NCBI RefSeq assembly: GCF_019209935.1
Contig: NZ_JAHUTN010000008.1
Location: forward strand, 62,001-126,000
Length of the DNA: 64,000 nt
Origin: Corynebacterium sp. TAE3-ERU16
GTDB lineage: Bacteria > Actinomycetota > Actinomycetes > Mycobacteriales > Mycobacteriaceae
Direction of reading: 5' to 3'
The stretch's first letter is position 1; the number at the start of each line of letters is the position of its first letter. Of the stretch, positions 1 through 64,000 are shown piece after piece. The notes under the pieces were generated by a model, which worked only from the letters and a program-made list of their open reading frames with translations, was not told the DNA's origin and did not search any database. The position numbers were made by a program, and so were the translations under genes.

Positions 1-1
1 G

Positions 2-2806
2 ATCTTCTTCTACGGTGTGTTCTCCCTCTTCATGGCGATCCTGAACACGAAGGGGGTGTTCAAACCGGGAGCGTGGGCGCCGGTCGCGAACAACGTCGTC
101 GTCCTGGTCGTGCTGGCCCTCTACTGGACGCTCCCGGGCGGACTCGCGCCCGAACAGCAGGTCTCCCTGACCGACCCGCACGTTCTCCTGCTCGGTGTCG
201 GCACGACCCTCGGCGTGGTGGTCCAGGCACTCATCATGGTGAAACCACTGCGGGACGCAGGCATCGATCTCCGTCCCCTGTGGGGCATCGACGACCGGCT
301 CAAGCAGTTCGGCGGCATGGCGATGGCGATCATCGTGTACGTCGCGATCTCGCAGGCGGGCTACATCATCGTCACCCGGATCGCATCCGCCTCCAGTGAC
401 TCCGCGCCCCTGATCTACCAGCAGGCGTGGCTCCTGCTCCAGGTGCCCTACGGGATCATCGGCGTCACCCTGCTCACCGCGATCATGCCGCGTCTGAGCC
501 GCAACGCCGCGGACGGCGACGACGCGGCCGTGGTCCGGGATCTCACCCTCGCGACGAAACTCACCTTCGTGGCGATGATCCCCGTGATCGTGTTCTTCAC
601 CGCGTTCGGTACACAGATCGCCAACGCCCTGTTCGCCTACGGACTGTTCAGCCGCAACTCCGCGAACATCCTCGGCTGGACACTGAGCTTCTCCGCATTC
701 ACCCTCCTCCCGTACGCGCTCGTGCTCCTGCACCTGCGCGTGTTCTACGCCCGGGAGCAGGCGTGGACGCCCACCTTCATCATCGCCGGTATCACGGGCA
801 CGAAGGTCCTGCTGAGTCTACTGGCGCCGGTGGTGGCCACGTCGCCGTCACGGGTCGTCATCCTGCTGGGAGCGGCGAACGGCTTCGGTTTCGCCGCCGG
901 TGCCGTGATCGGTGCGTTCCTGCTGCACCGCAAGCTGGGTTCCCTCAACGGCCTGTCCATCCTGCGATCGAGCGCCTGGGCTCTCGGTTCCTCCCTCGTC
1001 GGTGCTTTCGTGGCCTTCGGCCTCGACGCCGCACTGGTCCGCCTGACCCCCGGTCTCTTCGACGCCCTGGGCAGCATCGGGTTCTTCCTCCGCTGCGGTG
1101 TCGCCGGAATCGTCTTCCTCATTGTGACGGGATTCGTCCTGTCCCGCTCAGGCCTGCCCGAGGTCCGCTCGATGGGGGGACTACTGGGGCGCATACCGGG
1201 CCTGCGCCGCCTCATCACCGCGAACGCCCGGAACGGGGAAGGCGTGGAGAAGGCGACTCCGGAGGAGATCTCCTCCCAGATCATCACCGTCGAGCCATTC
1301 AACGCCTCCCCGGTGCCACCACCGATGTCCGCCGGCGTCGTCCGGGGGCCGCGACTGGTTCCCGGAGCCCCGGTGTCCGACGGCCGTTTCCGCCTGCTCG
1401 CCGATCACGGCAGCGTACCCGGAGCACGGTTCTGGCAGGCCCGTGAGATCGCGACCGGCCGTGAGGTCGCCCTGGTCTTCGTGGACACGACCGGACAGGT
1501 ACCGGCCGCGCCGGCCAGTCCGATCGAATCGGCCGCCACCGCCCGTGAGGTCGCCCGGAGGACCCGACTCCTCGGCCGCCTCGGGAGCACGGGCATAGCC
1601 CGCGGTATCTCGGTGTCGTCCTACCGGTCGGGGTGCCTGGTCGTCGCCGACTGGGTCCCGGGATCCGCACTCGTCAGCGTCGCGGAGGGTGAGGTGGACC
1701 CCCACGCCGCGGCACTCGCCGTGAGCTATCTCGCGGACGCTGCCGCCGCGGCACACGCCGAGCACCAGCCTCTCGGGCTGGAACACCGTTCCCGTATCCG
1801 GATCGACACCTCGGGGCGGGCGGTCCTCGCATTCCCGGCGGTCCTTCCGGACGCATCGGTCGCGGAGGACCTGGACAGCATCGGAGCCGGTCTCGCGCTC
1901 CTCGTCGGGAAGAACGGACCGGAGGCGATCATCGAGTTGTCCGAGGCGGCCCGGATCTCCGGCCGCTCAGGCTCGAGCGACGTCCAGCAGCCCACGGCCG
2001 CGGACCTCTCCGTTCGTCTCAGGGAGGTCGGTTTATCGGACGACACCTCCGCGCCCCGGGTGGTGGTCGAGAACGAACGGACCCCGAAGCCCACGAGCAC
2101 CTCCGGCTTCGGTAGCGCGGAGTACTCCGGCCGGATGATCGCGGCCATCGCGGCCTTGTCCGTCACCCTCGTCGTCATCATCGCGGTCGCGGCTCTCTAC
2201 CTCGCGAGCGTGTTCGGTGGTGACCGGGAGGAGTCCCCCGTAAACAGCGACTCCATCGCCTCGGTGGCGCCGTCCGCGGCGCGCGGTGCCGGAAAACCAC
2301 GCGAAATCACCGACATCCCGGTGACCGCAGCCGTCGAGTGGGAACCCGGCGAGGTAGCCCCGGGAACCGAGGACAATCCGGATCTCGCGCCGCTCGCGGT
2401 GGACGGGGATCCCACCACCGGGTGGCGGACCGACCGCTACCTCCAGCAGTTCGCGACGCCCCCGGCGGGCCTCAAACCCGGTGTCGGGCTCCTCGTGGAT
2501 CTCGCGGGGCCGACGAGGGTCGGGGAGATCACGGTCACCGTAGACAGACCGGGTTCCGGGATCCGGATCTACGGGGTTCCGGAGGGCCCCTTCGTCTCCC
2601 TCGACCAGGCGGTTGAGCTGGGTGAAGCCCGACTGTCCCGGGGTGAAAACGTCATCGCCACCGGCGACCCGTCCACGGACGGCCCGAGTTTCACCCGGAT
2701 CCTGGTCTGGGTGTGGGCCCTGCCCATGCCGGAGGCCGCGGATGTGTCCGAGATATCGGTCCGCGGTATCCCGGTTTCCGCCCGCGAAATCAACAACCCC
2801 CGCTGA
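2..2806 (+). CDS. murJ: MurJ-family lipid II flippase fused to a pseudokinase and C-terminal extracellular domain (5' partial)
   Basis: The reading frame is open from the window edge, so the N-terminus lies upstream; about 934 residues are visible. The first ~380 residues are hydrophobic MurJ/MviN membrane helices, which in the family flip lipid II for peptidoglycan synthesis. Residues ~455-675 form a protein-kinase-like fold that starts with DGRFRLLADHG; the usual catalytic Lys strand reads EVALVFVD, so it looks like a pseudokinase. A single membrane helix (~708-733) follows, then a discoidin-like (F5/8 type C) ectodomain with a VDGDPTTGWRTD stretch. The layout matches mycobacterial MviN (Rv3910), whose pseudokinase is phosphorylated by PknB and bound by FhaA (established). 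fhaA and pknB homologues are also in this window. Confidence 0.93.
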   Translation: MFFYGVFSLFMAILNTKGVFKPGAWAPVANNVVVLVVLALYWTLPGGLAPEQQVSLTDPHVLLLGVGTTLGVVVQALIMVKPLRDAGIDLRPLWGIDDRLKQFGGMAMAIIVYVAISQAGYIIVTRIASASSDSAPLIYQQAWLLLQVPYGIIGVTLLTAIMPRLSRNAADGDDAAVVRDLTLATKLTFVAMIPVIVFFTAFGTQIANALFAYGLFSRNSANILGWTLSFSAFTLLPYALVLLHLRVFYAREQAWTPTFIIAGITGTKVLLSLLAPVVATSPSRVVILLGAANGFGFAAGAVIGAFLLHRKLGSLNGLSILRSSAWALGSSLVGAFVAFGLDAALVRLTPGLFDALGSIGFFLRCGVAGIVFLIVTGFVLSRSGLPEVRSMGGLLGRIPGLRRLITANARNGEGVEKATPEEISSQIITVEPFNASPVPPPMSAGVVRGPRLVPGAPVSDGRFRLLADHGSVPGARFWQAREIATGREVALVFVDTTGQVPAAPASPIESAATAREVARRTRLLGRLGSTGIARGISVSSYRSGCLVVADWVPGSALVSVAEGEVDPHAAALAVSYLADAAAAAHAEHQPLGLEHRSRIRIDTSGRAVLAFPAVLPDASVAEDLDSIGAGLALLVGKNGPEAIIELSEAARISGRSGSSDVQQPTAADLSVRLREVGLSDDTSAPRVVVENERTPKPTSTSGFGSAEYSGRMIAAIAALSVTLVVIIAVAALYLASVFGGDREESPVNSDSIASVAPSAARGAGKPREITDIPVTAAVEWEPGEVAPGTEDNPDLAPLAVDGDPTTGWRTDRYLQQFATPPAGLKPGVGLLVDLAGPTRVGEITVTVDRPGSGIRIYGVPEGPFVSLDQAVELGEARLSRGENVIATGDPSTDGPSFTRILVWVWALPMPEAADVSEISVRGIPVSAREINNPR

Positions 2807-3001
2807 CCAGCAGGCGGTGGGACACCCCTGAATCAGCGGTTTCGCTACCCCCGGATCGGTCATTTCCTCACCGAACCTATCGAAAGTGCAGCACTCGATG
2901 GATAATGGGCCTCCACCGCCGGTACACGCATCGACGGAAACGATGAACCTTTGCCACGTACCTCCCGGCGGTGTCTCGCGGACGAGCAGGGGAGAGGCCT
3001 C

Positions 3002-3673
3002 ATGGGGAACACCGACACCGCCGGCGGCACCGGGGAAGACGATCGGGTACCCGGCGCCGGAACGATCCCGGGTGCGACGCCCCGCCCATTACCGCGTCGC
3101 CGTACCCGGCCCGGCGTCCGTGGCCACCGGACCGCCGACGACGGCAGTCTCGTCGACGCGTACATAGACGGCGATGACGCCGCGTTCTCGGAGATCGTCA
3201 GAAGACACCGAGCCCGCCTGTGGCGGGTGGCCCGACGCTACGCCCGTTCCGACGATGAGGCCGATGACATCATCCAGGACGCACTCCTGCGGGCGAGTCG
3301 GCACCTGTCGAAGTTCCGTGGGGACTCAGCCCTCACCACCTGGCTCCACAGGCTCGTGGTCAACTCGGGGTACGACCATCTCGGCGTCGGTTTCCGGCGC
3401 AGGGAATTCACGACGCTGGATGCCTCCGAGGTCGCGCACCGACTGCTCGGGACCGAAGAACCGTTCGGGCAGGTGGATCTCTCGATCACACTCCGGGACG
3501 CGATCGGTCAGCTCCCCGAGGACCAGCGACAGGCGATTCTGCTCGTGGATCTGGCAGACCTCCCGGTCGATGAGGTGGCGGCGATCATGAAGGTCCGCCC
3601 CGGAACCGTGAAGTCCCGACGCGCCCGGGCCCGGTCCACGCTGAAGGCACTGCTCACGGAGTCGGAGGACTGA
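3002..3673 (+). CDS. sigM: ECF RNA polymerase sigma factor, SigM-like
   Basis: A 223-residue sigma-70 family protein with region 2 (DADDII-like segment [18 protein letters not shown]) and region 4 ([21 protein letters not shown], then a [10 protein letters not shown] helix). The ATG at 3002 is chosen because AGGGGAGAG lies just upstream at 2987-2995; a TTG at 2951 would add 17 residues without a good ribosome site. Position directly before trxB-trxA is the actinobacterial sigM location; in C. glutamicum SigM controls disulfide-stress genes including thioredoxin genes (established). No anti-sigma gene (rsmA of mycobacteria) lies between sigM and trxB; the 83 bp gap is non-coding. Confidence 0.9.
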
Positions 3674-3712
3674 ACCTGACGGGGAGCGGCGGACGAGCCG
3701 GCGGCGCACGCC

Positions 3713-3718
3713 TACAAT
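3713..3718 (+). promoter_or_regulatory. candidate -10 element of trxB
   Basis: TACAAT lies 38 bp before the trxB start in the sigM-trxB gap. No convincing -35 element is visible, so this could be a housekeeping promoter with a weak -35. Confidence 0.35.
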
Positions 3719-3756
3719 CGACGCCGGCACTACCCTTCAACCCCTCGAGGATCTCC

Positions 3757-4698
3757 ATGACCACCACCCCACCAGTCCATGACGTCATCATCGTCGGTTC
3801 CGGCCCGGCCGGCTACACCGCGGCGATCTACGCCGCCCGCGCCGAACTCAATCCCCTGGTCTTCGAGGGAATCGAGTACGGCGGGTCCCTGATGACCACG
3901 ACTGAGGTGGAGAACTACCCCGGCTTCGCGGAAGGGATCATGGGCCCCGAGTTGATGGAACAGATGCGGAGCCAGGCCGAGCGTTTCGGCGCCGATCTGC
4001 GCCAGGACCTCGTGGACAGGATGGACCTCTCGGGCGACATCAAGAAAGTGTGGGTCGATGACGAGGAGTTCGCCGCGCGAACGGTGATCCTCGCGATGGG
4101 GGCGGCACCCCGCTATCTCGGGGTCCCCGGTGAACAGGAACTCCTCGGACGTGGCGTCAGCTCATGTGCCACCTGTGACGGGTTCTTCTTCCGGGACCAG
4201 GACATCGCCGTGATCGGCGGCGGTGACTCCGCGATGGAGGAGGCACTGTTCCTGACCCGTTTCGCCAGTTCGGTGACCATCGTGCACCGGCGTGAGGAAT
4301 TCCGGGCGTCCGCCATCATGGAGGAGCGGGCACGGGCCAACGACAAGATCCGGTTCGTGACCAACAAGGTGGTCACCCGGGTCGAGGGCCGGGAGAAGGT
4401 TACCGGTCTCGAGCTGGCCGACACGGTGACCGGGGAAAGCTCGCATCTCGGTGTGACGGCCATGTTCGTCGCCATCGGTCTCGACCCGCGTTCCGGGATG
4501 GTCGACGGTCAGATCGACTGTGACCCTGCCGGATACGTCACCGTGGAACAGCCGTCGAGCCGCACCAGCATCCCCGGTGTCTTCGCCTGCGGCGACCTCG
4601 TCGACAGCCATTACCAGCAGGCGGTGACGGCCGCCGGTTCCGGGTGCCGGGCCGCGATCGACGTCGAGCACTTCCTCGCCGCGGCACCCGCGCTCTGA
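3757..4698 (+). CDS. trxB: thioredoxin reductase (NADPH)
   Basis: Flavoprotein of 313 residues that reduces thioredoxin with NADPH in the cytoplasm. The FAD-binding [10 protein letters not shown] motif is near residue 12, the redox centre CATC (in [11 protein letters not shown]) near 134-137, the NADPH-binding [10 protein letters not shown] follows, and the C-terminal FAD motif reads [10 protein letters not shown]. Length is normal for the family. A CGAGGA ribosome site precedes the ATG. It lies between sigM and trxA, its substrate gene, 114 bp upstream of the latter. Confidence 0.97.
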
Positions 4699-4757
4699 GC
4701 ACTCTGCACCGCGGCGGTCCCCGGCCGAAACGGCGTATTCTCGGGATCACCACCCCC

Positions 4758-4781
4758 GGGAACCACGGTTTCACCCTTGTT
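4758..4781 (+). promoter_or_regulatory. candidate ECF-sigma (SigH/SigM-type) promoter of trxA
   Basis: GGGAAC at 4758-4763 and GTT at 4779-4781 resemble the GGAAY/GTT pattern of actinobacterial SigH/SigM promoters, but the 15 bp spacer is slightly short. It lies about 30 bp before the trxA start, so trxA may have its own stress promoter inside the trxB-trxA unit. Confidence 0.35.
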
Positions 4782-4812
4782 CCGCACACCGACACGACAC
4801 CGGAGGAGAGAC

Positions 4813-5136
4813 ATGAGTAACCCCGTCAACGTCACCGAGAGCAACTTCGAGGAGCTGGTGCTCGGGGCCGACAAACCGGTCCTCGTCGACTTCTGGGCCG
4901 AGTGGTGCGGGCCGTGCCGGAAACTGGCACCGGTCATCGACCAGGTTGCCGAGGAGATGGGGGACAGGGCGCTCATCGCCAAGGTCGACGTCGACGCCGA
5001 ACGCGGCCTGGGTGCGAGATATCAGATCATGTCAATCCCCACGCTGATGTTCTTCAGCGGGGGAAAGAAGGTGGCCGAATTCAACCGACCGCGGCCCAGG
5101 AACGAGATCGTGTCCCAGCTGGAGAGCCTGCTTTAA
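4813..5136 (+). CDS. trxA: thioredoxin
   Basis: A 107-residue thioredoxin with the WCGPC active site (FWAEWCGPCRK) near residue 30 and the cis-proline loop MSIPTLMFF. It keeps cytoplasmic proteins reduced and is recharged by the TrxB encoded upstream. The start at 4813 is set by GGAGGAG at 4802-4808; an in-frame start at 4777 would add 12 basic residues not typical of thioredoxin. Confidence 0.97.
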   Translation: MSNPVNVTESNFEELVLGADKPVLVDFWAEWCGPCRKLAPVIDQVAEEMGDRALIAKVDVDAERGLGARYQIMSIPTLMFFSGGKKVAEFNRPRPRNEIVSQLESLL

Positions 5137-5250
5137 CTGGTAATCTGACCTGAAGTCACCGACAGCACCAATAGTCGGATCTGTGGGCGCAGGTTTTTTT
5201 CCGGGCGTCCGGGACAGTTGTGGGAACGTAGGACGAAGGACGAAGATATC

Positions 5251-6432
5251 GTGGCAGACAAACTGCGGGTGGGCGACCGAAGCCCCCGTGTCGCCGAGGT
5301 GCGCTCCACCCTGGCCCGACTCGGCCTGATTCAGGGCTACGCAGGAGACGTCGGAGGAAGAGATTCCGGACGTTTCGAGGAGAAGGACACCCTCTACGAC
5401 GCTGACCTGGCCCGTGCCGTGCAGGAATTCCAGCAGACCCGGGGCATCATCGCCTCCGGTGAGATCGGGGAGTCGACGCTGCGTGAACTCCGCGAGGCCA
5501 CGTACACGCTCGGTGCCCGGGTGCTTTCCTTCTACCCGAACAACGTTCTCGTCGGCGACGACGTCAACCAGCTTCAGCGCCAGCTGCTGGAACTGGGGTT
5601 CTACACGGACCGGATCGACGGACACTACGGCCAGTCGACCTACAACGCCGTCGCCAACTACCAGTTGAACTACGGCCTGGAGAGCGACGGGATCTGCGGC
5701 CCGAAGACGATCCGCGCTCTCAACTATCTGGGGCGACGAATCACCGGTGGTTCACCCAACGCCATCCTGGAACGGGAACAGGTGCGCCTCGCGGGTCCGC
5801 AGCTCACCGGCAAGCGGGTCGTCATCGACCCGGGACTCGGAGGTTCCAACAGGGGCCGCACCGTCCGTGGACGATTCGGTGACATCTCCGAGGAGGAGAT
5901 CCTCTGGGATCTCGCCACCCGCCTCGAGGGCCGTATGGTCGCGACGGGCATGGAGACGATCATCTCCCGGCCCCGCATGGATGATCCGAGCCACGATCAG
6001 CGCGCGAACATCGCCAACGCCTTCGGCGCGGACCTCATGCTCTGCCTGCAGCTGGACCACTACCCGAACGAGAAGGCCTCCGGCTGTGCGTCATTCTACT
6101 TCGGTTCACAGCACGGCTCATCGTCGCTGATGGGCGAGAAGCTGTCCGGTCTCATCCAACGTGAGGTGAGCGCCCGCACAGAGCTGATCAATTGCGGGAA
6201 TCATGCTCGGACCTGGGATCTCCTGCGACTGAGCGAGATGACCTGCGTCGAGTTCGTCGCGGGCTACCTCTCGAATCCGCACGACGTCTCCATTCTCACT
6301 GACTCGGCACAGCGTGACGCCATCGCGGAGTCGATCGTTGTCGCGGTCAAACGGCTGTACCTGATGGACCGGGATGACCAGCCGACGGGTACCTACAAGT
6401 TCAGCGAGATCCTCGAATCCGAGCTGCTCTGA
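5251..6432 (+). CDS. cwlM: CwlM: amidase_3-fold regulator of peptidoglycan synthesis with two PG-binding-like domains
   Basis: A 393-residue protein without signal peptide: two peptidoglycan-binding_1-like repeats (~5-75 and ~90-155), then an amidase_3 domain (~185-375) starting KRVVIDPGLGG. In active N-acetylmuramoyl-L-alanine amidases that motif has His as a zinc ligand; here it is Leu. The C-terminal VEFVAGYLSN motif keeps the Glu position. In mycobacteria cytoplasmic CwlM, phosphorylated by PknB, activates MurA rather than cutting peptidoglycan (established); the lost His and lack of an export signal fit that role here. The GTG at 5251 has GAAGGA about 10 nt upstream. Synteny trxA-cwlM-GNAT-parB is conserved in corynebacteria. 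Confidence 0.9.
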   Translation: MADKLRVGDRSPRVAEVRSTLARLGLIQGYAGDVGGRDSGRFEEKDTLYDADLARAVQEFQQTRGIIASGEIGESTLRELREATYTLGARVLSFYPNNVLVGDDVNQLQRQLLELGFYTDRIDGHYGQSTYNAVANYQLNYGLESDGICGPKTIRALNYLGRRITGGSPNAILEREQVRLAGPQLTGKRVVIDPGLGGSNRGRTVRGRFGDISEEEILWDLATRLEGRMVATGMETIISRPRMDDPSHDQRANIANAFGADLMLCLQLDHYPNEKASGCASFYFGSQHGSSSLMGEKLSGLIQREVSARTELINCGNHARTWDLLRLSEMTCVEFVAGYLSNPHDVSILTDSAQRDAIAESIVVAVKRLYLMDRDDQPTGTYKFSEILESELL

Positions 6433-6514
6433 GCGCCTGGGAACGCTGTCCCTCCCCCGACTGACGGCGGCCGTCTAAGCCCCGGTGGAACGGTCTCCAC
6501 CAGACCCTCCCGAC

Positions 6515-7183
6515 CTACCTCGGGGTCGCCGCGAGCGGGAGAGACTCGAAGCCCTCCATCCGGAGGCGGTCCTCGTGGGGGAGCGACAATCGCATCCTGG
6601 GTAGCAGCTCGTGGTCGGCGACCACGTCGAACCCTGCATCCTCGAGTACCCCGTACCGCAACAGTCCGACTTCGCGGGCCCGCACAACAAGACTCCGGAC
6701 GGCCTCCTCCCCGGTACCCGGGTCCGCTTCATCGGTATGGAGGTCAGGGACCGGATCGCGCAGGGCGAAAGCTTCCACGGCCCGCACACCTCGTCGAGTG
6801 AGTTCCAGGATGACCGCGTTCACCAGCACCGATTCCAGTCCGATTCCCCCGAACCGGTCATCGATGAAAAGCGAGCTCAGCAACATCGCATCCGGGGAGA
6901 CCGGAGCGGTCGGCAACTGCACCGCCCCCGACGCGTCCTCGGGGGAGCAGAACAGGACACTCGCGATCGCCTCGGATTCCTCGACCGAGCCGATGCTGTA
7001 GCCGCATCCACCCTGTTCCGCCAGGACCCGGTGAATCCACGCCTCCTTCTCCAGGGAGGCCGAATCGGTGGCGGTGACCTCGGCCGCGGTCCCGGGATCG
7101 AGTTCCCAGAAGATGCTGGCACGGGCACGGGCGTGCATCAGACAGACCGTGTCCGGTGTCACCGCGTACAGCGAGGGAATCAT
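6515..7183 (-). CDS. GNAT-family acetyltransferase-like protein
   Basis: A 222-residue protein whose C-terminal half contains LLSSLFIDDRFGGIGLESVL, resembling the acetyl-CoA-binding RxxGxG/A motif of GNAT acetyltransferases (here RFGGIG). The ATG at 7183 begins MIPSLYAVTPDTV and lies 32 bp after the parB stop; longer in-frame starts would overlap parB. It is convergent with cwlM and is probably the last gene of the parA-parB unit. A gene of this kind sits between parB and cwlM in other corynebacteria. The substrate is unknown. Confidence 0.7.
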   Translation of the reverse strand: MIPSLYAVTPDTVCLMHARARASIFWELDPGTAAEVTATDSASLEKEAWIHRVLAEQGGCGYSIGSVEESEAIASVLFCSPEDASGAVQLPTAPVSPDAMLLSSLFIDDRFGGIGLESVLVNAVILELTRRGVRAVEAFALRDPVPDLHTDEADPGTGEEAVRSLVVRAREVGLLRYGVLEDAGFDVVADHELLPRMRLSLPHEDRLRMEGFESLPLAATPR

Positions 7184-7214
7184 GGCCGGTGCCCCGTTCT
7201 TCTTCTCCGGAGGG

Positions 7215-8288
7215 TTACCTGTTACCGGCCTGCAGGAGTCCCATGATCCGCTCGAGATCCTCCCGGTCCCCGAACTCGACCATGATCTTTCCCTTGCGCT
7301 TGCCCACACTCACGGTCACGCGTGTGTCCAGGCGGTCCGCGAGACTCTCCGCGGCATGGGTCGCGAACTCCGGCGGGGCGGGCCGCTCCTTCGTCCTGCG
7401 CTCGGGAACTTTGTCGCCCCGGTTCAGCAGCGTGACGGCCTCCTCCGTGGCTCGCACGGAAAGCCCCTCGGCGACGATCCGGTCGGCGAGGGCCGCCTGG
7501 GCGTCAGCACCGGTCTTCAGTCCCAGCAGAGCACGGGCGTGCCCCGCGGAGAGTACACCGGCGGCGACCTTGCGTTGGACGGGCACAGGCAGCGCCAGCA
7601 ACCGGATCATGTTGGTGATCACCGGTCGGGACCGACCGATCCGATCGGCGAGCTGCGCCTGGGTCACACCGAACTCCTCCAGCAGCTGCTGGTATGCGGC
7701 CGCCTCCTCCAGTGGATTGAGCTGGACGCGGTGGATGTTCTCCAGGAGCGCGTCCCGGAGCATGGACCCGTCGTCGGTGTCCCGGACGATGGCCGGGATC
7801 TCGGTGAGGCCCGCACGTGTCGCCGCCCGCCAGCGACGCTCACCCATGATGATCTCCCAACCACCGTCGTCGGGCGCCCGCCGGACGACGATCGGCTGCA
7901 TGAGCCCGAACTCACGGATCGAGTGGACGAGCTCCTCGAGCGCCTCCTCCTCGAACACCGTCCGCGGCTGGTGCGGGTTCGGCATGATCTGAGTGACCGG
8001 GAGTTCCCGGTATACGGCCCCGACGGAGTTGCCGGTGTCCGGTGTCCCCGAGGCGACGGTGGGACGCCTGTCTCCCTTGGTCGACGAGGCGGCCGGGGGC
8101 CTCCCGGCCCCCGCCGCGGATTCTCCGGTGGTGGCCTCCGCACCCGGGCTGCGTTCACCCATGAGGATGCTGGCGGCTCCGTCACCCAACCGGGGCCGGG
8201 CCGGGGATGCGCCGTCCGGAATGAGTGCGGCGAGGCCGCGCCCCAGGCCGCCGCGGCGGCTGTCACCCTTGCGGGTCTGTTGTGCCAT
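7215..8288 (-). CDS. parB: chromosome partitioning protein ParB
   Basis: A 357-residue ParB: N-terminal [12 protein letters not shown], the NPHQPR arginine motif, [13 protein letters not shown], and the ENIHR/HTH block with [19 protein letters not shown] that recognises parS. ParB spreads as a CTP-dependent clamp around parS and works with ParA in origin segregation (established). The ATG at 8288 gives the family-typical [14 protein letters not shown] start; an in-frame GTG at 8348 would give a GTGA overlap with the parA stop and remains possible. A matching parS site is at 10163-10178. Confidence 0.95.
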
Positions 8289-8344
8289 GGTGTGACCGGA
8301 ACCTTTCTGGTGCAGGAGTGGATTTCTTTCTTTGCGCCCGTCGC

Positions 8345-9310
8345 TCACCGTGCGCCTCCGGTACCGGATCGCTGCGTGCCAGCACCCCCGTCGGGGGAGA
8401 CACCGAGGGCTCCTGAGTCAGCGGTGACGGGGTAGTCACCGCGATTGGCGATCTCCTTCGCGGCGTCGAGATAGGCCATCGCACCCCGGGAACCGGGATC
8501 GTAGGCCAGTACGGTCTGACCGTAGCCCGGGGCCTCGGAGACCTTCACGGAGCGGGGTATCACCGAGCGCAGAACCACGTCCCCGAAGTGGGAGCGGACC
8601 TCCTCCATCACCTGTTCCGCGAGCTTCGTCCGCGCGTCGTACATGGTCAGCATGATCGTCGAGATGTGCAGTTCCCGGTTGAGATAGTCACGGATCATGG
8701 TGATGTTGTTGAGGAGCTGCCCGACGCCCTCGAGGGCGTAGTACTCGCACTGGATGGGGATGAGAACCTCCCGCGCGGCCGTCATCGCGTTGATGGTGAG
8801 CAGACCGAGTGACGGGGGGCAGTCGATGAAGACGTAGTCGAATCCCTGGTTGGTGATGAACTCCTCATTCAGTGCGTCCGCGAGCCGGTACTCACGCCGC
8901 ACCATGGAAACCAGTTCGATCTCTGATCCGGCCAGATCGATAGTCGCGGGAATGCACTTGAGGTTCTCGTGTGCCGTCGACGTCTGCATCGCCTCCAGGG
9001 GGGTGCAGTCTCCGAGGAGCACCTCGTAACTGGACAGCACACCCTCACCGCGGTGCTCCACCCCGAGGGCTGTCGAGGCGTTTCCCTGGGGGTCGAGATC
9101 GACCACGAGGACCTTCAGCCCGCAGAGGGCGAGTCCGGCGGCCAGGTTCACCGATGTCGTGGTCTTACCCACACCACCCTTCTGGTTGGCGACGGTGAAG
9201 ATCCTGGGCCGCTCCGGGCGTGGGAGCGAAAAGGCGTTCGGGGTCTTCACCTTGGCGGCGCGCTTGGCCGCGGCCGCTATCGGTGTGTCGTCCCAGAAGT
9301 TGTCGTCCAT
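8345..9310 (-). CDS. parA: chromosome partitioning ATPase ParA (Soj)
   Basis: A 321-residue ParA/MinD-type ATPase with the deviant Walker [11 protein letters not shown] near residue 45, switch [12 protein letters not shown] and Walker [13 protein letters not shown]. It has a ~35-residue N-terminal extension before the ATPase core (FTVANQKGG), usual for corynebacterial ParA. It moves ParB-parS complexes to the poles. It lies between rsmG and parB on the minus strand, with 191 bp to rsmG that may hold its promoter. Confidence 0.97.
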
Positions 9311-9501
9311 GGACGTCGTTTCCCCTTTTCATTGCCGGAATTCGCAGGTCATGCGTGCGGGGGCCGAAGTCGGTTGTCCCGCGACGGCGGTTCCGTTCCC
9401 GGACATTCAACCCGTGGACCGTTCCACCATCAGTTCAACACTAGTGTCTCATGAATGGCCCATCCACCGGAGCGGCACCACCTGAACCGGTGACTGACCG
9501 G

Positions 9502-10179
9502 TCATCTCCGTCGCGGAATCACGATGACCGTAGCCGGCTCGTCGACCACACCCTCACCTGCGGTGACGATCCGCGCGCGGCCACCTCCGGCCCGGGTGAT
9601 CTGCCGTGTGTCGCGGTCGAGTTCCTCCCGCACGGACGAGCCCTTCAGCGCCATCATCTCGCCGCCACGGGCGACGAGCGGGAGTGACCACCCGGCCAGC
9701 TTTCCGAGGGGAGCGACGGCCCGGGACGTGACTACCCGGAACCGCCCGACCTGTTCCCGCACCACCTTCTCCTCGGCCCGTCCCCGGATGACGGTGACGT
9801 TGTCCAACCCGAGTTCGTCGACCACCTCGGAGAGATAGGTGGACCTTTTGAGCAACGGCTCGATAAGGGTGATGTCGAGGTCCGGGCGCGCGAGAGCCAG
9901 CGGTATCCCGGGCAGTCCCGCGCCGGAGCCGATGTCCGCCACCCGGAGGCCTTCCGCCCGGGGGACGACCTCGCCGAGCACCGCACAGTTCAGGATGTGC
10001 CGGTCCCACAGTCGCGGCACCTCACGGGGCCCGATGAAGCCGCGGACCGCACCGTCCGTCGCCAGTGAGCGGTGGTACGCGATCGCCCTGTCCAGGTTGG
10101 TGCCGAAGACAGCTTCAGCCGCGGACGGGGGAGTGGTCGGTTCTTCCGGATCAGTCTCTGGTGGTTTCACGTGAAACAT
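9502..10179 (-). CDS. rsmG: 16S rRNA (guanine-527-N7) methyltransferase RsmG (GidB)
   Basis: A 225-residue SAM-dependent methyltransferase with the SAM loop [16 protein letters not shown] near residue 80 and [10 protein letters not shown] in the C-terminal half. It methylates G527 of 16S rRNA; loss gives low-level streptomycin resistance in several bacteria (established). The N-terminus reads MFHVKP because a parS palindrome overlaps codons 2-5. Part of the minus-strand rpmH-to-parB block. Confidence 0.96.
10163..10178. promoter_or_regulatory. parS centromere site
   Basis: GGTTTCACGTGAAACA matches the bacterial parS consensus TGTTTCACGTGAAACA at 15 of 16 positions, with a perfect 12 bp core TTTCACGTGAAA. 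It overlaps the first codons of rsmG, about 2 kb from parB and 3 kb from dnaA, where an origin-proximal parS is expected. It is the only copy I found in the window by eye. Confidence 0.9.
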
Positions 10180-10239
10180 CTTTCCATGTGGCGCTGCGGG
10201 GGCGTATTCCGCCCGGCGTCATCGACCGACACACACGGA

Positions 10240-10271
10240 AAAACCCCACAGGATCGGACCTGTGGGGTTTT
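10240..10271 (-). terminator. rho-independent terminator after yidC
   Basis: A perfect 13 bp inverted repeat (10240-10252 with 10259-10271, arms AAAACCCCACAGG and complement) with a 6 nt loop and T-rich end, between the yidC stop and the rsmG start; it would end the rpmH-yidC transcript. Confidence 0.85.
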
Positions 10272-10287
10272 CGTGGACGAGTCGGAA

Positions 10288-11430
10288 TTACTTCCGCTTC
10301 TTCCTCTTCCGCTTTCCCGGAGCCGGTGACTGCCCGGCCGAGGGGGGTTCCTGTGCGGCACCGTCCGGCGCACCGGGACCGGCATCCGGCGCCTCCGCGT
10401 CCTCCGCGGCGGAGGGGCCGTCCCCGACCACCTTGTCGATGCTCAGGTTCCCGTTGCCCGGGGAACCCCGACGCTTCTTCTTCGGCGCCTTCTTGGGGTT
10501 CTCCGGTCGCACCCCGGGCTTCGGGGCGGTGGCACGCTTCGCCTGCTTCTTCTGCTCCTCCTCCTCGGCCTCCTCACGGTCGAGCTTCGCGAAGATCCAA
10601 CGCTGCTGGAAGAAGGTCCAGATGTTGTTGGCACCCATGTAGCAGAGCAGACCGATGTGCCAGAAGATACCGGTGAACACGATCATGGCCGGGAAGAACC
10701 AGACCATCATCTTGTTCATCATCTCCATCTGGGACTGCATCTGTGCGCTACCCATGCTCTTCTGCTTGCCGCTGGCGATGCGTTCACGTTGCCGGGTGAT
10801 CGACATCTTCGCGTTGAAGTGCGTCGCAACCGCCGTGAGGATGATCAACGGCACCGCGACGAACACGATGTTCATCCGCGTGAAGTCGATGGGCTGGAAC
10901 GCCTCGTACATGTCCTGCGGCATCTTGATGTAGGCCGAGATCGGGACCCCGAAGAGCCGTGCGTCCAGGAAGGACTGGACGTCGGTGGGGGAGAAGATGT
11001 AGTTCGCGAGCTGACGGTTGTCCTCGATAGACAGGCCCAGCTGTCCGGGACCCGAACCGGTCCGGTTGAACGACCTCAGCACGTGGAACAGGCCGAAGAA
11101 CACCGGCATCTGGACGAGGACGGGCAGACAGCCGGCGATCGGATTGACTCCGGCCTCCTTGTTGATCCGCCGGGTCTCCTCCATGATCTTCGTCTGGTCG
11201 CCCTTCCAGCGTTCCTTCACCTCGGCGAGCTGGGGCTGCAGCGCCTGCATCTTCATCGATGACCGCATCTGATTGAGCATCGGCTTAACCAGCAGGACAC
11301 GAATGGTGAAGGTCAGGAAAACGATGGCCAGGACCCAGGAAACACCGGATCCGGATCCGAAGGGGACACTGAAGACCTTGTGCCAGAACCAGAGAATGGC
11401 CGAAATTGGCCAGTAGACGAAATCAAGCAC
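10288..11430 (-). CDS. yidC: membrane protein insertase YidC (Oxa1 family)
   Basis: A 380-residue inner-membrane insertase that inserts membrane proteins alone or with SecYEG. The N-terminus VLDFVYWPISAILWFWHKVF is the first helix of the Gram-positive type, followed by the hydrophilic groove segment with R in FTIRVLLVKPML, a coiled hairpin (QPQLAEVKERWKGD), and four more helices. A long charged tail ends in RKRKKRK, typical for ribosome contact. The GTG at 11430 starts 7 bp after the yidD stop with GGAG upstream; longer in-frame starts would be inside yidD. Confidence 0.93.
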   Translation of the reverse strand: MLDFVYWPISAILWFWHKVFSVPFGSGSGVSWVLAIVFLTFTIRVLLVKPMLNQMRSSMKMQALQPQLAEVKERWKGDQTKIMEETRRINKEAGVNPIAGCLPVLVQMPVFFGLFHVLRSFNRTGSGPGQLGLSIEDNRQLANYIFSPTDVQSFLDARLFGVPISAYIKMPQDMYEAFQPIDFTRMNIVFVAVPLIILTAVATHFNAKMSITRQRERIASGKQKSMGSAQMQSQMEMMNKMMVWFFPAMIVFTGIFWHIGLLCYMGANNIWTFFQQRWIFAKLDREEAEEEEQKKQAKRATAPKPGVRPENPKKAPKKKRRGSPGNGNLSIDKVVGDGPSAAEDAEAPDAGPGAPDGAAQEPPSAGQSPAPGKRKRKKRK

Positions 11431-11437
11431 TTTTGAG

Positions 11438-11794
11438 TCAGGACTCCTTGGTGGTGGTGGGTGTGCAGTGGGGGCAGCCGGGAGGATCCTCCGGTGCCCG
11501 GAACCGAGGCGCAGGATCGTAACCACCCGGATGCCAGGGTCCGCACTTGGACAACCGCACAAGCGTGAGCACGATGCCGGTGACCGCACCCCGCGCTGAG
11601 ATGACCTGGAGCGCGTAGGCACTGCAGGTCGGCTCGAAACGGCAGGTGGACCCCATCTTAAGGGGTGATATGTAGTTTTGGTAGAAACGGACCCCGGACA
11701 GAAGCACCCGAGATGCCGCGGATTTCCCCGGACGGAACCCGGGCGCAGCCGATGACGCCCCGCAGTGGGGACACGTTCCGGGGATCTCAGTCAC
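11438..11794 (-). CDS. yidD: membrane protein insertion efficiency factor YidD with CPHC extensions
   Basis: The core RFYQNYISPLKMGSTCRFEP and PTCSAYALQ motif identify YidD, which supports YidC. The start is taken as GTG 11794, overlapping the rnpA stop by 8 nt, giving 118 residues. Two unusual parts flank the core: an N-terminal segment TEIPGTCPHCGASS and a C-terminal CPHC. Each has a CxxC pair, as in zinc-ribbon halves, not part of the standard short YidD. Whether the N-terminal pair is translated depends on the start; a later start would remove it. Confidence 0.85.
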   Translation of the reverse strand: MTEIPGTCPHCGASSAAPGFRPGKSAASRVLLSGVRFYQNYISPLKMGSTCRFEPTCSAYALQVISARGAVTGIVLTLVRLSKCGPWHPGGYDPAPRFRAPEDPPGCPHCTPTTTKES

Positions 11795-12152
11795 CGCTGC
11801 GGTCCCGGATTCTGCCCAGAGCTCTCCGGACATCGCGGTCGAGCTCCGGTCCGGAGGCGTCCGCGGCACGTGGCAGGGCCCGGATGACGACATCACAGTC
11901 ATCACCGAGACCCGCCACCAGTCCGGCGCAGACATGCCGAAGCCGTCGGGACACACGGTGGCGGAGCACCGCATTCCCGACGGCCTTGGAAACTATGAGA
12001 CCGAACCGGGGACCGCCACTACGGGCCATTCCGGGTTCGGTCTCCGTGTGCCGAAGGTGCACGATGACCGTCTTCGAGCCTGCTCGACGCCCACCCCGGA
12101 TCGTGCGACTGAAGTCGGACGGGGTGGAGAGTCGGTGCTCTTTCGGTAACAC
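11787..12152 (-). CDS. rnpA: ribonuclease P protein component
   Basis: A 121-residue basic protein that supports the RNase P RNA in tRNA 5' maturation. It starts GTG (MLPKEHRLSTPSDF), the usual RnpA opening, and contains the RNR-type basic stretch as LRHRVSRRLRHVC. It sits between rpmH and yidD, the near-universal order. Confidence 0.95.
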   Translation of the reverse strand: MLPKEHRLSTPSDFSRTIRGGRRAGSKTVIVHLRHTETEPGMARSGGPRFGLIVSKAVGNAVLRHRVSRRLRHVCAGLVAGLGDDCDVVIRALPRAADASGPELDRDVRRALGRIRDRSGD

Positions 12153-12179
12153 CCGTGAACCTGCGGATCTGACCGCTGA

Positions 12180-12323
12180 TTAAGCGGTCAGGGAAGCACG
12201 GCCCTTGCGACGGCGAGCCGTCACGATGGCGCGCCCTGCACGGGTGCGCATACGAGTACGGAAGCCGTGCACGCGTGCGCGACGACGGTTGTTCGGCTGG
12301 AACGTCCGCTTGCCCTTTGCCAC
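12180..12323 (-). CDS. rpmH: 50S ribosomal protein L34
   Basis: A 47-residue basic protein, [15 protein letters not shown] at the start and [12 protein letters not shown] at the end, matching bacterial L34 along its whole length. The GTG start at 12323 has GAGGAG (12332-12337 on the plus strand as CTCCTC) 8 nt upstream. First gene of the rpmH-rnpA-yidD-yidC unit, divergent from dnaA. Confidence 0.97.
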
Positions 12324-13348
12324 GGTGAACACTCCTCAAATTAACGGGTGATCCACACACCGGGACGGTCGGGGCATCCGGAGACCGGAGGGCGTCCTCT
12401 CCCTGTGCCGGAGCACACGGGACGGGATGATCGCCCTCTTCGCCGGGCGCCGAGACACAGGCACCGGTTGTGCATCTCACCCTTAGGTGGATGATTTTTC
12501 TGCTGCCCGGGACACGATCGACAGATGTCGCGGGGGCGACATTCGTCCAGGCGATTCCCGGAACACAACGCAGCGGTGGCACGTCGAACGGATCGACCGG
12601 AATGCGACGAACCGGAAAACCCGGAATGCCGGCACTGCGGCCGTCCGGCTGACCGGCCGGTGCTGCGTGAAACGCACCGGAACAGACCGGACACAAGTGT
12701 CCACCCTGAGTGATGCGTTGAGACTAGGCCAGATTACGTGCAGGTTGATGGTTCGACAAATCGACACGCCGCCGGAGAACCCCGGAGTTGAAATGACATT
12801 TCCGTAATTATCCCCCTATTCACCTGACCCTTCCAACGCGTTTTCGCGGGCAGACGCCACCGTCGGCGACCCTCGGCGGGGACCCGGGGGCAGGGCCACC
12901 GGGTCACCCACCTAGACACCGGTCCGCGGCGACAGGTAACAATGAAGCAGCCGTGGAACCACAGCCTGTGGATGTCCTGCACTGTGAATAACTCTCAACC
13001 AAAGCTTGAGGATATTCTCGTTTCCGGACGAATCCCCAGGTTAAACCGGTCGGGACAGCCGGTTGAATCTATCCACAGGGCATCCGGTACCCTGTGGAGA
13101 ACGAGGCCCACGAACTGTTGTCCACAGATGTGGATAACTCTGTGGAACCTGCTGGACACCGACCACATCGAGGTGTGGACGAACCGGTGGAGAATTACAG
13201 TTCTCCGTCCACCGCCGTTGCCCGCACCGGCACCCCGGGCCGCGGAATCAACACCTGAGCTTCCCTACCTCCCCTGTTCGTGTTCCACCGGGAAGTGCGG
13301 ACCGCCGATGTCCGGCAGAGATCAGAGACGACGTACAGAAGGATGACC
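12324..13348. other. rpmH-dnaA intergenic region with DnaA boxes
   Basis: One kilobase without a gene. Between 12967 and 13182 lie several DnaA-box-like 9-mers: exact TTATCCACA on the minus strand at 13129-13137, TTGTCCACA at 13118-13126, and one-mismatch forms at 12983-12991 (minus) and 13069-13077, with weaker copies at 12967, 13093, 13141 and 13174. The pattern suits dnaA autoregulation and origin function. A candidate minus-strand promoter for rpmH has TTGTCG (complement of 12754-12759), a 17 bp spacer and TAATCT (complement of 12731-12736), which would give a ~400 nt leader. Confidence 0.8.
12731..12759 (-). promoter_or_regulatory. candidate promoter of rpmH-rnpA-yidD-yidC
   Basis: On the minus strand TTGTCG and TAATCT are separated by 17 bp. 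Both are near consensus, but the distance to rpmH (~400 bp) is long, so this is tentative. Confidence 0.35.
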
Positions 13349-15097
13349 GTGACGGATACTTCACCCCAGCAGATCTGGGACAGGGTAGTGACCGAGCTCA
13401 CTGACCTGGCCGGAAGGCCCGGAAGCGGAGTTCCTCCCCTCGGCCCGATGCAGGCCGCGAACATGCAGCTCGTCCGGATCGTCGCACTGGTCCCGGGTTT
13501 CGCCGTTCTCACCACCCCGCACCTGTACGCCAAGAACATGATCGAGAAGGACTTCGGGGAGCCGATCAAGCAGATTCTCTCCGACATCCTCGGGAGCCCC
13601 CACGGCATCGCCGTCTCCGTCGCGCCGGAGACCCCCGCGGAGAGCCGGCAGGGGGAGACCCCCCACCGGGATCCCTTCCACCGGGAGGATCACCGGTCGC
13701 CGAACCGGTCCGACATTGATCCGGATGTTTCGCCCGGGCAGCAACCGGTTCAGACCCAGTGGCATGGACGGGGTACCCGGACCACGATCCCGGGCGGACC
13801 GACGGATGTCGACAGTCACACCACACACCGCGACGATCCCGACGCACCGACCCTGTTCCCGGCGGATGTCCACCGGGAAACGGAGAACCACCCGAACGAG
13901 CATCTGTCCGGCCGGACGACCTCCGACCGGGACGCCGACTACCCGTCCAGCGAGGGTTGGCGGGCCACGGTCGCCCGTGCGACGGAGAATTCCCGGAACA
14001 AGCCGCAACGGGACAGCGGCCAGCGGATCGTCCGGGAGAAGGCCGCGAGAAACCCGCACCGGGCGGCATCCCTGAATGAGCGGTACACCTTCGACACCTT
14101 CGTCACCGGTTCATCCAACCGCTTCGCCCAGGCAGCGGCCATCGCCGTCGCCGAATCTCCCGCCCAGGCATTCAACCCGCTGTTCATCTGGGGTGGATCG
14201 GGCCTGGGGAAGACCCATCTCCTCCACGCCGCGGGACATTATTCACAGGAACTGCAACCTGATCTCCGCGTGCTGTACGTCTCCAGCGAGGAGTTCACCA
14301 ACGACTACATCAACTCGGTCCGTGACGACCGTCAGGAATCATTCAAACGCCGGTACCGGAATCTCGATGTACTCATGGTCGACGACATCCAGTTCCTCGA
14401 GGGCAAGGAAGGTACGCAGGAGGAGTTCTTCCACACGTTCAATGCCCTCCACCAGGCGGACAAGCAGATCATCCTGTCCTCGGACCGGCCACCACGGCAA
14501 CTGACCACCCTGACCGACCGCCTCCGGACCCGCTTCGAGGGTGGGTTGATCACGGATGTCCAGCCGCCCGACCTCGAGACCCGTATCGCGATTCTCGAGA
14601 AGAAGGCCGGCCTCGAGGGAACCGTGGTGTCGAGGGATGTGCTGGAGCTCATCGCGTCCCGCTACGAATCCTCGATCCGCGAACTCGAGGGTGCGCTCAT
14701 CCGCGTCACGGCTTTCTCATCCCTGAACGGGACGAGCATCGACATGGCGACGGCCATGTCCGCGTTGTCGGACATCATGCCCGAGGCCGCTGACATCGAG
14801 ATCACCGCGAACACGATCATCGAGGTGACCGCGGACTACTTCAACATCAGCGTCAAGGAGCTGTGCGGCACCGGAAAGGCGCGCCCGATCGCCCGAGCAC
14901 GACAGCTGGCCATGTACCTCTGTCGGGAGCTCACCGACCTCTCGCTGCCCAAGATCGGTGCGAGCTTCGGCGGCAAGGATCACACCACGGTCATGTACGC
15001 GGACCGGAAGATCCGGAAGGAGATGACCGAGAAACATGACACCTACGATCAGATCCAGGAGCTCACGAGAATAGTGAAGACCCGCGGGCGGGCCTAG
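13349..15097 (+). CDS. dnaA: chromosomal replication initiator DnaA
   Basis: About 582 residues. Domain I (~1-95) is followed by a long low-complexity domain II (~95-230, rich in Pro, Arg, Thr, Asp), an AAA+ domain with Walker [12 protein letters not shown] near residue 282 and Walker B LMVDDIQF, and domain IV with the signature [15 protein letters not shown] that reads DnaA boxes. GTG 13349 is preferred since AGAAGG at 13337-13342 is 6 nt upstream; ATG 13343, two codons earlier, would abut that site. DnaA opens the origin and loads the helicase. DnaA boxes lie on both sides of the gene. Confidence 0.97.
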
Positions 15098-15113
15098 CGG
15101 ACCGCACCACACC

Positions 15114-15152
15114 CGAACGGGAGGCACCTCAGGAAGGGGTGCCTCCCGTTCG
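15114..15152 (+). terminator. dnaA terminator
   Basis: A perfect 15 bp stem (15114-15128 with 15138-15152, arm CGAACGGGAGGCACC) with a 9 nt loop, 17 bp after the dnaA stop, followed by TCTTCGT. Confidence 0.85.
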
Positions 15153-15787
15153 TCTTCGTGTGACCGACGCGGTCCGGAAGTTGTCCACAGACCTTATCCA
15201 CAGCTGTGTAATTTCACAGATGTAATTTGGTGATCCTCGACACAGTATCCGTCACCCGTCACAACTGGAACCGTCGGTGGACAACCGCCGGTGACCTGTT
15301 GAACAACAACCCCCGGATGGTGGATGGCGTGTGGATGAACAACCGGCTCGGGGATCCATCCACAGGCCGTCGACTTTGTCCACATGATTCACACAGATGA
15401 CCCCACAACCCGAATCGCCGGGCGGACCACACCCGATGGCACCGATTCCACAGTTTGCACAGGACTTACTGTTACTCCCGTCTTTTCCCTTGGTAGATCT
15501 AAAGAAGAAAGAGGGGGTGTGGGGAAACTGACTCCGGTCCGGCGGAGACCGGCACCGGGATGACAGAGTGAACCTCCGGAGGGGAGGCATCTTTGTGATT
15601 CCAGGTTTCCCGGCGACCGCTCGCCGGGTACGTTGGTCTGTAATCACATGAAGCGATGTCCCGGACCCTGTCTCACCCGTCCGGCGACAACGCTCCGGCG
15701 GCAGTGCATCCCGTTCCGGCCGATGGCCGGAACAGTTCCTGTGTCGCGTCGCAGTGTTCGACCACGTCTTGAGGAGCTTCAACGAGC
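15153..15787. other. dnaA-dnaN intergenic region, candidate oriC
   Basis: 635 bp without a gene. DnaA boxes: TTGTCCACA at 15181-15189 and 15376-15384, TTATCCACA at 15194-15202, and near matches at 15277 and 15330 (both minus) and 15356. An A/T-rich run at about 15463-15515 could be the unwinding element. In mycobacteria oriC lies between dnaA and dnaN (established), so this is the default origin candidate, with the boxes upstream of dnaA as a second part. Confidence 0.7.
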
Positions 15788-16969
15788 ATGGAGTCACAAT
15801 CGGTGTCATTCCGGGTGTCCAAGGATGACCTGGCGGGAGCTGTCGCCTGGGTGGCACGGAGCCTCCCGAGTAAACCCACCCAGCCCGTTCTCCGGGGCAT
15901 GCTCATCACCGCCGATGACGAGGGCCTGGAACTGGCCGGCTACGACTACGAGGTCTCCACACAGGTCCGTATCCCGGCCGAGGTCACCGAGACAGGTAGA
16001 GTCGCCGTTGCCGGCAAGCTCATCGCGGACATCACCGCAACTCTGCCCAACAAGCCCGTCGAGATCGAACTCAACGGCTCAACAGTGCAGGTCAGATGCG
16101 GTTCCTCCCGATTCGAACTGCCGAGCATCCCGCTCGACGACTACCCGCAGCTGCCGACGCTCCCGGAGACCACCGGAACAATCAACCCGAAGCTGTTCAC
16201 CGAGGCCGTCACCCAGGTCGCCACCGCGGCCGGAAGAGATGACACACTGCCCATGCTCACGGGCGTGCACATGGAGATCAACGGGCCGGAACTGCTGCTC
16301 GTCGCCACCGACCGCTTCCGGATGGCCGTACGCACACTGGGATGGAATTCCGCCGACACGGACGCCACGGCGAAACTGCTCATCCCGGCGAAGACCCTCC
16401 TCGACAACGCCCGTACCCTCGACGGGGCAAACGACGACATCGAGATCGCCGTCGGCGCGGGCGCGGAAATCGGTAGTGAAGGATTGTTCGGCGTGCACGC
16501 GGACGCCCGCCGCACGACCACGCGTCTCCTGGACGCGCAGTTCCCCAACTTCCGACCGCTCCTGCCGAAGAACCACAAGGCACTGGCGAGCGTCGAGATC
16601 GCCCCGCTCATCGATGCGATCCGCCGCGTCGCCCTGGTCGCCGACCGGAACGCCCAGATCCGGATGGAATTCTCAGAGGGACAGGTCATCCTCTCCGCCG
16701 GAGGTTCCGACGCCGGTCACGCCGAAGAGATCCTCCCCTGCGCATTCACCGGTGAACCGCTGCTCACCGCCTTCAACGCCGGCTACCTGAAGGATGGCCT
16801 CGCCGTGGTGCGGACGGAGCGCGTCGTATTCGGATTCACGGATCCGTCACGGCCCGCGATCCTCATCCCGGAGCCCGCCGACCTGCCCGAAGCCGATGAG
16901 GACGGAACCTTCACCACCCCGGAGACCGATTTCACGTATCTCCTGATGCCGGTCCGTCTTCCCGGCTGA
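15788..16969 (+). CDS. dnaN: DNA polymerase III beta subunit (sliding clamp)
   Basis: A 393-residue clamp made of three similar folds, ending in TYLLMPVRLPG, the usual clamp C-terminus. It tethers polymerases to DNA. ATG 15788 has GAGGAG at 15771-15776. It is followed by recF after 59 bp, the standard dnaA-dnaN-recF order. Confidence 0.97.
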   Translation: MESQSVSFRVSKDDLAGAVAWVARSLPSKPTQPVLRGMLITADDEGLELAGYDYEVSTQVRIPAEVTETGRVAVAGKLIADITATLPNKPVEIELNGSTVQVRCGSSRFELPSIPLDDYPQLPTLPETTGTINPKLFTEAVTQVATAAGRDDTLPMLTGVHMEINGPELLLVATDRFRMAVRTLGWNSADTDATAKLLIPAKTLLDNARTLDGANDDIEIAVGAGAEIGSEGLFGVHADARRTTTRLLDAQFPNFRPLLPKNHKALASVEIAPLIDAIRRVALVADRNAQIRMEFSEGQVILSAGGSDAGHAEEILPCAFTGEPLLTAFNAGYLKDGLAVVRTERVVFGFTDPSRPAILIPEPADLPEADEDGTFTTPETDFTYLLMPVRLPG

Positions 16970-17028
16970 GAGACGCGGGACAGGCCGGGGTTGTCGTGTG
17001 GTCCGCGTGAAGGAGTGAAAGGCGAAGA

Positions 17029-18267
17029 GTGCACATCCGTACCCTGACGCTGCGTGATTTCCGCTCCTGGCCGACTCTCTCCCTCGATCTCCGCCCCGGT
17101 GTCACGGTTCTGGTGGGGAGAAACGGACACGGCAAGACGAACATCGTCGAGGCCGTCGGATACCTCGCGCATCTCGGGTCCCACCGGGTCGCCAATGATG
17201 CGCCGCTGGTCAGATCAGGGGCCCGGGACGCCAGAATCTCCGCGGTGGCGGTCAACGGGGGCCGTGAACTCGCGGCGCATCTCCTGATAAAGCCGCGGGG
17301 CGGAAACCTCGCGCAGCTGAACCGGACCAGACTGGAATCCCCACGCGGGCTGCTCGGTGTGGTCAAGACGGTGCTCTTCGCACCCGAGGACATCTCGCTC
17401 GTGCGGGGTGAGCCGGTGGAACGTCGTCGCTACCTCGATGAGGTACTGGCGACCCGCTACCCCAGGATCGCGGGTGTCAGAGCCGACTACGACAGGATCC
17501 TCCGGCAACGCAACGCACTCCTCCGATCCGCCTCCGGCGCACTCCGGCGCGGCTACGACAGCGAGGACGGGGCCGCGGCACTCACCACACTCGATGCGTG
17601 GGACGGACAGCTGGCGGCGGCCGGTGGACAGCTCACCGCCGCACGGGTGGCACTGGTCGCCGAGCTGTCGGACCACGTCACCACCGCATACGGCATCATC
17701 GCGCCGGAATCGAGACCCCCCGGGCTCAGTTACCGGAGCACCATCACGACGGCTCCCGACAACTGCTGTGACGCTGAGGTCCTGGAGGCCGCGATGCTGT
17801 CCGACCTGGCGCACAACCGGACGAGGGAGATTGAACGGGGACTGTCACTCGTCGGTCCCCACCGGGATGATCTGGAGCTCATGCTCGGTGACGAGCCCGC
17901 CCGCGGGTTCGCGAGCCACGGGGAGACATGGTCGTACGCCCTGGCGCTACGGCTCGGTGTGTTCTCGCTGTTCAGGGAAGACGGGACGGATCCGATCCTG
18001 ATTCTCGACGATGTTTTCGCGGAACTCGACGCCGCCCGGAGGGAGGCGCTCATCCAGATCGCCCTGACGGCGGAACAGGTGCTGATCACCGCTGCCGTGG
18101 ACGGTGATCTACCGACCGGCCTGGACACCTCGGGTGCCCGCATCCACCGCGTCTCGATGATCACCGACGAATCGGGCAGATACTCAGTTCTCGGTGCGGC
18201 GGGATCCGCTCCGGAGCAGGTCCCTGGCGTGGAACCGACCGTGGAAGACGATCATGACGACTCCTGA
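17029..18267 (+). CDS. recF: DNA replication and repair protein RecF
   Basis: A 412-residue SMC-like ATPase for RecA loading at gaps. Walker [10 protein letters not shown] is at ~29-37, the signature LVGPHRDD near 282, and Walker [13 protein letters not shown] near 324. GTG start with GAAGGAG about 13-18 nt upstream. Its end overlaps the dciA start by 14 nt. Confidence 0.96.
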
Positions 18268-18805
18268 GGAACGGGATTCCGTCACCGCAGCCTATGAGCA
18301 CATCCGTGCGGTCGCGCGGAAAAGAGGGGCCAGGCCACCTGAGACGGGGCGCGTAACCCGTGGACACACCCGCGGACCGGCGGCCGGCGGGTCGCAGCCG
18401 CGGCGGATCGGACGGCCGACCGGGCCGGACGGGCGGGCACTCGGACGCCCGGACAGAACGGAATCCGTGGGATCCGTGCTCGGGGACGAGATCAGACGTC
18501 GGGGTTGGGGTCGCCCCATGGCCGGTGGCTGGGTCAAGGCCAACTGGGAGCTTCTCGTCGGAGAGCGGATCGCCCGGCACAGTCAGGTCCAGATGCTGAA
18601 GGACAAGCAGCTGTTCATCACCTGCGACTCAACGGCCTGGGCGACGAACCTAAGGCTGATGCAGCGCAACATCCTGCAGGTCATCTCACAGAAGGTCGGG
18701 CCCGACGTGGTCGCCGAGCTTAAGATCTTCGGACCCTCCCAACCCAGCTGGCGGAAGGGACCGCTGCACGTCAAAGGGCGGGGTCCGCGGGACACCTACG
18801 GCTGA
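18254..18805 (+). CDS. dciA: DciA/DUF721 replicative helicase-associated protein
   Basis: A 183-residue protein: a disordered Arg/Gly-rich N-terminal half and a C-terminal DUF721 domain ([39 protein letters not shown]). In mycobacteria the homologue (Rv0004) is essential and works with DnaB in initiation; DciA is the ancestral helicase loader/operator (established). ATG 18254 lies inside the 3' end of recF, which suggests translational coupling. Confidence 0.88.
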
Positions 18806-18921
18806 GACGTCGGTGAGTTGCGACACATTCTTTGGCGACCTGGGGATTCGTGTTTTTCCCGGGGTGTGAGGCCGTCTGACGCCTGTAAGGCCTTGTTCGG
18901 TAGGTACCCCTGACCGTGTAG

Positions 18922-21060
<2,139 letters not shown>

Positions 21061-22048
21061 AGAAGCTGTCGCGGACCAGAGGGTCCACGGCAGGTGCCGC
21101 CATTCATGTCCGGTGGCCGGATCAGTTCATGACGATCTGTGGGACATGACCTGTGGGACACCGGGTCCCTCCAGCCCCGGACGCCGTAATCGATGCCGTA
21201 ACCCGGTTCCCTGATACCACCGAAGGGAACCGGGGATCGATGGCACGGTGGTTGTCGTTCCACACGGTACCGTCCTGGGGCCGGGAGATGTCACCGTGTC
21301 CGGCCGGGTGTCGTCCCACAGTGGGCCGGGGACGTGGTGCTCTTCGGGTCCGACGTCAATCGGCGTCCAGCGGGTGACTCCCCCACCGGGACGTCGTAGA
21401 TGTCACCGTGGCGTGAAGTGAGGGGTGACCACGGGTTGGCCTCCGATGGCTGCACGCGGACGCCTCTCCAGGCCCGTGGGACGAGGTGACGGTCGGTTGT
21501 GGCCATCCGCTCGGTGCCACGGACCGATGACGCCGACTACGTCGACCGGAATCCCGGGATCGGGGGCCGGGGACACCGTGGTGCGGAGTCATCACACACC
21601 AACGCGCCGATCGATCGCGGTCACGACGGCGTTGAGCGGTTCGCACCGCTTCTCCGGCCTTCTGAACCGCGGCCGGTCCAACTGCCGCAGAGTGTGTCGT
21701 CCGGGGCTGTGGCGTCTCCCGGGGAGCATGGGTGATGAGTACCCCGGCGGCGGGCCCCGGTCGGGCGGCACCGGGACGGCGGAGGATGGTGCACGCCGTA
21801 TGCTGCGTGGCGCGGTGGTGACGTCACTGCCCGGTGTCGGACGGTGGTTGACGCCCGGTTGCTGTGCGGAGCCCATGACGACCCGTACCTGAGTGTGGCG
21901 GTCAACCCCAGGTCCGGTGGCTCACCCTCGTACTGCGCCGGTGGTCCCACGGGGACACGCGCTCTTCGGCTGAATGGTACGGCGGGCTGGGGTACGGGTC
22001 TCCGCCGCCCGTGGGGCAACCGGGCCGTTCCCTCCGAGGCGAGGGGCC
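21061..22048. other. gene-poor stretch after gyrB
   Basis: Nearly 1 kb in which no open frame looks like a protein; the short frames are interrupted and of shadow-type composition. A 13-mer close to GATGTCACCGTG occurs at ~21287 and ~21398, both near minus-strand frames reading HGDI, and TGTGGGACA occurs twice near 21137-21160. This could be decayed coding DNA. It sits at the left edge of the inverted gyrA block. Confidence 0.5.
21202..21234 (+). terminator. candidate gyrB terminator
   Basis: An 11 bp perfect stem (CCCGGTTCCCT at 21202-21212 with AGGGAACCGGG at 21224-21234) 140 bp after gyrB. There is no T-run, as is common in high-GC actinobacteria. Confidence 0.55.
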
Positions 22049-22492
22049 CTAGGCGGCGTGTTTCTCGATGACGGCGCCGAGGCCGCCGAGATGATCGTTG
22101 ATGATGCCGGTCAGCTTCCCGCGGACCGAGGAGTAGACCTTCGCCACGGCGGGCTGGTCGATGTTGTCCGCGTTGCGGTCCGCCACGGCGAGGATCGAGT
22201 CGGTGACCTCCGTGCGGTGCTCCTCGAGGTACGCACCGAAGTCGGCGTGTGCGCCGTTCTCGCGGTAGTTCCGCCAGTGCGGGTCGAGGGCGTCGCTGAA
22301 CTCGGGGAGGAGGCGGTTGACGCCCTTGGAGATCACGTTCTGGTCGGCCCTACGGGCGGCACCGACCGCCCCCTTGATGGCCATACCCGTGAACCCGGAC
22401 AGGCCGGAGACGGAGGACTCGATGAAGGCCGCCATGTCGCCGACGACGGCGTCCCGGTTGGCTCCTGTGAGTGTGGACTTGAGGTCGGTCAT
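22049..22492 (-). CDS. conserved hypothetical protein, DUF6918-like
   Basis: A 147-residue soluble, mostly helical protein (MTDLKSTLTGANRDAVV at the start, GLSGFTGMAIKGAVGAARR, ending IINDHLGGLGAVIEKHAA). It resembles a small actinobacterial family annotated DUF6918; the function is unknown. ATG 22492 has AGAGGA about 12 nt upstream, and TAGAGT (complement of 22546-22551) may be its -10. It is isolated between the gene-poor stretch and the tRNA genes. Confidence 0.65.
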   Translation of the reverse strand: MTDLKSTLTGANRDAVVGDMAAFIESSVSGLSGFTGMAIKGAVGAARRADQNVISKGVNRLLPEFSDALDPHWRNYRENGAHADFGAYLEEHRTEVTDSILAVADRNADNIDQPAVAKVYSSVRGKLTGIINDHLGGLGAVIEKHAA

Positions 22493-22845
22493 CGGTGATT
22501 CGTCTTCCTCTGGTGTTCGTCGGGTGTTTCGGTCTTACCGGCATCACTCTAGCGTGTCCGGTCCACGCTTCGCCCCGGAAGTCGTGTTCCCGGCTGTGGT
22601 CGGGCCCGAAAAAGACACAGGCGCCCTCGGTCCGATGCCCGGGAGGGGCATGAACCGGAGAGCGCGTGTCACCGGTGTTGTGACTCTTCCGCCACAGCCG
22701 GAAAACATCAGAAGTCGACTGCAGTCACAACAGCCACAAATGTTACACACATCGGTGATATTCGCCTAGTCGAGGCTCCCGTAGGAGCCGTGACAACGGA
22801 AAACGCCGGTTCAGTCACTGACTGAACCGGCGAAACGTTTCCTTG
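22493..22845. other. intergenic region between DUF6918-like gene and tRNA-Ala
   Basis: 353 bp without a gene. It holds the likely promoter of the 22049-22492 gene at its left end and the tRNA terminator at its right end; nothing else is recognisable. Confidence 0.6.
22804..22832 (-). terminator. terminator of the tRNA-Ile/tRNA-Ala transcript
   Basis: A perfect 11 bp stem extended by partial pairing (CGCCGGTTCAG at 22804-22814 with its complement at 22822-22832), 13 bp beyond the tRNA-Ala 3' end on the minus strand. Confidence 0.8.
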
Positions 22846-22918
22846 TGGAGCATAGGAGAATCGAACTCCTGACCTCCTGCTTGCAAAGCAGGTGCTCTAC
22901 CAATTGAGCTAATGCCCC
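22846..22918 (-). tRNA. tRNA-Ala (anticodon TGC)
   Basis: The minus strand folds as a full cloverleaf: acceptor GGGGCAT/ATGCTCC, D loop AGCTCAATTGGTAGAGC, anticodon arm CTGCTTTGCAAGCAG with TGC, T arm with GTTCGATTC. CCA is not encoded. It follows tRNA-Ile. Confidence 0.97.
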
Positions 22919-22927
22919 AAGTTATTT

Positions 22928-23004
22928 TGGTGGGCCTAACAGGAATCGAACCTGTGACCTCTTCGTTATCAGCGAAGCGCTCTAACCGACTGAGCTATAG
23001 GCCC
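22928..23004 (-). tRNA. tRNA-Ile (anticodon GAT)
   Basis: Minus-strand cloverleaf: acceptor GGGCCTA/TAGGCCC, D loop AGCTCAGTCGGTTAGAGC, anticodon loop CTGATAAC with GAT, T arm GGTTCGATTCC. CCA is encoded. The pair tRNA-Ile/tRNA-Ala follows the gyrA-DUF3566 genes, as in mycobacteria and corynebacteria. Confidence 0.97.
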
Positions 23005-23142
23005 TTGGAACGAGACTGAACTTTACCCAGCCCGCTCCATCAAAAGCAAATCACCAGGTTAAACTGACTTTTCGGTGGTGTCCGCCGGGCACGGTCCTCA
23101 CCTGTGGTGGTGCCCGTACCCGGCGGTGACGGAGTCAGTGGA

Positions 23143-23486
23143 TCAGTAGTCGCCCTCGTTGAGGGTGACCACGACACCGCCGAAGAGCTCGACCATGCCG
23201 TTGTAGATCACGGCGGTCAGCGGGGCCAGGATCGTCACCGCGATGGCGGTGACCGCCCCCAGGAGACTCGCCACGGACAGAACCGTGCCGAACGTGATGA
23301 CGTCGCTACCACCGACGCCGGTCACGATGCTGTTCAGCTTCGCCCAGAAACCGAACTGCTCGAGGCCGTAGTACAGGAGGGTGACGCACAGGATCCACGC
23401 GGCGAGGGCCGCCAGCGAGAGCGCCAGTGCAGTCCGGAACGCCGACAGGGGGGATACCCGGGAGACGGTCACTTCCTGGATACTCA

Positions 23487-23490
<4 letters not shown>
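23143..23490 (-). CDS. DUF3566 membrane protein
   Basis: A 115-residue protein with two membrane helices (~20-45 and ~75-100) and an NEGDY C-terminus; it belongs to the DUF3566 family found next to gyrA in actinobacteria (Rv0007 in M. tuberculosis). Its ATG overlaps the gyrA stop as ATGA, so it is coupled to gyrA. Function is not established. Confidence 0.88.
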
Positions 23491-26141
<2,651 letters not shown>

Positions 26142-26257
26142 GGGTCACCTAATTTCCGTCTAGCAGGGTGTATGGAGGTCTTGATCTACACCATTCTACC
26201 CCGCCGAGGGCCTGAAACGGGCTCTCAACGCCGTTGAGTAAGGATAAAGACCGATAA

Positions 26258-26278
26258 CTGATATCAGACTGGTATCAG
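26258..26278. promoter_or_regulatory. tandem palindromes, candidate operator of the RHH/Doc-like pair
   Basis: CTGATATCAG (26258-26267, perfect palindrome) and CTGGTATCAG (26269-26278) are repeated with an 11 bp period, 26 bp before the RHH gene. Ribbon-helix-helix antitoxins typically bind adjacent short palindromes to repress their own operon (established), so this is the likely autoregulatory site. It also lies upstream of the divergent gyrA. Confidence 0.65.
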
Positions 26279-26304
26279 AGACGACCTGTCCGTAGTGTCG
26301 GGGT

Positions 26305-26514
26305 ATGGCCATGACACTTCGCCTCACCGACGCCCAGGACCGGGCGCTCACACTCCTCGCCCAGGCACAGGGCACGAGCAAACAGGAGGCCGCCACCCGC
26401 GCCATCGTCGCCACCGCCGCCCGCGTTCTCGCCGACGCCGAGGTCGCGGAGCTGGCCAGGACCGTGGTCAGCGGGTACGCCGCGACCGAACGCAGGCTCC
26501 GGCACGGTCGATGA
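26305..26514 (+). CDS. ribbon-helix-helix (CopG/antitoxin-like) protein
   Basis: A 69-residue protein beginning MAMTLRLTDAQDRALTLLAQ, then GTSKQEAATRAIVATAA: a short beta strand followed by two helices, the RHH DNA-binding pattern of Phd/CopG-type antitoxins. Its stop overlaps the start of the next gene as ATGA. A tandem palindrome lies just upstream. Likely a repressor and former or present antitoxin for the downstream Doc-like protein. Confidence 0.75.
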   Translation: MAMTLRLTDAQDRALTLLAQAQGTSKQEAATRAIVATAARVLADAEVAELARTVVSGYAATERRLRHGR

Positions 26515-26795
26515 ATCCGGTACCACGTGTCCGGCCGCTCACCCCGGAACAGCTGCTCGTCATCGCCGACGAGGTCGCTGCGGTGCACCGCGTCCGCGTC
26601 CGTGACCACGCGCTGCTCGCCGGTGCGGCCGCGGTGACCTCGGCCAGCTACCTCGGGATACCCGTGCACCGGGATGTCCGGTCCGCGGCGGCGGCACTGT
26701 CCGAGGCGATCATCCGACTGGCGCCGCTCGACGGTGCGAACGATGTGCTGGCGGACGCGGCGGCCGAGATTCTCCGTCGCATCAACGCCCGCTGA
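26511..26795 (+). CDS. Doc-like (Fic-fold) protein with degenerate active site
   Basis: A 94-residue protein that starts inside the upstream stop (ATGA). The layout LTPEQLLVIADEVAA, then RDHALLAGAAA, then a helix and LAPLDGANDVLADAAAEIL follows Doc death-on-curing toxins, which begin with a LTPEELL-type helix and carry the Fic motif HxFxxANKR. Here the aligned motif reads APLDGANDV: His, Lys and Arg are replaced, so kinase-type Doc activity (phosphorylation of EF-Tu) is unlikely. The length is somewhat short. The relation to Doc is inferred from pattern, not a search. Confidence 0.6.
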   Translation: MNPVPRVRPLTPEQLLVIADEVAAVHRVRVRDHALLAGAAAVTSASYLGIPVHRDVRSAAAALSEAIIRLAPLDGANDVLADAAAEILRRINAR

Positions 26796-26857
26796 ATCCG
26801 CGCAACCCGCTGCACGGGGTTCCGTGGGCGGGTGGTGGCGGGTTGCGGGACATGTAA

Positions 26858-26896
26858 AGGTCCCGCAGACCCGGAGCACCGGGATCCACGGGACCT
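26858..26896. terminator. bidirectional terminator candidate
   Basis: AGGTCCCG (26858-26865) pairs with CGGGACCT (26889-26896), with an inner CCCGG/CCGGG pair, between the convergent Doc-like gene and the CwsA-like gene. Confidence 0.6.
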
Positions 26897-26916
26897 GGCT
26901 GAGGTCTGACTGTGGG

Positions 26917-27885
26917 TCAGTTGCCGCTCTTCTTCTCCGCGGCCTTCCCGACCTCATCGGCCGCGTCCTTCGCCGCGTCGGCAGCATCATCGGCTACCGC
27001 ACCGGCGACGGTCTCGGCGTCGTCGGCGAGGGTCTCGACCGCGTCAGCGGCATCCTCGACCCCGGCGCGGGTCTTCTCCGCGATGTCCCCCGCCTTGTCG
27101 GTCACTTCTTCGGCGATCTCATCCGCATTGTCGTGGACGCTCTCGGCGATGTCCTCCGCCTTGCCCGCGACCGTGTCGACGACGGACCCGTCCCCGGAGT
27201 TGTCGAGCAGTTCATCGGCCTTGGCGCGGGCCTCCGCGAGCTTCTCACCGGCACGGGCGGTCGCGGCGGCGGCCGCTGCGGCCGCCTTGTCTGCGGCGGC
27301 CCCGGTCTTCGACCCGGAGGATCCGGTGGACCCGGCGGCGTGGTCCCGCACATCCGGGGGCGTGGTCCCCGGCTTGTCGGCGCGGCTGCGTAGCCAGTAG
27401 ATGACACCGGCGATCGTCGAGACGAGCAGCGCTAGAAACGTGAGATTCGCCAGTTTCGAGCGCCCGTCCCCGCCACCGCAGCGGCTGGTCAGGCACTTCC
27501 GGCGGTTGATCTTCTTCTCCGCCTTCTTCCGGGCCTTCTCCGCGGCCTTGCGCACCTTCTTCACCTTCCGGCCACCCTGCTTCTCGAGGTCCCGGGCCAG
27601 ATCCGTCCCCTTCTCCTCCGCCTGCTTCCGGAGCTGCTCGAGGCGGTGGCGCGCCTCTCTGAGCAGGGCGCTAGCCTGGGCCTGGGATTCCTCCGTCAGG
27701 GAACCGGCCTTCTCGGCGAGTTCATCGCGGAGCTGACTGACCGCCTTGCGGTGCTCCGCGTAGTCGTTCGCTCGGGCGACCAGATCGTCGTAACTGTCGG
27801 CGGTGTGGCGGTCACGGTAATCACGGGCGGTGCCGAGGGCCTGCCTGCCGAGTTTGTAGGCCATACGGATGGTCGAGGGATTCAC
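26917..27885 (-). CDS. CwsA-position membrane protein with long helical repeat tail
   Basis: 322 residues. An N-terminal coiled-coil half (~1-150, rich in Lys/Glu/Arg), a single membrane helix LTFLALLVSTIAGVIYWL (~162-179), and a C-terminal Ala/Asp/Glu-rich tail with repeated KAxDIAE, DAADAVE and DDAETVAGA units, an amphipathic apolipoprotein/LEA-like pattern. GTG 27885 with AAGGAG upstream fixes the start. It sits between the tRNA/gyrA block and ppiA, exactly where mycobacteria have cwsA (Rv0008c), a cell-shape protein with coiled coil and one membrane helix. The position and N-terminal layout match; the tail is extra. Homology is inferred. Confidence 0.7.
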   Translation of the reverse strand: MNPSTIRMAYKLGRQALGTARDYRDRHTADSYDDLVARANDYAEHRKAVSQLRDELAEKAGSLTEESQAQASALLREARHRLEQLRKQAEEKGTDLARDLEKQGGRKVKKVRKAAEKARKKAEKKINRRKCLTSRCGGGDGRSKLANLTFLALLVSTIAGVIYWLRSRADKPGTTPPDVRDHAAGSTGSSGSKTGAAADKAAAAAAAATARAGEKLAEARAKADELLDNSGDGSVVDTVAGKAEDIAESVHDNADEIAEEVTDKAGDIAEKTRAGVEDAADAVETLADDAETVAGAVADDAADAAKDAADEVGKAAEKKSGN

Positions 27886-28082
27886 GCGCTTCTCCTTGGT
27901 TGAGAGGTGTGGTGCCCCGGTCGGGCTGACGCAGTCGGAAAGGGTGGGACGAATCGCCGACTGTACGACCGGTAAACACTCGTCGGGCTGTTGGTGTGTC
28001 CAGCGTAACCCCGGACGGCCGTCCGTGGGGGCTGCGATGACACAGCGGTGCATGGATACCAGCACGGCTGACGCCTGTTGAC

Positions 28083-28088
28083 TAGCAT
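28083..28088 (+). promoter_or_regulatory. -10 element of a leaderless ppiA transcript
   Basis: TAGCAT lies 7 bp before the ATG at 28096, so transcription would begin at or next to the start codon. Confidence 0.5.
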
Positions 28089-28095
28089 GGAGTCC

Positions 28096-28623
<528 letters not shown>

Positions 28624-28681
28624 CCCGTCGGGTCGTGCCGACCAACGCGGCACGACCGGTACCGCGAACGAGAAGAACCCC

Positions 28682-29551
28682 GTGCACCGTCGCAGGATCG
28701 CCCGGACCCGGGTGGTCCGCCAACCGGTGTGGCGGGGTCTTCGTCTGCGTGTGCGGTTCATTCCACCGTCACAGACCGCAGCCGGACCGGAAGAGAACCG
28801 GATCCGGCGACCGATTCCGGAGGCCGCCTTGTCCCCGTCCCCACCGCCCCCGCCCTCCCAGTTGGCCCGGAACCTCTACCGTCAGGCTCCGGTGTCCGCG
28901 GCAACCGTCGTCCTGATCGTCCTCGTTTTCGTGGTCACCGCGGTACAGTCCCGGTCGATCACCGGGAACCTCGACGACAGTGGACTCGCTGACGCCTGGA
29001 TTCTGTATCTCCCGTTGATGGACGATTCAGCGTTCGGTCCGCTCCGTGCGCTCGGATCGGGTCTTCTGCACGCGGGCATCGGCCACATGCTGATCAACGT
29101 CATCCTGCTCTACCTCATCGGCAGGGAGACGGAGGCGACCTTCGGTCCATCGCTGACGGCCGGGATACTCGTCACCGGCGCAGTCGGCGCATCGGCGACG
29201 GTGCTCTGGTGGAGCCCGGAGTATCCGACGGTGGGGGCCTCGGGGGCCGTGTATGCGTTGATGGCCGTGTTCGTCGCGATCGCCCATTCCCGCAGGAACT
29301 CCCAGGTGGGCGGCGCACTGGTTCTGATAGGCGTCAACCTCGCGTACACCCTGATGACTCCCGGGGTGTCCCTGTGGGGGCATCTCGGGGGCCTGGTCAC
29401 GGGTGCGCTGCTCGCCGCCGCGCTGTTCGGTACGCGGAGGACCACGGCCCGGTGGATCGGACTCGGAGTGGTCTGCGCTGTCGCGGTCGCCGCTGTCCTG
29501 ATCCGTGTGGCGGAGTTCTCCACAGGAGACCCGGGAGCACTGCTGCTCTGA
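28682..29551 (+). CDS. rhomboid-family intramembrane serine protease
   Basis: 289 residues: a basic, Pro-rich N-terminal segment and at least six membrane helices. The catalytic serine lies in GASGAVYALM and the histidine in the HLGGLVTG helix; HAGIGHMLIN is the conserved rhomboid segment near the N-terminus. GTG 28682 has AGAAG 8 nt upstream; the frame is open further up into ppiA. A terminator follows at 29570-29600. Substrates are unknown. Confidence 0.88.
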   Translation: MHRRRIARTRVVRQPVWRGLRLRVRFIPPSQTAAGPEENRIRRPIPEAALSPSPPPPPSQLARNLYRQAPVSAATVVLIVLVFVVTAVQSRSITGNLDDSGLADAWILYLPLMDDSAFGPLRALGSGLLHAGIGHMLINVILLYLIGRETEATFGPSLTAGILVTGAVGASATVLWWSPEYPTVGASGAVYALMAVFVAIAHSRRNSQVGGALVLIGVNLAYTLMTPGVSLWGHLGGLVTGALLAAALFGTRRTTARWIGLGVVCAVAVAAVLIRVAEFSTGDPGALLL

Positions 29552-29569
29552 TTCACCCTCTGTTGACAA

Positions 29570-29600
29570 CCCCCGACCTGTTCTCCACCGTGGTCGGGGG
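29570..29600 (+). terminator. rhomboid gene terminator
   Basis: CCCCCGACC (29570-29578) pairs with GGTCGGGGG (29592-29600), followed by TTT, 18 bp after the stop. Confidence 0.75.
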
Positions 29601-29605
29601 TTTGG

Positions 29606-29918
29606 TGTGGATTGTCCGGGGGACCGGAGTTGTCCACAGGAGTTGTTCACAGTGTGGATAATGACAATTTTGTGATTCGACGCGTCTGTGTGTGCCTTCA
29701 ACCGCCGTATCCTGCGATTATCTGCTTGGGGGCGAAAACGTGTACGAAAGATGGAACCAGTGCACAGGGTTATCCACAGGTTGTGTGCTTCTCCGTGGAA
29801 ACGGATCAGTGAGATTCCTCCACAGTGTTGTCCACACCCTGTGGATAACACCCTGCACACGGTGTGGAGGAGTTTATCCACAAATTATCTGTGTGTAACT
29901 CAGGTGTCCTGTGGATAA
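29606..29918. other. dense DnaA-box cluster
   Basis: Exact TTATCCACA in either direction occurs at 29653-29661 (-), 29770-29778 (+), 29840-29848 (-), 29874-29882 (+) and 29910-29918 (-). TTGTCCACA occurs at 29630-29638 and 29828-29836, and TTGTTCACA at 29643-29651; weaker copies are at 29606 and 29863. That makes eight strong boxes in 289 bp, more than on either side of dnaA. A/T-richer DNA (~29655-29765) lies between the two groups. No open frame is present. Candidate functions are a second origin module or a DnaA-titrating locus like datA or DARS. Confidence 0.85.
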
Positions 29919-30186
29919 CTCTGTCGCCGGTTCGTGGCCTCTCCCGGCACCTGTGACCGCCGACCATCGGTGTCCGTGGACGGGTTGAACCCCCCGGGAG
30001 GTGTTCTCCCCGGTGGGAAAGGGGTCGACCGGGAAGCGTCGGTGGATGGGGGACGAGGTGTGGTGGGGCCGCCTCGCGCCCGTCGCCGGTTCTCCCCGCC
30101 ACGTCTCCGGTGGCCGCTGCGTCGGCGGGGTCCGATCAGACCCGGTGACCACGACCATGGCGGTACCGGGTGGAGGGACGAGAAAA
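29919..30186. other. GC-rich non-coding stretch before the crgA terminator
   Basis: Together with the DnaA-box cluster this makes 700 bp without a gene between the rhomboid gene and crgA. I see no further motif here. Confidence 0.5.
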
Positions 30187-30229
30187 CCGGACGCCGGCGC
30201 AGCATCCGATGTGCTGCGCCGGCGTCCGG
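30187..30229 (-). terminator. terminator of the fhaA-to-crgA region
   Basis: A perfect 18 bp stem (30187-30204 with 30212-30229, arm begins CCGGACGCCGGCGCAGCA) and a 7 nt loop, 22 bp after the crgA stop. Confidence 0.88.
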
Positions 30230-30251
30230 CCGGAGGGACTGAGATCGCGGC

Positions 30252-30518
30252 TCAGCGCCAGCCCATGGTCATCAGCAGGCCCAGGATGAACAGCGAGAAC
30301 CCGATGAGGTAATTCCACGGTCCCAGCTCCAGCATGAGCGGTATCTGCGTACCCGCGAGGTAGTTGACCACGAGCCAGGCGAGCCCGGCCAGCATGAGGC
30401 CGAACATGATGACCTTGTACCACAGCGGAGTGCCGCTGGCGTTGATCTTCACCGGCACACGGTTCGCTCCACCGCCGGACACGGGTGCGGTGGTCTTGTT
30501 GATCTTTGACTTCGGCAT
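30252..30518 (-). CDS. crgA: cell division protein CrgA
   Basis: An 88-residue protein with a basic N-terminus ([10 protein letters not shown]) and two membrane helices (~34-54 and ~64-83, ending MTMGWR). In mycobacteria CrgA binds FtsZ, FtsQ, FtsI and CwsA and helps septal and polar wall synthesis (established). ATG 30518 with AGAGG close upstream; the longer open frame upstream lacks a site. It follows pknB after 192 bp and may have its own promoter. Confidence 0.95.
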
Positions 30519-30710
30519 GGTTACCTCTGCAGATTGGCGTGATGTGTTTTCTACGGACACCCCGGGTCCCGCATGCTCCGAGCCAACGGTGCCACGGAAT
30601 CGTGCACCCACCGCCGGTAGGTGATCGGTACCGGTGGGGTGCCGGACATAGGTGACAATCTACCAGTACCCGTCGCTGACTCCACCCGGCCCGTGGTGGA
30701 GTCAGCGGGA

Positions 30711-32756
30711 TCAGGGCTGGATCGCCTTCAGCAGGTCGAACTGCTTGACGCGGATGCTCACCAGTGCATCCTTCCCCGTCAATTCACCGGGCAGCGGGGT
30801 CTGGCCCTCGATCTGGCCGGACTCTATCAACGCACCGGTCTGCACCGGCTGCTGCAGCAGGGAGGTGTCCGGGGATGTCCAGCCGGCCGCACGGAGCGCC
30901 GCCAGTGCCTGGTTGACATCCATGCCGGTGAGATCGGGGATACGGAACATCGAACCGTCGGAGACCTGGACGGTGATCGGGGTGCCACGGGACACCTCGG
31001 TACCACCCCGGAGAACCGCGGTCACGTGCCCGACGGGCAGATCGGAGGCGACCGACTGGACGACGGGAACGAGCCCGATCCCCTCCAGTCGGCCGCGAAC
31101 CTCCTCCACCGGTAGGCCGCTGAGATTCGGCACGGTCACCGTCTCCGGACCGGTGGACACCGTGATCTTGATCTTGGAACCCTTGGACACCTTCCGGCCG
31201 GCCGCGGGATCCTGTTCGATGACCAGGCCCTCCGCGACAGAATCATCTGTCACCTCCCGGACCACGGGATCGAGCGACAGTCCGGCTTCCACGAGTGTCC
31301 GTTCCGCTTCCTCGGTGTTCATGTCGGCGACATCGGGAACCCGGGTCAGCTCGGTTCCGGAGGACACGAGAAGCGTGACCGTGGAACCCGGCTGAACGGT
31401 TGAGCCGGAACCCGGATTCGTTGAGATTGCGGTGTCCTCGGAGACGTCCGGTGACGGCTGCATGGTCACGTTGACCCTGAGATCGAGTTCCTCGAGGGAC
31501 CTGCGTGCCGCAGCAAGGGACTTCCCCTCGACGTTAGGAATCGTGACCGTTCCGTCGGCATTGACGCTGACCGGTCCGCCGGCCCCTCTACCCGGGCTGG
31601 TGTCACCGGTGAAGAGGTTGAAGGCGAAGATCGAAGCTCCCGCGACGAACACCAGCCCCAGCAGTGCACCGATCCACACGGCACGGTTTCCGGATCCGCC
31701 GTTGTCCGCGTACCGCGGCCCTTCCTCGCTGCGTCGTCGGTGGCTGGTCCTGCCCCCGGATGCGGTCGCCGAGTGCTGCGGAAACGCTGCGTGTGCGGGG
31801 GCTGAGGTCACCTGCCGGGTCGCGGCGTTCTCGGATCGGATGACCCGGGTCCGGTCCGGCTCATCGCCCTGCATCGGGCGCATGTGACTCCGTGCGGCGT
31901 TGGACACCGCGTTGCGGCTCAACCGGGTCAGGTCCTCGGCCAGCTCAGCCGCGGACTGGTAACGGTCCGCCGGATGCTTGGCCATCGTCAGCAGCACAAC
32001 GGCGTCGACGTTGAGCGCCGCAGTCGGAGTCAGGTCCGGAATGAAGGATGACGGTGGTTCCGGGTCCTCGTGGACATGGTTGAAAGCGACGGCGAAGGGG
32101 GACTCGCCCTCGAACGGGGGACGTCCGGTCACCGTCTCGTAGAGCACGCAACCCAGGGCGTAGACATCGCTCCGCGCATCGGCGGACTTGCCCCGGGCCT
32201 GTTCCGGGGAGAGATACTGCGCGGTGCCGATGACCGCGGACGTCTGCGTCATCGCGGACGTGGCGTCGTCGACCGCGCGGGCGATGCCGAAGTCCATCAC
32301 CTTCACCGATCCGGTGTTGGTGATCATTATGTTCGCCGGTTTGATGTCCCGGTGCACGATGCCCGCGTCGTGGGAGAACTGCAGGGCCTCACAGACCGGC
32401 AGCAGCGTCCGCGCGGCCTCCGCCGGTCGCATGGGGCCGTCACTCTGCACGATCTCACGGAGTGTTCTCCCGTGCACCCGTTCCATGACGATGTACGGGA
32501 TCCTGATTCCGTTCAGCTCCGTCTCGCCCGTGTCGAGGACGGAGACGATCGACGGGTGATTCAGCCGTCCGGCGTTCTGGGCCTCCCGTCGGAACCGTTC
32601 CCGGAAGTTGACGTCCCTGGCCAGTTCCGCGCGCATCATCTTGACCGCCACGTCACGCCCGAGGAGTGTGTCCTTCGCGGCGTAGACGTCCGACATACCG
32701 CCGGTACCGATGACCTCACCGAGTTCGTAGCGCTCGCCGAGCACGTGCTCACTCAC
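30711..32756 (-). CDS. pknB: Ser/Thr protein kinase PknB with four PASTA domains
   Basis: 681 residues. The Hanks-type kinase domain (~11-275) has GTGGMSDV, VAVKMM, HRDIKPANIM and DFGIA. A juxtamembrane linker leads to a membrane helix (~357-381), then four PASTA repeats (each begins V/I-P-D/N-like: TIPNVEG, RVPDVAD, TVPNLSG, RIPDLTG) that sense muropeptides or lipid II outside. PknB phosphorylates CwlM, MviN/MurJ, FhaB and others in the family (established). GTG start overlaps the pknA stop as GTGA. Confidence 0.97.
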   Translation of the reverse strand: MSEHVLGERYELGEVIGTGGMSDVYAAKDTLLGRDVAVKMMRAELARDVNFRERFRREAQNAGRLNHPSIVSVLDTGETELNGIRIPYIVMERVHGRTLREIVQSDGPMRPAEAARTLLPVCEALQFSHDAGIVHRDIKPANIMITNTGSVKVMDFGIARAVDDATSAMTQTSAVIGTAQYLSPEQARGKSADARSDVYALGCVLYETVTGRPPFEGESPFAVAFNHVHEDPEPPSSFIPDLTPTAALNVDAVVLLTMAKHPADRYQSAAELAEDLTRLSRNAVSNAARSHMRPMQGDEPDRTRVIRSENAATRQVTSAPAHAAFPQHSATASGGRTSHRRRSEEGPRYADNGGSGNRAVWIGALLGLVFVAGASIFAFNLFTGDTSPGRGAGGPVSVNADGTVTIPNVEGKSLAAARRSLEELDLRVNVTMQPSPDVSEDTAISTNPGSGSTVQPGSTVTLLVSSGTELTRVPDVADMNTEEAERTLVEAGLSLDPVVREVTDDSVAEGLVIEQDPAAGRKVSKGSKIKITVSTGPETVTVPNLSGLPVEEVRGRLEGIGLVPVVQSVASDLPVGHVTAVLRGGTEVSRGTPITVQVSDGSMFRIPDLTGMDVNQALAALRAAGWTSPDTSLLQQPVQTGALIESGQIEGQTPLPGELTGKDALVSIRVKQFDLLKAIQP

Positions 32757-34342
32757 GGGGTCTCCTCTCCGGGTTTGCCGGTGTCTGTCGTGGATCGATT
32801 CGGTTCCGCCATCCGGGACACGGTACCCGGGTTCCCGGTCATGGCGGAGACCGTGCGTTCGCCCACGTTCTCCGCGGTCGGAACAGTGCCGTCAGCGGCA
32901 TCGCCCGCCGGAGGGACCGGCTCCCGGTTGGGCTGCACCGCAGGCTGCGTCGGCACCGGCGCCGAGGTCGTCGTCTTCCGTACGGTGGGCTCCTCGGTGG
33001 CCTTCCGCGTCGGTGTCGGTTCGGGGGTGGGCTCCGGAGCGGGCACGACGGTGGTTTTTATCTCGGTGACCACGGTCAGTTCCGGTTCAGACGGTCGGGT
33101 GACCGCGGGACCGGTCGGTTGCGTACGGTCGGTGACCCCGTCGAGATTCAGCGTACCGGTCGAGACCAGCAGCCAGCCCACCGCGGCCAGGGCACCGAGG
33201 AGCAGTACGACGAGGAAGGCGATGAGCCCACCTCCACCACGACGCGGCGGAGCGACGGGGGCCGCGGGAGCGGACTGCCGGGCCGGGGATTGCCGGTGGA
33301 CGACCGACCGGACCGGCACCGGCGGCGGGGTGGCTCCGATCGCGGGCTGCACGGTCGTCGGGTTGGTGACCTGACCGAGGATCCGGGTCGACTCCGTCGG
33401 GGTCGGTGCGGGGGCCCTGCGCTCCATCGCGGCGGAGCGTGGCTGCGGGGGCCTCTCACCCAACCGGACCGTGTGCACCGCCAGCGCCATCTCGTTGCCG
33501 TCGGCGAAGCGCCGTTCCGGGTCCTTGCGCAGCGAGATCCCGATGAGTTCGCGGGTCTGTGCCGACACGGAGTTCCCGATCTGAGGAGGCGCCTGGTTGA
33601 TGTGCGCGATGGCGACGGACACGGAGGAATCCCCGGAGAACGGACGCCTGCCGGAGAGCATCTCGTATCCGACGACGCCGAGTGAGTAGATGTCCGAGGC
33701 ACTCGTGACGGACTTGCCCTGCGCCTGTTCCGGAGAGACGTACTGGGCGGTTCCGACGACCATCCCCGTGCGGGTCAACGGCACCGCGGCAGCGGCTTTG
33801 GCGATGCCGAAATCGGTGATCTTGACGCGTCCCTCCTCGGTGATGAGGATGTTGCCCGGTTTGATGTCCCGGTGGACGAGGTTCATCTGGTGGATCACGG
33901 ACAACCCGTGGGCGGCCTGCTCGAGGACGTCGAGTGCGAGTTCCTCGTCGAGATGTCCCTTCCTGGAGATGAGGTCCGCCAGGGATTCTCCGCGGACGTA
34001 CTCCATGACGATGAAGCAGAAGGTGTGGCCGGCGGGGTCGGGCACCTCCCGGTAGTCGAAGGTGCGGACGACGTTCACGGAATTGATCCGTTCGGCGGAC
34101 GCCGCCTCATTGCGGAAGCGATCGAGAAACTCGCGGTTGTCCGAGAACTCGGGACGCAGGATTTTCACGGCGACATCGCGGTTGTTCCGGACGTCGGTCG
34201 CGAGCCACACGGTGGACATGCCGCCGTGCCCGATGACCCACCGCAGTCGGTAGTCTCCACCGATCAGTCGCTGGAGACGTTCGATTCCCTGGTTGTCCCC
34301 GGACGATCGCCGGGGTTCATTGGTGTTCGACATGGGGCTCAC
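32753..34342 (-). CDS. pknA: Ser/Thr protein kinase PknA
   Basis: 529 residues: kinase domain (~30-290) with GHGGMSTV, VAVKIL, HRDIKPGNIL, DFGIA and activation loop TRTGMVVGTAQY; a Pro/Thr-rich linker; a membrane helix (~372-398); and a long Thr/Pro-rich extracellular tail without PASTA repeats. PknA activates PknB and targets cell-division proteins (family knowledge). GTG 34342 is favoured by AGGAAA upstream; an ATG three codons later is possible. It lies 12 bp after pbpA. Confidence 0.95.
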   Translation of the reverse strand: MSPMSNTNEPRRSSGDNQGIERLQRLIGGDYRLRWVIGHGGMSTVWLATDVRNNRDVAVKILRPEFSDNREFLDRFRNEAASAERINSVNVVRTFDYREVPDPAGHTFCFIVMEYVRGESLADLISRKGHLDEELALDVLEQAAHGLSVIHQMNLVHRDIKPGNILITEEGRVKITDFGIAKAAAAVPLTRTGMVVGTAQYVSPEQAQGKSVTSASDIYSLGVVGYEMLSGRRPFSGDSSVSVAIAHINQAPPQIGNSVSAQTRELIGISLRKDPERRFADGNEMALAVHTVRLGERPPQPRSAAMERRAPAPTPTESTRILGQVTNPTTVQPAIGATPPPVPVRSVVHRQSPARQSAPAAPVAPPRRGGGGLIAFLVVLLLGALAAVGWLLVSTGTLNLDGVTDRTQPTGPAVTRPSEPELTVVTEIKTTVVPAPEPTPEPTPTRKATEEPTVRKTTTSAPVPTQPAVQPNREPVPPAGDAADGTVPTAENVGERTVSAMTGNPGTVSRMAEPNRSTTDTGKPGEETP

Positions 34343-34354
34343 CGTTTTCCTTTC

Positions 34355-35809
34355 CTAGCGTCCCGACCGGAGAACTGCGTCGATGACGGCTCTACCGATC
34401 GGCGCGGCCACGGACCCGCCGGTCGCGGCCTGACCGCGGTCGCCACCGTTCTTCACGAGCACGGCCACGGCGACATCGGCGTTCTCGGAGGGGCCGAAGG
34501 CGATGTACCAGGCATGCGGATCCGAGTTCCTGGAGTCCTCACCGTGCTCGGCCGTCCCCGTCTTCGACGCGATGTCCGCTCCGGTGTAGCCGGCGGTGTT
34601 GCGCTCGCTGGCGCGCATCATCTCCGTGAGCGTTGCGGCCACGTCCGGACTGATCGCCTGGTTCAGTTGGCGGGCGTCGGTGCTGCGCAGTGTCCGCAGA
34701 TCGGAACCGAGAATGCGGGACACCAGGTACGGGTTCATCCGTTTACCGCCGTTGGCGACGGTCGCGGCGACGACGGCGTTCTCGAGGACCGTCATCGTCA
34801 CATCGCGCTGACCGATCGAGGACTGGCCCACGGCCGCCGGATCCGGCAACTCGCCGACCGTGCCCGGAATGGCCGGGAGTCCGAGGTCGTAGGTGTCGGT
34901 GACACCGAACTTCTCCGCCTGTTCCCGCAGCGCATCGGCGCCGACCTTCACGCCGAGCTCGACGAATGCCGTGTTGCACGACAGTGCGAAGGCGGTGGCG
35001 AGCGACGCTGTCGCTCCCTGACCGCAGGTCTGACCACCGTAGTTCTCCAGGGTGGTCTCTGTTCCCGGGAGGGTCGTCCTGGCAGCCGCCGTCAGCTGTG
35101 TGTCGGGGGTGAAGTCGCCGGTGAGACCGGCCGCGGTCGTGATGACCTTGAACGTAGATCCCGGCGGCAGGGCGTCCTGTGTCGCGTGGTTGAGGAGGGG
35201 TGCGCCGGGGTCCGAGGTCAGCTTCGACCACGTGGCGTCCGCTGTCGAGGTGTCCGTCAGGGCAGCCGGACTGAAGCTCGGCGTGGAGGCCATGGCGAGG
35301 ATCTCCCCGGTGCTCGGGCGGATGGCGACGACCGCACCCTCGTAGCCACGGTCCGCGAGACCCGAGTAGGCGACCTGCTGGGCCTCGGGATTGAGGGTGA
35401 GCTCCAGGCTCGCGCCCGCCTGCGTACGGCCGAGCAGAGTGTCCATCCACCGTGAGGCGAACAGTGAAGAGTCCGTTCCGTTGAGGATGTCGTTGTAACC
35501 GAGTTCCAGGCCCGCGGCACCGTAGATGTCCGAGAGATATCCCTCGACCGGACCATAGACGACGGGATCCGTGACGTACTCCCGCCGGTAGTTGCCCTGT
35601 TCGTCCTTCACGGACCGGGCGAGAACGAGCCCGTCGGTGGAGATCTGACCGCGCGGGATCGACTGCATCTCGTGGTACTGGCGCTTGTTCAGGGCGTTGT
35701 GCGCGTACCGGTCCTCACTGAATACCTGGACCCTGGTCAGGTTGGCCACCAGGATCACGATGAGGAGCATCGTGAAGACGGCGGTCGCGCGGATTGAACG
35801 GTTGATCAT
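34355..35809 (-). CDS. pbpA: class B penicillin-binding protein PbpA
   Basis: A 484-residue transpeptidase with an N-terminal membrane anchor (~8-28). Active-site motifs are STFK (in PPGSTFKV), SCN (in ALSCNTAF) and KTG (in SKTGTAEH). It cross-links peptidoglycan in partnership with the RodA glycosyltransferase encoded just upstream; the rodA stop is directly adjacent to its ATG. Confidence 0.96.
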   Translation of the reverse strand: MINRSIRATAVFTMLLIVILVANLTRVQVFSEDRYAHNALNKRQYHEMQSIPRGQISTDGLVLARSVKDEQGNYRREYVTDPVVYGPVEGYLSDIYGAAGLELGYNDILNGTDSSLFASRWMDTLLGRTQAGASLELTLNPEAQQVAYSGLADRGYEGAVVAIRPSTGEILAMASTPSFSPAALTDTSTADATWSKLTSDPGAPLLNHATQDALPPGSTFKVITTAAGLTGDFTPDTQLTAAARTTLPGTETTLENYGGQTCGQGATASLATAFALSCNTAFVELGVKVGADALREQAEKFGVTDTYDLGLPAIPGTVGELPDPAAVGQSSIGQRDVTMTVLENAVVAATVANGGKRMNPYLVSRILGSDLRTLRSTDARQLNQAISPDVAATLTEMMRASERNTAGYTGADIASKTGTAEHGEDSRNSDPHAWYIAFGPSENADVAVAVLVKNGGDRGQAATGGSVAAPIGRAVIDAVLRSGR

Positions 35810-37165
35810 CTAGCGTCGCACCTCCTGGCGCAGTCCCGGCGCAGGTGGTCCCGCCGGAGCGGTGGTCCTGAGCGCCGGGCGTCGGGCGGTGTCGGAGATA
35901 CGGAGCAGCAGTGCCACGAGAATGTAGTTGGCCATCAGCGAGGAACCACCGTGGGAGATGAATGGTGTGGTGAGCCCGGTCATCGGCATCAGTGCGGAGA
36001 TGCCCGCCGTGACGACGAAGACCTGGATGGCGAGGGTGAGGGAGAGACCCGCGGCGACGAGTTTGCCGTAGGAGTCCCGGACGAGAAGGGCGGTACGCAT
36101 ACCGCGGATGATCAGGACGGCGAAGAGAATGAGGAGCGCGGTGAGCCCCACCAGCCCGAGCTCCTCGCCGATGGCGGCGAGGATGAAGTCGGTGTGGGCT
36201 ACCGGAACCTCGTCCGGGTAACCCTCACCCAGCCCGGTTCCCGTGATACCGCCCCAGCTCATCCCGAACAGGGCCTGGGAGAGCTGGTAGCCGGTGCCGT
36301 CGTAGTTCGCCAGCGGGTCGATGAAGTTCTGGACCCGGGACTGGATCTTCGTCGAGATCGTGTAGACACCGTAACCGCCGACGGCGACCAGCAGGCCGCC
36401 GATCAGCAGCCAGGAGGTCCGCCCCGTGGCGAGATAGAGCATGCCGAGAACCGTACTGAACAGCAGGAGGGCCGGACCGAAGTCGTTCTCCCCGGCCATG
36501 ATCACGAGCGCGATTGCCCACACGAGCAGAATCGGCCCGAGATCCCGGAGGCGGGGGAAGTCCAGCCCGAGGATCCGGGCACCGGCGACGTTGAGTCGGG
36601 CCCGCTTGTTCACCAGCAGCTGCGCGAAGAAAAGCAACAGCAGGATCTTGGAGAACTCGCCGGGCTGCACGGAGAAGGGTCCGATGGAGATCCAGATCTT
36701 CGCTTCGCTTCCGGCGGATCCCGGCCACACCATCGGCAGCGCAAGGAGGATCAGCCCGAGGCCACCCAACAGGTAGGAGTAGCGGGTGAACACGCGGTGG
36801 TTCCGGATCACCAGCAGCACCGCGGTCATCACTGTGAGGGCGACCATCGTCCACTGGAGCTGACCCGATGCGAGGTAGACCTCGGTGACGCCGCCGTCCC
36901 GCTGCGGGATGAGCAGTGGGTCGAGCCGGTGGATCATGAGGATCCCCAGACCGTTGAGCAGCGCCACCACCGGCAGCATCACGCAGTCGGCGTAGGGGAT
37001 GAGCCAGCAGAGCACCAGGTGCACGACGAGGAACACCACCGCGAACTGGGCGACCGGGATCAGGGCGGTCGCCGGGTCGTCTCCCTGTGCGACCGCAAGG
37101 GACGCACGGGCGACGAGGATCACGAGAGCGGCGAGCAGTATCAGCCAGCGTTCCGTCCGCCGCAT
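35810..37165 (-). CDS. rodA: RodA/FtsW-type SEDS glycan polymerase
   Basis: About 451 residues with 10-12 membrane helices; SEDS motifs include SFSVQPGEFSK-like SIGPFSVQPGEFSKI, GENDFGPALLLF and SHGGSS near the end. It polymerises lipid II with PbpA. ATG 37165 is preferred as GAGAG is 8 nt upstream; GTG 37189, sharing one base with the pstP stop, would add eight residues. Confidence 0.95.
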   Translation of the reverse strand: MRRTERWLILLAALVILVARASLAVAQGDDPATALIPVAQFAVVFLVVHLVLCWLIPYADCVMLPVVALLNGLGILMIHRLDPLLIPQRDGGVTEVYLASGQLQWTMVALTVMTAVLLVIRNHRVFTRYSYLLGGLGLILLALPMVWPGSAGSEAKIWISIGPFSVQPGEFSKILLLLFFAQLLVNKRARLNVAGARILGLDFPRLRDLGPILLVWAIALVIMAGENDFGPALLLFSTVLGMLYLATGRTSWLLIGGLLVAVGGYGVYTISTKIQSRVQNFIDPLANYDGTGYQLSQALFGMSWGGITGTGLGEGYPDEVPVAHTDFILAAIGEELGLVGLTALLILFAVLIIRGMRTALLVRDSYGKLVAAGLSLTLAIQVFVVTAGISALMPMTGLTTPFISHGGSSLMANYILVALLLRISDTARRPALRTTAPAGPPAPGLRQEVRR

Positions 37166-37188
37166 CTTAAGTCTCTCGACGACACCCA

Positions 37189-38736
37189 CTAGGAGGTCAC
37201 CTCCCGACAGTTGATGCCCGGCGTACTCAGATCGCCGGGACTGCGGCGGGGGGCCACCGATGGTTCGGTCGAGGGTTCGGCACCGTCGGTTTCCCCGTCG
37301 GCCCCATTCTCCTCGGCGGGTGTGCTCGGGTCACCGTCGTCGGGGGAGTTCTTCGCGGCATCGGAGTCCGCATCTTCCCCCGATTCCCGCGTCACGCACA
37401 CCGGCAGAGTGTCATCCCCGAGACGTCGGAGCTGCTGCAGGACCTCGTCATAGGAACCCGAGGGAAGTGAGGTCACCGAGTCGCGCCGTGCCTCCGGGAG
37501 ATCATCCAGACGGAACGGGCTGCAGCCGTCGCCGGCCGTGGTGCCGACGACGGTGACGTTCCCGCCGGTGTCGAGACAGACGACCTGGTAGGTGCTGTGG
37601 AGGGGTCGGCCGAGAACGGAGAGATCGATCCCGCGCTCGATGACGATGTCCCCGTCCGTCACGTTGTCCCCGGCGCCGTCGGCGACCACGGAGACGTAGT
37701 AGGTGGAGTTCATCTGTCCCCACCCCCACCAGGAACCGCCGGCGAGAGCACCCGCCAGGACCAGTACGGGGATGATCCAGCGGAACCGGCTCCGGGAGGA
37801 ACCCTTGTCCGGGGCGTGGACCGTGTCATCCACGGCGGCGCCCACGGGTTGCGGGGAAGCCTGCCCGGACGGGGAGATCTCCTGCGGCTGCCGGGCACTC
37901 ATCAGCGCGGCTCTGCCGGCGGCGGTATCCGGCCGCGGGCTCTCGGGATCGACGGTGTTCAGGGCCCCGACGACCACAGGGGTGGTCGGCAGAGCCCTCG
38001 CCTCCTCCGGGGCGAGCTGTCCCGTGTCGATGATGTCCGCGACGACGACCGTGACGTTGTCCGGGCCCCCGGACCGCAGTGCGAGGTCCACCAGTCGTCG
38101 GGCGGCCTCGGTCGGGGTACCGGTGCGGAGGGCCTCCTCGATGGTGGAGTGGGTGACCGGATCGGACAGACCGTCGGAGCACAGCAGGAACCGGTCCCCG
38201 GGCCGGGTGTCGATGAATCGCAGATGGGGTTCCACCGGGCGTCCGGTGTAGGCCTTCAGGATCAGGGAGCGCTGGGGGTGTGTCGAGATGTCCTCGGGAT
38301 CGAGCTTCCCCTCCTCCACGAGGGACTGGACGAAGGTGTCGTCGGTGGTGATCTGGGTCAGTTTTCCGTCCCGCAGCCGGTAGCCACGGGAATCCCCCAC
38401 ATGGCACAGGGCCGTCTGCTGACCGGCGAACAGGAGCGCGGTCAGCGTCGTACCCATGCCCTCGGTGTTCGGGTTGCGTCTCACCTCGTCCGCGATGGAG
38501 CGGTTCCCGTCGTCCGCGAGGGATCCGAGCAGGGCGAGCATGTCGTTGTCGCCCGGATCGGCGTCCAGGGGCCGGAGGTGGTCGATCATCAGCTGCGAGG
38601 CGATCTCGCCCGCGGCATGACCCCCCATGCCGTCCGCCAGCGCAAGCAGGTGGGGGCCGGCGTAGGCGGAATCCTCGTTGTTGCCGCGCACGAGACCACG
38701 GTCGGACGCGGTGGCGTAGTTCAGTCTCCAGGTCAC
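37189..38736 (-). CDS. pstP: PP2C-type Ser/Thr phosphatase PstP
   Basis: 515 residues. The PP2C domain (~1-235) has the metal-binding motifs RGNNEDSAY, ADGMGGHAAGE, HVGDSRGYRL, LCSDGLSD and GGPDNVTVV. A linker, a membrane helix (~319-340), and an extracellular domain with an acidic tail follow. It reverses PknA/PknB phosphorylation. The GTG start overlaps the fhaB stop as GTGA, so the two are coupled. Confidence 0.96.
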   Translation of the reverse strand: MTWRLNYATASDRGLVRGNNEDSAYAGPHLLALADGMGGHAAGEIASQLMIDHLRPLDADPGDNDMLALLGSLADDGNRSIADEVRRNPNTEGMGTTLTALLFAGQQTALCHVGDSRGYRLRDGKLTQITTDDTFVQSLVEEGKLDPEDISTHPQRSLILKAYTGRPVEPHLRFIDTRPGDRFLLCSDGLSDPVTHSTIEEALRTGTPTEAARRLVDLALRSGGPDNVTVVVADIIDTGQLAPEEARALPTTPVVVGALNTVDPESPRPDTAAGRAALMSARQPQEISPSGQASPQPVGAAVDDTVHAPDKGSSRSRFRWIIPVLVLAGALAGGSWWGWGQMNSTYYVSVVADGAGDNVTDGDIVIERGIDLSVLGRPLHSTYQVVCLDTGGNVTVVGTTAGDGCSPFRLDDLPEARRDSVTSLPSGSYDEVLQQLRRLGDDTLPVCVTRESGEDADSDAAKNSPDDGDPSTPAEENGADGETDGAEPSTEPSVAPRRSPGDLSTPGINCREVTS

Positions 38737-39188
38737 GGTATGAGCCTCACGGTGGTGGTTCCCAGGTCGATGTTCGTGTCGGTGCCGACGCGTTCAGGCT
38801 GTTCGATGGGCACCCCGCCGACGAAGGTCCCGTTGCGGGACGCGAGGTCCTCGATGAACCACTCGTCCGAATGCCGGAACAGCCGGGCGTGCTGCCGCGT
38901 CGTCGAATCGTCGCCGACGACGAACGTGCAGTGGGGATCACGGCCGATGAGGATCTCATTGAGGCCCGCGAGTTCGATCCACGTACCTTCCGACGGTCCA
39001 CCGACGGCCATCAGGCGGGTGGGGGGCGTGGGACGGGTGAGCGGTCGTCCGCTGACGGTGGCGCTCCCGCCCCGCCCGCCCGCTGCGACGCGGACGTCGC
39101 TGCGCAGCGCACGGAGCGCCATGAACACGAAGAACCACAGGAGTACGAGCAGCCCCATCCGCAGGGTGAGCAGCACAACTGATTCCAT
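38733..39188 (-). CDS. fhaB: FHA-domain protein FhaB (FipA-type)
   Basis: 151 residues with an N-terminal membrane helix (~4-26) and a C-terminal FHA domain: ILIGRDPHCTFVV, STTRQHARL and SRNGTFVGG give the phosphothreonine-binding Arg, Ser, His and Asn. In mycobacteria FhaB/FipA is a PknB substrate linking FtsZ and FtsQ under stress (established). It lies between fhaA and pstP. Confidence 0.94.
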   Translation of the reverse strand: MESVVLLTLRMGLLVLLWFFVFMALRALRSDVRVAAGGRGGSATVSGRPLTRPTPPTRLMAVGGPSEGTWIELAGLNEILIGRDPHCTFVVGDDSTTRQHARLFRHSDEWFIEDLASRNGTFVGGVPIEQPERVGTDTNIDLGTTTVRLIP

Positions 39189-39256
39189 ATCTTCTTCTCC
39201 TGGCGGGTGTTGCGACGGTGGGTGGTGGACGGTGGAGCGGTGGAGGTGCTGTCCGG

Positions 39257-40189
39257 TCAGCCGCCGGTGATCCGGACCTCGATGTAGGAGTGCCCCACTT
39301 TAATCACGTCCCCGTCGGCGAGGAGCCAGTTGTCGATGTCCGTGTCGTTGACGGTGGTGCCGTTGGTGGAATGCAGATCGACGAGGACAGCGTCCCGACC
39401 GTCCCACATGATTTCCGCGTGCCGTCGGGATACGCCCATGTCGGGGAGCCGGAAGTCGACATCTGTACCACGCCCGACGATGTTGGACCCTTCCTGCACG
39501 AGGTAGGTTCGGGACGAGCCGTCCTGCAGGAGAAGAGACACGAGCGGAGCGTGTTGGACGGGTGCCCCGGTGTAGATGTGTTCGGTCGGCTCCACCGCGC
39601 GGGACTGCGGCACGGGGGACACCGGTGCGGCAGGGCGGTAGTGCGGGTCAGCGGCTGGACGAGCAGGGTCCGGGACGGCTACCCCGGGGGAGTCCGTCCC
39701 GGACCGGACACCGGGAGCCCCGGTGCCGGCCGGGGATGCATCCGATGGGTGTCGATCCGGACTGTCTGAATTTTCGGCGTCCCCCACATAACCTGTTTCC
39801 TCCCGGGGATTCCGGTCGATCCGGCTGCGGCTACCCAGCTGTCCCGTCCGCAGTCCCGGATCCTGCCTCACCTGGACGGTGACCGGCCCGAGGGTGACGA
39901 AGCCCTGGTTCCGGCACCACCGACTCATACGTCCGGCCGCGTCCTGAGGGAGGTCGGGGTGGCTGGTGCGGAGATTGTCGAAGTCCTTCCGGCTGACCGA
40001 GACAAGGTAGACGTTCGGGGCCTCGATCCAGTCACCGTCGCCCCGGGTGAGATTGTCCTCGGCCTGCTGGGTCAGCAGATCATCAATCTCCCCGGGCACG
40101 ACTTTTCCGCCGAACACGAAAGCGAAGCCGTTGTCCAGACCACGCTGAAGCGAGCTGTCCAGCTTCGCTATCCGGTCCATGACAGACAT
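39257..40189 (-). CDS. fhaA: FHA-domain protein FhaA (DUF3662-FHA)
   Basis: 310 residues: N-terminal DUF3662 domain (~1-120), a Pro/Ser-rich linker, and a C-terminal FHA domain with IVGRGTDVDF, GVSRRHAEI and STNGTTVND. In mycobacteria this FHA domain binds the phosphorylated MviN pseudokinase and restrains peptidoglycan synthesis (established). ATG 40189 is chosen because AAGG is 8 nt upstream; GTG 40198 would sit on that site. First gene of the operon. Confidence 0.94.
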   Translation of the reverse strand: MSVMDRIAKLDSSLQRGLDNGFAFVFGGKVVPGEIDDLLTQQAEDNLTRGDGDWIEAPNVYLVSVSRKDFDNLRTSHPDLPQDAAGRMSRWCRNQGFVTLGPVTVQVRQDPGLRTGQLGSRSRIDRNPREETGYVGDAENSDSPDRHPSDASPAGTGAPGVRSGTDSPGVAVPDPARPAADPHYRPAAPVSPVPQSRAVEPTEHIYTGAPVQHAPLVSLLLQDGSSRTYLVQEGSNIVGRGTDVDFRLPDMGVSRRHAEIMWDGRDAVLVDLHSTNGTTVNDTDIDNWLLADGDVIKVGHSYIEVRITGG

Positions 40190-40536
40190 CGTTTCCACCT
40201 TCCTCCGTATGACTACTGTCCCCGACCGGTGGTAGACCGGTTGCCGGGACAGCGGGTGCTGGGCGACAGATCCGCGGAAGGCAACGAGGTGACATCCACC
40301 GGATGCCGTCGATGTTCCGTGCCACGCCCGGTACCTCGGGACGTGAAGAGGATCTGTCTGCGCAGCGTTTTCGCCCAGTATAGGTGCCCGGTGGGTTGGG
40401 ACAGTAGGTCGACCGGTCGCCGGTGAACCTGTCCTGTCCCGGCCCCACCCGCGGAAAGTGGATCTTGAACAGGTAATTTGCCAACCGGGATTGCGCGCGT
40501 GCTATATTTCATGAAGTTGCGCAGCGACCAATACTC
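40190..40536. other. fhaA / tRNA-Leu divergent intergenic region
   Basis: 347 bp without a gene. For fhaA, TATACT (complement of 40377-40382) is a -10 candidate with a ~190 nt leader. For tRNA-Leu, TTGCCA at 40478-40483 and TATATT at 40503-40508 (19 bp spacer) are candidates. Nothing else is recognisable. Confidence 0.5.
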
Positions 40537-40623
40537 GGGCGAGTGGCGGAATGGCAGACGCGCTGGCTTCAGGTGCCAGTGTCCCTTTGGGACGTGGGGG
40601 TTCAAGTCCCCCTTCGCCCACCA
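40537..40623 (+). tRNA. tRNA-Leu (anticodon CAG)
   Basis: An 87 nt class II tRNA with a long variable arm (GTGTCCCTTTGGGACGT region). Acceptor GGGCGAG/TTCGCCC, anticodon loop CTTCAGG with CAG, T loop GGTTCAAGTCC, and encoded CCA. Confidence 0.97.
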
Positions 40624-40637
40624 TCGGCGGTTAACGC

Positions 40638-40684
40638 CGACTACAGCCGCAGATCACGGATCACGTGATCTGCGGCTGTAGTCG
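40638..40684 (+). terminator. tRNA-Leu terminator
   Basis: A 21 bp perfect stem (40638-40658 with 40664-40684; arm starts CGACTACAGCCGCAG) with a 5 nt loop, followed by TTTC, 14 bp after the tRNA. Confidence 0.9.
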
Positions 40685-40855
40685 TTTCGGGGGGACCGGT
40701 CGTTCTATTCCGGGGTGGGTTTCCACTGCCGGTCCGCATGGGTGTGGCCGCGCCGGGGGTGTCGGTGTTCGTGTCACGCGTCGTATCCGACCACACCCGC
40801 TGACTCCCGCAGGGTCCGCGTACCGGTGCAGGGGACCGACGGAAACGAACCGGAT

Positions 40856-40861
40856 TACACT
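40856..40861 (+). promoter_or_regulatory. candidate -10 of the glycosyltransferase/CrtI pair
   Basis: TACACT lies 45 bp before the start, with the ribosome site GAGAGAGG at 40896-40903 in between. Confidence 0.4.
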
Positions 40862-40906
40862 GTCGACCGGTGCTCCGCGACTGACGGACACCGTGGAGAG
40901 AGGTAG

Positions 40907-41680
40907 ATGATGTCACCGGAATCACCCGACCGACCGGAGGTCGGGGCGCAGGAGATCAGCGTCATAGTTCCCGCCGGCCACGATGCCGAACTGCTGCGGC
41001 GATGCCTCGACGCCCTCGACCGGCAGACCCTCCCCACCCGGGAGATCATCGTCGTCACGGACCCCGAAACCCCCGGTGGGGTTTTCGGGGTCACCGCCGT
41101 CCATGACGTCATCACGGTGCCCAGCGTCCCGGGGATCCTCCCCACATGGACCGGTTTCGACGCCGCCTCCGGCCCGGTGCTCCTCCGCGTCAATCCCCGG
41201 AGCACTCCGGCCCCGGACCATCTCGCGCGCCTGGTCTCCGCCTGGGACCGTGCCTCCGCCCAGACCTCGGGCTTCACCGTCGTGGGGGTCAGCGGTCCGA
41301 CCCGTCTCGAGATCCCCGGTTGGCGGGGTGAGCTGCTGAGCGGGGCCTACCGGCGGGCCCATGGAGCGTCGGTCGGCAGGATCCTCGGCCATCAGCCTTT
41401 CTACGGCATGAATTACAGTCTCCGCCGTGACTGGTGGTGTTCGGTCCGCCGTCCGGTGCGCGCGGCCGGTGCCCGGGTGTCGGAGGACGTGCACCTGAGT
41501 TTCGCGGTGCGGCCCGGTGAAACCATCTGGTACGCCCCGGAGCTGCGCGTGGCGGCGCGCCCCGGCCCCGGCCTCCCGGGAAAGATCAGGGACGGGGTCC
41601 GGACCCTGGCGGTGAACCTGCTCAGCGAGTCACCCACCACGCGCCGCAGTGACCGCAGGCCCGTGGAGGATCGGCGATGA
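40907..41680 (+). CDS. family 2-like glycosyltransferase
   Basis: A 257-residue protein beginning with the GT-A pattern ISVIVPAGHDAELLRRCLDAL and RQTLPTREIIVVTD, with a later VSEDVHLSFAV segment (acidic ED pair) typical of GT2 enzymes. No membrane helix is clear. The canonical DxD is not obvious (VNPRS at that position), so donor use is uncertain. ATG 40907 with GAGAGAGG upstream; an ATG directly follows. Its stop overlaps the CrtI-like start (ATGA), so the two are translated together. Confidence 0.75.
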   Translation: MMSPESPDRPEVGAQEISVIVPAGHDAELLRRCLDALDRQTLPTREIIVVTDPETPGGVFGVTAVHDVITVPSVPGILPTWTGFDAASGPVLLRVNPRSTPAPDHLARLVSAWDRASAQTSGFTVVGVSGPTRLEIPGWRGELLSGAYRRAHGASVGRILGHQPFYGMNYSLRRDWWCSVRRPVRAAGARVSEDVHLSFAVRPGETIWYAPELRVAARPGPGLPGKIRDGVRTLAVNLLSESPTTRRSDRRPVEDRR

Positions 41681-43320
41681 CGGCCGCCGACGGACGGAAG
41701 GCGGGCCGCCCCCGCACCGCGGTGGTCATCGGGGCCGGGGTCGCGGGTCTCGCCACCGGGGCACTGCTCGCGAGGGAAGGTCTGGCCGTGACCGTGTACG
41801 ACTCGCTCGTCGAGACCGGGGGCCGGGCCGGGAGTCTCACCGTCGCGGATGGCCCCGGGTTCAGGTGGGACACGGGGCCGAGCTGGTACCTCATGCCTGA
41901 CGCATTCGACCACTTCTTCCGGCTGATGGGTACCTCGACGGAGGACGAACTCGATCTCGTGACACTGGACCCCGCCTACCGGATCTATCCTGAGGCGCGC
42001 GAGCCCCTCGACGTCCCTGCGGGACGGGCGGAGGCGGTCGAGATGTTCGAACGGATCGAGCCGGGTGCCGGGGCCGCGCTGGACAGGTACCTCGAATCCG
42101 CCGCGGACGCCTACCGGATCGCCGTCGACAGGTTCCTGTACACGACATTCAGCGGGGTCAGGGATTTCACCGCGAGGGAGGTCCGCAGTCGTCTCGGACT
42201 GCTCGCCACCCTGTTGACCACCTCCCTCGGTGCATTCGCGTCCCGGTACGTCCGGGACACCCGGCTCCGGCAGATTCTCACCTATCCATCGGTGTTCCTG
42301 GCTTCCCGGCCGGACTCGACGCCGGCGCTCTACCACCTGATGAGCCACACGGATCTGGACCAGGGGGTCCGGTACCCGATGGGAGGATTCGCGGCGGTCG
42401 TCGAGGCGTTGGACCGGGTGGCACGGCGGGCCGGGGTGGACATCGTCACCGGGACACGGGTTCTGGAGATCACGACGACCGGCGCCCGTCGGAGCCCCGG
42501 GCCAGTTCTCCTCGGTCGGTTCCGACGACCGGTGGCCGCGGTAACCGGCGTGCGGGTACGGCGCGCGGACGGCACGGTCGAGCAGGTGACAGCGGATGTC
42601 GTCGTCAGCTGCGCCGATCTCCACCACACCGAGAACGCGCTGCTCCCCACGGAGCTTCGCAGCTACCCGGAGAAATGGTGGGGAACCCGCGACCCGGGTC
42701 CCGGTACCGTGCTGCTCATGCTCGGCGTCCGGGGGGAGCTCCCGGAGTTGGCGCACCACACGTTGCTTTTCTCCCGCGACTGGGACGCCGACTTCGACGC
42801 GGTCTTCGAGGGTGTTCTCCCTGCGGGCGGACTTCCGGCATCCCGGTCGATATACATATCGAAGCCCTCGGCGACCGACCCCGGTGTCGCACCGGACGGC
42901 CACGAGAACCTGTTCGTGCTGGTTCCGGTTCCCGCGGATCCCCAGCTCGGGCACGGGGACGCCTACCGGTCCCGGGCGGCCACGCTCGTCGATGGCATCG
43001 CGGATGCAGCCATCGACCAGATCAGCCGGTGGACCGGGATCGACGACCTCGCGGAACGGATCGTCGTCCGGAGGACCCTCGGACCCGGTGATTTCTCCGA
43101 GCGCTACAACTCCTGGCGGGGAAGCGCCCTGGGGCCGGCGCACACGCTGCGTCAGTCGGCTTTCCTGCGGGGGAGCAACGCCAGTGCACTCGTTGAGGGG
43201 CTCTACTACGCCGGGGCGACGACCCTGCCCGGGGTCGGTGTGCCGATGTGCCTCATCTCCGCGGAGAACGTGGTCAAGCGACTCCGGGGAGACCGCTCCT
43301 CGACCCCGCTGCCGGAGTGA
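41677..43320 (+). CDS. CrtI-type phytoene desaturase family FAD oxidoreductase
   Basis: 547 residues. The N-terminal FAD fold VVIGAGVAGLATGALLA and GGRAGSL, WDTGPSWYLMPD, and the C-terminal GATTLPGVGVPMCLISAEN are hallmarks of the carotenoid desaturase/oxygenase family. Coupled to a glycosyltransferase but with no crtB, crtE or cyclase gene nearby, so the substrate (a carotenoid or another polyene lipid) is open. A product could be a glycosylated carotenoid; that is inference. Confidence 0.82.
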   Translation: MTAADGRKAGRPRTAVVIGAGVAGLATGALLAREGLAVTVYDSLVETGGRAGSLTVADGPGFRWDTGPSWYLMPDAFDHFFRLMGTSTEDELDLVTLDPAYRIYPEAREPLDVPAGRAEAVEMFERIEPGAGAALDRYLESAADAYRIAVDRFLYTTFSGVRDFTAREVRSRLGLLATLLTTSLGAFASRYVRDTRLRQILTYPSVFLASRPDSTPALYHLMSHTDLDQGVRYPMGGFAAVVEALDRVARRAGVDIVTGTRVLEITTTGARRSPGPVLLGRFRRPVAAVTGVRVRRADGTVEQVTADVVVSCADLHHTENALLPTELRSYPEKWWGTRDPGPGTVLLMLGVRGELPELAHHTLLFSRDWDADFDAVFEGVLPAGGLPASRSIYISKPSATDPGVAPDGHENLFVLVPVPADPQLGHGDAYRSRAATLVDGIADAAIDQISRWTGIDDLAERIVVRRTLGPGDFSERYNSWRGSALGPAHTLRQSAFLRGSNASALVEGLYYAGATTLPGVGVPMCLISAENVVKRLRGDRSSTPLPE

Positions 43321-43330
43321 TCACGGGACC

Positions 43331-43336
43331 TACACT
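43331..43336 (+). promoter_or_regulatory. -10 element of a leaderless transcript
   Basis: TACACT lies 6 bp before the ATG at 43343 and no ribosome site is visible, as expected for a leaderless mRNA. Confidence 0.5.
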
Positions 43337-43342
43337 GACGGT

Positions 43343-43843
43343 ATGAAGCTTTCCGCACTGTTCACCGATCTCGCCCACCGGCCCGCTGAAGCGGCGGCTG
43401 CACTGCCTGCCCTGGCACCTGCCGTGTTGAACGGTCACCCCGGCGGCCACCCGAACTCGCCGGCGTGGTTGCTCTGGCACGCGGCCCGCCAGATGGACGT
43501 GCAGCTCGCGCAGCTCACCGGCGACACCGAGGTGTGGGCCGGCGGGTGGCGCGACCGGTTGAACCTCGGCCCGGCCGGTGACGGCATGGGGTACGGAGAC
43601 AGTCCCGAGGCCGCGGCCCGGATGAGGTCCGACGATCAGGAGGGGCTCACCGGGTATCTCGCCGCCGTGTGTGCCGCCGCCGCGAGGTACGCCGGGAGCC
43701 TGCGGGACGGGCAGTGGGAGGAGATCATCGACGATTCCTATGATCCGCCCGTCACCCGGGCCACCCGGCTCGTCAGCATCATCGACGACGCCGCCCAGCA
43801 CGTCGGCCAGGCGGCCTACGTCGCCGGTATGTCATCGCTCTGA
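43343..43843 (+). CDS. DinB-fold protein, mycothiol-transferase-like
   Basis: A 166-residue four-helix DinB/DUF664-type protein: PAWLLWHAARQMDVQLAQL and DDAAQHVGQAAYVAG hold the spaced His residues that bind metal in this fold. In actinobacteria many such proteins use mycothiol (thiol S-transferases, maleylpyruvate isomerase). The specific reaction is unknown. Convergent with the MerR gene, whose 3' end overlaps by 28 bp. Confidence 0.75.
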   Translation: MKLSALFTDLAHRPAEAAAALPALAPAVLNGHPGGHPNSPAWLLWHAARQMDVQLAQLTGDTEVWAGGWRDRLNLGPAGDGMGYGDSPEAAARMRSDDQEGLTGYLAAVCAAAARYAGSLRDGQWEEIIDDSYDPPVTRATRLVSIIDDAAQHVGQAAYVAGMSSL

Positions 43844-44651
43844 ACCAGGGGGAACACCACATCGGTGATCCGGGCCTCCGGATCCGGGTCCTGCGCCGGG
43901 GAGACCCGGTAGATGTTCATCATCGGCCGGGCCTCCAGGCCGTGTTCGACCAGATAGGCACCGATCTGTGTGGTGACCGTGCCCGTCCGTTCGTACGGCC
44001 CGTGGAGTGTGGCCGTGACGACGCCACACCCGGGAAGTGCACGGTGCGTCACCGGTTCCTCCGGTTCGCACGGTCCCGACACCTGCACGAAGATCTCCAC
44101 GTCGGTCTGTGATTCGCGGAATTCGGCGTCGTGGTAGAAGGCCCCGGCGACACCTCCCGGGAGCAAAGGTACCGCGCTCCCGGCCGTCAGCTCGCGGAGC
44201 CTTTCCCACAGCTGATGTTCGTGGTTGTAGTCGGGGAGCACCTGGCGCAGGCCGATGACGTCCATGGCCGGGAACACGGTCCGGGTGACCGGAACCGGGT
44301 CGGCGACCATCCGCAGTCGAGGGCGTCGAGTGCGAGCAACTGCGCCTCTGCTGCCGCGATGCCCCCGAGGATCGCACGGCGGCGTTCCCGGCTCAGAGCG
44401 GTGAGCGTAGCGGTGTTCCTCCGGGAGTCGAGGACCGTGTGGATGTCGCGGACCGGGAAACCCGCATCGCGCAACCGGGTGACGGGCAGCGCCTCCGGGA
44501 TCTGGTCTGAGGAGTGGAACCGGTATCCGGTGGCGGGATCTGTCGCCGCCGGGATGAGGACGCCGTGTGTCCCGTAGTGCCGGAGCATCCGCACACTGAT
44601 ACCGGTGAGCTGGGAGAAGACACCAATTCTGAGGCCTTGTCCGTTATCCAT
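43816..44651 (-). pseudogene. MerR-type regulator with GyrI-like effector domain, split by a frameshift
   Basis: The first frame (from ATG 44651) gives a MerR DNA-binding domain: RIGVFSQLTGISVRMLRHY, ATDPATGYRFHSSDQ, and a dimerisation helix to LLALDAL. Around 44305-44315 homology passes to another frame (43816-44310) that encodes a GyrI-like effector-binding domain (VTRTVFPAMDVIGLRQVL to the end). The length is consistent with one missing base. BmrR-type regulators have exactly this MerR-GyrI architecture. Beyond the break the first frame runs on for ~43 residues of unrelated composition. A sequencing error, a real mutation, or two coupled genes are all possible. Confidence 0.75.
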
Positions 44652-44666
44652 GACTCCAGCCAACAA

Positions 44667-45033
44667 CCTGACACCGTGGCGTGGTCAATGACGGAGATGG
44701 AACATCTCGTGGCGGGCATGGTTCGATCATCGAAGGACGGGCCGTGAGCGATCCCGGCCGGAACGACCGGCAGATACCGTAGGGGGGTTTCCCGCCGATT
44801 CACATGCCGACGGTGTCGAATGGCGTGGGGAGTGACACCGTGGGGACCGGGAACCACCGGCATGGTTTGTTTGGGGCCGGAACGGTGGGTGATGGTCCTC
44901 ACTGCGACAGGGTTCCAACCGAAACCGGGGAGGGAAAAGAAGGGAGAATTCGAACCCCATCAATTTGAATTGGCGGGAACTAATTTCCCCGGAGGGGCTG
45001 GCGATATCCCGCAAATCGTATAGATTGAGGTGC
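44667..45033. other. merR / mycolyltransferase divergent intergenic region
   Basis: About 370 bp without a gene. A/T content rises from ~44930; TATAGA at 45019-45024 is a -10 candidate 10 bp before the mycolyltransferase start. On the minus strand TTGACC near 44684 could be the MerR -35. Nothing else is recognisable. Confidence 0.5.
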
Positions 45034-46098
45034 ATGAACGAGCTAACGTCGCCCTCCCTGTGGCGCATCCGGAATTCCCTGCGCACTTCCCTTGTCTTCT
45101 CCATGGTGGTCGCCGTCACGGCTGTACTCATGGTTACGGTCGCCGCACCCGCATCCGCCGCGGGTAACCGGGACTGGTTGCGCCCCGGTTGTGACTGGGA
45201 TGAGTCGGGTCACTGGGTACAGAAGTGCTGGGTTCCCTCGCCATCGAATGGCAGGGATATGCCCGTGCTGATCCAGCCGTCGTCCCGGGGTGGCGACGGG
45301 GGGTTGTACCTGCTCGACGGGCTGGAAGCTCCCCGGGACAGTAACTTCTGGTCACGGACGGATGTCATGAACCAGTTCCTGGACGACAACATCACGATCG
45401 TGATGCCCGGTGGGGGCCGGGGTCAGTTCTACGCTGACTGGGCGCAGGCGGGCCAGCCGCTGTCCTCCGGCTTCCCCGAGGAGATCGGTCAGATCCCGCC
45501 GTTGCAGTGGGCCCAATGGGAGACGTTCCTCACGGGTGAGCTGCCAGGCTGGCTGCAGCAGCACTTCGGGGTGAATCCGCACCGCAACTCGGTGGCGGGT
45601 ATTTCGATGGGTGCGTTGCCCACCCTCACGCTCGCGGCGCGCCACAACGACCAGTTCAAGCAGGCGATCGCGCTGTCCGGCTTCATCGACCCCGCTGCGA
45701 CAACTCATCTGCCGATGATCGCAGCGGTGGGCGTCGCCGGTTCCTCCTTCGGTGGCGGGCAGGTCTGGGAATTGTTCGGCACCTCCCCCAATTTCAGTTC
45801 CAACATGAACAAACTCGATCCGGTGGCCAACGTTCAGGGGCTCCGCAACGTTGACACCATCGTCTATTCGGGCAACGGGGTGAAGAACCCGGCGGATGAC
45901 TACCCGATTGCGCCGGCTGTGCCGCTGGCTGTTCTCGGCGAGGTCCTGATCAACATTTCGACGATCAGCTTCGTGACCAAGGCCCGGGAGCAGGGCATCA
46001 ATGTTGATCACCAGCAGGGCATGGGAATCCATACGTGGTCGCCGTGGGTGCGTCAGATGCAGTACAACCACGACAGGATTCTGGGCGTCATCGGTTAG
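45034..46098 (+). CDS. secreted trehalose corynomycolyltransferase (antigen 85 / Cmt family)
   Basis: A 354-residue secreted esterase. A long signal peptide (MVVAVTAVLMVTVAAPASA, cleavage after ASA) precedes an alpha/beta-hydrolase with nucleophile Ser in GISMGALP (~191) and a His in GIHTW (~332); the LLDGLEAPRD and FWSRTDV segments are typical of Ag85. The enzyme transfers mycolates from trehalose monomycolate to trehalose or arabinogalactan in the outer membrane (established). ATG 45034 with GAGG just upstream. It heads a cell-surface cluster. Confidence 0.94.
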   Translation: MNELTSPSLWRIRNSLRTSLVFSMVVAVTAVLMVTVAAPASAAGNRDWLRPGCDWDESGHWVQKCWVPSPSNGRDMPVLIQPSSRGGDGGLYLLDGLEAPRDSNFWSRTDVMNQFLDDNITIVMPGGGRGQFYADWAQAGQPLSSGFPEEIGQIPPLQWAQWETFLTGELPGWLQQHFGVNPHRNSVAGISMGALPTLTLAARHNDQFKQAIALSGFIDPAATTHLPMIAAVGVAGSSFGGGQVWELFGTSPNFSSNMNKLDPVANVQGLRNVDTIVYSGNGVKNPADDYPIAPAVPLAVLGEVLINISTISFVTKAREQGINVDHQQGMGIHTWSPWVRQMQYNHDRILGVIG

Positions 46099-46118
46099 GA
46101 AGATCGTATTCAGTCCCC

Positions 46119-46133
46119 GGGAATAGTATTCCC
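46119..46133. promoter_or_regulatory. 15 bp palindrome, possible operator
   Basis: GGGAATAGTATTCCC is a perfect palindrome around a central base, 21 bp after the mycolyltransferase stop. The arms are too short and A/T-rich for a strong terminator, so it may be a protein binding site. Confidence 0.35.
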
Positions 46134-46381
46134 ATCCATTGGAAAAGGTGATTCTACGCGGTAGGTGCATTTACCCGAATGTGTTAGAATATGTGCGTAA
46201 TTTCCCCGCAGAGAGTTATGGGCACAGCACGGTGATATTCGGGTGAATTACAGGGAATCCGGATATCGCAGTCGAACCCACACATTCTTCCGGATCGTTC
46301 CCGCGGTGGATCTGCCGGTTGCGTGGAGTGCCGCGGAGAATTCGCTCCGTGTTCCGCCGACTTTCAGACAACAGAGCTCAC

Positions 46382-46387
46382 TATAAT
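46382..46387 (+). promoter_or_regulatory. -10 element upstream of SGNH gene 1
   Basis: TATAAT, the consensus -10, lies 12 bp before the TTG start at 46399. Confidence 0.5.
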
Positions 46388-46398
46388 GGGAGTACCTT

Positions 46399-47388
46399 TT
46401 GCGATCTTCCCGCCTCGCCCTCCACGCTCTCGCCGTGCTCTCCAGTGCTGCGCTGGCGCTCACGGTGACGCCGACCATCGCCCAGGGCCTGCCCGGGTCC
46501 TCCGCCGGCGGCGACGTCGGCACGCTCAACAAGGCTGTCACCTCCTCATGGAGCCATGTCGACGCCAGAGCACCGGAAGGGGGAGCGGAGGTCCTCGTCT
46601 TCGGCGATTCCCACACCGGAGGCATCAACGGACGGGTGTCCACCGATGAACGTGGATGCATGCACTCGGACCAGGGTTGGCCCAGAAAGCTCCGGGACTC
46701 CCTGGGGATGGTCGACGGTCAGTTCATCGACGCCTCCTGCTGGGGCGCGATACTCGACCGTGGACCGGGAACCACCCTCGCCGACCAGGTCCGCTACGCG
46801 GAGAGTCTCGGGGGACTCGGGCCCGCGACCTCGGATATCTTCATCCAACTCGGGTACAACGAAGCATGGTCCCACGCCGGTCTCCCGATGCTGCCCTCCG
46901 CCGCCAACTGCATCATCGCACCGGATTTCCGCTGCACCGATGCCGCTGTACGACAGGGGTTCATCACCGATCCGAATGCCGTCAACACGGACGAGTACTC
47001 GGCCCGGATCGAGCCCGTGATCACATATCTGCGTTACTACGCACCCAACAGCAGGATCCACCTCGTCGGCTACACGGAGACGGTCCCGGAGAACCAGGAC
47101 ACCGTCTGCATTCGGATCGGTAGGACCAATGTCCAACGCCCCGGAACGCAGAATCTCGCCGCGATCTTCCACAACCTGCGCTCGGCTCAACGCGGTGCCG
47201 CGGACAGGCTCGGGCTGAACTTCATCGACCTCACGGCCATCACCGCAGGGCACGACAGCTGCTCGGCGGACCCGTGGCTCACCGGTATCTTCGATGGATC
47301 AGACAATCACGGTATCGGTCTGTGGCACCCGACTCCCCACGGAAACTGGGTCACCGCCGAGTCCGCACGCCATGCGATGGGCCGGTGA
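46399..47388 (+). CDS. secreted SGNH-family hydrolase/acyltransferase, paralogue 1
   Basis: 329 residues: signal peptide (ALAVLSSAALALTVTPTIAQG), then an SGNH fold with block I GDSH (69-72), a block III variant QLGYNEAW (usual GxND reads GYNE), and block V LWHPT with the catalytic His (~308). Block I with His after Ser is the type seen in OatA/PatB-like SGNH domains. TTG start with GGGAG 6 nt upstream. Six Cys suggest disulfides. Six bp before the membrane acyltransferase gene; paralogue at 48845-49822. Confidence 0.85.
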   Translation: MRSSRLALHALAVLSSAALALTVTPTIAQGLPGSSAGGDVGTLNKAVTSSWSHVDARAPEGGAEVLVFGDSHTGGINGRVSTDERGCMHSDQGWPRKLRDSLGMVDGQFIDASCWGAILDRGPGTTLADQVRYAESLGGLGPATSDIFIQLGYNEAWSHAGLPMLPSAANCIIAPDFRCTDAAVRQGFITDPNAVNTDEYSARIEPVITYLRYYAPNSRIHLVGYTETVPENQDTVCIRIGRTNVQRPGTQNLAAIFHNLRSAQRGAADRLGLNFIDLTAITAGHDSCSADPWLTGIFDGSDNHGIGLWHPTPHGNWVTAESARHAMGR

Positions 47389-47394
47389 CCGCGG

Positions 47395-48774
47395 GTGACT
47401 TCGACGAATGAGGTGAGTGAATCCCGGCATCTCGTGACGCCGACCGTGCACAGGAGACCCAACCTCCCGAGTCTCACCGGCGCAAGGTGGTGGGCTGCCG
47501 CCGCGGTATTCGTTCTGCATGCTCTGGTGTTTCTCCCCGTTTATCCGTTTCAGACCGGTGAGCTGTTCGCCACGATTCACCGATATGTCCCGATGCAGCT
47601 CGGCAGCGCAGGAGTCACCTTCTTCTTCATCCTCTCGGGATTCCTGATCTACTGGTCGAACAGTGGTGTCCGGGGGCTCGGCAAGATCCTCTACTACTGC
47701 CGCAGACGCATCACCAAGATCTATCCCATGCACCTGTTGAGCATGGTTCTCTTCATCGCAGCGTCCGCCTCGATCACCGGCGCCGGGGTGAGTCTCGCCA
47801 TGGACCTCTCCCGGCTCGAGCTCTGGCTTCCCAACGCCCTGCTCATCCACACGTGGAATCCCGACTGGGCCGTTCTCGGCGGTATGAACGTACCCAGCTG
47901 GTCACTCGGCGCGGAGATGCTCTTCTACCTGTCCTTCCCGGTCCTCGTACCGTTGGTCAACAGGGTTACCGGACGAGGGAACTGGGTGGCGTTCGGCGCC
48001 TTGTTCCTGATGTCCCTGTCCGCGATCTTCATCATCCATCTCTACGCGGGCGGCTCCAAGTCCACCGAGAACTTCTTCGTCCCCAGGCTCTGGCCGGACA
48101 CGGGTGTCTCTCCCGTCGCTGACGTTCACGCCGATCCGGTGTGGTTCGCGCAAACCGCCATTCCTGTGGATCACACCTACTGGCTCTCCTACTATTTTCC
48201 GTTGACGCGTCTCGTTGAGTTCTACCTCGGTGTGTTCGCCGCGAAACTGGTGTGGGAGAAGCAGTTCACCAACGTCTCCATAGCCTGGCCGCTCGGCCTG
48301 CTCGCCCTGTCCTACGCGGCGACGTGGTTCGTACCGGTCGCCTTCAAGATGAGTGTCGTGATGTCCCTGCCCATGACGATCGTTGTCGCCACTCTCGCGG
48401 TACGGGACATGAAGGGTGTGGCCAAGGGCATCGGAGGGCCCCGAATGGTCCTGCTCGGGAACATCTCCTTCGCGTTCTACATGGTGCAGTTCCCCGTGAT
48501 GGTGTTCATCCAGCGTTACTTCATCGCCGGCACGGCCCACGGATTCCGGGGTTGGATCGTCGCGGCCATCGCGAGTTTCGTACTCTCATTCGTCCTCGCG
48601 TGGCTCATGTTCACCTTCGTCGATGACCCACTCATGAAGGCGACCGCAGGAACGCGGAAGAACAGGAGACCCCGCAGCACAATCCCCACCGACCGGACGA
48701 ACGTGTTGTGGAGGGACCTCATGGTGCTTCTCGGCAAGGCCCCCGATCCGAGGAAAACGAATGACCGAGCCTGA
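47395..48774 (+). CDS. acyltransferase family 3 (OafA/OatA-type) integral membrane protein
   Basis: 459 residues with about 10 membrane helices. The first helix has the AT3 catalytic motif R-X10-H (R and H of ARWWAAAAVFVLHAL), and FFFILSGFLIYW is the second conserved block. Such proteins move acyl groups, usually acetyl from acetyl-CoA, to extracytoplasmic glycans or lipids. No fused SGNH domain is present; instead separate secreted SGNH proteins are encoded on both sides. In corynebacteria TmaT, another AT3 protein, acetylates trehalose mycolates (established); this may be a related surface modification. GTG start 6 bp after the SGNH 1 stop. Confidence 0.88.
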   Translation: MTSTNEVSESRHLVTPTVHRRPNLPSLTGARWWAAAAVFVLHALVFLPVYPFQTGELFATIHRYVPMQLGSAGVTFFFILSGFLIYWSNSGVRGLGKILYYCRRRITKIYPMHLLSMVLFIAASASITGAGVSLAMDLSRLELWLPNALLIHTWNPDWAVLGGMNVPSWSLGAEMLFYLSFPVLVPLVNRVTGRGNWVAFGALFLMSLSAIFIIHLYAGGSKSTENFFVPRLWPDTGVSPVADVHADPVWFAQTAIPVDHTYWLSYYFPLTRLVEFYLGVFAAKLVWEKQFTNVSIAWPLGLLALSYAATWFVPVAFKMSVVMSLPMTIVVATLAVRDMKGVAKGIGGPRMVLLGNISFAFYMVQFPVMVFIQRYFIAGTAHGFRGWIVAAIASFVLSFVLAWLMFTFVDDPLMKATAGTRKNRRPRSTIPTDRTNVLWRDLMVLLGKAPDPRKTNDRA

Positions 48775-48844
48775 CGAGATCATGTCGTCGACCACATGAA
48801 ATACGAATTTTCCCGAAAACAACATGAGAACCTGGAGTCACCAG

Positions 48845-49822
48845 ATGAATATCCGCCGTTTACCCACCCTCGCCGCCGCCCTGTGCATGGGCACCCTGCT
48901 CGCCTCCACCGCTGCACCGGCCAGTGCCATCGGGTCTTCCGGTCCCGATATCGGAACCTGGAACCGGGTGACCACATCCTCACAGAATCGTCCGGACGTC
49001 AGAGCGCCGGAGGGCGGCGCGAAGGTCCTCGTGTTCGGTGACTCGCACACCGGCGGTGTAACCCTCCCGATGTACGCGGATACGCGGGGCTGCCTGCATT
49101 CAACCCGGAGCTGGCCCGCGCAGCTCGGGGAGACGATGGGTGTCGCCGCCAATGATGTCATCGACGCCTCCTGCTACGGTGCCTCCCTCGCCGCTGAGGG
49201 TCAGACTCTCGCCGATCAGGTCCGCTACGCCGAGGCGCTCGGAGGTCTCGGCCACCGGACCACGGACATCCTCATCCAGCTCGGTAGCAACGATGACTGG
49301 TCCCTTCCGGGACTGACCATGTTCACCTCGCAGAAGAACTGCGCGGCGGATCTCCTCGGTAGCTGTGGGCAGAGGGGAATCGATCGTGGACGGTTCATCA
49401 ATCCGTCCGCCGTGACGGCGGATTCCTACGTCGCCCGAGTGAAGCCGGTCATCGACTACCTCCGCTACTACGCGCCGGAAGCCAAGATCCAGTTGGTGAG
49501 TTACGTCCGCTTCGCTCCGGAGAACGGCCGTGACATGTGTCTCAAGGTCGGTCCGTTGAACAGCGTCATCCCGGAGAGCTGGCCGCTCGCCGACTCCTAC
49601 CGAAATCTGGTTGTGGCACAACGTGAGGCAGCGCGACAGCTCAACCTCGGTTTCGTGGATGTGGATGCGGCGACCGCCGGACACGGCAGCTGTTCCGGTG
49701 ACTCGTGGGTGACCGGAATGCTCGATGGATCGGACCATTACCGCAATCTTCTCATGTGGCATCCGACGGAAACCGCGAACTGGGTCACCGCCGATCAGGT
49801 GAAGCGTAATCTCAAGAGCTGA
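48845..49822 (+). CDS. secreted SGNH-family hydrolase/acyltransferase, paralogue 2
   Basis: 325 residues, paralogous to the protein at 46399 along its whole length (shared APEGGAxVLVFGDSHTGG, TLADQVRYAEALGGLG, YLRYYAP). Signal peptide cleaved near ASA; blocks GDSH (~65-68), QLGSNDDW (intact GxND) and MWHPT (~304). ATG 48845 with GGAG 7 nt upstream. Unlike paralogue 1 it keeps the canonical block III, so it is the more likely active enzyme. It follows the AT3 gene by 70 bp. Confidence 0.87.
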   Translation: MNIRRLPTLAAALCMGTLLASTAAPASAIGSSGPDIGTWNRVTTSSQNRPDVRAPEGGAKVLVFGDSHTGGVTLPMYADTRGCLHSTRSWPAQLGETMGVAANDVIDASCYGASLAAEGQTLADQVRYAEALGGLGHRTTDILIQLGSNDDWSLPGLTMFTSQKNCAADLLGSCGQRGIDRGRFINPSAVTADSYVARVKPVIDYLRYYAPEAKIQLVSYVRFAPENGRDMCLKVGPLNSVIPESWPLADSYRNLVVAQREAARQLNLGFVDVDAATAGHGSCSGDSWVTGMLDGSDHYRNLLMWHPTETANWVTADQVKRNLKS

Positions 49823-49881
49823 CCGCTCTCCCGGTGTGCACGAACTGATCGATCAATTCCCCCGACACTTCAAGGAACGTC

Positions 49882-50319
49882 ATGAAACACTCTCACCGCA
49901 TTCTCGTCTCCGGTACCATTCTGGCGCTGACCCTCGGTCTGACCGCCTGCAACGACGACTCGGGCAAGGACGAATCGGAGACCACCACATCCACCAGCCC
50001 CTCCAGCTCCACGACCTCCACGACGCAGAAGAGCACGAAGTCGTCGACGACGGCGCCTGCGCCTGAGACATCCACCGAGGAAGAGCCCGCTCCAGTTCCT
50101 GCGCCGCCCGAGAAGCCCGCGGAGGCACCCGCCGCGGAGGCTCCGGCTCCGGCCCCTGCGCCCGCTCCTGCTCCGGCTCCGGCCCCGGCACCCGCTCCTG
50201 CTCCGGCCCCGGCCCCTGCACCCGCGCCCGCACCCGCGCCCGCGCCCGCTCCGGCCCCGGCGCCCGCTCCTGCACCGCCAGAGCTGCCGGGTGGCGGCGA
50301 CGGTCGCCCCGGTTACTGA
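49882..50319 (+). CDS. lipoprotein with Ala-Pro repeat tail
   Basis: 145 residues: signal peptide with lipobox LTAC (lipidated Cys23), a Ser/Thr/Lys-rich stretch (~28-65), an acidic Pro segment, then about 25 Ala-Pro dipeptides (~83-133) and a short Gly-rich end. AP repeats form stiff extended rods that can span the wall, as in TonB or mycobacterial surface proteins. No other domain is present. It probably belongs to the SGNH/acyltransferase cluster (60 bp gap). Confidence 0.8.
   Translation: MKHSHRILVSGTILALTLGLTACNDDSGKDESETTTSTSPSSSTTSTTQKSTKSSTTAPAPETSTEEEPAPVPAPPEKPAEAPAAEAPAPAPAPAPAPAPAPAPAPAPAPAPAPAPAPAPAPAPAPAPAPAPPELPGGGDGRPGY
50136..50280 (+). repeat. GC-rich GCNCCN hexamer repeat coding for Ala-Pro
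   Basis: Tandem degenerate units of GCxCCx with some near-identical blocks, a likely site of slippage and length variation between strains. Confidence 0.85.
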
Positions 50320-50638
50320 CCGTCTCGGGTCATACCTCATGGTCTCCGGCCGCTTCCCGTGTAGGGGAGTGGCCGATTCCGTGGTTCTCTCCACCCGCTG
50401 TCCGACACCCGCCGGACAGCGGGTGCTCTTTCTCACCGACGTGACCGATTCGGCGACCCAGGATCGGCTTGAGGGAGCTTTCCGGATAGCTCGGTGCGGC
50501 CCGGTGAGGGCTCGAGGAACATCAGGACGGACACGAGAACCGTGACGGACCCGGGACCGGTGCGTCGCCGATTACGGGGAAGCGGCCGGACACACCGCGA
50601 TCGTCATCTGGCTCGGTTGTTTCCGGCCCGCCTGAACC
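50320..50638. other. intergenic region between lipoprotein and photolyase genes
   Basis: 319 bp between convergent genes, holding one clear terminator and no gene. Confidence 0.6.
50393..50424 (+). terminator. terminator of the surface cluster
   Basis: A 12 bp perfect stem (ACCCGCTGTCCG at 50393-50404 with its complement at 50413-50424), followed by GCTCTTTCTC. Confidence 0.8.
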
Positions 50639-51874
50639 TCAACGTATCTCCTCGTAGCGTGCCAGCGCGTCCCGGCGCTCCTCCGCGTGATCGACGAGCG
50701 GCGCCGGATACTCCGACGGTAGATTCCGTATCGCGTGGATGTCACCGGCCGGAACGCCCCGCAACTCCGGGACCCAGCGGGTGATGTAGCGGGCGTCGGG
50801 ATCGAACTTCTTCCCCTGGGTCATCGGGTTGAACACCCGGAAGTAGGGGGAGGCGTCCGTACCCGTGCCGGCGCACCACTGCCACGAGTGCTGGTTGCTT
50901 GCCACGTCGAAATCGACCAGATGCCTGCGGAAGTGTTCCGCTCCCGCCTGCCACGGCAGGTGGAGATCCTTCGTGAGGAAACTGGCCACCAGCATCCGCA
51001 CCCGGTTGTGCATCCAGCCCGTCGCCGCGAGCTGACGCATCCCGGCGTCCACGATCGGGAAGCCCGTCCGGCCCCGGGCCCACAGGTCGAACTCCGCACC
51101 GGACTCGTTCCACCGGAAACCGGCGAACCGGGGGTTCACGTCACTGCGCGCCGTCTCCGGGCGGTGGTGGAGGAAATCGGCGTAGAACTCGCGGAACGCC
51201 AGTTCCCGGGCGAACGCCTCCTTGTCATCCTCCGGCGCATCCGCGGTCGCCAGTGTGGCCAGCAGGCTCCGCGGGTGCAGGGCACCGACGGACAGCCAGC
51301 CCGAGATCCGCGACGTACCGTCGATCGCCGGGATGTCCCGGTTCTCCGCGTATCCTTCCAGCCGGTCCCGCAGGAACCCACACCAGTCCCGCCACGCCCG
51401 GGTGACCGGCAACCCGTCCTCACCCGGGATGCCACCCACGGGATCATCGGCACCGTAGTCGCACCACGCCCGGTGGAACGGCGTGAATACCTTGTAGTGC
51501 CCGCCCTGCCCCGTGCGCAGGATCCCCGGATCGACGGCGTACGCGGATCCGGCGGCCTCCATCACGCCGGGGCCGAGGGCGTCCGAGACCGCCCGGTCAC
51601 GGGCCAGACCCGACGGCGTGAAGTCGGCGCTCACCCACACCTTCCCCGGGTTCAGCCCCGGAATCACCTCGCGCGGATCGCCGTCGAACACCTCCACCGT
51701 GCGGTGCGCACGGACCTCATCCAACGCGGCGTCGACGAGCGCCTGCTGGAACCCGTTCGCCGCAGGCTCCCGCACCACGACGACCCGCGCATCGGGACCG
51801 CCCGCCGTCAGGGCCGGATGATCGTGCAGGCGGAGATCCCGGCGCAGCCAGACGATCCGGTCAGCGCAGGACAC
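50639..51874 (-). CDS. phr: deoxyribodipyrimidine photolyase
   Basis: 411 residues, class I CPD photolyase/cryptochrome fold. N-terminal DRIVWLRRDLRLHDHPAL opens the antenna domain; the FAD domain contains GYAENRDIPAIDG, TGFPIVDAGMRQL, GWMHNRVRML and DVASNQHSWQW. It repairs UV dimers with light. GTG start overlaps the end of the aldehyde dehydrogenase gene by 14 nt, so the two form an operon. Confidence 0.94.
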   Translation of the reverse strand: MSCADRIVWLRRDLRLHDHPALTAGGPDARVVVVREPAANGFQQALVDAALDEVRAHRTVEVFDGDPREVIPGLNPGKVWVSADFTPSGLARDRAVSDALGPGVMEAAGSAYAVDPGILRTGQGGHYKVFTPFHRAWCDYGADDPVGGIPGEDGLPVTRAWRDWCGFLRDRLEGYAENRDIPAIDGTSRISGWLSVGALHPRSLLATLATADAPEDDKEAFARELAFREFYADFLHHRPETARSDVNPRFAGFRWNESGAEFDLWARGRTGFPIVDAGMRQLAATGWMHNRVRMLVASFLTKDLHLPWQAGAEHFRRHLVDFDVASNQHSWQWCAGTGTDASPYFRVFNPMTQGKKFDPDARYITRWVPELRGVPAGDIHAIRNLPSEYPAPLVDHAEERRDALARYEEIR

Positions 51875-53360
51875 GCTTACCCCAGCGCAGAGCCGTCGAC
51901 ATCACGTCCGAGAACAACTCCCGGTCGACACCGGGCGGACCCGACACCGGCATGAGGTGCTGCGTCGCGACGGTGCGGGTCTCCGTGTACTTCGTCAACC
52001 CCACCGCCCCGTGGCGGCGCCCCAGTCCCGAGGCCCGCCAACCACCCATCGGGGCGGCCACCGAACCCCATGCCGCGGCGAAACCCTCGTTCACGTTCAC
52101 GGTGCCCGCGTGCACCCGCGACGCGATCCGGCGACCCGTCGAGGGTTTCGCCCAAACACTGGCATTCAGCCCGTAGGTGGTCTCGTTGGCCCGCTCCACC
52201 GCCTCGTCGACGCTGGCGACCGTCTCCAGGAACACCACCGGGCCGAACACCTCCCCGTCATACAGCTCCGCGTCCGGCGGCACATCCGTCAACACCGTCG
52301 GTGCGTAGAACGTCGGCCCCAGGTCCGGCAGCGGATGGCCGCCGGCCAGGATCCGCGCGCCCCTCGACACCGCGTCATCGACCATCGACCGCACCCGCTC
52401 CAGGTGCCCCGCGGAGATCAGACAACCCATGTCGACGTCCCAGCCCGGACCAGCCCCGACCGTCATCGCCGACACCTCCGCCAGGAACCGGGCGGTGAAG
52501 TCACCGGCGACCTCCTCGTGCACGTAGATCCGCTCCACGGAGATGCACAACTGGCCCGTGTTCGCGAAGCAGGCCTGCCGCGCGCCTCGCGCCGCGCGCG
52601 CCAGATCGGCGTCCGGGGCGACGATCAACGGATTCTTGCCACCCAACTCCGCCGAATAGCCGATCAACCGTTCCCCGGCCTTCGCACCAAGGATCCGGCC
52701 CGTCGCCGTGGACCCCGTGAACATCAGGTAGTCACACTCGTCGGCGATCGCCCCGCCGACCTCCTCACCGGGGCCGGGCAGCACCTGGAACAGCTCCGCC
52801 GGCAGACCCGCGGCGGACAGCAGCTCCGCCGCCTTCAGCGCCGTCAACGGTGTCGCCGAATCCGGTTTCAGCACCACCGCGTTGCCCGCCAAAAGAGCGG
52901 GTACCGCGTCGGAGACGGCCATCGACAGCGGATAGTTCCACGGGGAGATCACCCCGACCACGCCGACCGGTGCCCGCTCCACGACGGTGCGCGTCAACAC
53001 CGGTAACGCCCCCTTGACCCGCTCCGGCGCGAGCAGCCCGGCCGCCGCGAATGCGTAGTGCCGCGCCGTCACCGCCACATCGAGCACCTCATCGAACGCA
53101 CTGGCCCGGTTCTTGCCCGTCTCCGCCTGAATCAGATCGAGCAGCTCGTCCCGGTGCGACAGCACGAGATCATGGAACCGCAGCATGATCGACTTCCGCT
53201 CCGACACCGGCGTCGTCGCCCACACGGGCTGAGCCCGCCTCGCCACGGCGAACGCGGAACGGACATCCGCTCGCGTGTGGCCCGTCACCCGCCCCACCGT
53301 CCGACCGTCCGCCGGACAGGTGATCGTGATGGCAGCTGCAGTTGTGGAGGAATCAGTCAT
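51861..53360 (-). CDS. aldehyde dehydrogenase, succinate-semialdehyde type
   Basis: 499 residues, NAD(P)-dependent aldehyde dehydrogenase: SPWNYPL, FTGSTATGR, ELGGKNPLIVAPDAD (catalytic Glu) and NTGQLCISVERIYV (catalytic Cys). It resembles GabD2-type succinate-semialdehyde dehydrogenases of corynebacteria and mycobacteria; the substrate is not proven. ATG 53360 with GGAG 4 nt upstream; only 12 bp separate it from the divergent SDR start. Confidence 0.88.
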   Translation of the reverse strand: MTDSSTTAAAITITCPADGRTVGRVTGHTRADVRSAFAVARRAQPVWATTPVSERKSIMLRFHDLVLSHRDELLDLIQAETGKNRASAFDEVLDVAVTARHYAFAAAGLLAPERVKGALPVLTRTVVERAPVGVVGVISPWNYPLSMAVSDAVPALLAGNAVVLKPDSATPLTALKAAELLSAAGLPAELFQVLPGPGEEVGGAIADECDYLMFTGSTATGRILGAKAGERLIGYSAELGGKNPLIVAPDADLARAARGARQACFANTGQLCISVERIYVHEEVAGDFTARFLAEVSAMTVGAGPGWDVDMGCLISAGHLERVRSMVDDAVSRGARILAGGHPLPDLGPTFYAPTVLTDVPPDAELYDGEVFGPVVFLETVASVDEAVERANETTYGLNASVWAKPSTGRRIASRVHAGTVNVNEGFAAAWGSVAAPMGGWRASGLGRRHGAVGLTKYTETRTVATQHLMPVSGPPGVDRELFSDVMSTALRWGKRVLR

Positions 53361-53365
53361 ACACT
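53360..53365 (+). promoter_or_regulatory. -10 element of leaderless SDR transcript
   Basis: TACACT lies 7 bp before the SDR ATG and partly within the divergent aldehyde dehydrogenase start region. Confidence 0.45.
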
Positions 53366-53372
53366 CCAACCT

Positions 53373-54140
53373 ATGGGAAACATCTTCATCTCGGGCGGCG
53401 CCCGGGGAATTGGAGCAGCCGTCGCCGGCCGCTTCCTCCGCGAGGGCTGGACCGTCGGCGTCTACGACATCTCCCTCGACGGCCCCGACATCAGCGAGGA
53501 ACAGGGCGGCACGATGATCAGCGGCCACCTCGACGTCACAGATCCGGGCAGCTGGGACGCCGCACTCGCCGAATTCACCGCCCACACCGGAGGACGACTC
53601 GACGTGCTCGACAACAACGCCGGCATCATCGCCGACGGGCACCTCGCCGGGATGGACCCCGGACACATCGCCGCACAGATCAACGTCAACTGCCTCGGCG
53701 TCACCCTAGGTGCCCGTGCCGCCCACCCCCATCTCGCGGCGACACCCGGATCGCATCTCGTGAATATGGCCTCCGCCTCCGCTATCTACGGGCAACCCGA
53801 CATCAGCGTCTACTCCGCCACCAAGTTCTACGTCGCCGGTCTCACCGAGGCACTGAACCTCGAATGGCACGACGACGGCATCCGCGTCGTCGACCTGTGG
53901 CCCCTCTGGGCCAAAACCAGCCTCGCTGACGTCGACGCCGGATCCGTCCGCCGCCTCGGCGTCAACATCACACCCGAGGCCGTCGCCGACATTCTCTGGG
54001 ACGCCGTGCACCCCACCAACCGTCTCACCCGGGCGAAGGTTCACTACGACGTGTCCACCACCGACCGCATCATGCACACCGCCCGCGAACTCACCCCGCA
54101 CTGGATGGGGAAGATCGTCACCAGGCTGGTCGCCGGTTGA
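53373..54140 (+). CDS. short-chain dehydrogenase/reductase
   Basis: 255 residues with the SDR cofactor motif GGARGIGAA near residue 8, NNAG near 87 and catalytic YSATK near 146. ATG 53373, probably leaderless. Substrate unknown. Its stop overlaps the sirtuin start as TTGA, so the two are coupled. Confidence 0.9.
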   Translation: MGNIFISGGARGIGAAVAGRFLREGWTVGVYDISLDGPDISEEQGGTMISGHLDVTDPGSWDAALAEFTAHTGGRLDVLDNNAGIIADGHLAGMDPGHIAAQINVNCLGVTLGARAAHPHLAATPGSHLVNMASASAIYGQPDISVYSATKFYVAGLTEALNLEWHDDGIRVVDLWPLWAKTSLADVDAGSVRRLGVNITPEAVADILWDAVHPTNRLTRAKVHYDVSTTDRIMHTARELTPHWMGKIVTRLVAG

Positions 54141-55072
54141 CCAGCTTCACCCCGGACATCGCCCGCATCCACGCCTCCGCACTCCGCTCCATCTCCCGCG
54201 TCGTCCGGGAAACCGCACGACCCACGCCGCCGGATGACGCACTGACCGCCACCGCCGATGCACTACGTCGTGGCGGGGCCCTCGTGCTCACCGGCGCCGG
54301 GGTGTCCACCGACTCCGGGATCCCCGACTACCGCGGACCGGCAGGGTCCCTCACCCGCGGACGCCCGATGACCTACCAGGAGTTCCGCCACGATCCCGTG
54401 GCACTCCACCGCTACTGGGCCCGCAGCTTCATCGGCTGGCGGCACATGGCCGGTGCGGAGCCGAACCGCACCCACCACACCCTCGTCGAACTCGAACGCG
54501 CCGGTCTGATCACCGGGATCGTCACCCAGAACGTCGACGGTCTCCACACCGCCGCCGGATCCCGCACCGTCATCGGACTGCACGGTGATCTCTCCGTCGT
54601 CGTCTGCCTCCGCTGCGGCACCCGCGAACCGCGCCCCGACCTCGACCGCCGTCTCGCCGCGGCGAATCCGGGATACCTCGAGTGTGCCCGGGCCGTGGGC
54701 ACGGGGGACGTCCGCCCCGACGGCGACATCGACCTCACACCGGACATCGTCACCCGTTTCCGGCTCGTCGGCTGCATCCACTGCGGTTCGAGACTCCTCA
54801 AACCCGATGTCGTCTACTTCGGTGAACCCGTCCCGACAGACCGGCGTGCCACCGTCAACAGGCTCCTCCACAACTCGCGTGCCCTCGTCGTCATGGGCAG
54901 TTCACTAGCCGTCATGAGCGGATACCGCATCGCGCTCGACGCCGGCCGCGCCGGGCTTCCCCTCATCGTCATCAACGGTGGACCGGGGCGCGCCGACACC
55001 CGCGCCGACATCCTGTGGCGCACGAGCGTCTCCGACGCCTCCGACCTGATCCTCGACGCCCTGGAGCTGTGA
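54137..55072 (+). CDS. Sir2-family NAD-dependent protein deacylase
   Basis: 311 residues. GAGVSTDSGIPDYRGP is the NAD-binding sirtuin motif, TQNVDGLH and LHGDL follow (catalytic His), CLRC and CIHC form the zinc site, and GSSLAV is present. It removes acyl groups from lysines. TTG start inside the SDR stop; its end shares a base with the next start (TGATG). Confidence 0.93.
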   Translation: MTSFTPDIARIHASALRSISRVVRETARPTPPDDALTATADALRRGGALVLTGAGVSTDSGIPDYRGPAGSLTRGRPMTYQEFRHDPVALHRYWARSFIGWRHMAGAEPNRTHHTLVELERAGLITGIVTQNVDGLHTAAGSRTVIGLHGDLSVVVCLRCGTREPRPDLDRRLAAANPGYLECARAVGTGDVRPDGDIDLTPDIVTRFRLVGCIHCGSRLLKPDVVYFGEPVPTDRRATVNRLLHNSRALVVMGSSLAVMSGYRIALDAGRAGLPLIVINGGPGRADTRADILWRTSVSDASDLILDALEL

Positions 55073-55995
55073 TGCGTATCCTGTCCCACTGCATCCTCAC
55101 AGCGGCTCTGGTCCGGGCGTTCCTGCCCGGGAACCCGACCACCACCTGGCCCGTCATCGCCCACCTCACGGCATTTCCGGTCGTGATCGGCGCGGGGCTG
55201 GGCCTCATCGGTGCCGTCGGTGTGCCCCGGCGGCGGTTCCGGGTGCTGCCCGTCGCGGGCACGGTACTCGTCATAGCCGGTGCGGGGAGTTTCCTGCCCG
55301 CCCAGCGGCCCACCGTCAGTGATGCGGGAGCCGACGGGGAAGGGGAACCCGTCGTGCTCGAGTGGAACACCGGCGGTTCCGTCACCACGGAGAACCTCGC
55401 CGCCCTCATCCGGGACGTCCACCCCGACATCGCGGTTCTCCCCGAGTATTCCGGTGAGGTTCCTGCCGGCTACCGGTCCTTCGTCAGCGGAGGGACACCC
55501 GTCACGGTTCTCACCGCAGACGGGCTCGGGGACTACCGGACCACAGAGGTCCCCGGGTCCTCCCGTGTCACATTCGGCACCATTCACGTTTCGTCCGGGC
55601 ACCCCGGGACAGGGAAACCGGATGTCATCGGTCTCCACACCGCGCCTCCACTGCCTGGTCTCATGGACCGGTGGCGCGGTGATCTGGGAGCCGTCGCCGC
55701 TCTCGCCGCGGCGAACCCCGGCGCCCTGATCATCGGTGATCTCAACGCCGTGCTCCGGCACGGTGACCTGGCGCGGATCGACACGCACACGGATGCGGTG
55801 GCCGCCGCACCGATCTTCGGTGGGGGAACATGGCCGACCTCCCTCCCCGGATGGGCACGTTCACCCATCGACCACATCCTCATCCCCGACGGATGGAGTG
55901 TCGTCGACGGTGGCGTCCACATCATCGGATCCGGGCAATCCGATCACGCTCCCGTCGTCGTACGTGTACGGCGGAGACAGGAATCGTTCCCGTAA
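55072..55995 (+). CDS. membrane-anchored endonuclease/exonuclease/phosphatase (EEP) family protein
   Basis: 307 residues: three predicted N-terminal membrane helices (~1-75), then an EEP domain facing outside, with VVLEWNTGG (metal-binding Glu), IIGDLNAVL (GDxNA) and SDHAPVVV (catalytic His). Such proteins act on phosphodiesters or lipids; the target is unknown. ATG 55072 overlaps the sirtuin stop (TGATG). Last gene of the SDR-sirtuin unit. Confidence 0.85.
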   Translation: MRILSHCILTAALVRAFLPGNPTTTWPVIAHLTAFPVVIGAGLGLIGAVGVPRRRFRVLPVAGTVLVIAGAGSFLPAQRPTVSDAGADGEGEPVVLEWNTGGSVTTENLAALIRDVHPDIAVLPEYSGEVPAGYRSFVSGGTPVTVLTADGLGDYRTTEVPGSSRVTFGTIHVSSGHPGTGKPDVIGLHTAPPLPGLMDRWRGDLGAVAALAAANPGALIIGDLNAVLRHGDLARIDTHTDAVAAAPIFGGGTWPTSLPGWARSPIDHILIPDGWSVVDGGVHIIGSGQSDHAPVVVRVRRRQESFP

Positions 55996-56744
55996 CCGTC
56001 GGGGGATGTGCGGACCGGCGCCGGGGTGGAACCGGTGAACCTTCGGGACAAAGCCCGATGCGGGGGCGCGGCCGGTTCCCGGGCGGACCGCGTCGGCAGG
56101 TGTCATCCCACTCATCCGTGGACCGGCTGATGGTGGCGGGGCCGTCGGTGTGGCGGTTTTGCTGAGTTCCAGTCGAACGAGGAATCCCCGGGGAAGTTTG
56201 TTCCGCCCTGTCACGGGACTCCGGTCCATGATTCCGGTGCGTGCGCTCTCCGTGGTCGGGCCCGGCGGACCGACGGGATCGGGATGTTGTGGTGCCGGAC
56301 ACCGATCTCCCGACGGATCGGTGGGTGGTTGACGGGGATTCGCTGAGTGAAATTAACCTGGATGAGCGAAACAGTGAGAAAAAACTGATAAAAAAATGAG
56401 GGGTTATCAGTATAAAAATACAGAAGATTTGTGGAAAGTTTGCCTGATTATCCTTATCATGAAAAACGTATCCAGCGGTCGCAGATGTACCAACGCTACT
56501 TCTGGCCGCGATAATGGGTGCAATTCTGTATCTTCCGACGTTGCTGTTGGACGGAATCGGATGTTTTCCGCTTTCATCGTTCCGGTTGGTGGCCGCCGAC
56601 AAAACTGTGCCTGAGAGCATGGCCGGAGAACAGCGCGCATGGTCCATTCACCGAATGGGTCCGATCGGTTCGGAGGTTTCCCCTGGATGAGCTGTTCCGG
56701 GGGCAGACATTTATCGAGAACTACCGAGATTGATGGAGGACAAC
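55996..56744. other. A/T-rich intergenic region upstream of the stress-type gene
   Basis: 749 bp without a credible gene. A markedly A/T-rich core (~56340-56475) contrasts with the ~65% GC surroundings and carries an 8 bp inverted repeat ACTGATAA (56384-56391)/TTATCAGT (56404-56411). GATAAT near 56511 is a -10-like hexamer. It probably holds the promoter and operator of the gene at 56745. Confidence 0.6.
56384..56411. promoter_or_regulatory. inverted repeat, possible operator
   Basis: 8 bp arms ACTGATAA and TTATCAGT with a 12 bp spacer; a further GATTATCCTTATCA lies at ~56447-56460. Confidence 0.4.
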
Positions 56745-57266
56745 ATGAGCCAGGAAACAACGAACATCAACCAGGGTGAGGTTGCGGTATTCGACTCGCT
56801 GGAGGCGGCGACCGAAGCGGTCAGGAAGCTCGGTGAAGCTGGATTCCCCATCGAACATGTTTCCGTGATCACCCAGAACCTGGAGAGCACGACTGAGGTT
56901 CACGGATTCATCAACGGCAAGGATGTCGCCAAGTCCGACGCCAAGTTCGGCGCCTGGTTCGGCGGTATCTTCGGCCTTCTGTCCGGGTCGGCTCTCCTTC
57001 TGGTTCCGGGTGTCGGGCCTGTCGTGGTCGCCGGTTCCCTCGCGGCGGCGCTCGCCGGTGGTGTCGAAGGTGCGGCCGCCTTCAGCGCACTGGGTGGTGT
57101 GGTTGGTGCGGTCACCGGTCATTTCGTGGCCAAGAAGCATCTGCCGAAGCTCACCGAGCACCTGACGGCGGGTCGTTTCCTGCTGGTCGCACAGAGTGCC
57201 GATGAGGCCGACCTGGAACGCGCCCGTGAGATCCTCGGCGCCGACAACCTGGTGGAGACCTCCTAG
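56745..57266 (+). CDS. general stress protein 17M-like (YflT-domain) protein
   Basis: 173 residues: an N-terminal ferredoxin-like domain (EVAVFDSLEAATEAVRKLGE, PIEHVSVITQ) of the GSP17M/YflT type, a central hydrophobic Gly-zipper stretch (~60-115), and a repeat of the ferredoxin-like end (AGRFLLVAQ). Such proteins are often induced by heat, osmotic or general stress. ATG 56745 with GGAGGA 5 nt upstream. Preceded by an A/T-rich regulatory region. Confidence 0.75.
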   Translation: MSQETTNINQGEVAVFDSLEAATEAVRKLGEAGFPIEHVSVITQNLESTTEVHGFINGKDVAKSDAKFGAWFGGIFGLLSGSALLLVPGVGPVVVAGSLAAALAGGVEGAAAFSALGGVVGAVTGHFVAKKHLPKLTEHLTAGRFLLVAQSADEADLERAREILGADNLVETS

Positions 57267-57291
57267 GATTCTCCTTCTGCGGCACGAGGTC

Positions 57292-57331
57292 GGCGGGTCC
57301 CGGGAGTGGTACGACCACCCCGGGGCCCGCC
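57292..57331. terminator. bidirectional terminator
   Basis: An imperfect long GC-rich stem (GGCGGG, CCCGGG and TGGT on the left, ACCA, CCGGGG and CCCGCC on the right) around a 3 nt loop, between two convergent genes. Confidence 0.7.
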
Positions 57332-57336
57332 CCGTC

Positions 57337-58284
57337 TCAGCCCACCGCCGGTCCACCCGTGACGTGGGCACGCCGGAACCACAGGGTGATGATTCCCGCG
57401 ACGAGAACCCCGGCGATGTTGATCAGGAGCTGGAGTAGTGCTTCCCCGGACCGGCTCCAGTCACCGTTGACTGCGGCCAGTGCACAGAAACCGGCCGCCG
57501 GTACCGTCGTGATGGAGATGAACACCCCGACAAGTGCGGTGGACTTCCGGGAGGTCAGGGCGAGCATTCCGGCCATTCCCGCCAGGAGTGCCACGATGAG
57601 CGAATAGGGGCCGACCTGATAGACGAAGGAGACACTCCCCAGGTCGTCCAGTGAATCCCCGGGGAGAATTCCGGCGCTCCGGGCGAGGAGCGCGGCTAAT
57701 CCGGTTGCGGCGATCCCCACCGGGAATCCCACGGTGATAGCTGATGCGGCCTCGACCGCCAGTCTCCGACGTTGTCCCACCACCGCAACCGCGAGACCCG
57801 CGAGAGGCCCGAAATCCGGGCTCACCACCATCGCCCCGACGATGAGAACCGCTGAATGCGTTATCACGCCTATCGCCGCCAACAGGCACGCGATGACGAG
57901 GAATATGAGGAACTCGGGATTGAGTTCACTTCCCTCGTCGGTCTGTTCAATCAGTTCGTCCCACACGAGAGGGTCCGCACCTGAGTGTGCCGCGACATCT
58001 TCACAGGCCGCGTCGACCGTCCGCGACACCACGAGATCGATGTCACGGAAACTGATCTCACCCGACTCATCGACACCGAGTTCCGTCAGATCGTCCACCA
58101 GGGGCTGGATGAGTCCCCGGGGAATGACCGCCTCGATGACGTCCCCGGGCGGTGAGAGCGCGGCGTCGCGGCTCCGGATCAGATGGGTGACACCGCGAAC
58201 GTCGCTGAGCAGATCAACCACGGGGGCGCTCTGCGCCCGGGTGCAGATGACCCTCAGTACCGTGACGTCACCGCTCGATTTCAT
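57337..58284 (-). CDS. DUF389 membrane protein
   Basis: 315 residues: a soluble N-terminal domain (~1-125) and about six membrane helices with MVVSPDFGPLAGLAVAVV, the DUF389 hallmark (MxxSPxxGPxxG). Found in many bacteria; function is not established. Single gene, ATG start. Confidence 0.85.
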   Translation of the reverse strand: MKSSGDVTVLRVICTRAQSAPVVDLLSDVRGVTHLIRSRDAALSPPGDVIEAVIPRGLIQPLVDDLTELGVDESGEISFRDIDLVVSRTVDAACEDVAAHSGADPLVWDELIEQTDEGSELNPEFLIFLVIACLLAAIGVITHSAVLIVGAMVVSPDFGPLAGLAVAVVGQRRRLAVEAASAITVGFPVGIAATGLAALLARSAGILPGDSLDDLGSVSFVYQVGPYSLIVALLAGMAGMLALTSRKSTALVGVFISITTVPAAGFCALAAVNGDWSRSGEALLQLLINIAGVLVAGIITLWFRRAHVTGGPAVG

Positions 58285-58449
58285 GGGATCCCACCATCCG
58301 ACTCATGGTGGTGACTATACCCAGGGCCGTGGGCCGCGACAGGGGTACGGGCCGGTCCCGGACAGACACGGACCCCGGGGATCGTCCGGGGTCACCCGAG
58401 CCGTTCCACGACGAGGTCCGTCCGCACGGATGGCATCCGGAGGTGCCGC

Positions 58450-59817
58450 TCACCGTGCAGCCGCCCGACGCAACTCCCGGTGCGCCAACCCGGTGGACAC
58501 GATGAGCAGAGCGGTGCCCATGATCAGTGCACCGGGGAGACGGCCGCCGGTGGCCGTCAGTGGCCACGCGGGCATCGCCGGTAACCAGAGCGCTGTGTCG
58601 GCCAGGACTGAACCGCCGAGGGTGACGGACAGGACCGTGAGGAACACGGTCGCGGCGATCACCGCCCCCGGCCCGGTACGGACGCACAGCGCCAGTGCCG
58701 CCGTGACCATGACCGTGCCGACCACGATCAGCAGTCCCGACACCCGCAGGACCTCCGGGAGCGGCGTTCCACGCAGTGCGAGGACGGCGCCGGTCCCGAG
58801 TCCCACGGTGGACACCAGCACGTCGAGCCAGACGATGACCCCCCGGATCACCCGCCGTGCCCGGTGGACGGTGATCCGCCATGCGGGCTGCAGCGCGGTC
58901 CAGGTGACCACGGCCGCGACACCGCAGCCCAGGGGCAGGATCAGGTGCACCACGAGGTCCGCGGTCCACGATCCGGCGACGGTGATCAGCGCCAGCGCCC
59001 CGAGAGTGAGTGGGGTGAGCGAGGTGCGGAGCAGCGCGTGGCTCAGTGCCGCGCCTGTCCACGCCCGTCCCTTCCACACGTCTACTGCGGGTTCGGCGGT
59101 CCAGGTTCCGGTGTGTGATGTGGTCGCTCCGGTTGATCCGTCGGGTCGGGTGCGGGGTGCCCCGATGAGGACGTACGCGGTGGCGGCGACGACCGCGAAC
59201 ACCAGGCAGAGGACCGTGACGGGGATCGGGGATTCAGTGGCGAGCGGATCGCCCGGGTCGAGGGGGACGGCATTGGAGTGGACACCGAGTACCGGCAGCA
59301 TGATTCGTACCGCCCACGTCGGTGGAAGGAGGATCCACAGCGGATGTTCCGCCGTCAGCGTGCCCGTCACCTGCCACACCACCGCGACCAGGAGAGCCGG
59401 GATCAGACCGATCCACCGGCTGATCACGCCGAACAGTGCGACGAGACCGGCGGCGCCGATCCAGGCGCACACCCAGGCCACCGGCATCAGGAGAGTGCCG
59501 AAATCGCAGGCGAGCATCGCCGCCAGGATGATCAGCAGGACGATGAGGCGCCCGCCCCGGATCAGACGCGGTGACACCGGCCGGGTCCCCGTCCCGCCCT
59601 CCCGGCAGGTCTTCTCCCGCTTCTCCGGGAGGCCGGAGAGCAGTGCCATGAGCGGTGCAGCCATGCCGGTGACGTAGAGCGCCTGCCAGGCGCCGCGGCC
59701 GGCATCCGAGTAGCTGGTGAGGAGCCCCAGTCCGGCAAGGGCGAAACCGAGGAGCGGGAAGTAGGCGACGGTCGTGTTCTTCGTGCGGACGAGTTCCGCC
59801 CGCATCACGCGGATCAT
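58450..59817 (-). CDS. ABC transporter permease
   Basis: 455 residues with ~12 membrane helices in two groups of six (~20-220 and ~265-455). It begins MIRVMRAELVRTKNTTVAYF, the start pattern of lantibiotic-immunity or antimicrobial-export permeases. ATG overlaps the ATPase stop (ATGA). Last gene of the sensor-regulator-transporter operon; export or resistance role inferred. Confidence 0.82.
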   Translation of the reverse strand: MIRVMRAELVRTKNTTVAYFPLLGFALAGLGLLTSYSDAGRGAWQALYVTGMAAPLMALLSGLPEKREKTCREGGTGTRPVSPRLIRGGRLIVLLIILAAMLACDFGTLLMPVAWVCAWIGAAGLVALFGVISRWIGLIPALLVAVVWQVTGTLTAEHPLWILLPPTWAVRIMLPVLGVHSNAVPLDPGDPLATESPIPVTVLCLVFAVVAATAYVLIGAPRTRPDGSTGATTSHTGTWTAEPAVDVWKGRAWTGAALSHALLRTSLTPLTLGALALITVAGSWTADLVVHLILPLGCGVAAVVTWTALQPAWRITVHRARRVIRGVIVWLDVLVSTVGLGTGAVLALRGTPLPEVLRVSGLLIVVGTVMVTAALALCVRTGPGAVIAATVFLTVLSVTLGGSVLADTALWLPAMPAWPLTATGGRLPGALIMGTALLIVSTGLAHRELRRAAAR

Positions 59818-60497
59818 CGGATCGCCGTGAGGTCGAGGAACCGGGACTCGAGTTCGCCGGCCGGCGCGAAGGCGTCGAGTGGGCCGGAGTAGGCGGCCCG
59901 CCCGTCGTGGAGCACGGTGATGTCGTCGGCGGTGCGGGCGATCTCACCGAGCTGGTGTGAACTGATCAGCACCGTCCCACCGGCGTCGGCGTAGCCACGC
60001 AGGAGTCCCCGCAGTGCGACGGTGCCCTCCGGGTCGAGGCCGTTCTGCGGTTCGTCGAGAAGCAGGATCCGTGGCCCACCCAGCAGGGCGACGGCCAACG
60101 CCAGACGGGATCTCATGCCGGTGGAGAAACTGCGCACCTTCTTCCGCCCCGTACCGGTCAGGCCCACCACCCCGAGAACCCGGTCGATCTCGGCGTCGTC
60201 GAGGCCGAGGAGCAGGGTCTGGACACGGAGGTTGTCCCGTGCGTTCAGGTGCGGGTACAGCGCCGGCCCGTTGACCGAGGCGCCCACCGACGCCCGGTCC
60301 ACCTCCACCGTGCCGTCGGCCCGGTCCTCGAGTCCGAGGATGATCCGGAAACACGTGGATTTGCCCGCACCGTTCCGGCCGACCAGGGCGTGGATGCGGC
60401 CCCGCTCGACGGTCATGTCGAATCCGTCCAGGACCCGCTGGCCCCGGTAGCTGATGGAGAGATCGCGGCACTCGATCGCCGGTTCGTGGTTGCTCAT
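59814..60497 (-). CDS. ABC transporter ATP-binding protein
   Basis: 227 residues: Walker A GRNGAGKST, signature FSTGMRSRLALA (variant of LSGGQ), Walker B ILLLDEPQNGLDP, and the H-loop SSHQL. This signature type is common in bacitracin/lantibiotic resistance transporters. ATG 60497; pairs with the permease downstream. Confidence 0.92.
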   Translation of the reverse strand: MSNHEPAIECRDLSISYRGQRVLDGFDMTVERGRIHALVGRNGAGKSTCFRIILGLEDRADGTVEVDRASVGASVNGPALYPHLNARDNLRVQTLLLGLDDAEIDRVLGVVGLTGTGRKKVRSFSTGMRSRLALAVALLGGPRILLLDEPQNGLDPEGTVALRGLLRGYADAGGTVLISSHQLGEIARTADDITVLHDGRAAYSGPLDAFAPAGELESRFLDLTAIR

Positions 60498-60548
60498 GGC
60501 ACCAGTGAAACGTCGGCCGGCCTCCGGCACATCCGCCGCGCGGGGGAA

Positions 60549-61181
60549 TCAGAGGTGCAGCTCGTGGTCCCGGGCCCACAGTGCGAGTCCCACCCGGTCC
60601 CGGGTCCCCGTCTTCGCCAGCAGACGGGAGATGTACGTCTTCACCGTCGCCTCACCGATGTGCAGGTCGGCGGCGATCTCGGCGTTGGTCCGGGCCCGGG
60701 CGATTCCCGCCAGAACGTCCCGCTCGCGGTCCGTCAACGGGTCCGTGGGCGGGGTGGGCGTGCGTCCGCGGAACACCCGCAGCACATAGTCCGTGACCCC
60801 CGGAGAGAGCACCGACGCCCCGGCGTCCACCCGCCGTACGGCGTCGATCAGCGCTTCCGGCCCGCAGTCCTTCAGGAGGAAACCGTGCACACCCGTGGTC
60901 AGGGCGTCGCGGACCAGCTCGTGCGCGTCGAACGTCGTCAGCATCAGCACCCGGACGCCCGGGTGCCGGGCGAGGATCTCACGCGCCACCCCGATCCCGT
61001 CGACCCGCGGCATCTGGATGTCCAGCACCGCGACATCGATCCGGTGTGCGGCGACCGCCTCCAGGGCCTCCGCGCCGTCGGCGGCGGTGGCGGCGACCTC
61101 GATGTCCGGCTGGGTCGACAGGGTCATCTCCAGCGCCTGGACCACCAGCGGCTGATCGTCCGCGAGCAGCACCCGGATCAC
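60549..61181 (-). CDS. NarL/LuxR-type response regulator
   Basis: 210 residues. Receiver domain with acidic pair DDQP, phosphorylated Asp in VAVLDIQMP (~53), and Lys in LLKD; C-terminal LuxR helix-turn-helix LTDRERDVLAGIARARTNAEI and GEATVKTYISRLLAKTG. The GTG start overlaps the kinase stop (GTGA). It likely activates the downstream transporter genes. Confidence 0.95.
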   Translation of the reverse strand: MIRVLLADDQPLVVQALEMTLSTQPDIEVAATAADGAEALEAVAAHRIDVAVLDIQMPRVDGIGVAREILARHPGVRVLMLTTFDAHELVRDALTTGVHGFLLKDCGPEALIDAVRRVDAGASVLSPGVTDYVLRVFRGRTPTPPTDPLTDRERDVLAGIARARTNAEIAADLHIGEATVKTYISRLLAKTGTRDRVGLALWARDHELHL

Positions 61182-62374
61182 GGTGCCACCACCGGGAAAC
61201 CGGCCACCAGGTTCGCGTGCGCCGGATCCGACACGTCCACATCCAGGGTCCCGCCGAGGTGCTCCACCCGCTCGCGCACACCGGTCAGCCCGGCACCTGA
61301 ATGCGGTGTCCGCCGCGGAACCGGGCCGCCGGCGCGACTGTCCACCACCACGCGAACCTCATCGGTGACCTCCACGGAGAGCATCACGGTGCTGCCCGGG
61401 CCCTGGTGGCGCAGCACGTTCGTCAGCGCCTCCTGCACCACCCGGCGCAGCGTCAGGCGGACAACCTGAGAGTCCGAGACCTCACCCTCCGGCAACGATG
61501 CCTCGATCGTGAGCCCGGCGGACCTGAATTCCCCGACCATGTCCCGGATCCCGGCCATGCCCGTCACCGACGTCGGTGGGGAATCGTCACGCAACGTCAC
61601 CACGATCCCGCGCACCTCCTCGAGGGCCTCCGAGCTGACCTTCTGGATCGTCGACAGGATCTCCGCCCGCCGGTCCGTCGCCCCACCGCCGAGCATGAGA
61701 CCCGCCCCGGCCTGCATGTTGATCAGCGTCAGGCTGTGCGCCAGCACATCATGGATCTCCCTGGCGACACCCGCACGCTCCCGCTCGCGCACCGCCTCCT
61801 GTTCCGCCACCAGGTGCCGCTCCGCGGACCGCGCGCTGCGCGCCGAGAAGAACACCATGCCCAGGACCAGCCACTGAAGCGCGACCCAGCTCGCCGCCTG
61901 CACACCGGTGGCACGCTCGAAATGATCGGGTGTCCACCACCACAGCAGCGGGGAGAAGAAACACCAGACGGCCTGAATGGCGGTCAAGACACCCGGGACG
62001 AGCAGATCGGAGCGGTACCGGGCCGTCGAGTACACCACCATCGGCACCGCGACCAGGAACGGACTGACACCCAGGTTCGTCGGCAGCGCAGTGAACCAGT
62101 TCACCGTCCACGCCACGGTCAGGACCGTCAGAGCGATCGCCGCCGGTACGACCCGGCTGCGCCACACCGCGAACGCGGGGACGAAGAGAACCGCGAGCAC
62201 GACCTCGATCAGAGCGGCATGGCCGGGTGTTGTTCCGGACAGTGCGACGAGCAGGTAAAACACCACCAACACCGCCGCCAGTGCGGCGACCACCAGGTCA
62301 AGACTCCGGAGCCGGTTGCCGGTGGTGCCCGTGAGCTCCGGGCGGCGGGTCGATGGTGTCGGTGCGGTCCCCAT
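61178..62374 (-). CDS. sensor histidine kinase (HisKA_3, NarX/DesK type)
   Basis: 398 residues. N-terminal membrane domain with about five helices (~20-180), dimerisation domain with the phosphorylated His in REIHDVLAHSLTLIN, and an ATPase domain ending GLTGVRERVEHLGGTL. No large extracellular sensor, as in intramembrane-sensing kinases for wall-active peptides. ATG 62374, 8 bp behind TAGACT (complement of 62383-62388), so probably near-leaderless. Confidence 0.93.
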   Translation of the reverse strand: MGTAPTPSTRRPELTGTTGNRLRSLDLVVAALAAVLVVFYLLVALSGTTPGHAALIEVVLAVLFVPAFAVWRSRVVPAAIALTVLTVAWTVNWFTALPTNLGVSPFLVAVPMVVYSTARYRSDLLVPGVLTAIQAVWCFFSPLLWWWTPDHFERATGVQAASWVALQWLVLGMVFFSARSARSAERHLVAEQEAVRERERAGVAREIHDVLAHSLTLINMQAGAGLMLGGGATDRRAEILSTIQKVSSEALEEVRGIVVTLRDDSPPTSVTGMAGIRDMVGEFRSAGLTIEASLPEGEVSDSQVVRLTLRRVVQEALTNVLRHQGPGSTVMLSVEVTDEVRVVVDSRAGGPVPRRTPHSGAGLTGVRERVEHLGGTLDVDVSDPAHANLVAGFPVVAP

Positions 62375-62715
62375 GGCCCAAGAGTCTAGGCGCGCCGGTG
62401 CGGGCAGCGAGCCGCACGGTGCGGTGCGCCGACGGGATTCCGGCGGGGTCTGCGCGGTGTTCGGGTCGTCGGAAATGTCGTCGGTGCGTGCGAACCCGGT
62501 GGAAGAACGGAGAAGAATCCGGGCCGGTGATGGTCTGGCCCGGATGTACACTGCGGGGTCCGCGTGTCGTCACCGTGTGCAAACGCGTCGATGACGGCGG
62601 GAAAACGCCTGCTCACCCGTTTCATCGGTGGGTGTTGACACGCACCGACGACATGAAGGTGGCTCTGAACCGGAGGGGGTACCGGACCCCGTCGACCGTG
62701 GCTAGTCTGGGCGGC
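62375..62715. other. divergent intergenic region, histidine kinase / amn
   Basis: 341 bp without a gene. It holds -10-like hexamers for both directions: TAGACT for the kinase (complement of 62383-62388) and TAGTCT for amn (62703-62708). TTGACA at 62635-62640 has no partner at a proper distance. Confidence 0.55.
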
Positions 62716-64000
62716 ATGGAGACACGGTCAACGGAGATGCCCACCGGATGGATCACACATGACTCGGTCGAAGCGGCCGTCGACGACCTGATCAGACGCT
62801 ATGATGCCGCGGTGGAACTCGCCTGCGGGATCCTCAACTCCGGAGAGAACGCCGACGGGCCGGTCGACTACAGCCGATACGCCGACGTCGTCTACCCCAA
62901 GCTCGTCGTCGAGGTCGAGTCCTGGCGCCCCATCGACCGCACCGAACCCTTCGGCTACGTGGACCGGTCGGGGCGCTACGCCGCGACCTTCTCCCGCCCA
63001 CGGCTCATGCGCCGCTACCTGGCCGCCCAGCTGGAACGCCTGACCACCAACTATCCGTGCACGATCTCCACCGGTCCGTCGGAGGTGCGTATCCCGCCGG
63101 AATACCTCTCCCTTCCCGCCGACTGCCCGCCGCCACCGCGTGTCCACGATGACGCGGGCGTCATCCCGCGACCGAGCCTCGACGACGTGCACGACGGGAT
63201 CATCGACGGGTCCTGGGACGTGTTCCACGATTCCGAGATGCCGTTGTTCCACTTCTCACCGCAGCGTTTCGACATCGCCTGTGAACGCATAGAGCACTAC
63301 ACCGGCATCGGTGTCGAGGGTGTGCAGAAGTACATCCTGTTCACGAACTACGCCATGCACACCACGGAGTTCGTCCGATACGCAGTGTCGGAGCTGGCGA
63401 ACCCCGAATCGCGCTACACGGAACTCCGCCTCAACGACGGTCGTGTTCTCCGACGCGGGGAGGTCGACGGCGTGGAACTGCAGACGCTGCTCGGGCCGTC
63501 GTCACGCCAGATGCCCCGCTACGATCTCGCCGCCGAGGACAACACGGGCGTGACGATCATCAACATCGGGGTGGGGCCGTCCAACGCCAAGACGATCACC
63601 GACTGCCTGGCGGTCCTCCGACCCGAATGCTGGATCATGATCGGCCACTGCGCTGGTCTCGACGGCCGCATGCGCATCGGCGACCTCATCCTCGGCAACG
63701 CCTACCAGCGCCGGGATCACATCCTCGACGACCGGATCGGTCTCGACATCCCGATCCCCGCGGTGCCCGAGGTGCAGCGTGCGCTGGAGAAGTCGGTGAA
63801 CGCGGTCTACGGCGACAACCACTCGCTGATGCGCACCGGTACGGTCATGTCGACCGACGACCGGAACTGGGAATGGCACACGTCCCGGGATCTGTGGCGG
63901 ATCCTCCGTGGCTCCACGGCGGTGGCCGTCGACATGGAGTCGGCGACCCTCGCCGCCAACGGATACCGCTACCGCATCCCCTACGGCACGCTGCTCAGCG
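62716..64000 (+). CDS. amn: AMP nucleosidase (3' partial)
   Basis: 428 residues are visible; the gene runs off the window end, so it has no stop here. It splits AMP to adenine and ribose-5-phosphate. N-terminal METRSTEMPTGWITHDSVEAA; the phosphorylase-like domain contains TIINIGVGPSNAKTITD, IGHCAGLDGRMRIGD and AVAVDMESATLAANG, all typical of Amn. ATG 62716 is 7 bp after TAGTCT (62703-62708), suggesting a leaderless mRNA; a second ATG is at 62737. Confidence 0.93.
   Translation, partial: METRSTEMPTGWITHDSVEAAVDDLIRRYDAAVELACGILNSGENADGPVDYSRYADVVYPKLVVEVESWRPIDRTEPFGYVDRSGRYAATFSRPRLMRRYLAAQLERLTTNYPCTISTGPSEVRIPPEYLSLPADCPPPPRVHDDAGVIPRPSLDDVHDGIIDGSWDVFHDSEMPLFHFSPQRFDIACERIEHYTGIGVEGVQKYILFTNYAMHTTEFVRYAVSELANPESRYTELRLNDGRVLRRGEVDGVELQTLLGPSSRQMPRYDLAAEDNTGVTIINIGVGPSNAKTITDCLAVLRPECWIMIGHCAGLDGRMRIGDLILGNAYQRRDHILDDRIGLDIPIPAVPEVQRALEKSVNAVYGDNHSLMRTGTVMSTDDRNWEWHTSRDLWRILRGSTAVAVDMESATLAANGYRYRIPYGTLLS

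Follow-up and report, generated by a model that had tools for sequence, protein, structure and literature searches.

Whether AT3 membrane acyltransferases that stand alone, with no fused SGNH domain, need a partner protein is a question raised in the available text of two studies (PMC9833829, PMC9558356), the former of which suggests that such partners may exist. The same question is posed by the 64,000-nucleotide stretch of Corynebacterium sp. TAE3-ERU16 analyzed here (the window), in which a standalone AT3 gene lies between two genes for secreted SGNH proteins and is followed by one for a small lipoprotein (Table 1). From conservation, the partners of this AT3 family can be named, namely an SGNH protein and a lipoprotein ending in Gly-Tyr.

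Table 1. Features of the AT3 gene cluster and its surroundings (positions in the window).
Feature	Position	Strand	Remarks
Mycolyltransferase-like PF00756 esterase	45034..46098	+	Upstream neighbour; mycolyltransferase is a putative name
SGNH1	46399..47388	+	329 aa, TTG start; secreted SGNH/GDSL protein
AT3	47395..48774	+	459 aa, GTG start; PF01757 membrane acyltransferase, no SGNH domain
SGNH2	48845..49822	+	Secreted SGNH1 paralogue; ORF opens at 48824 (332 aa)
Tail lipoprotein	49882..50319	+	145 aa, Ala/Pro-rich; lipobox Cys23; C-terminal tail PPELPGGGDGRPGY
Last 11 codons of the lipoprotein	50284..50316	+	LPGGGDGRPGY; final Gly-Tyr recurring across genera
Terminator-like hairpin	50392..50425	+	13 pairs, 3' of the lipoprotein gene; consensus match only

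SGNH1, AT3 and SGNH2 are intact reading frames. The initial annotation had described them as co-directional, with an R-X10-H motif and no fused SGNH domain in AT3 (R31...H42; Pfam up to E 0.1) and with the two SGNH proteins as paralogues (48% identical), all of which was borne out. The start of SGNH2 is more likely the ATG preceded by GGAG than the opening of the reading frame. Successive genes are separated by 6 bp (SGNH1-AT3), 49 bp (AT3-SGNH2) and 59 bp (SGNH2-lipoprotein), while 300 bp lie between the esterase gene and SGNH1. Given these short gaps and the terminator-like hairpin, likely the end of a putative operon, the arrangement fits a single predicted operon; five terminator-like sites were found in positions 44700-50700, compared with a mean of 3.2 in shuffled sequences.

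What belongs to the system was judged from 49 orthologous AT3 loci, AT3 orthologues being present in 9 of the 31 genera sampled in the family. By gene neighbourhood, the conserved unit is AT3 with the small lipoprotein and usually one SGNH. The tail lipoprotein lies within the cluster in 48 of the 49 loci, even though 11 of these 48 encode it on the opposite strand, and an SGNH gene directly adjoins AT3 in 44. Within the genus, the close AT3 and close SGNH subfamilies occupy an identical set of 7 out of 151 genomes, so that the proposed split AT3/SGNH pairing is upheld. The acyltransferase interpretation survives in part, without the SGNH-flanked triad and the mycolyltransferase as its unit. 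An AT3 gene with a close SGNH gene on either side was seen only in the window and in C. meridianum (L069), and a close homologue of the mycolyltransferase-like neighbour likewise adjoins the cluster in these two alone among the 49 loci. Accordingly, the mycolyltransferase-like protein was rejected as a general part of the unit, and the PF00756 protein is probably a clade-only neighbour outside it; the other matches of this type were a partial one with 42% identity located 5.8 kb away (L185) and one with 24% identity located 3.4 kb away (L073). The Ala-Pro lipoprotein, which had correctly been placed downstream but had been seen as a neighbour only, proved to be the most constant partner.

A few loci depart from this pattern. 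One (L168) has AT3 and SGNH with no tail lipoprotein nearby, and the same genome holds a second, complete copy (L166). Conversely, AT3 and the lipoprotein were found with no close SGNH in L184 and L188 (both genus g79) and in the genome of L073, a metagenome-assembled genome, from which it follows that the lipoprotein may serve AT3 alone. L186 and L127 each contain, besides a close SGNH, a distant one encoded on the opposite strand (55 and 61 bits).

The AT3 protein matches Acyl_transf_3 (PF01757) over residues 26-405 with 99.6 bits (cut-off 31). This was the sole Pfam match up to E 0.1, with no second family, MBOAT included, and hence no fused SGNH domain was found; PF19040 together with PF01757 confirmed the fusion in all five AT3-SGNH fused proteins of the genus that were tested. 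R31, H42, Y266, R272 and E275 are conserved in 35/35 rows of an alignment that covers 35 of the 49 surveyed loci. R31-X10-H42 falls within the first transmembrane helix, residues 25-46 of the predicted model, and the loop Tyr266 precedes R272xxE275. Tyr266 was assigned to the TMH5-6 loop through a column common to the fused AT3-SGNH proteins of the genus and not by direct alignment to OatA Tyr206. As the loop Tyr is also present in all 16 triad rows of a separate alignment, the idea that the lipoprotein tail replaces a lost AT3 loop Tyr was ruled out. In L073, the AT3 reading frame begins near residue 49, and Trp and Asp stand in place of R272 and E275, respectively. The predicted model comes nearest to human HGSNAT, a transmembrane acetyl transferase (best E 0.0011, TM 0.43), and phmmer against solved structures gave no AT3 match up to E 1.

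SGNH1 and SGNH2 match Lipase_GDSL_2 with 39.4 and 47.2 bits, respectively (Pfam cut-off 32.9). Up to E 0.1, Lipase_GDSL was the only other Pfam family matched; there was no hit to PF19040, to which the SGNH part of the fused AT3 proteins belongs, and NCBIfam returned no family for SGNH1, SGNH2, or AT3. The Ser, Gly, Asn and His blocks of the SGNH/GDSL superfamily are all present in SGNH1 (G69DS71, G116, N154, H310), with Ser71 (GDSH), Asn154 (GYNE) and His310 as its putative catalytic residues, and a TSS sequence occupies residues 48-50. SGNH2 keeps GDSH, GSND and TSS. Across 39 aligned rows G69, D70, S71, G116 and H310 are invariant and N154 is retained in at least 90%, while the TSS site is absent from SGNH proteins outside Corynebacterium. 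GYNE had been read as the changed block III of a paralogue that may not be catalytic; since it retains the catalytic Asn it offers no argument for lost catalysis, and a dead active site was rejected, SGNH1 of C. meridianum having GYNE likewise. A third SGNH of C. meridianum has GFNE. An Asp at His-3 (DxxH) was looked for in the SGNH proteins of the window and not found. The nearest solved relatives are hydrolases, namely Streptomyces esterase 1esc, phospholipase A1 4hyq and lipase 5mal, the same three that the predicted fold of SGNH1 matches. In 1esc, too, the His has no Asp at -3.

The lipoprotein consists of a lipobox with Cys23 (positions 49948-49950), by which it is predicted to be membrane-anchored, a Ser/Thr stretch, an Ala/Pro-rich arm and the Gly-Tyr end. 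The arm has a median length of 99 residues across loci (range 83-167) and contains about 11% Thr and 10% Ser. The Ser/Thr stretch varies among loci, whereas the C-terminal end is the recurring part, with the pattern P-x-L...G-Y and Tyr as the final residue. Of 46 Ala/Pro-rich, lipoprotein-like frames located no more than 3 kb from AT3, 44 end in Gly-Tyr; this set was gathered regardless of ending, with a filter picked after the tails were known. Among 62 control frames, obtained with a looser filter from 92 control loci, none has this end. A tail profile searched against the 151 genomes of the genus recovered the true place in only one of seven known cases (G090), a sensitivity too low to judge the absence of the tail elsewhere or from genomes without AT3; the matches at E 1 or better in 57 other genomes were mostly due to chance, and in eight loci inspected among them (L192-L196, L202, L206, L212) no further frame of at least 40 aa ending in Gly-Tyr was seen.

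Relatives of the SGNH proteins have been reported from C. glutamicum. Cgl1391 (SGNH_hydro) is O-mycoloylated at S45, S46, S227 and S229 (PMC11066868), and NCgl1337 (SGNH/GDSL) was located in the mycolic acid layer with cleavage at PATAQSSG (PMC8854784). The available parts of these two reports, in which the protein was studied as a modified protein and a display anchor, give neither an enzymatic function nor a link to AT3 or lipoprotein neighbours (PMC11066868, PMC8854784). The triad SGNH of L061, numbered from its ATG, carries Ser at exactly the four modified positions. In view of this match, the same protein class and a like cleavage region, NCgl1337/Cgl1391 and the triad SGNH are very probably orthologous; the two C. 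glutamicum names are presumed to denote one gene, from the gene numbers and the matching Ser positions. The TSS of SGNH1 falls at the place of the reported O-mycoloylation site, and the reported modification fits the earlier idea of an acceptor in the outer wall or mycomembrane. C. glutamicum very probably has the whole set of AT3, SGNH and lipoprotein, the three genes probably being NCgl1337, NCgl1338 and NCgl1339. In loci of the C. glutamicum group, the flanks resemble, in length and order only, pheS/pheT upstream and arg genes downstream.

The reading favoured here, at a probability of roughly 40%, is that of a split AT3-SGNH O-acyltransferase whose lipoprotein arm would be acylated at the terminal Tyr and act as a carrier in a DltX-like manner. 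Briefly, judging from its family and fold, AT3 in the inner membrane would take a short acyl group from acyl-CoA in the cytoplasm and bring it to the outer side, where the terminal Tyr of the lipoprotein would receive it, either directly or via Tyr266. With its roughly 100 residues, the Ala/Pro region could then serve as the swinging arm of this lipid-anchored protein. The SGNH, in Corynebacterium presumably held in the mycomembrane by its O-mycoloyl groups, would take the acyl group onto its active-site Ser and pass it to an envelope acceptor, with trehalose mycolate, arabinogalactan, lipoglycan or a surface protein as candidates; two SGNH copies could address two acceptors or sites. That the loaded Tyr swings all the way from the inner membrane towards an SGNH in the outer mycomembrane is the more tentative part of this proposal, and the distance argument may fail outside Corynebacterium, where the SGNH proteins have no TSS.

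The proposed system shares features with two groups of known enzymes. With OatA, OafA and OafB it has in common an AT3 domain with R-X10-H and an extracytoplasmic-loop Tyr before TMH6, and an SGNH protein as the likely final transferase. However, these enzymes fuse the SGNH C-terminally to AT3, whereas the window has separate frames; their SGNH belongs to PF19040 and not to Lipase_GDSL_2; the Ser-His-Asp triad of OatA/OafA with its DxxH differs from the SGNH of the window; the C. glutamicum SGNH is reported from the mycolic acid layer; and the lipoprotein is an extra part. DltB/DltD/DltX and PatA/PatB likewise consist of a split membrane acyltransferase and an SGNH partner, to which the PatA C-terminus and DltX carry the acyl group on a Tyr (PMC12148441). 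The Dlt system also includes a third small membrane-anchored protein, DltX, with the acyl-carrying Tyr near its C-terminus (PMC12148441), and a comparable layout, with a small, putatively anchored protein and an SGNH encoded beside AT3, recurs at the frequencies given above. Nevertheless, the membrane enzyme is MBOAT in Dlt and Pat and AT3 here, DltX is a transmembrane microprotein and not a lipoprotein with a long Ala/Pro arm, and its FXYXXF motif, shared with PatA, has an invariant Tyr near the end in place of PxL...GY with Tyr last.

The acyl-carrying arm is supported by the constancy of both partners and of the Gly-Tyr end relative to the controls, by the conserved residues of SGNH (Ser/Asn/His) and AT3 (R-X10-H and the loop Tyr), and by the PatA/DltX analogy (PMC12148441) together with the reported O-mycoloylated SGNH. 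The difference between its tail and FXYXXF counts against it, as does the retention of the loop Tyr, the proposed acyl carrier of OatA, by which a second carrier is not required and an adaptor role becomes possible. Tyr266 would then hand the acyl group straight to SGNH, as in an OatA cut in two, while the tail would serve for docking, keeping SGNH at AT3 or opening the cavity of AT3; its terminal carboxylate and Tyr would be bound but not acylated. This somewhat unlikely alternative agrees with the invariance of Tyr266 in the column shared with the fused AT3-SGNH proteins and with a tail that retains P-x-L...G-Y, more than a lone Tyr. However, the lipoprotein stays where no close SGNH was found, an arm of 83 residues or more is not obviously needed by a docking peptide, and the C. 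glutamicum SGNH is reported from a membrane other than that expected for AT3.

The lack of a PF19040 match, the hydrolase relatives and the missing Asp at His-3 also count against an arm that delivers acyl groups to SGNH, and they favour an esterase or lipase role of the SGNH proteins in the envelope, either counteracting AT3 or independent of it, with adjacency due to a shared substrate. Such a role nonetheless appears improbable, because SGNH lies directly beside AT3 in most loci and the loop Tyr of AT3 is of a type that has been proposed to pass acyl groups to an SGNH domain (PMC9833829). Still less probable is that the lipoprotein is itself the acceptor, acylated by AT3 on its Tyr tail or Ser/Thr-rich stretch, with SGNH transferring or removing the group and the acylated lipoprotein as product. 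Its constancy, also where a close SGNH was not found, and the Thr and Ser content of its arm would suit this role, but it is the C-terminal end that recurs while the Ser/Thr stretch varies, and the conserved SGNH would be reduced to an esterase or a second step.

If the long-range ferry holds true, the lipoprotein would represent the type of partner suggested for standalone AT3 proteins (PMC9833829) and a kind of carrier that was not found described for any AT3 in the literature searched, and the system would be a DltX-like solution built from different parts. Judged by title or the start of the abstract, none of the literature matches listed concerned an AT3 system with a tail lipoprotein; the cluster genes were not found in the available text of PMC7775120, whose table holds another AT3, ort-cg2397. 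Among the matches listed for C. glutamicum gene numbers, only NCgl1337 and Cgl1391 were of this kind, and many of the others are human CpG sites or fly genes. With the set very probably present in C. glutamicum, a single Tyr change in this harmless laboratory strain could show whether a tethered tyrosine carries acyl groups across the mycolata envelope, and the O-mycoloylated SGNH of this species gains AT3 and the lipoprotein as proposed partners.

Other AT3 proteins of the genus stand apart from this family. TmaT (NCgl2759), which acetylates trehalose corynomycolate, is likewise a standalone AT3 in Corynebacterium. Six standalone AT3 proteins of about 370-415 aa, here provisionally termed TmaT-like, have no loop Tyr and are missing much of that loop, unlike the triad AT3; the window genome has one of them (L079). 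SucT-like proteins (L095 and kin) also combine AT3 and SGNH, but in a single fused chain. Fused proteins of this type were found in 5 of the 7 triad-bearing genomes of the genus but not in that of the window; L095 scores 493.6 bits against the NCBIfam SucT model, below its cut-off of 1275.

SGNH1 and SGNH2, two secreted paralogues of 48% identity, and the standalone membrane acyltransferase AT3 between them were read as three intact, co-directional frames at the places given in the initial annotation. Both SGNH proteins belong to GDSL lipase families in Pfam, and AT3 to Acyl_transf_3, with no other family up to E 0.1. A gene for a lipobox protein with an Ala/Pro-rich arm and a C-terminal Gly-Tyr (GY) follows SGNH2. 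Because the intergenic gaps are 6 bp (SGNH1-AT3), 49 bp (AT3-SGNH2) and 59 bp (SGNH2-lipoprotein) and a hairpin comes next, the four genes fit a single operon that would end with the lipoprotein gene. A TATAAT lies about 10 bases 5′ of the TTG start of SGNH1 (window 46383-46399) and may bear on the start codon or on a nearly leaderless transcript; a promoter scan gave no full match.

Features of the putative acyltransferase operon in the window
Feature	Coordinates	Strand	Remarks
SGNH1	46399-47388	+	intact ORF, TTG start
AT3	47395-48774	+	intact ORF
SGNH2	48824-49822	+	intact ORF; likelier start 48845
Tail lipoprotein gene	49882-50319	+	ORF
Hairpin	50392-50425	+	3′ of lipoprotein gene

Forty-nine AT3 loci were examined, comprising the window, 10 other Corynebacterium loci and 5 plus 33 from wider searches; they are partly dependent, L059 and L070 being near relatives and G652, G666 and G697 supplying two loci each. 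In 44 of them AT3 adjoins a close SGNH gene of the same orientation (absent in L073, L167, L173, L184 and L188), and a GY-ending lipoprotein is found near AT3 in 48. The SGNH-AT3-SGNH triad proposed earlier as the unit does not generalize, as a close SGNH stands on both sides of AT3 only in the window and in C. meridianum. The same two loci alone carry a close homologue of the mycolyltransferase-like neighbour, with a partial match at L185 (42%, 5.8 kb off) and a match at L073 (24%, 3.4 kb off). In other Corynebacterium loci a small Ala/Pro-rich protein 3′ of AT3 ends in ...LPGGGGGHAGY or a variant, and in other genera a similarly built lipoprotein precedes SGNH-AT3 or AT3-SGNH; its tails include LTLPDFDPQAGY, LDVPGFEPRAGY and PELPQGGGGRPGY. 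Neither tail lipoprotein nor close SGNH was seen in scans of L128-L133 (AT3 at ~25-33% identity) and L068.

The count of 48 comprises 47 loci found by a filter with GY as a search criterion and one, L184, whose lipoprotein was recognized by eye below the composition filter. L168 has no such protein near AT3, and L166, the second AT3 locus of that genome, has one; in 11 of the 48 loci the lipoprotein lies on the strand opposite AT3. The search was repeated without the ending criterion, for lipobox frames within 3 kb of AT3 with a body of at least 70% Pro/Ala/Glu/Gln/Thr/Ser/Val, a rule stricter than the first filter and set once the tails were known: 44 of 46 frames ended in GY, the two others (L059, L171) lying opposite to AT3, and no GY lipoprotein was returned for six of the 49 loci (L168, L172, L180, L184, L188, L189). 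Under the looser first filter, 92 control loci (461,708 bases, 4,662 closed frames), made up of further AT3 and SGNH stretches and flanks and not a random sample, yielded 6 frames ending in GY, 62 passing composition and lipobox, and none doing both.

These lipoproteins consist of a signal peptide with lipobox, a Ser/Thr stretch and the arm, which in 47 proteins (without L180 and L184) contains 23% Pro, 21% Ala, 11% Thr, 10% Ser and 9% Glu and spans 83-167 residues (median 99), counted from the Cys to the C-terminus. Tyr is nearly missing from the arms (3 in all), and 17 chosen tails follow P-x-L...G-Y-end, with Leu, Gly and the last Tyr invariant and Pro at least 90% conserved. E2 lipoyl proteins use Ala/Pro arms of the swinging type, and an extended chain of about 100 residues can reach up to ~30 nm. 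At L161 (4214-5708) two successive lipoprotein-SGNH pairs precede one AT3, both lipoproteins ending APPTLDAPGFEPRAGY.

In AT3, R31-X10-H42, Y266, R272 and E275 are invariant in 35 aligned rows, an alignment that leaves 14 of the 49 loci outside. At L073 (8088-9275), the locus of the C. glucuronolyticum MAG, the start of the AT3 frame falls near residue 49, and Trp and Asp replace R272 and E275, respectively; this AT3 may be broken, mis-assembled or changed. The predicted model (pLDDT 84.5) places Y266 ahead of helix 269-287, where a long loop ends; its nearest PDB structure is human HGSNAT (best E 0.0011), with no match at E ≤0.001, and PMC12423673 deals with a fold shared by AT3 and HGSNAT. 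Tyr also occupies this column in fused AT3-SGNH proteins of the genus and is absent from six standalone AT3 proteins, which we take to be like TmaT, the AT3 acetylating trehalose corynomycolate. Since this Tyr is common to the fused proteins, and since PMC9833829 places OafB Tyr194, equivalent to OatA Tyr206, in the TMH5-6 loop and reports the proposal that it helps hand the acyl group to SGNH, the window AT3 appears to be of the type that supplies an SGNH.

None of the 39 aligned SGNH rows departs from G69, D70, S71, G116 or H310, and N154 is at least 90% conserved. As N154 is kept, the GYNE block III of SGNH1 retains the catalytic Asn, and the earlier suspicion that it might be non-catalytic falls away; neither SGNH1 nor SGNH2 has Asp at the His-3 position. 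The nearest solved relatives are from Streptomyces (1esc, 4hyq, 5mal), and the SGNH1 model has a pLDDT of 86.9. From gene numbers and matching Ser positions, we presume that NCgl1337 of C. glutamicum is Cgl1391 and neighbours AT3 and the lipoprotein. The SGNH of L061 has Ser at 45, 46, 227 and 229 from its ATG, and five other relatives agree in part; Ser at these four positions is O-mycoloylated in Cgl1391, a C. glutamicum SGNH protein, according to PMC11066868. The modified pair lies in LTSS (VTSS in SGNH1, TTSS in SGNH2), where Ser-Ser is kept in 18/18 Corynebacterium rows and in 0/21 from other genera. NCgl1337 is described as an SGNH/GDSL protein with cleavage site PATAQSSG in the mycolic acid layer (PMC8854784) and cited as a display anchor (PMC6213972).

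That placement of an SGNH in the mycolic acid layer (PMC8854784) leaves a gap: AT3 would deliver the acyl group no further than the outer face of the inner membrane, and a lipid-anchored arm tipped with Tyr could bridge the distance to an outer-membrane SGNH. PMC12148441 describes MBOAT systems in which a Tyr peptide conveys acyl groups to SGNH, provided in trans by DltX and in cis by PatA. We assign a probability of roughly 0.4 to a split AT3-SGNH O-acyltransferase whose lipoprotein arm would carry the acyl group on its terminal Tyr; that the lipoprotein would act as a long-range ferry from the inner membrane to SGNH in the outer mycomembrane is a more tentative proposal. Several points speak against a carrier: AT3 retains a loop Tyr of its own, the tail motif differs from those of DltX and PatA, and some genomes have AT3 and the lipoprotein yet no close SGNH.

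An adaptor role of the lipoprotein accounts for much of the same data as the carrier role and is judged somewhat less likely than it. Unlike the SGNH domain of AT3 fusions, SGNH1 and SGNH2 gave no match to PF19040 and are of another class, which makes carriage and ferrying slightly less likely and slightly raises the standing of a different explanation, that the SGNH proteins are envelope esterases or lipases; even so, this is judged improbable. For the split acyltransferase, the parts are of known kinds; their combination and the arm ending in Gly-Tyr look like a new variant. Among the papers listed by literature searches, weak in that most subscription papers lay outside their scope, none showed an AT3 system together with a lipoprotein of this sort, and no paper with NCgl1338, NCgl1339, Cgl1392 or Cgl1393 was found.

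An AT3 match at E ≤0.001 occurs in 24 of 151 genomes of the genus and 127 of 298 of the order. Close AT3 orthologues are confined to 7/151 genus genomes (E ≤6.5e-193; next 2.9e-26) and, at E ≤1.6e-101, to six order-wide including the window genome, all of one family (next 4.4e-39); family-wide, 39 copies at E ≤1e-60 lie in 36/401 genomes and 9/31 genera. The named relatives are C. meridianum, C. gallinarum, C. mendelii, a C. glucuronolyticum MAG and an uncultured Corynebacterium. SGNH matches of any kind occur in 120/151 genus genomes, the close subfamily in exactly the same seven as close AT3 (E ≤2.7e-72; next 1.3e-13), with an SGNH gene immediately 5′ of AT3 in all seven. G504 and G652 have a close SGNH ~13-14 kb from AT3 on the same contig, G449 and G472 have AT3, lipoprotein and distant SGNH proteins only, and a genome search of the MAG G761, with AT3 and lipoprotein, gave no SGNH match. 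In a small-genome genus (1.9-2.2 Mb), AT3 accompanies an opposite-strand Gly-Tyr lipoprotein (L184:5814-6161, L188:6532-6885), with SGNH only distant.

The window genome encodes a second standalone AT3 (G000:C16:123223-124236). AT3 frames of at least 700 aa are missing from this genome and G023 and present in five of the seven triad-bearing genus genomes; the five tested are AT3-SGNH fusions, all with PF01757 and PF19040, and one (L095) resembles the fused SucT, below the SucT model cut-off.

A second SGNH copy exists in five of the seven, linked in the window genome and elsewhere in G044, G090, G144 and G046. It seems to have more than one origin, because the SGNH tree groups proteins of the window clade with C. 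mendelii SGNH, separately from the second copies of the other Corynebacterium genomes. No third copy turned up in the window genome (two matches in a genome search). In C. meridianum a third SGNH follows the lipoprotein (L069:11385-12377; 54% to SGNH1, block III GFNE). Unlinked second copies at L065 (6669-9275) and L066 (6844-9301) have no tail lipoprotein there and lie, by eye, between a ribosomal-protein-like ORF (~190 aa) and an aldo/keto-reductase-like ORF; L064 shows the former neighbour and the short contig L067 the latter.
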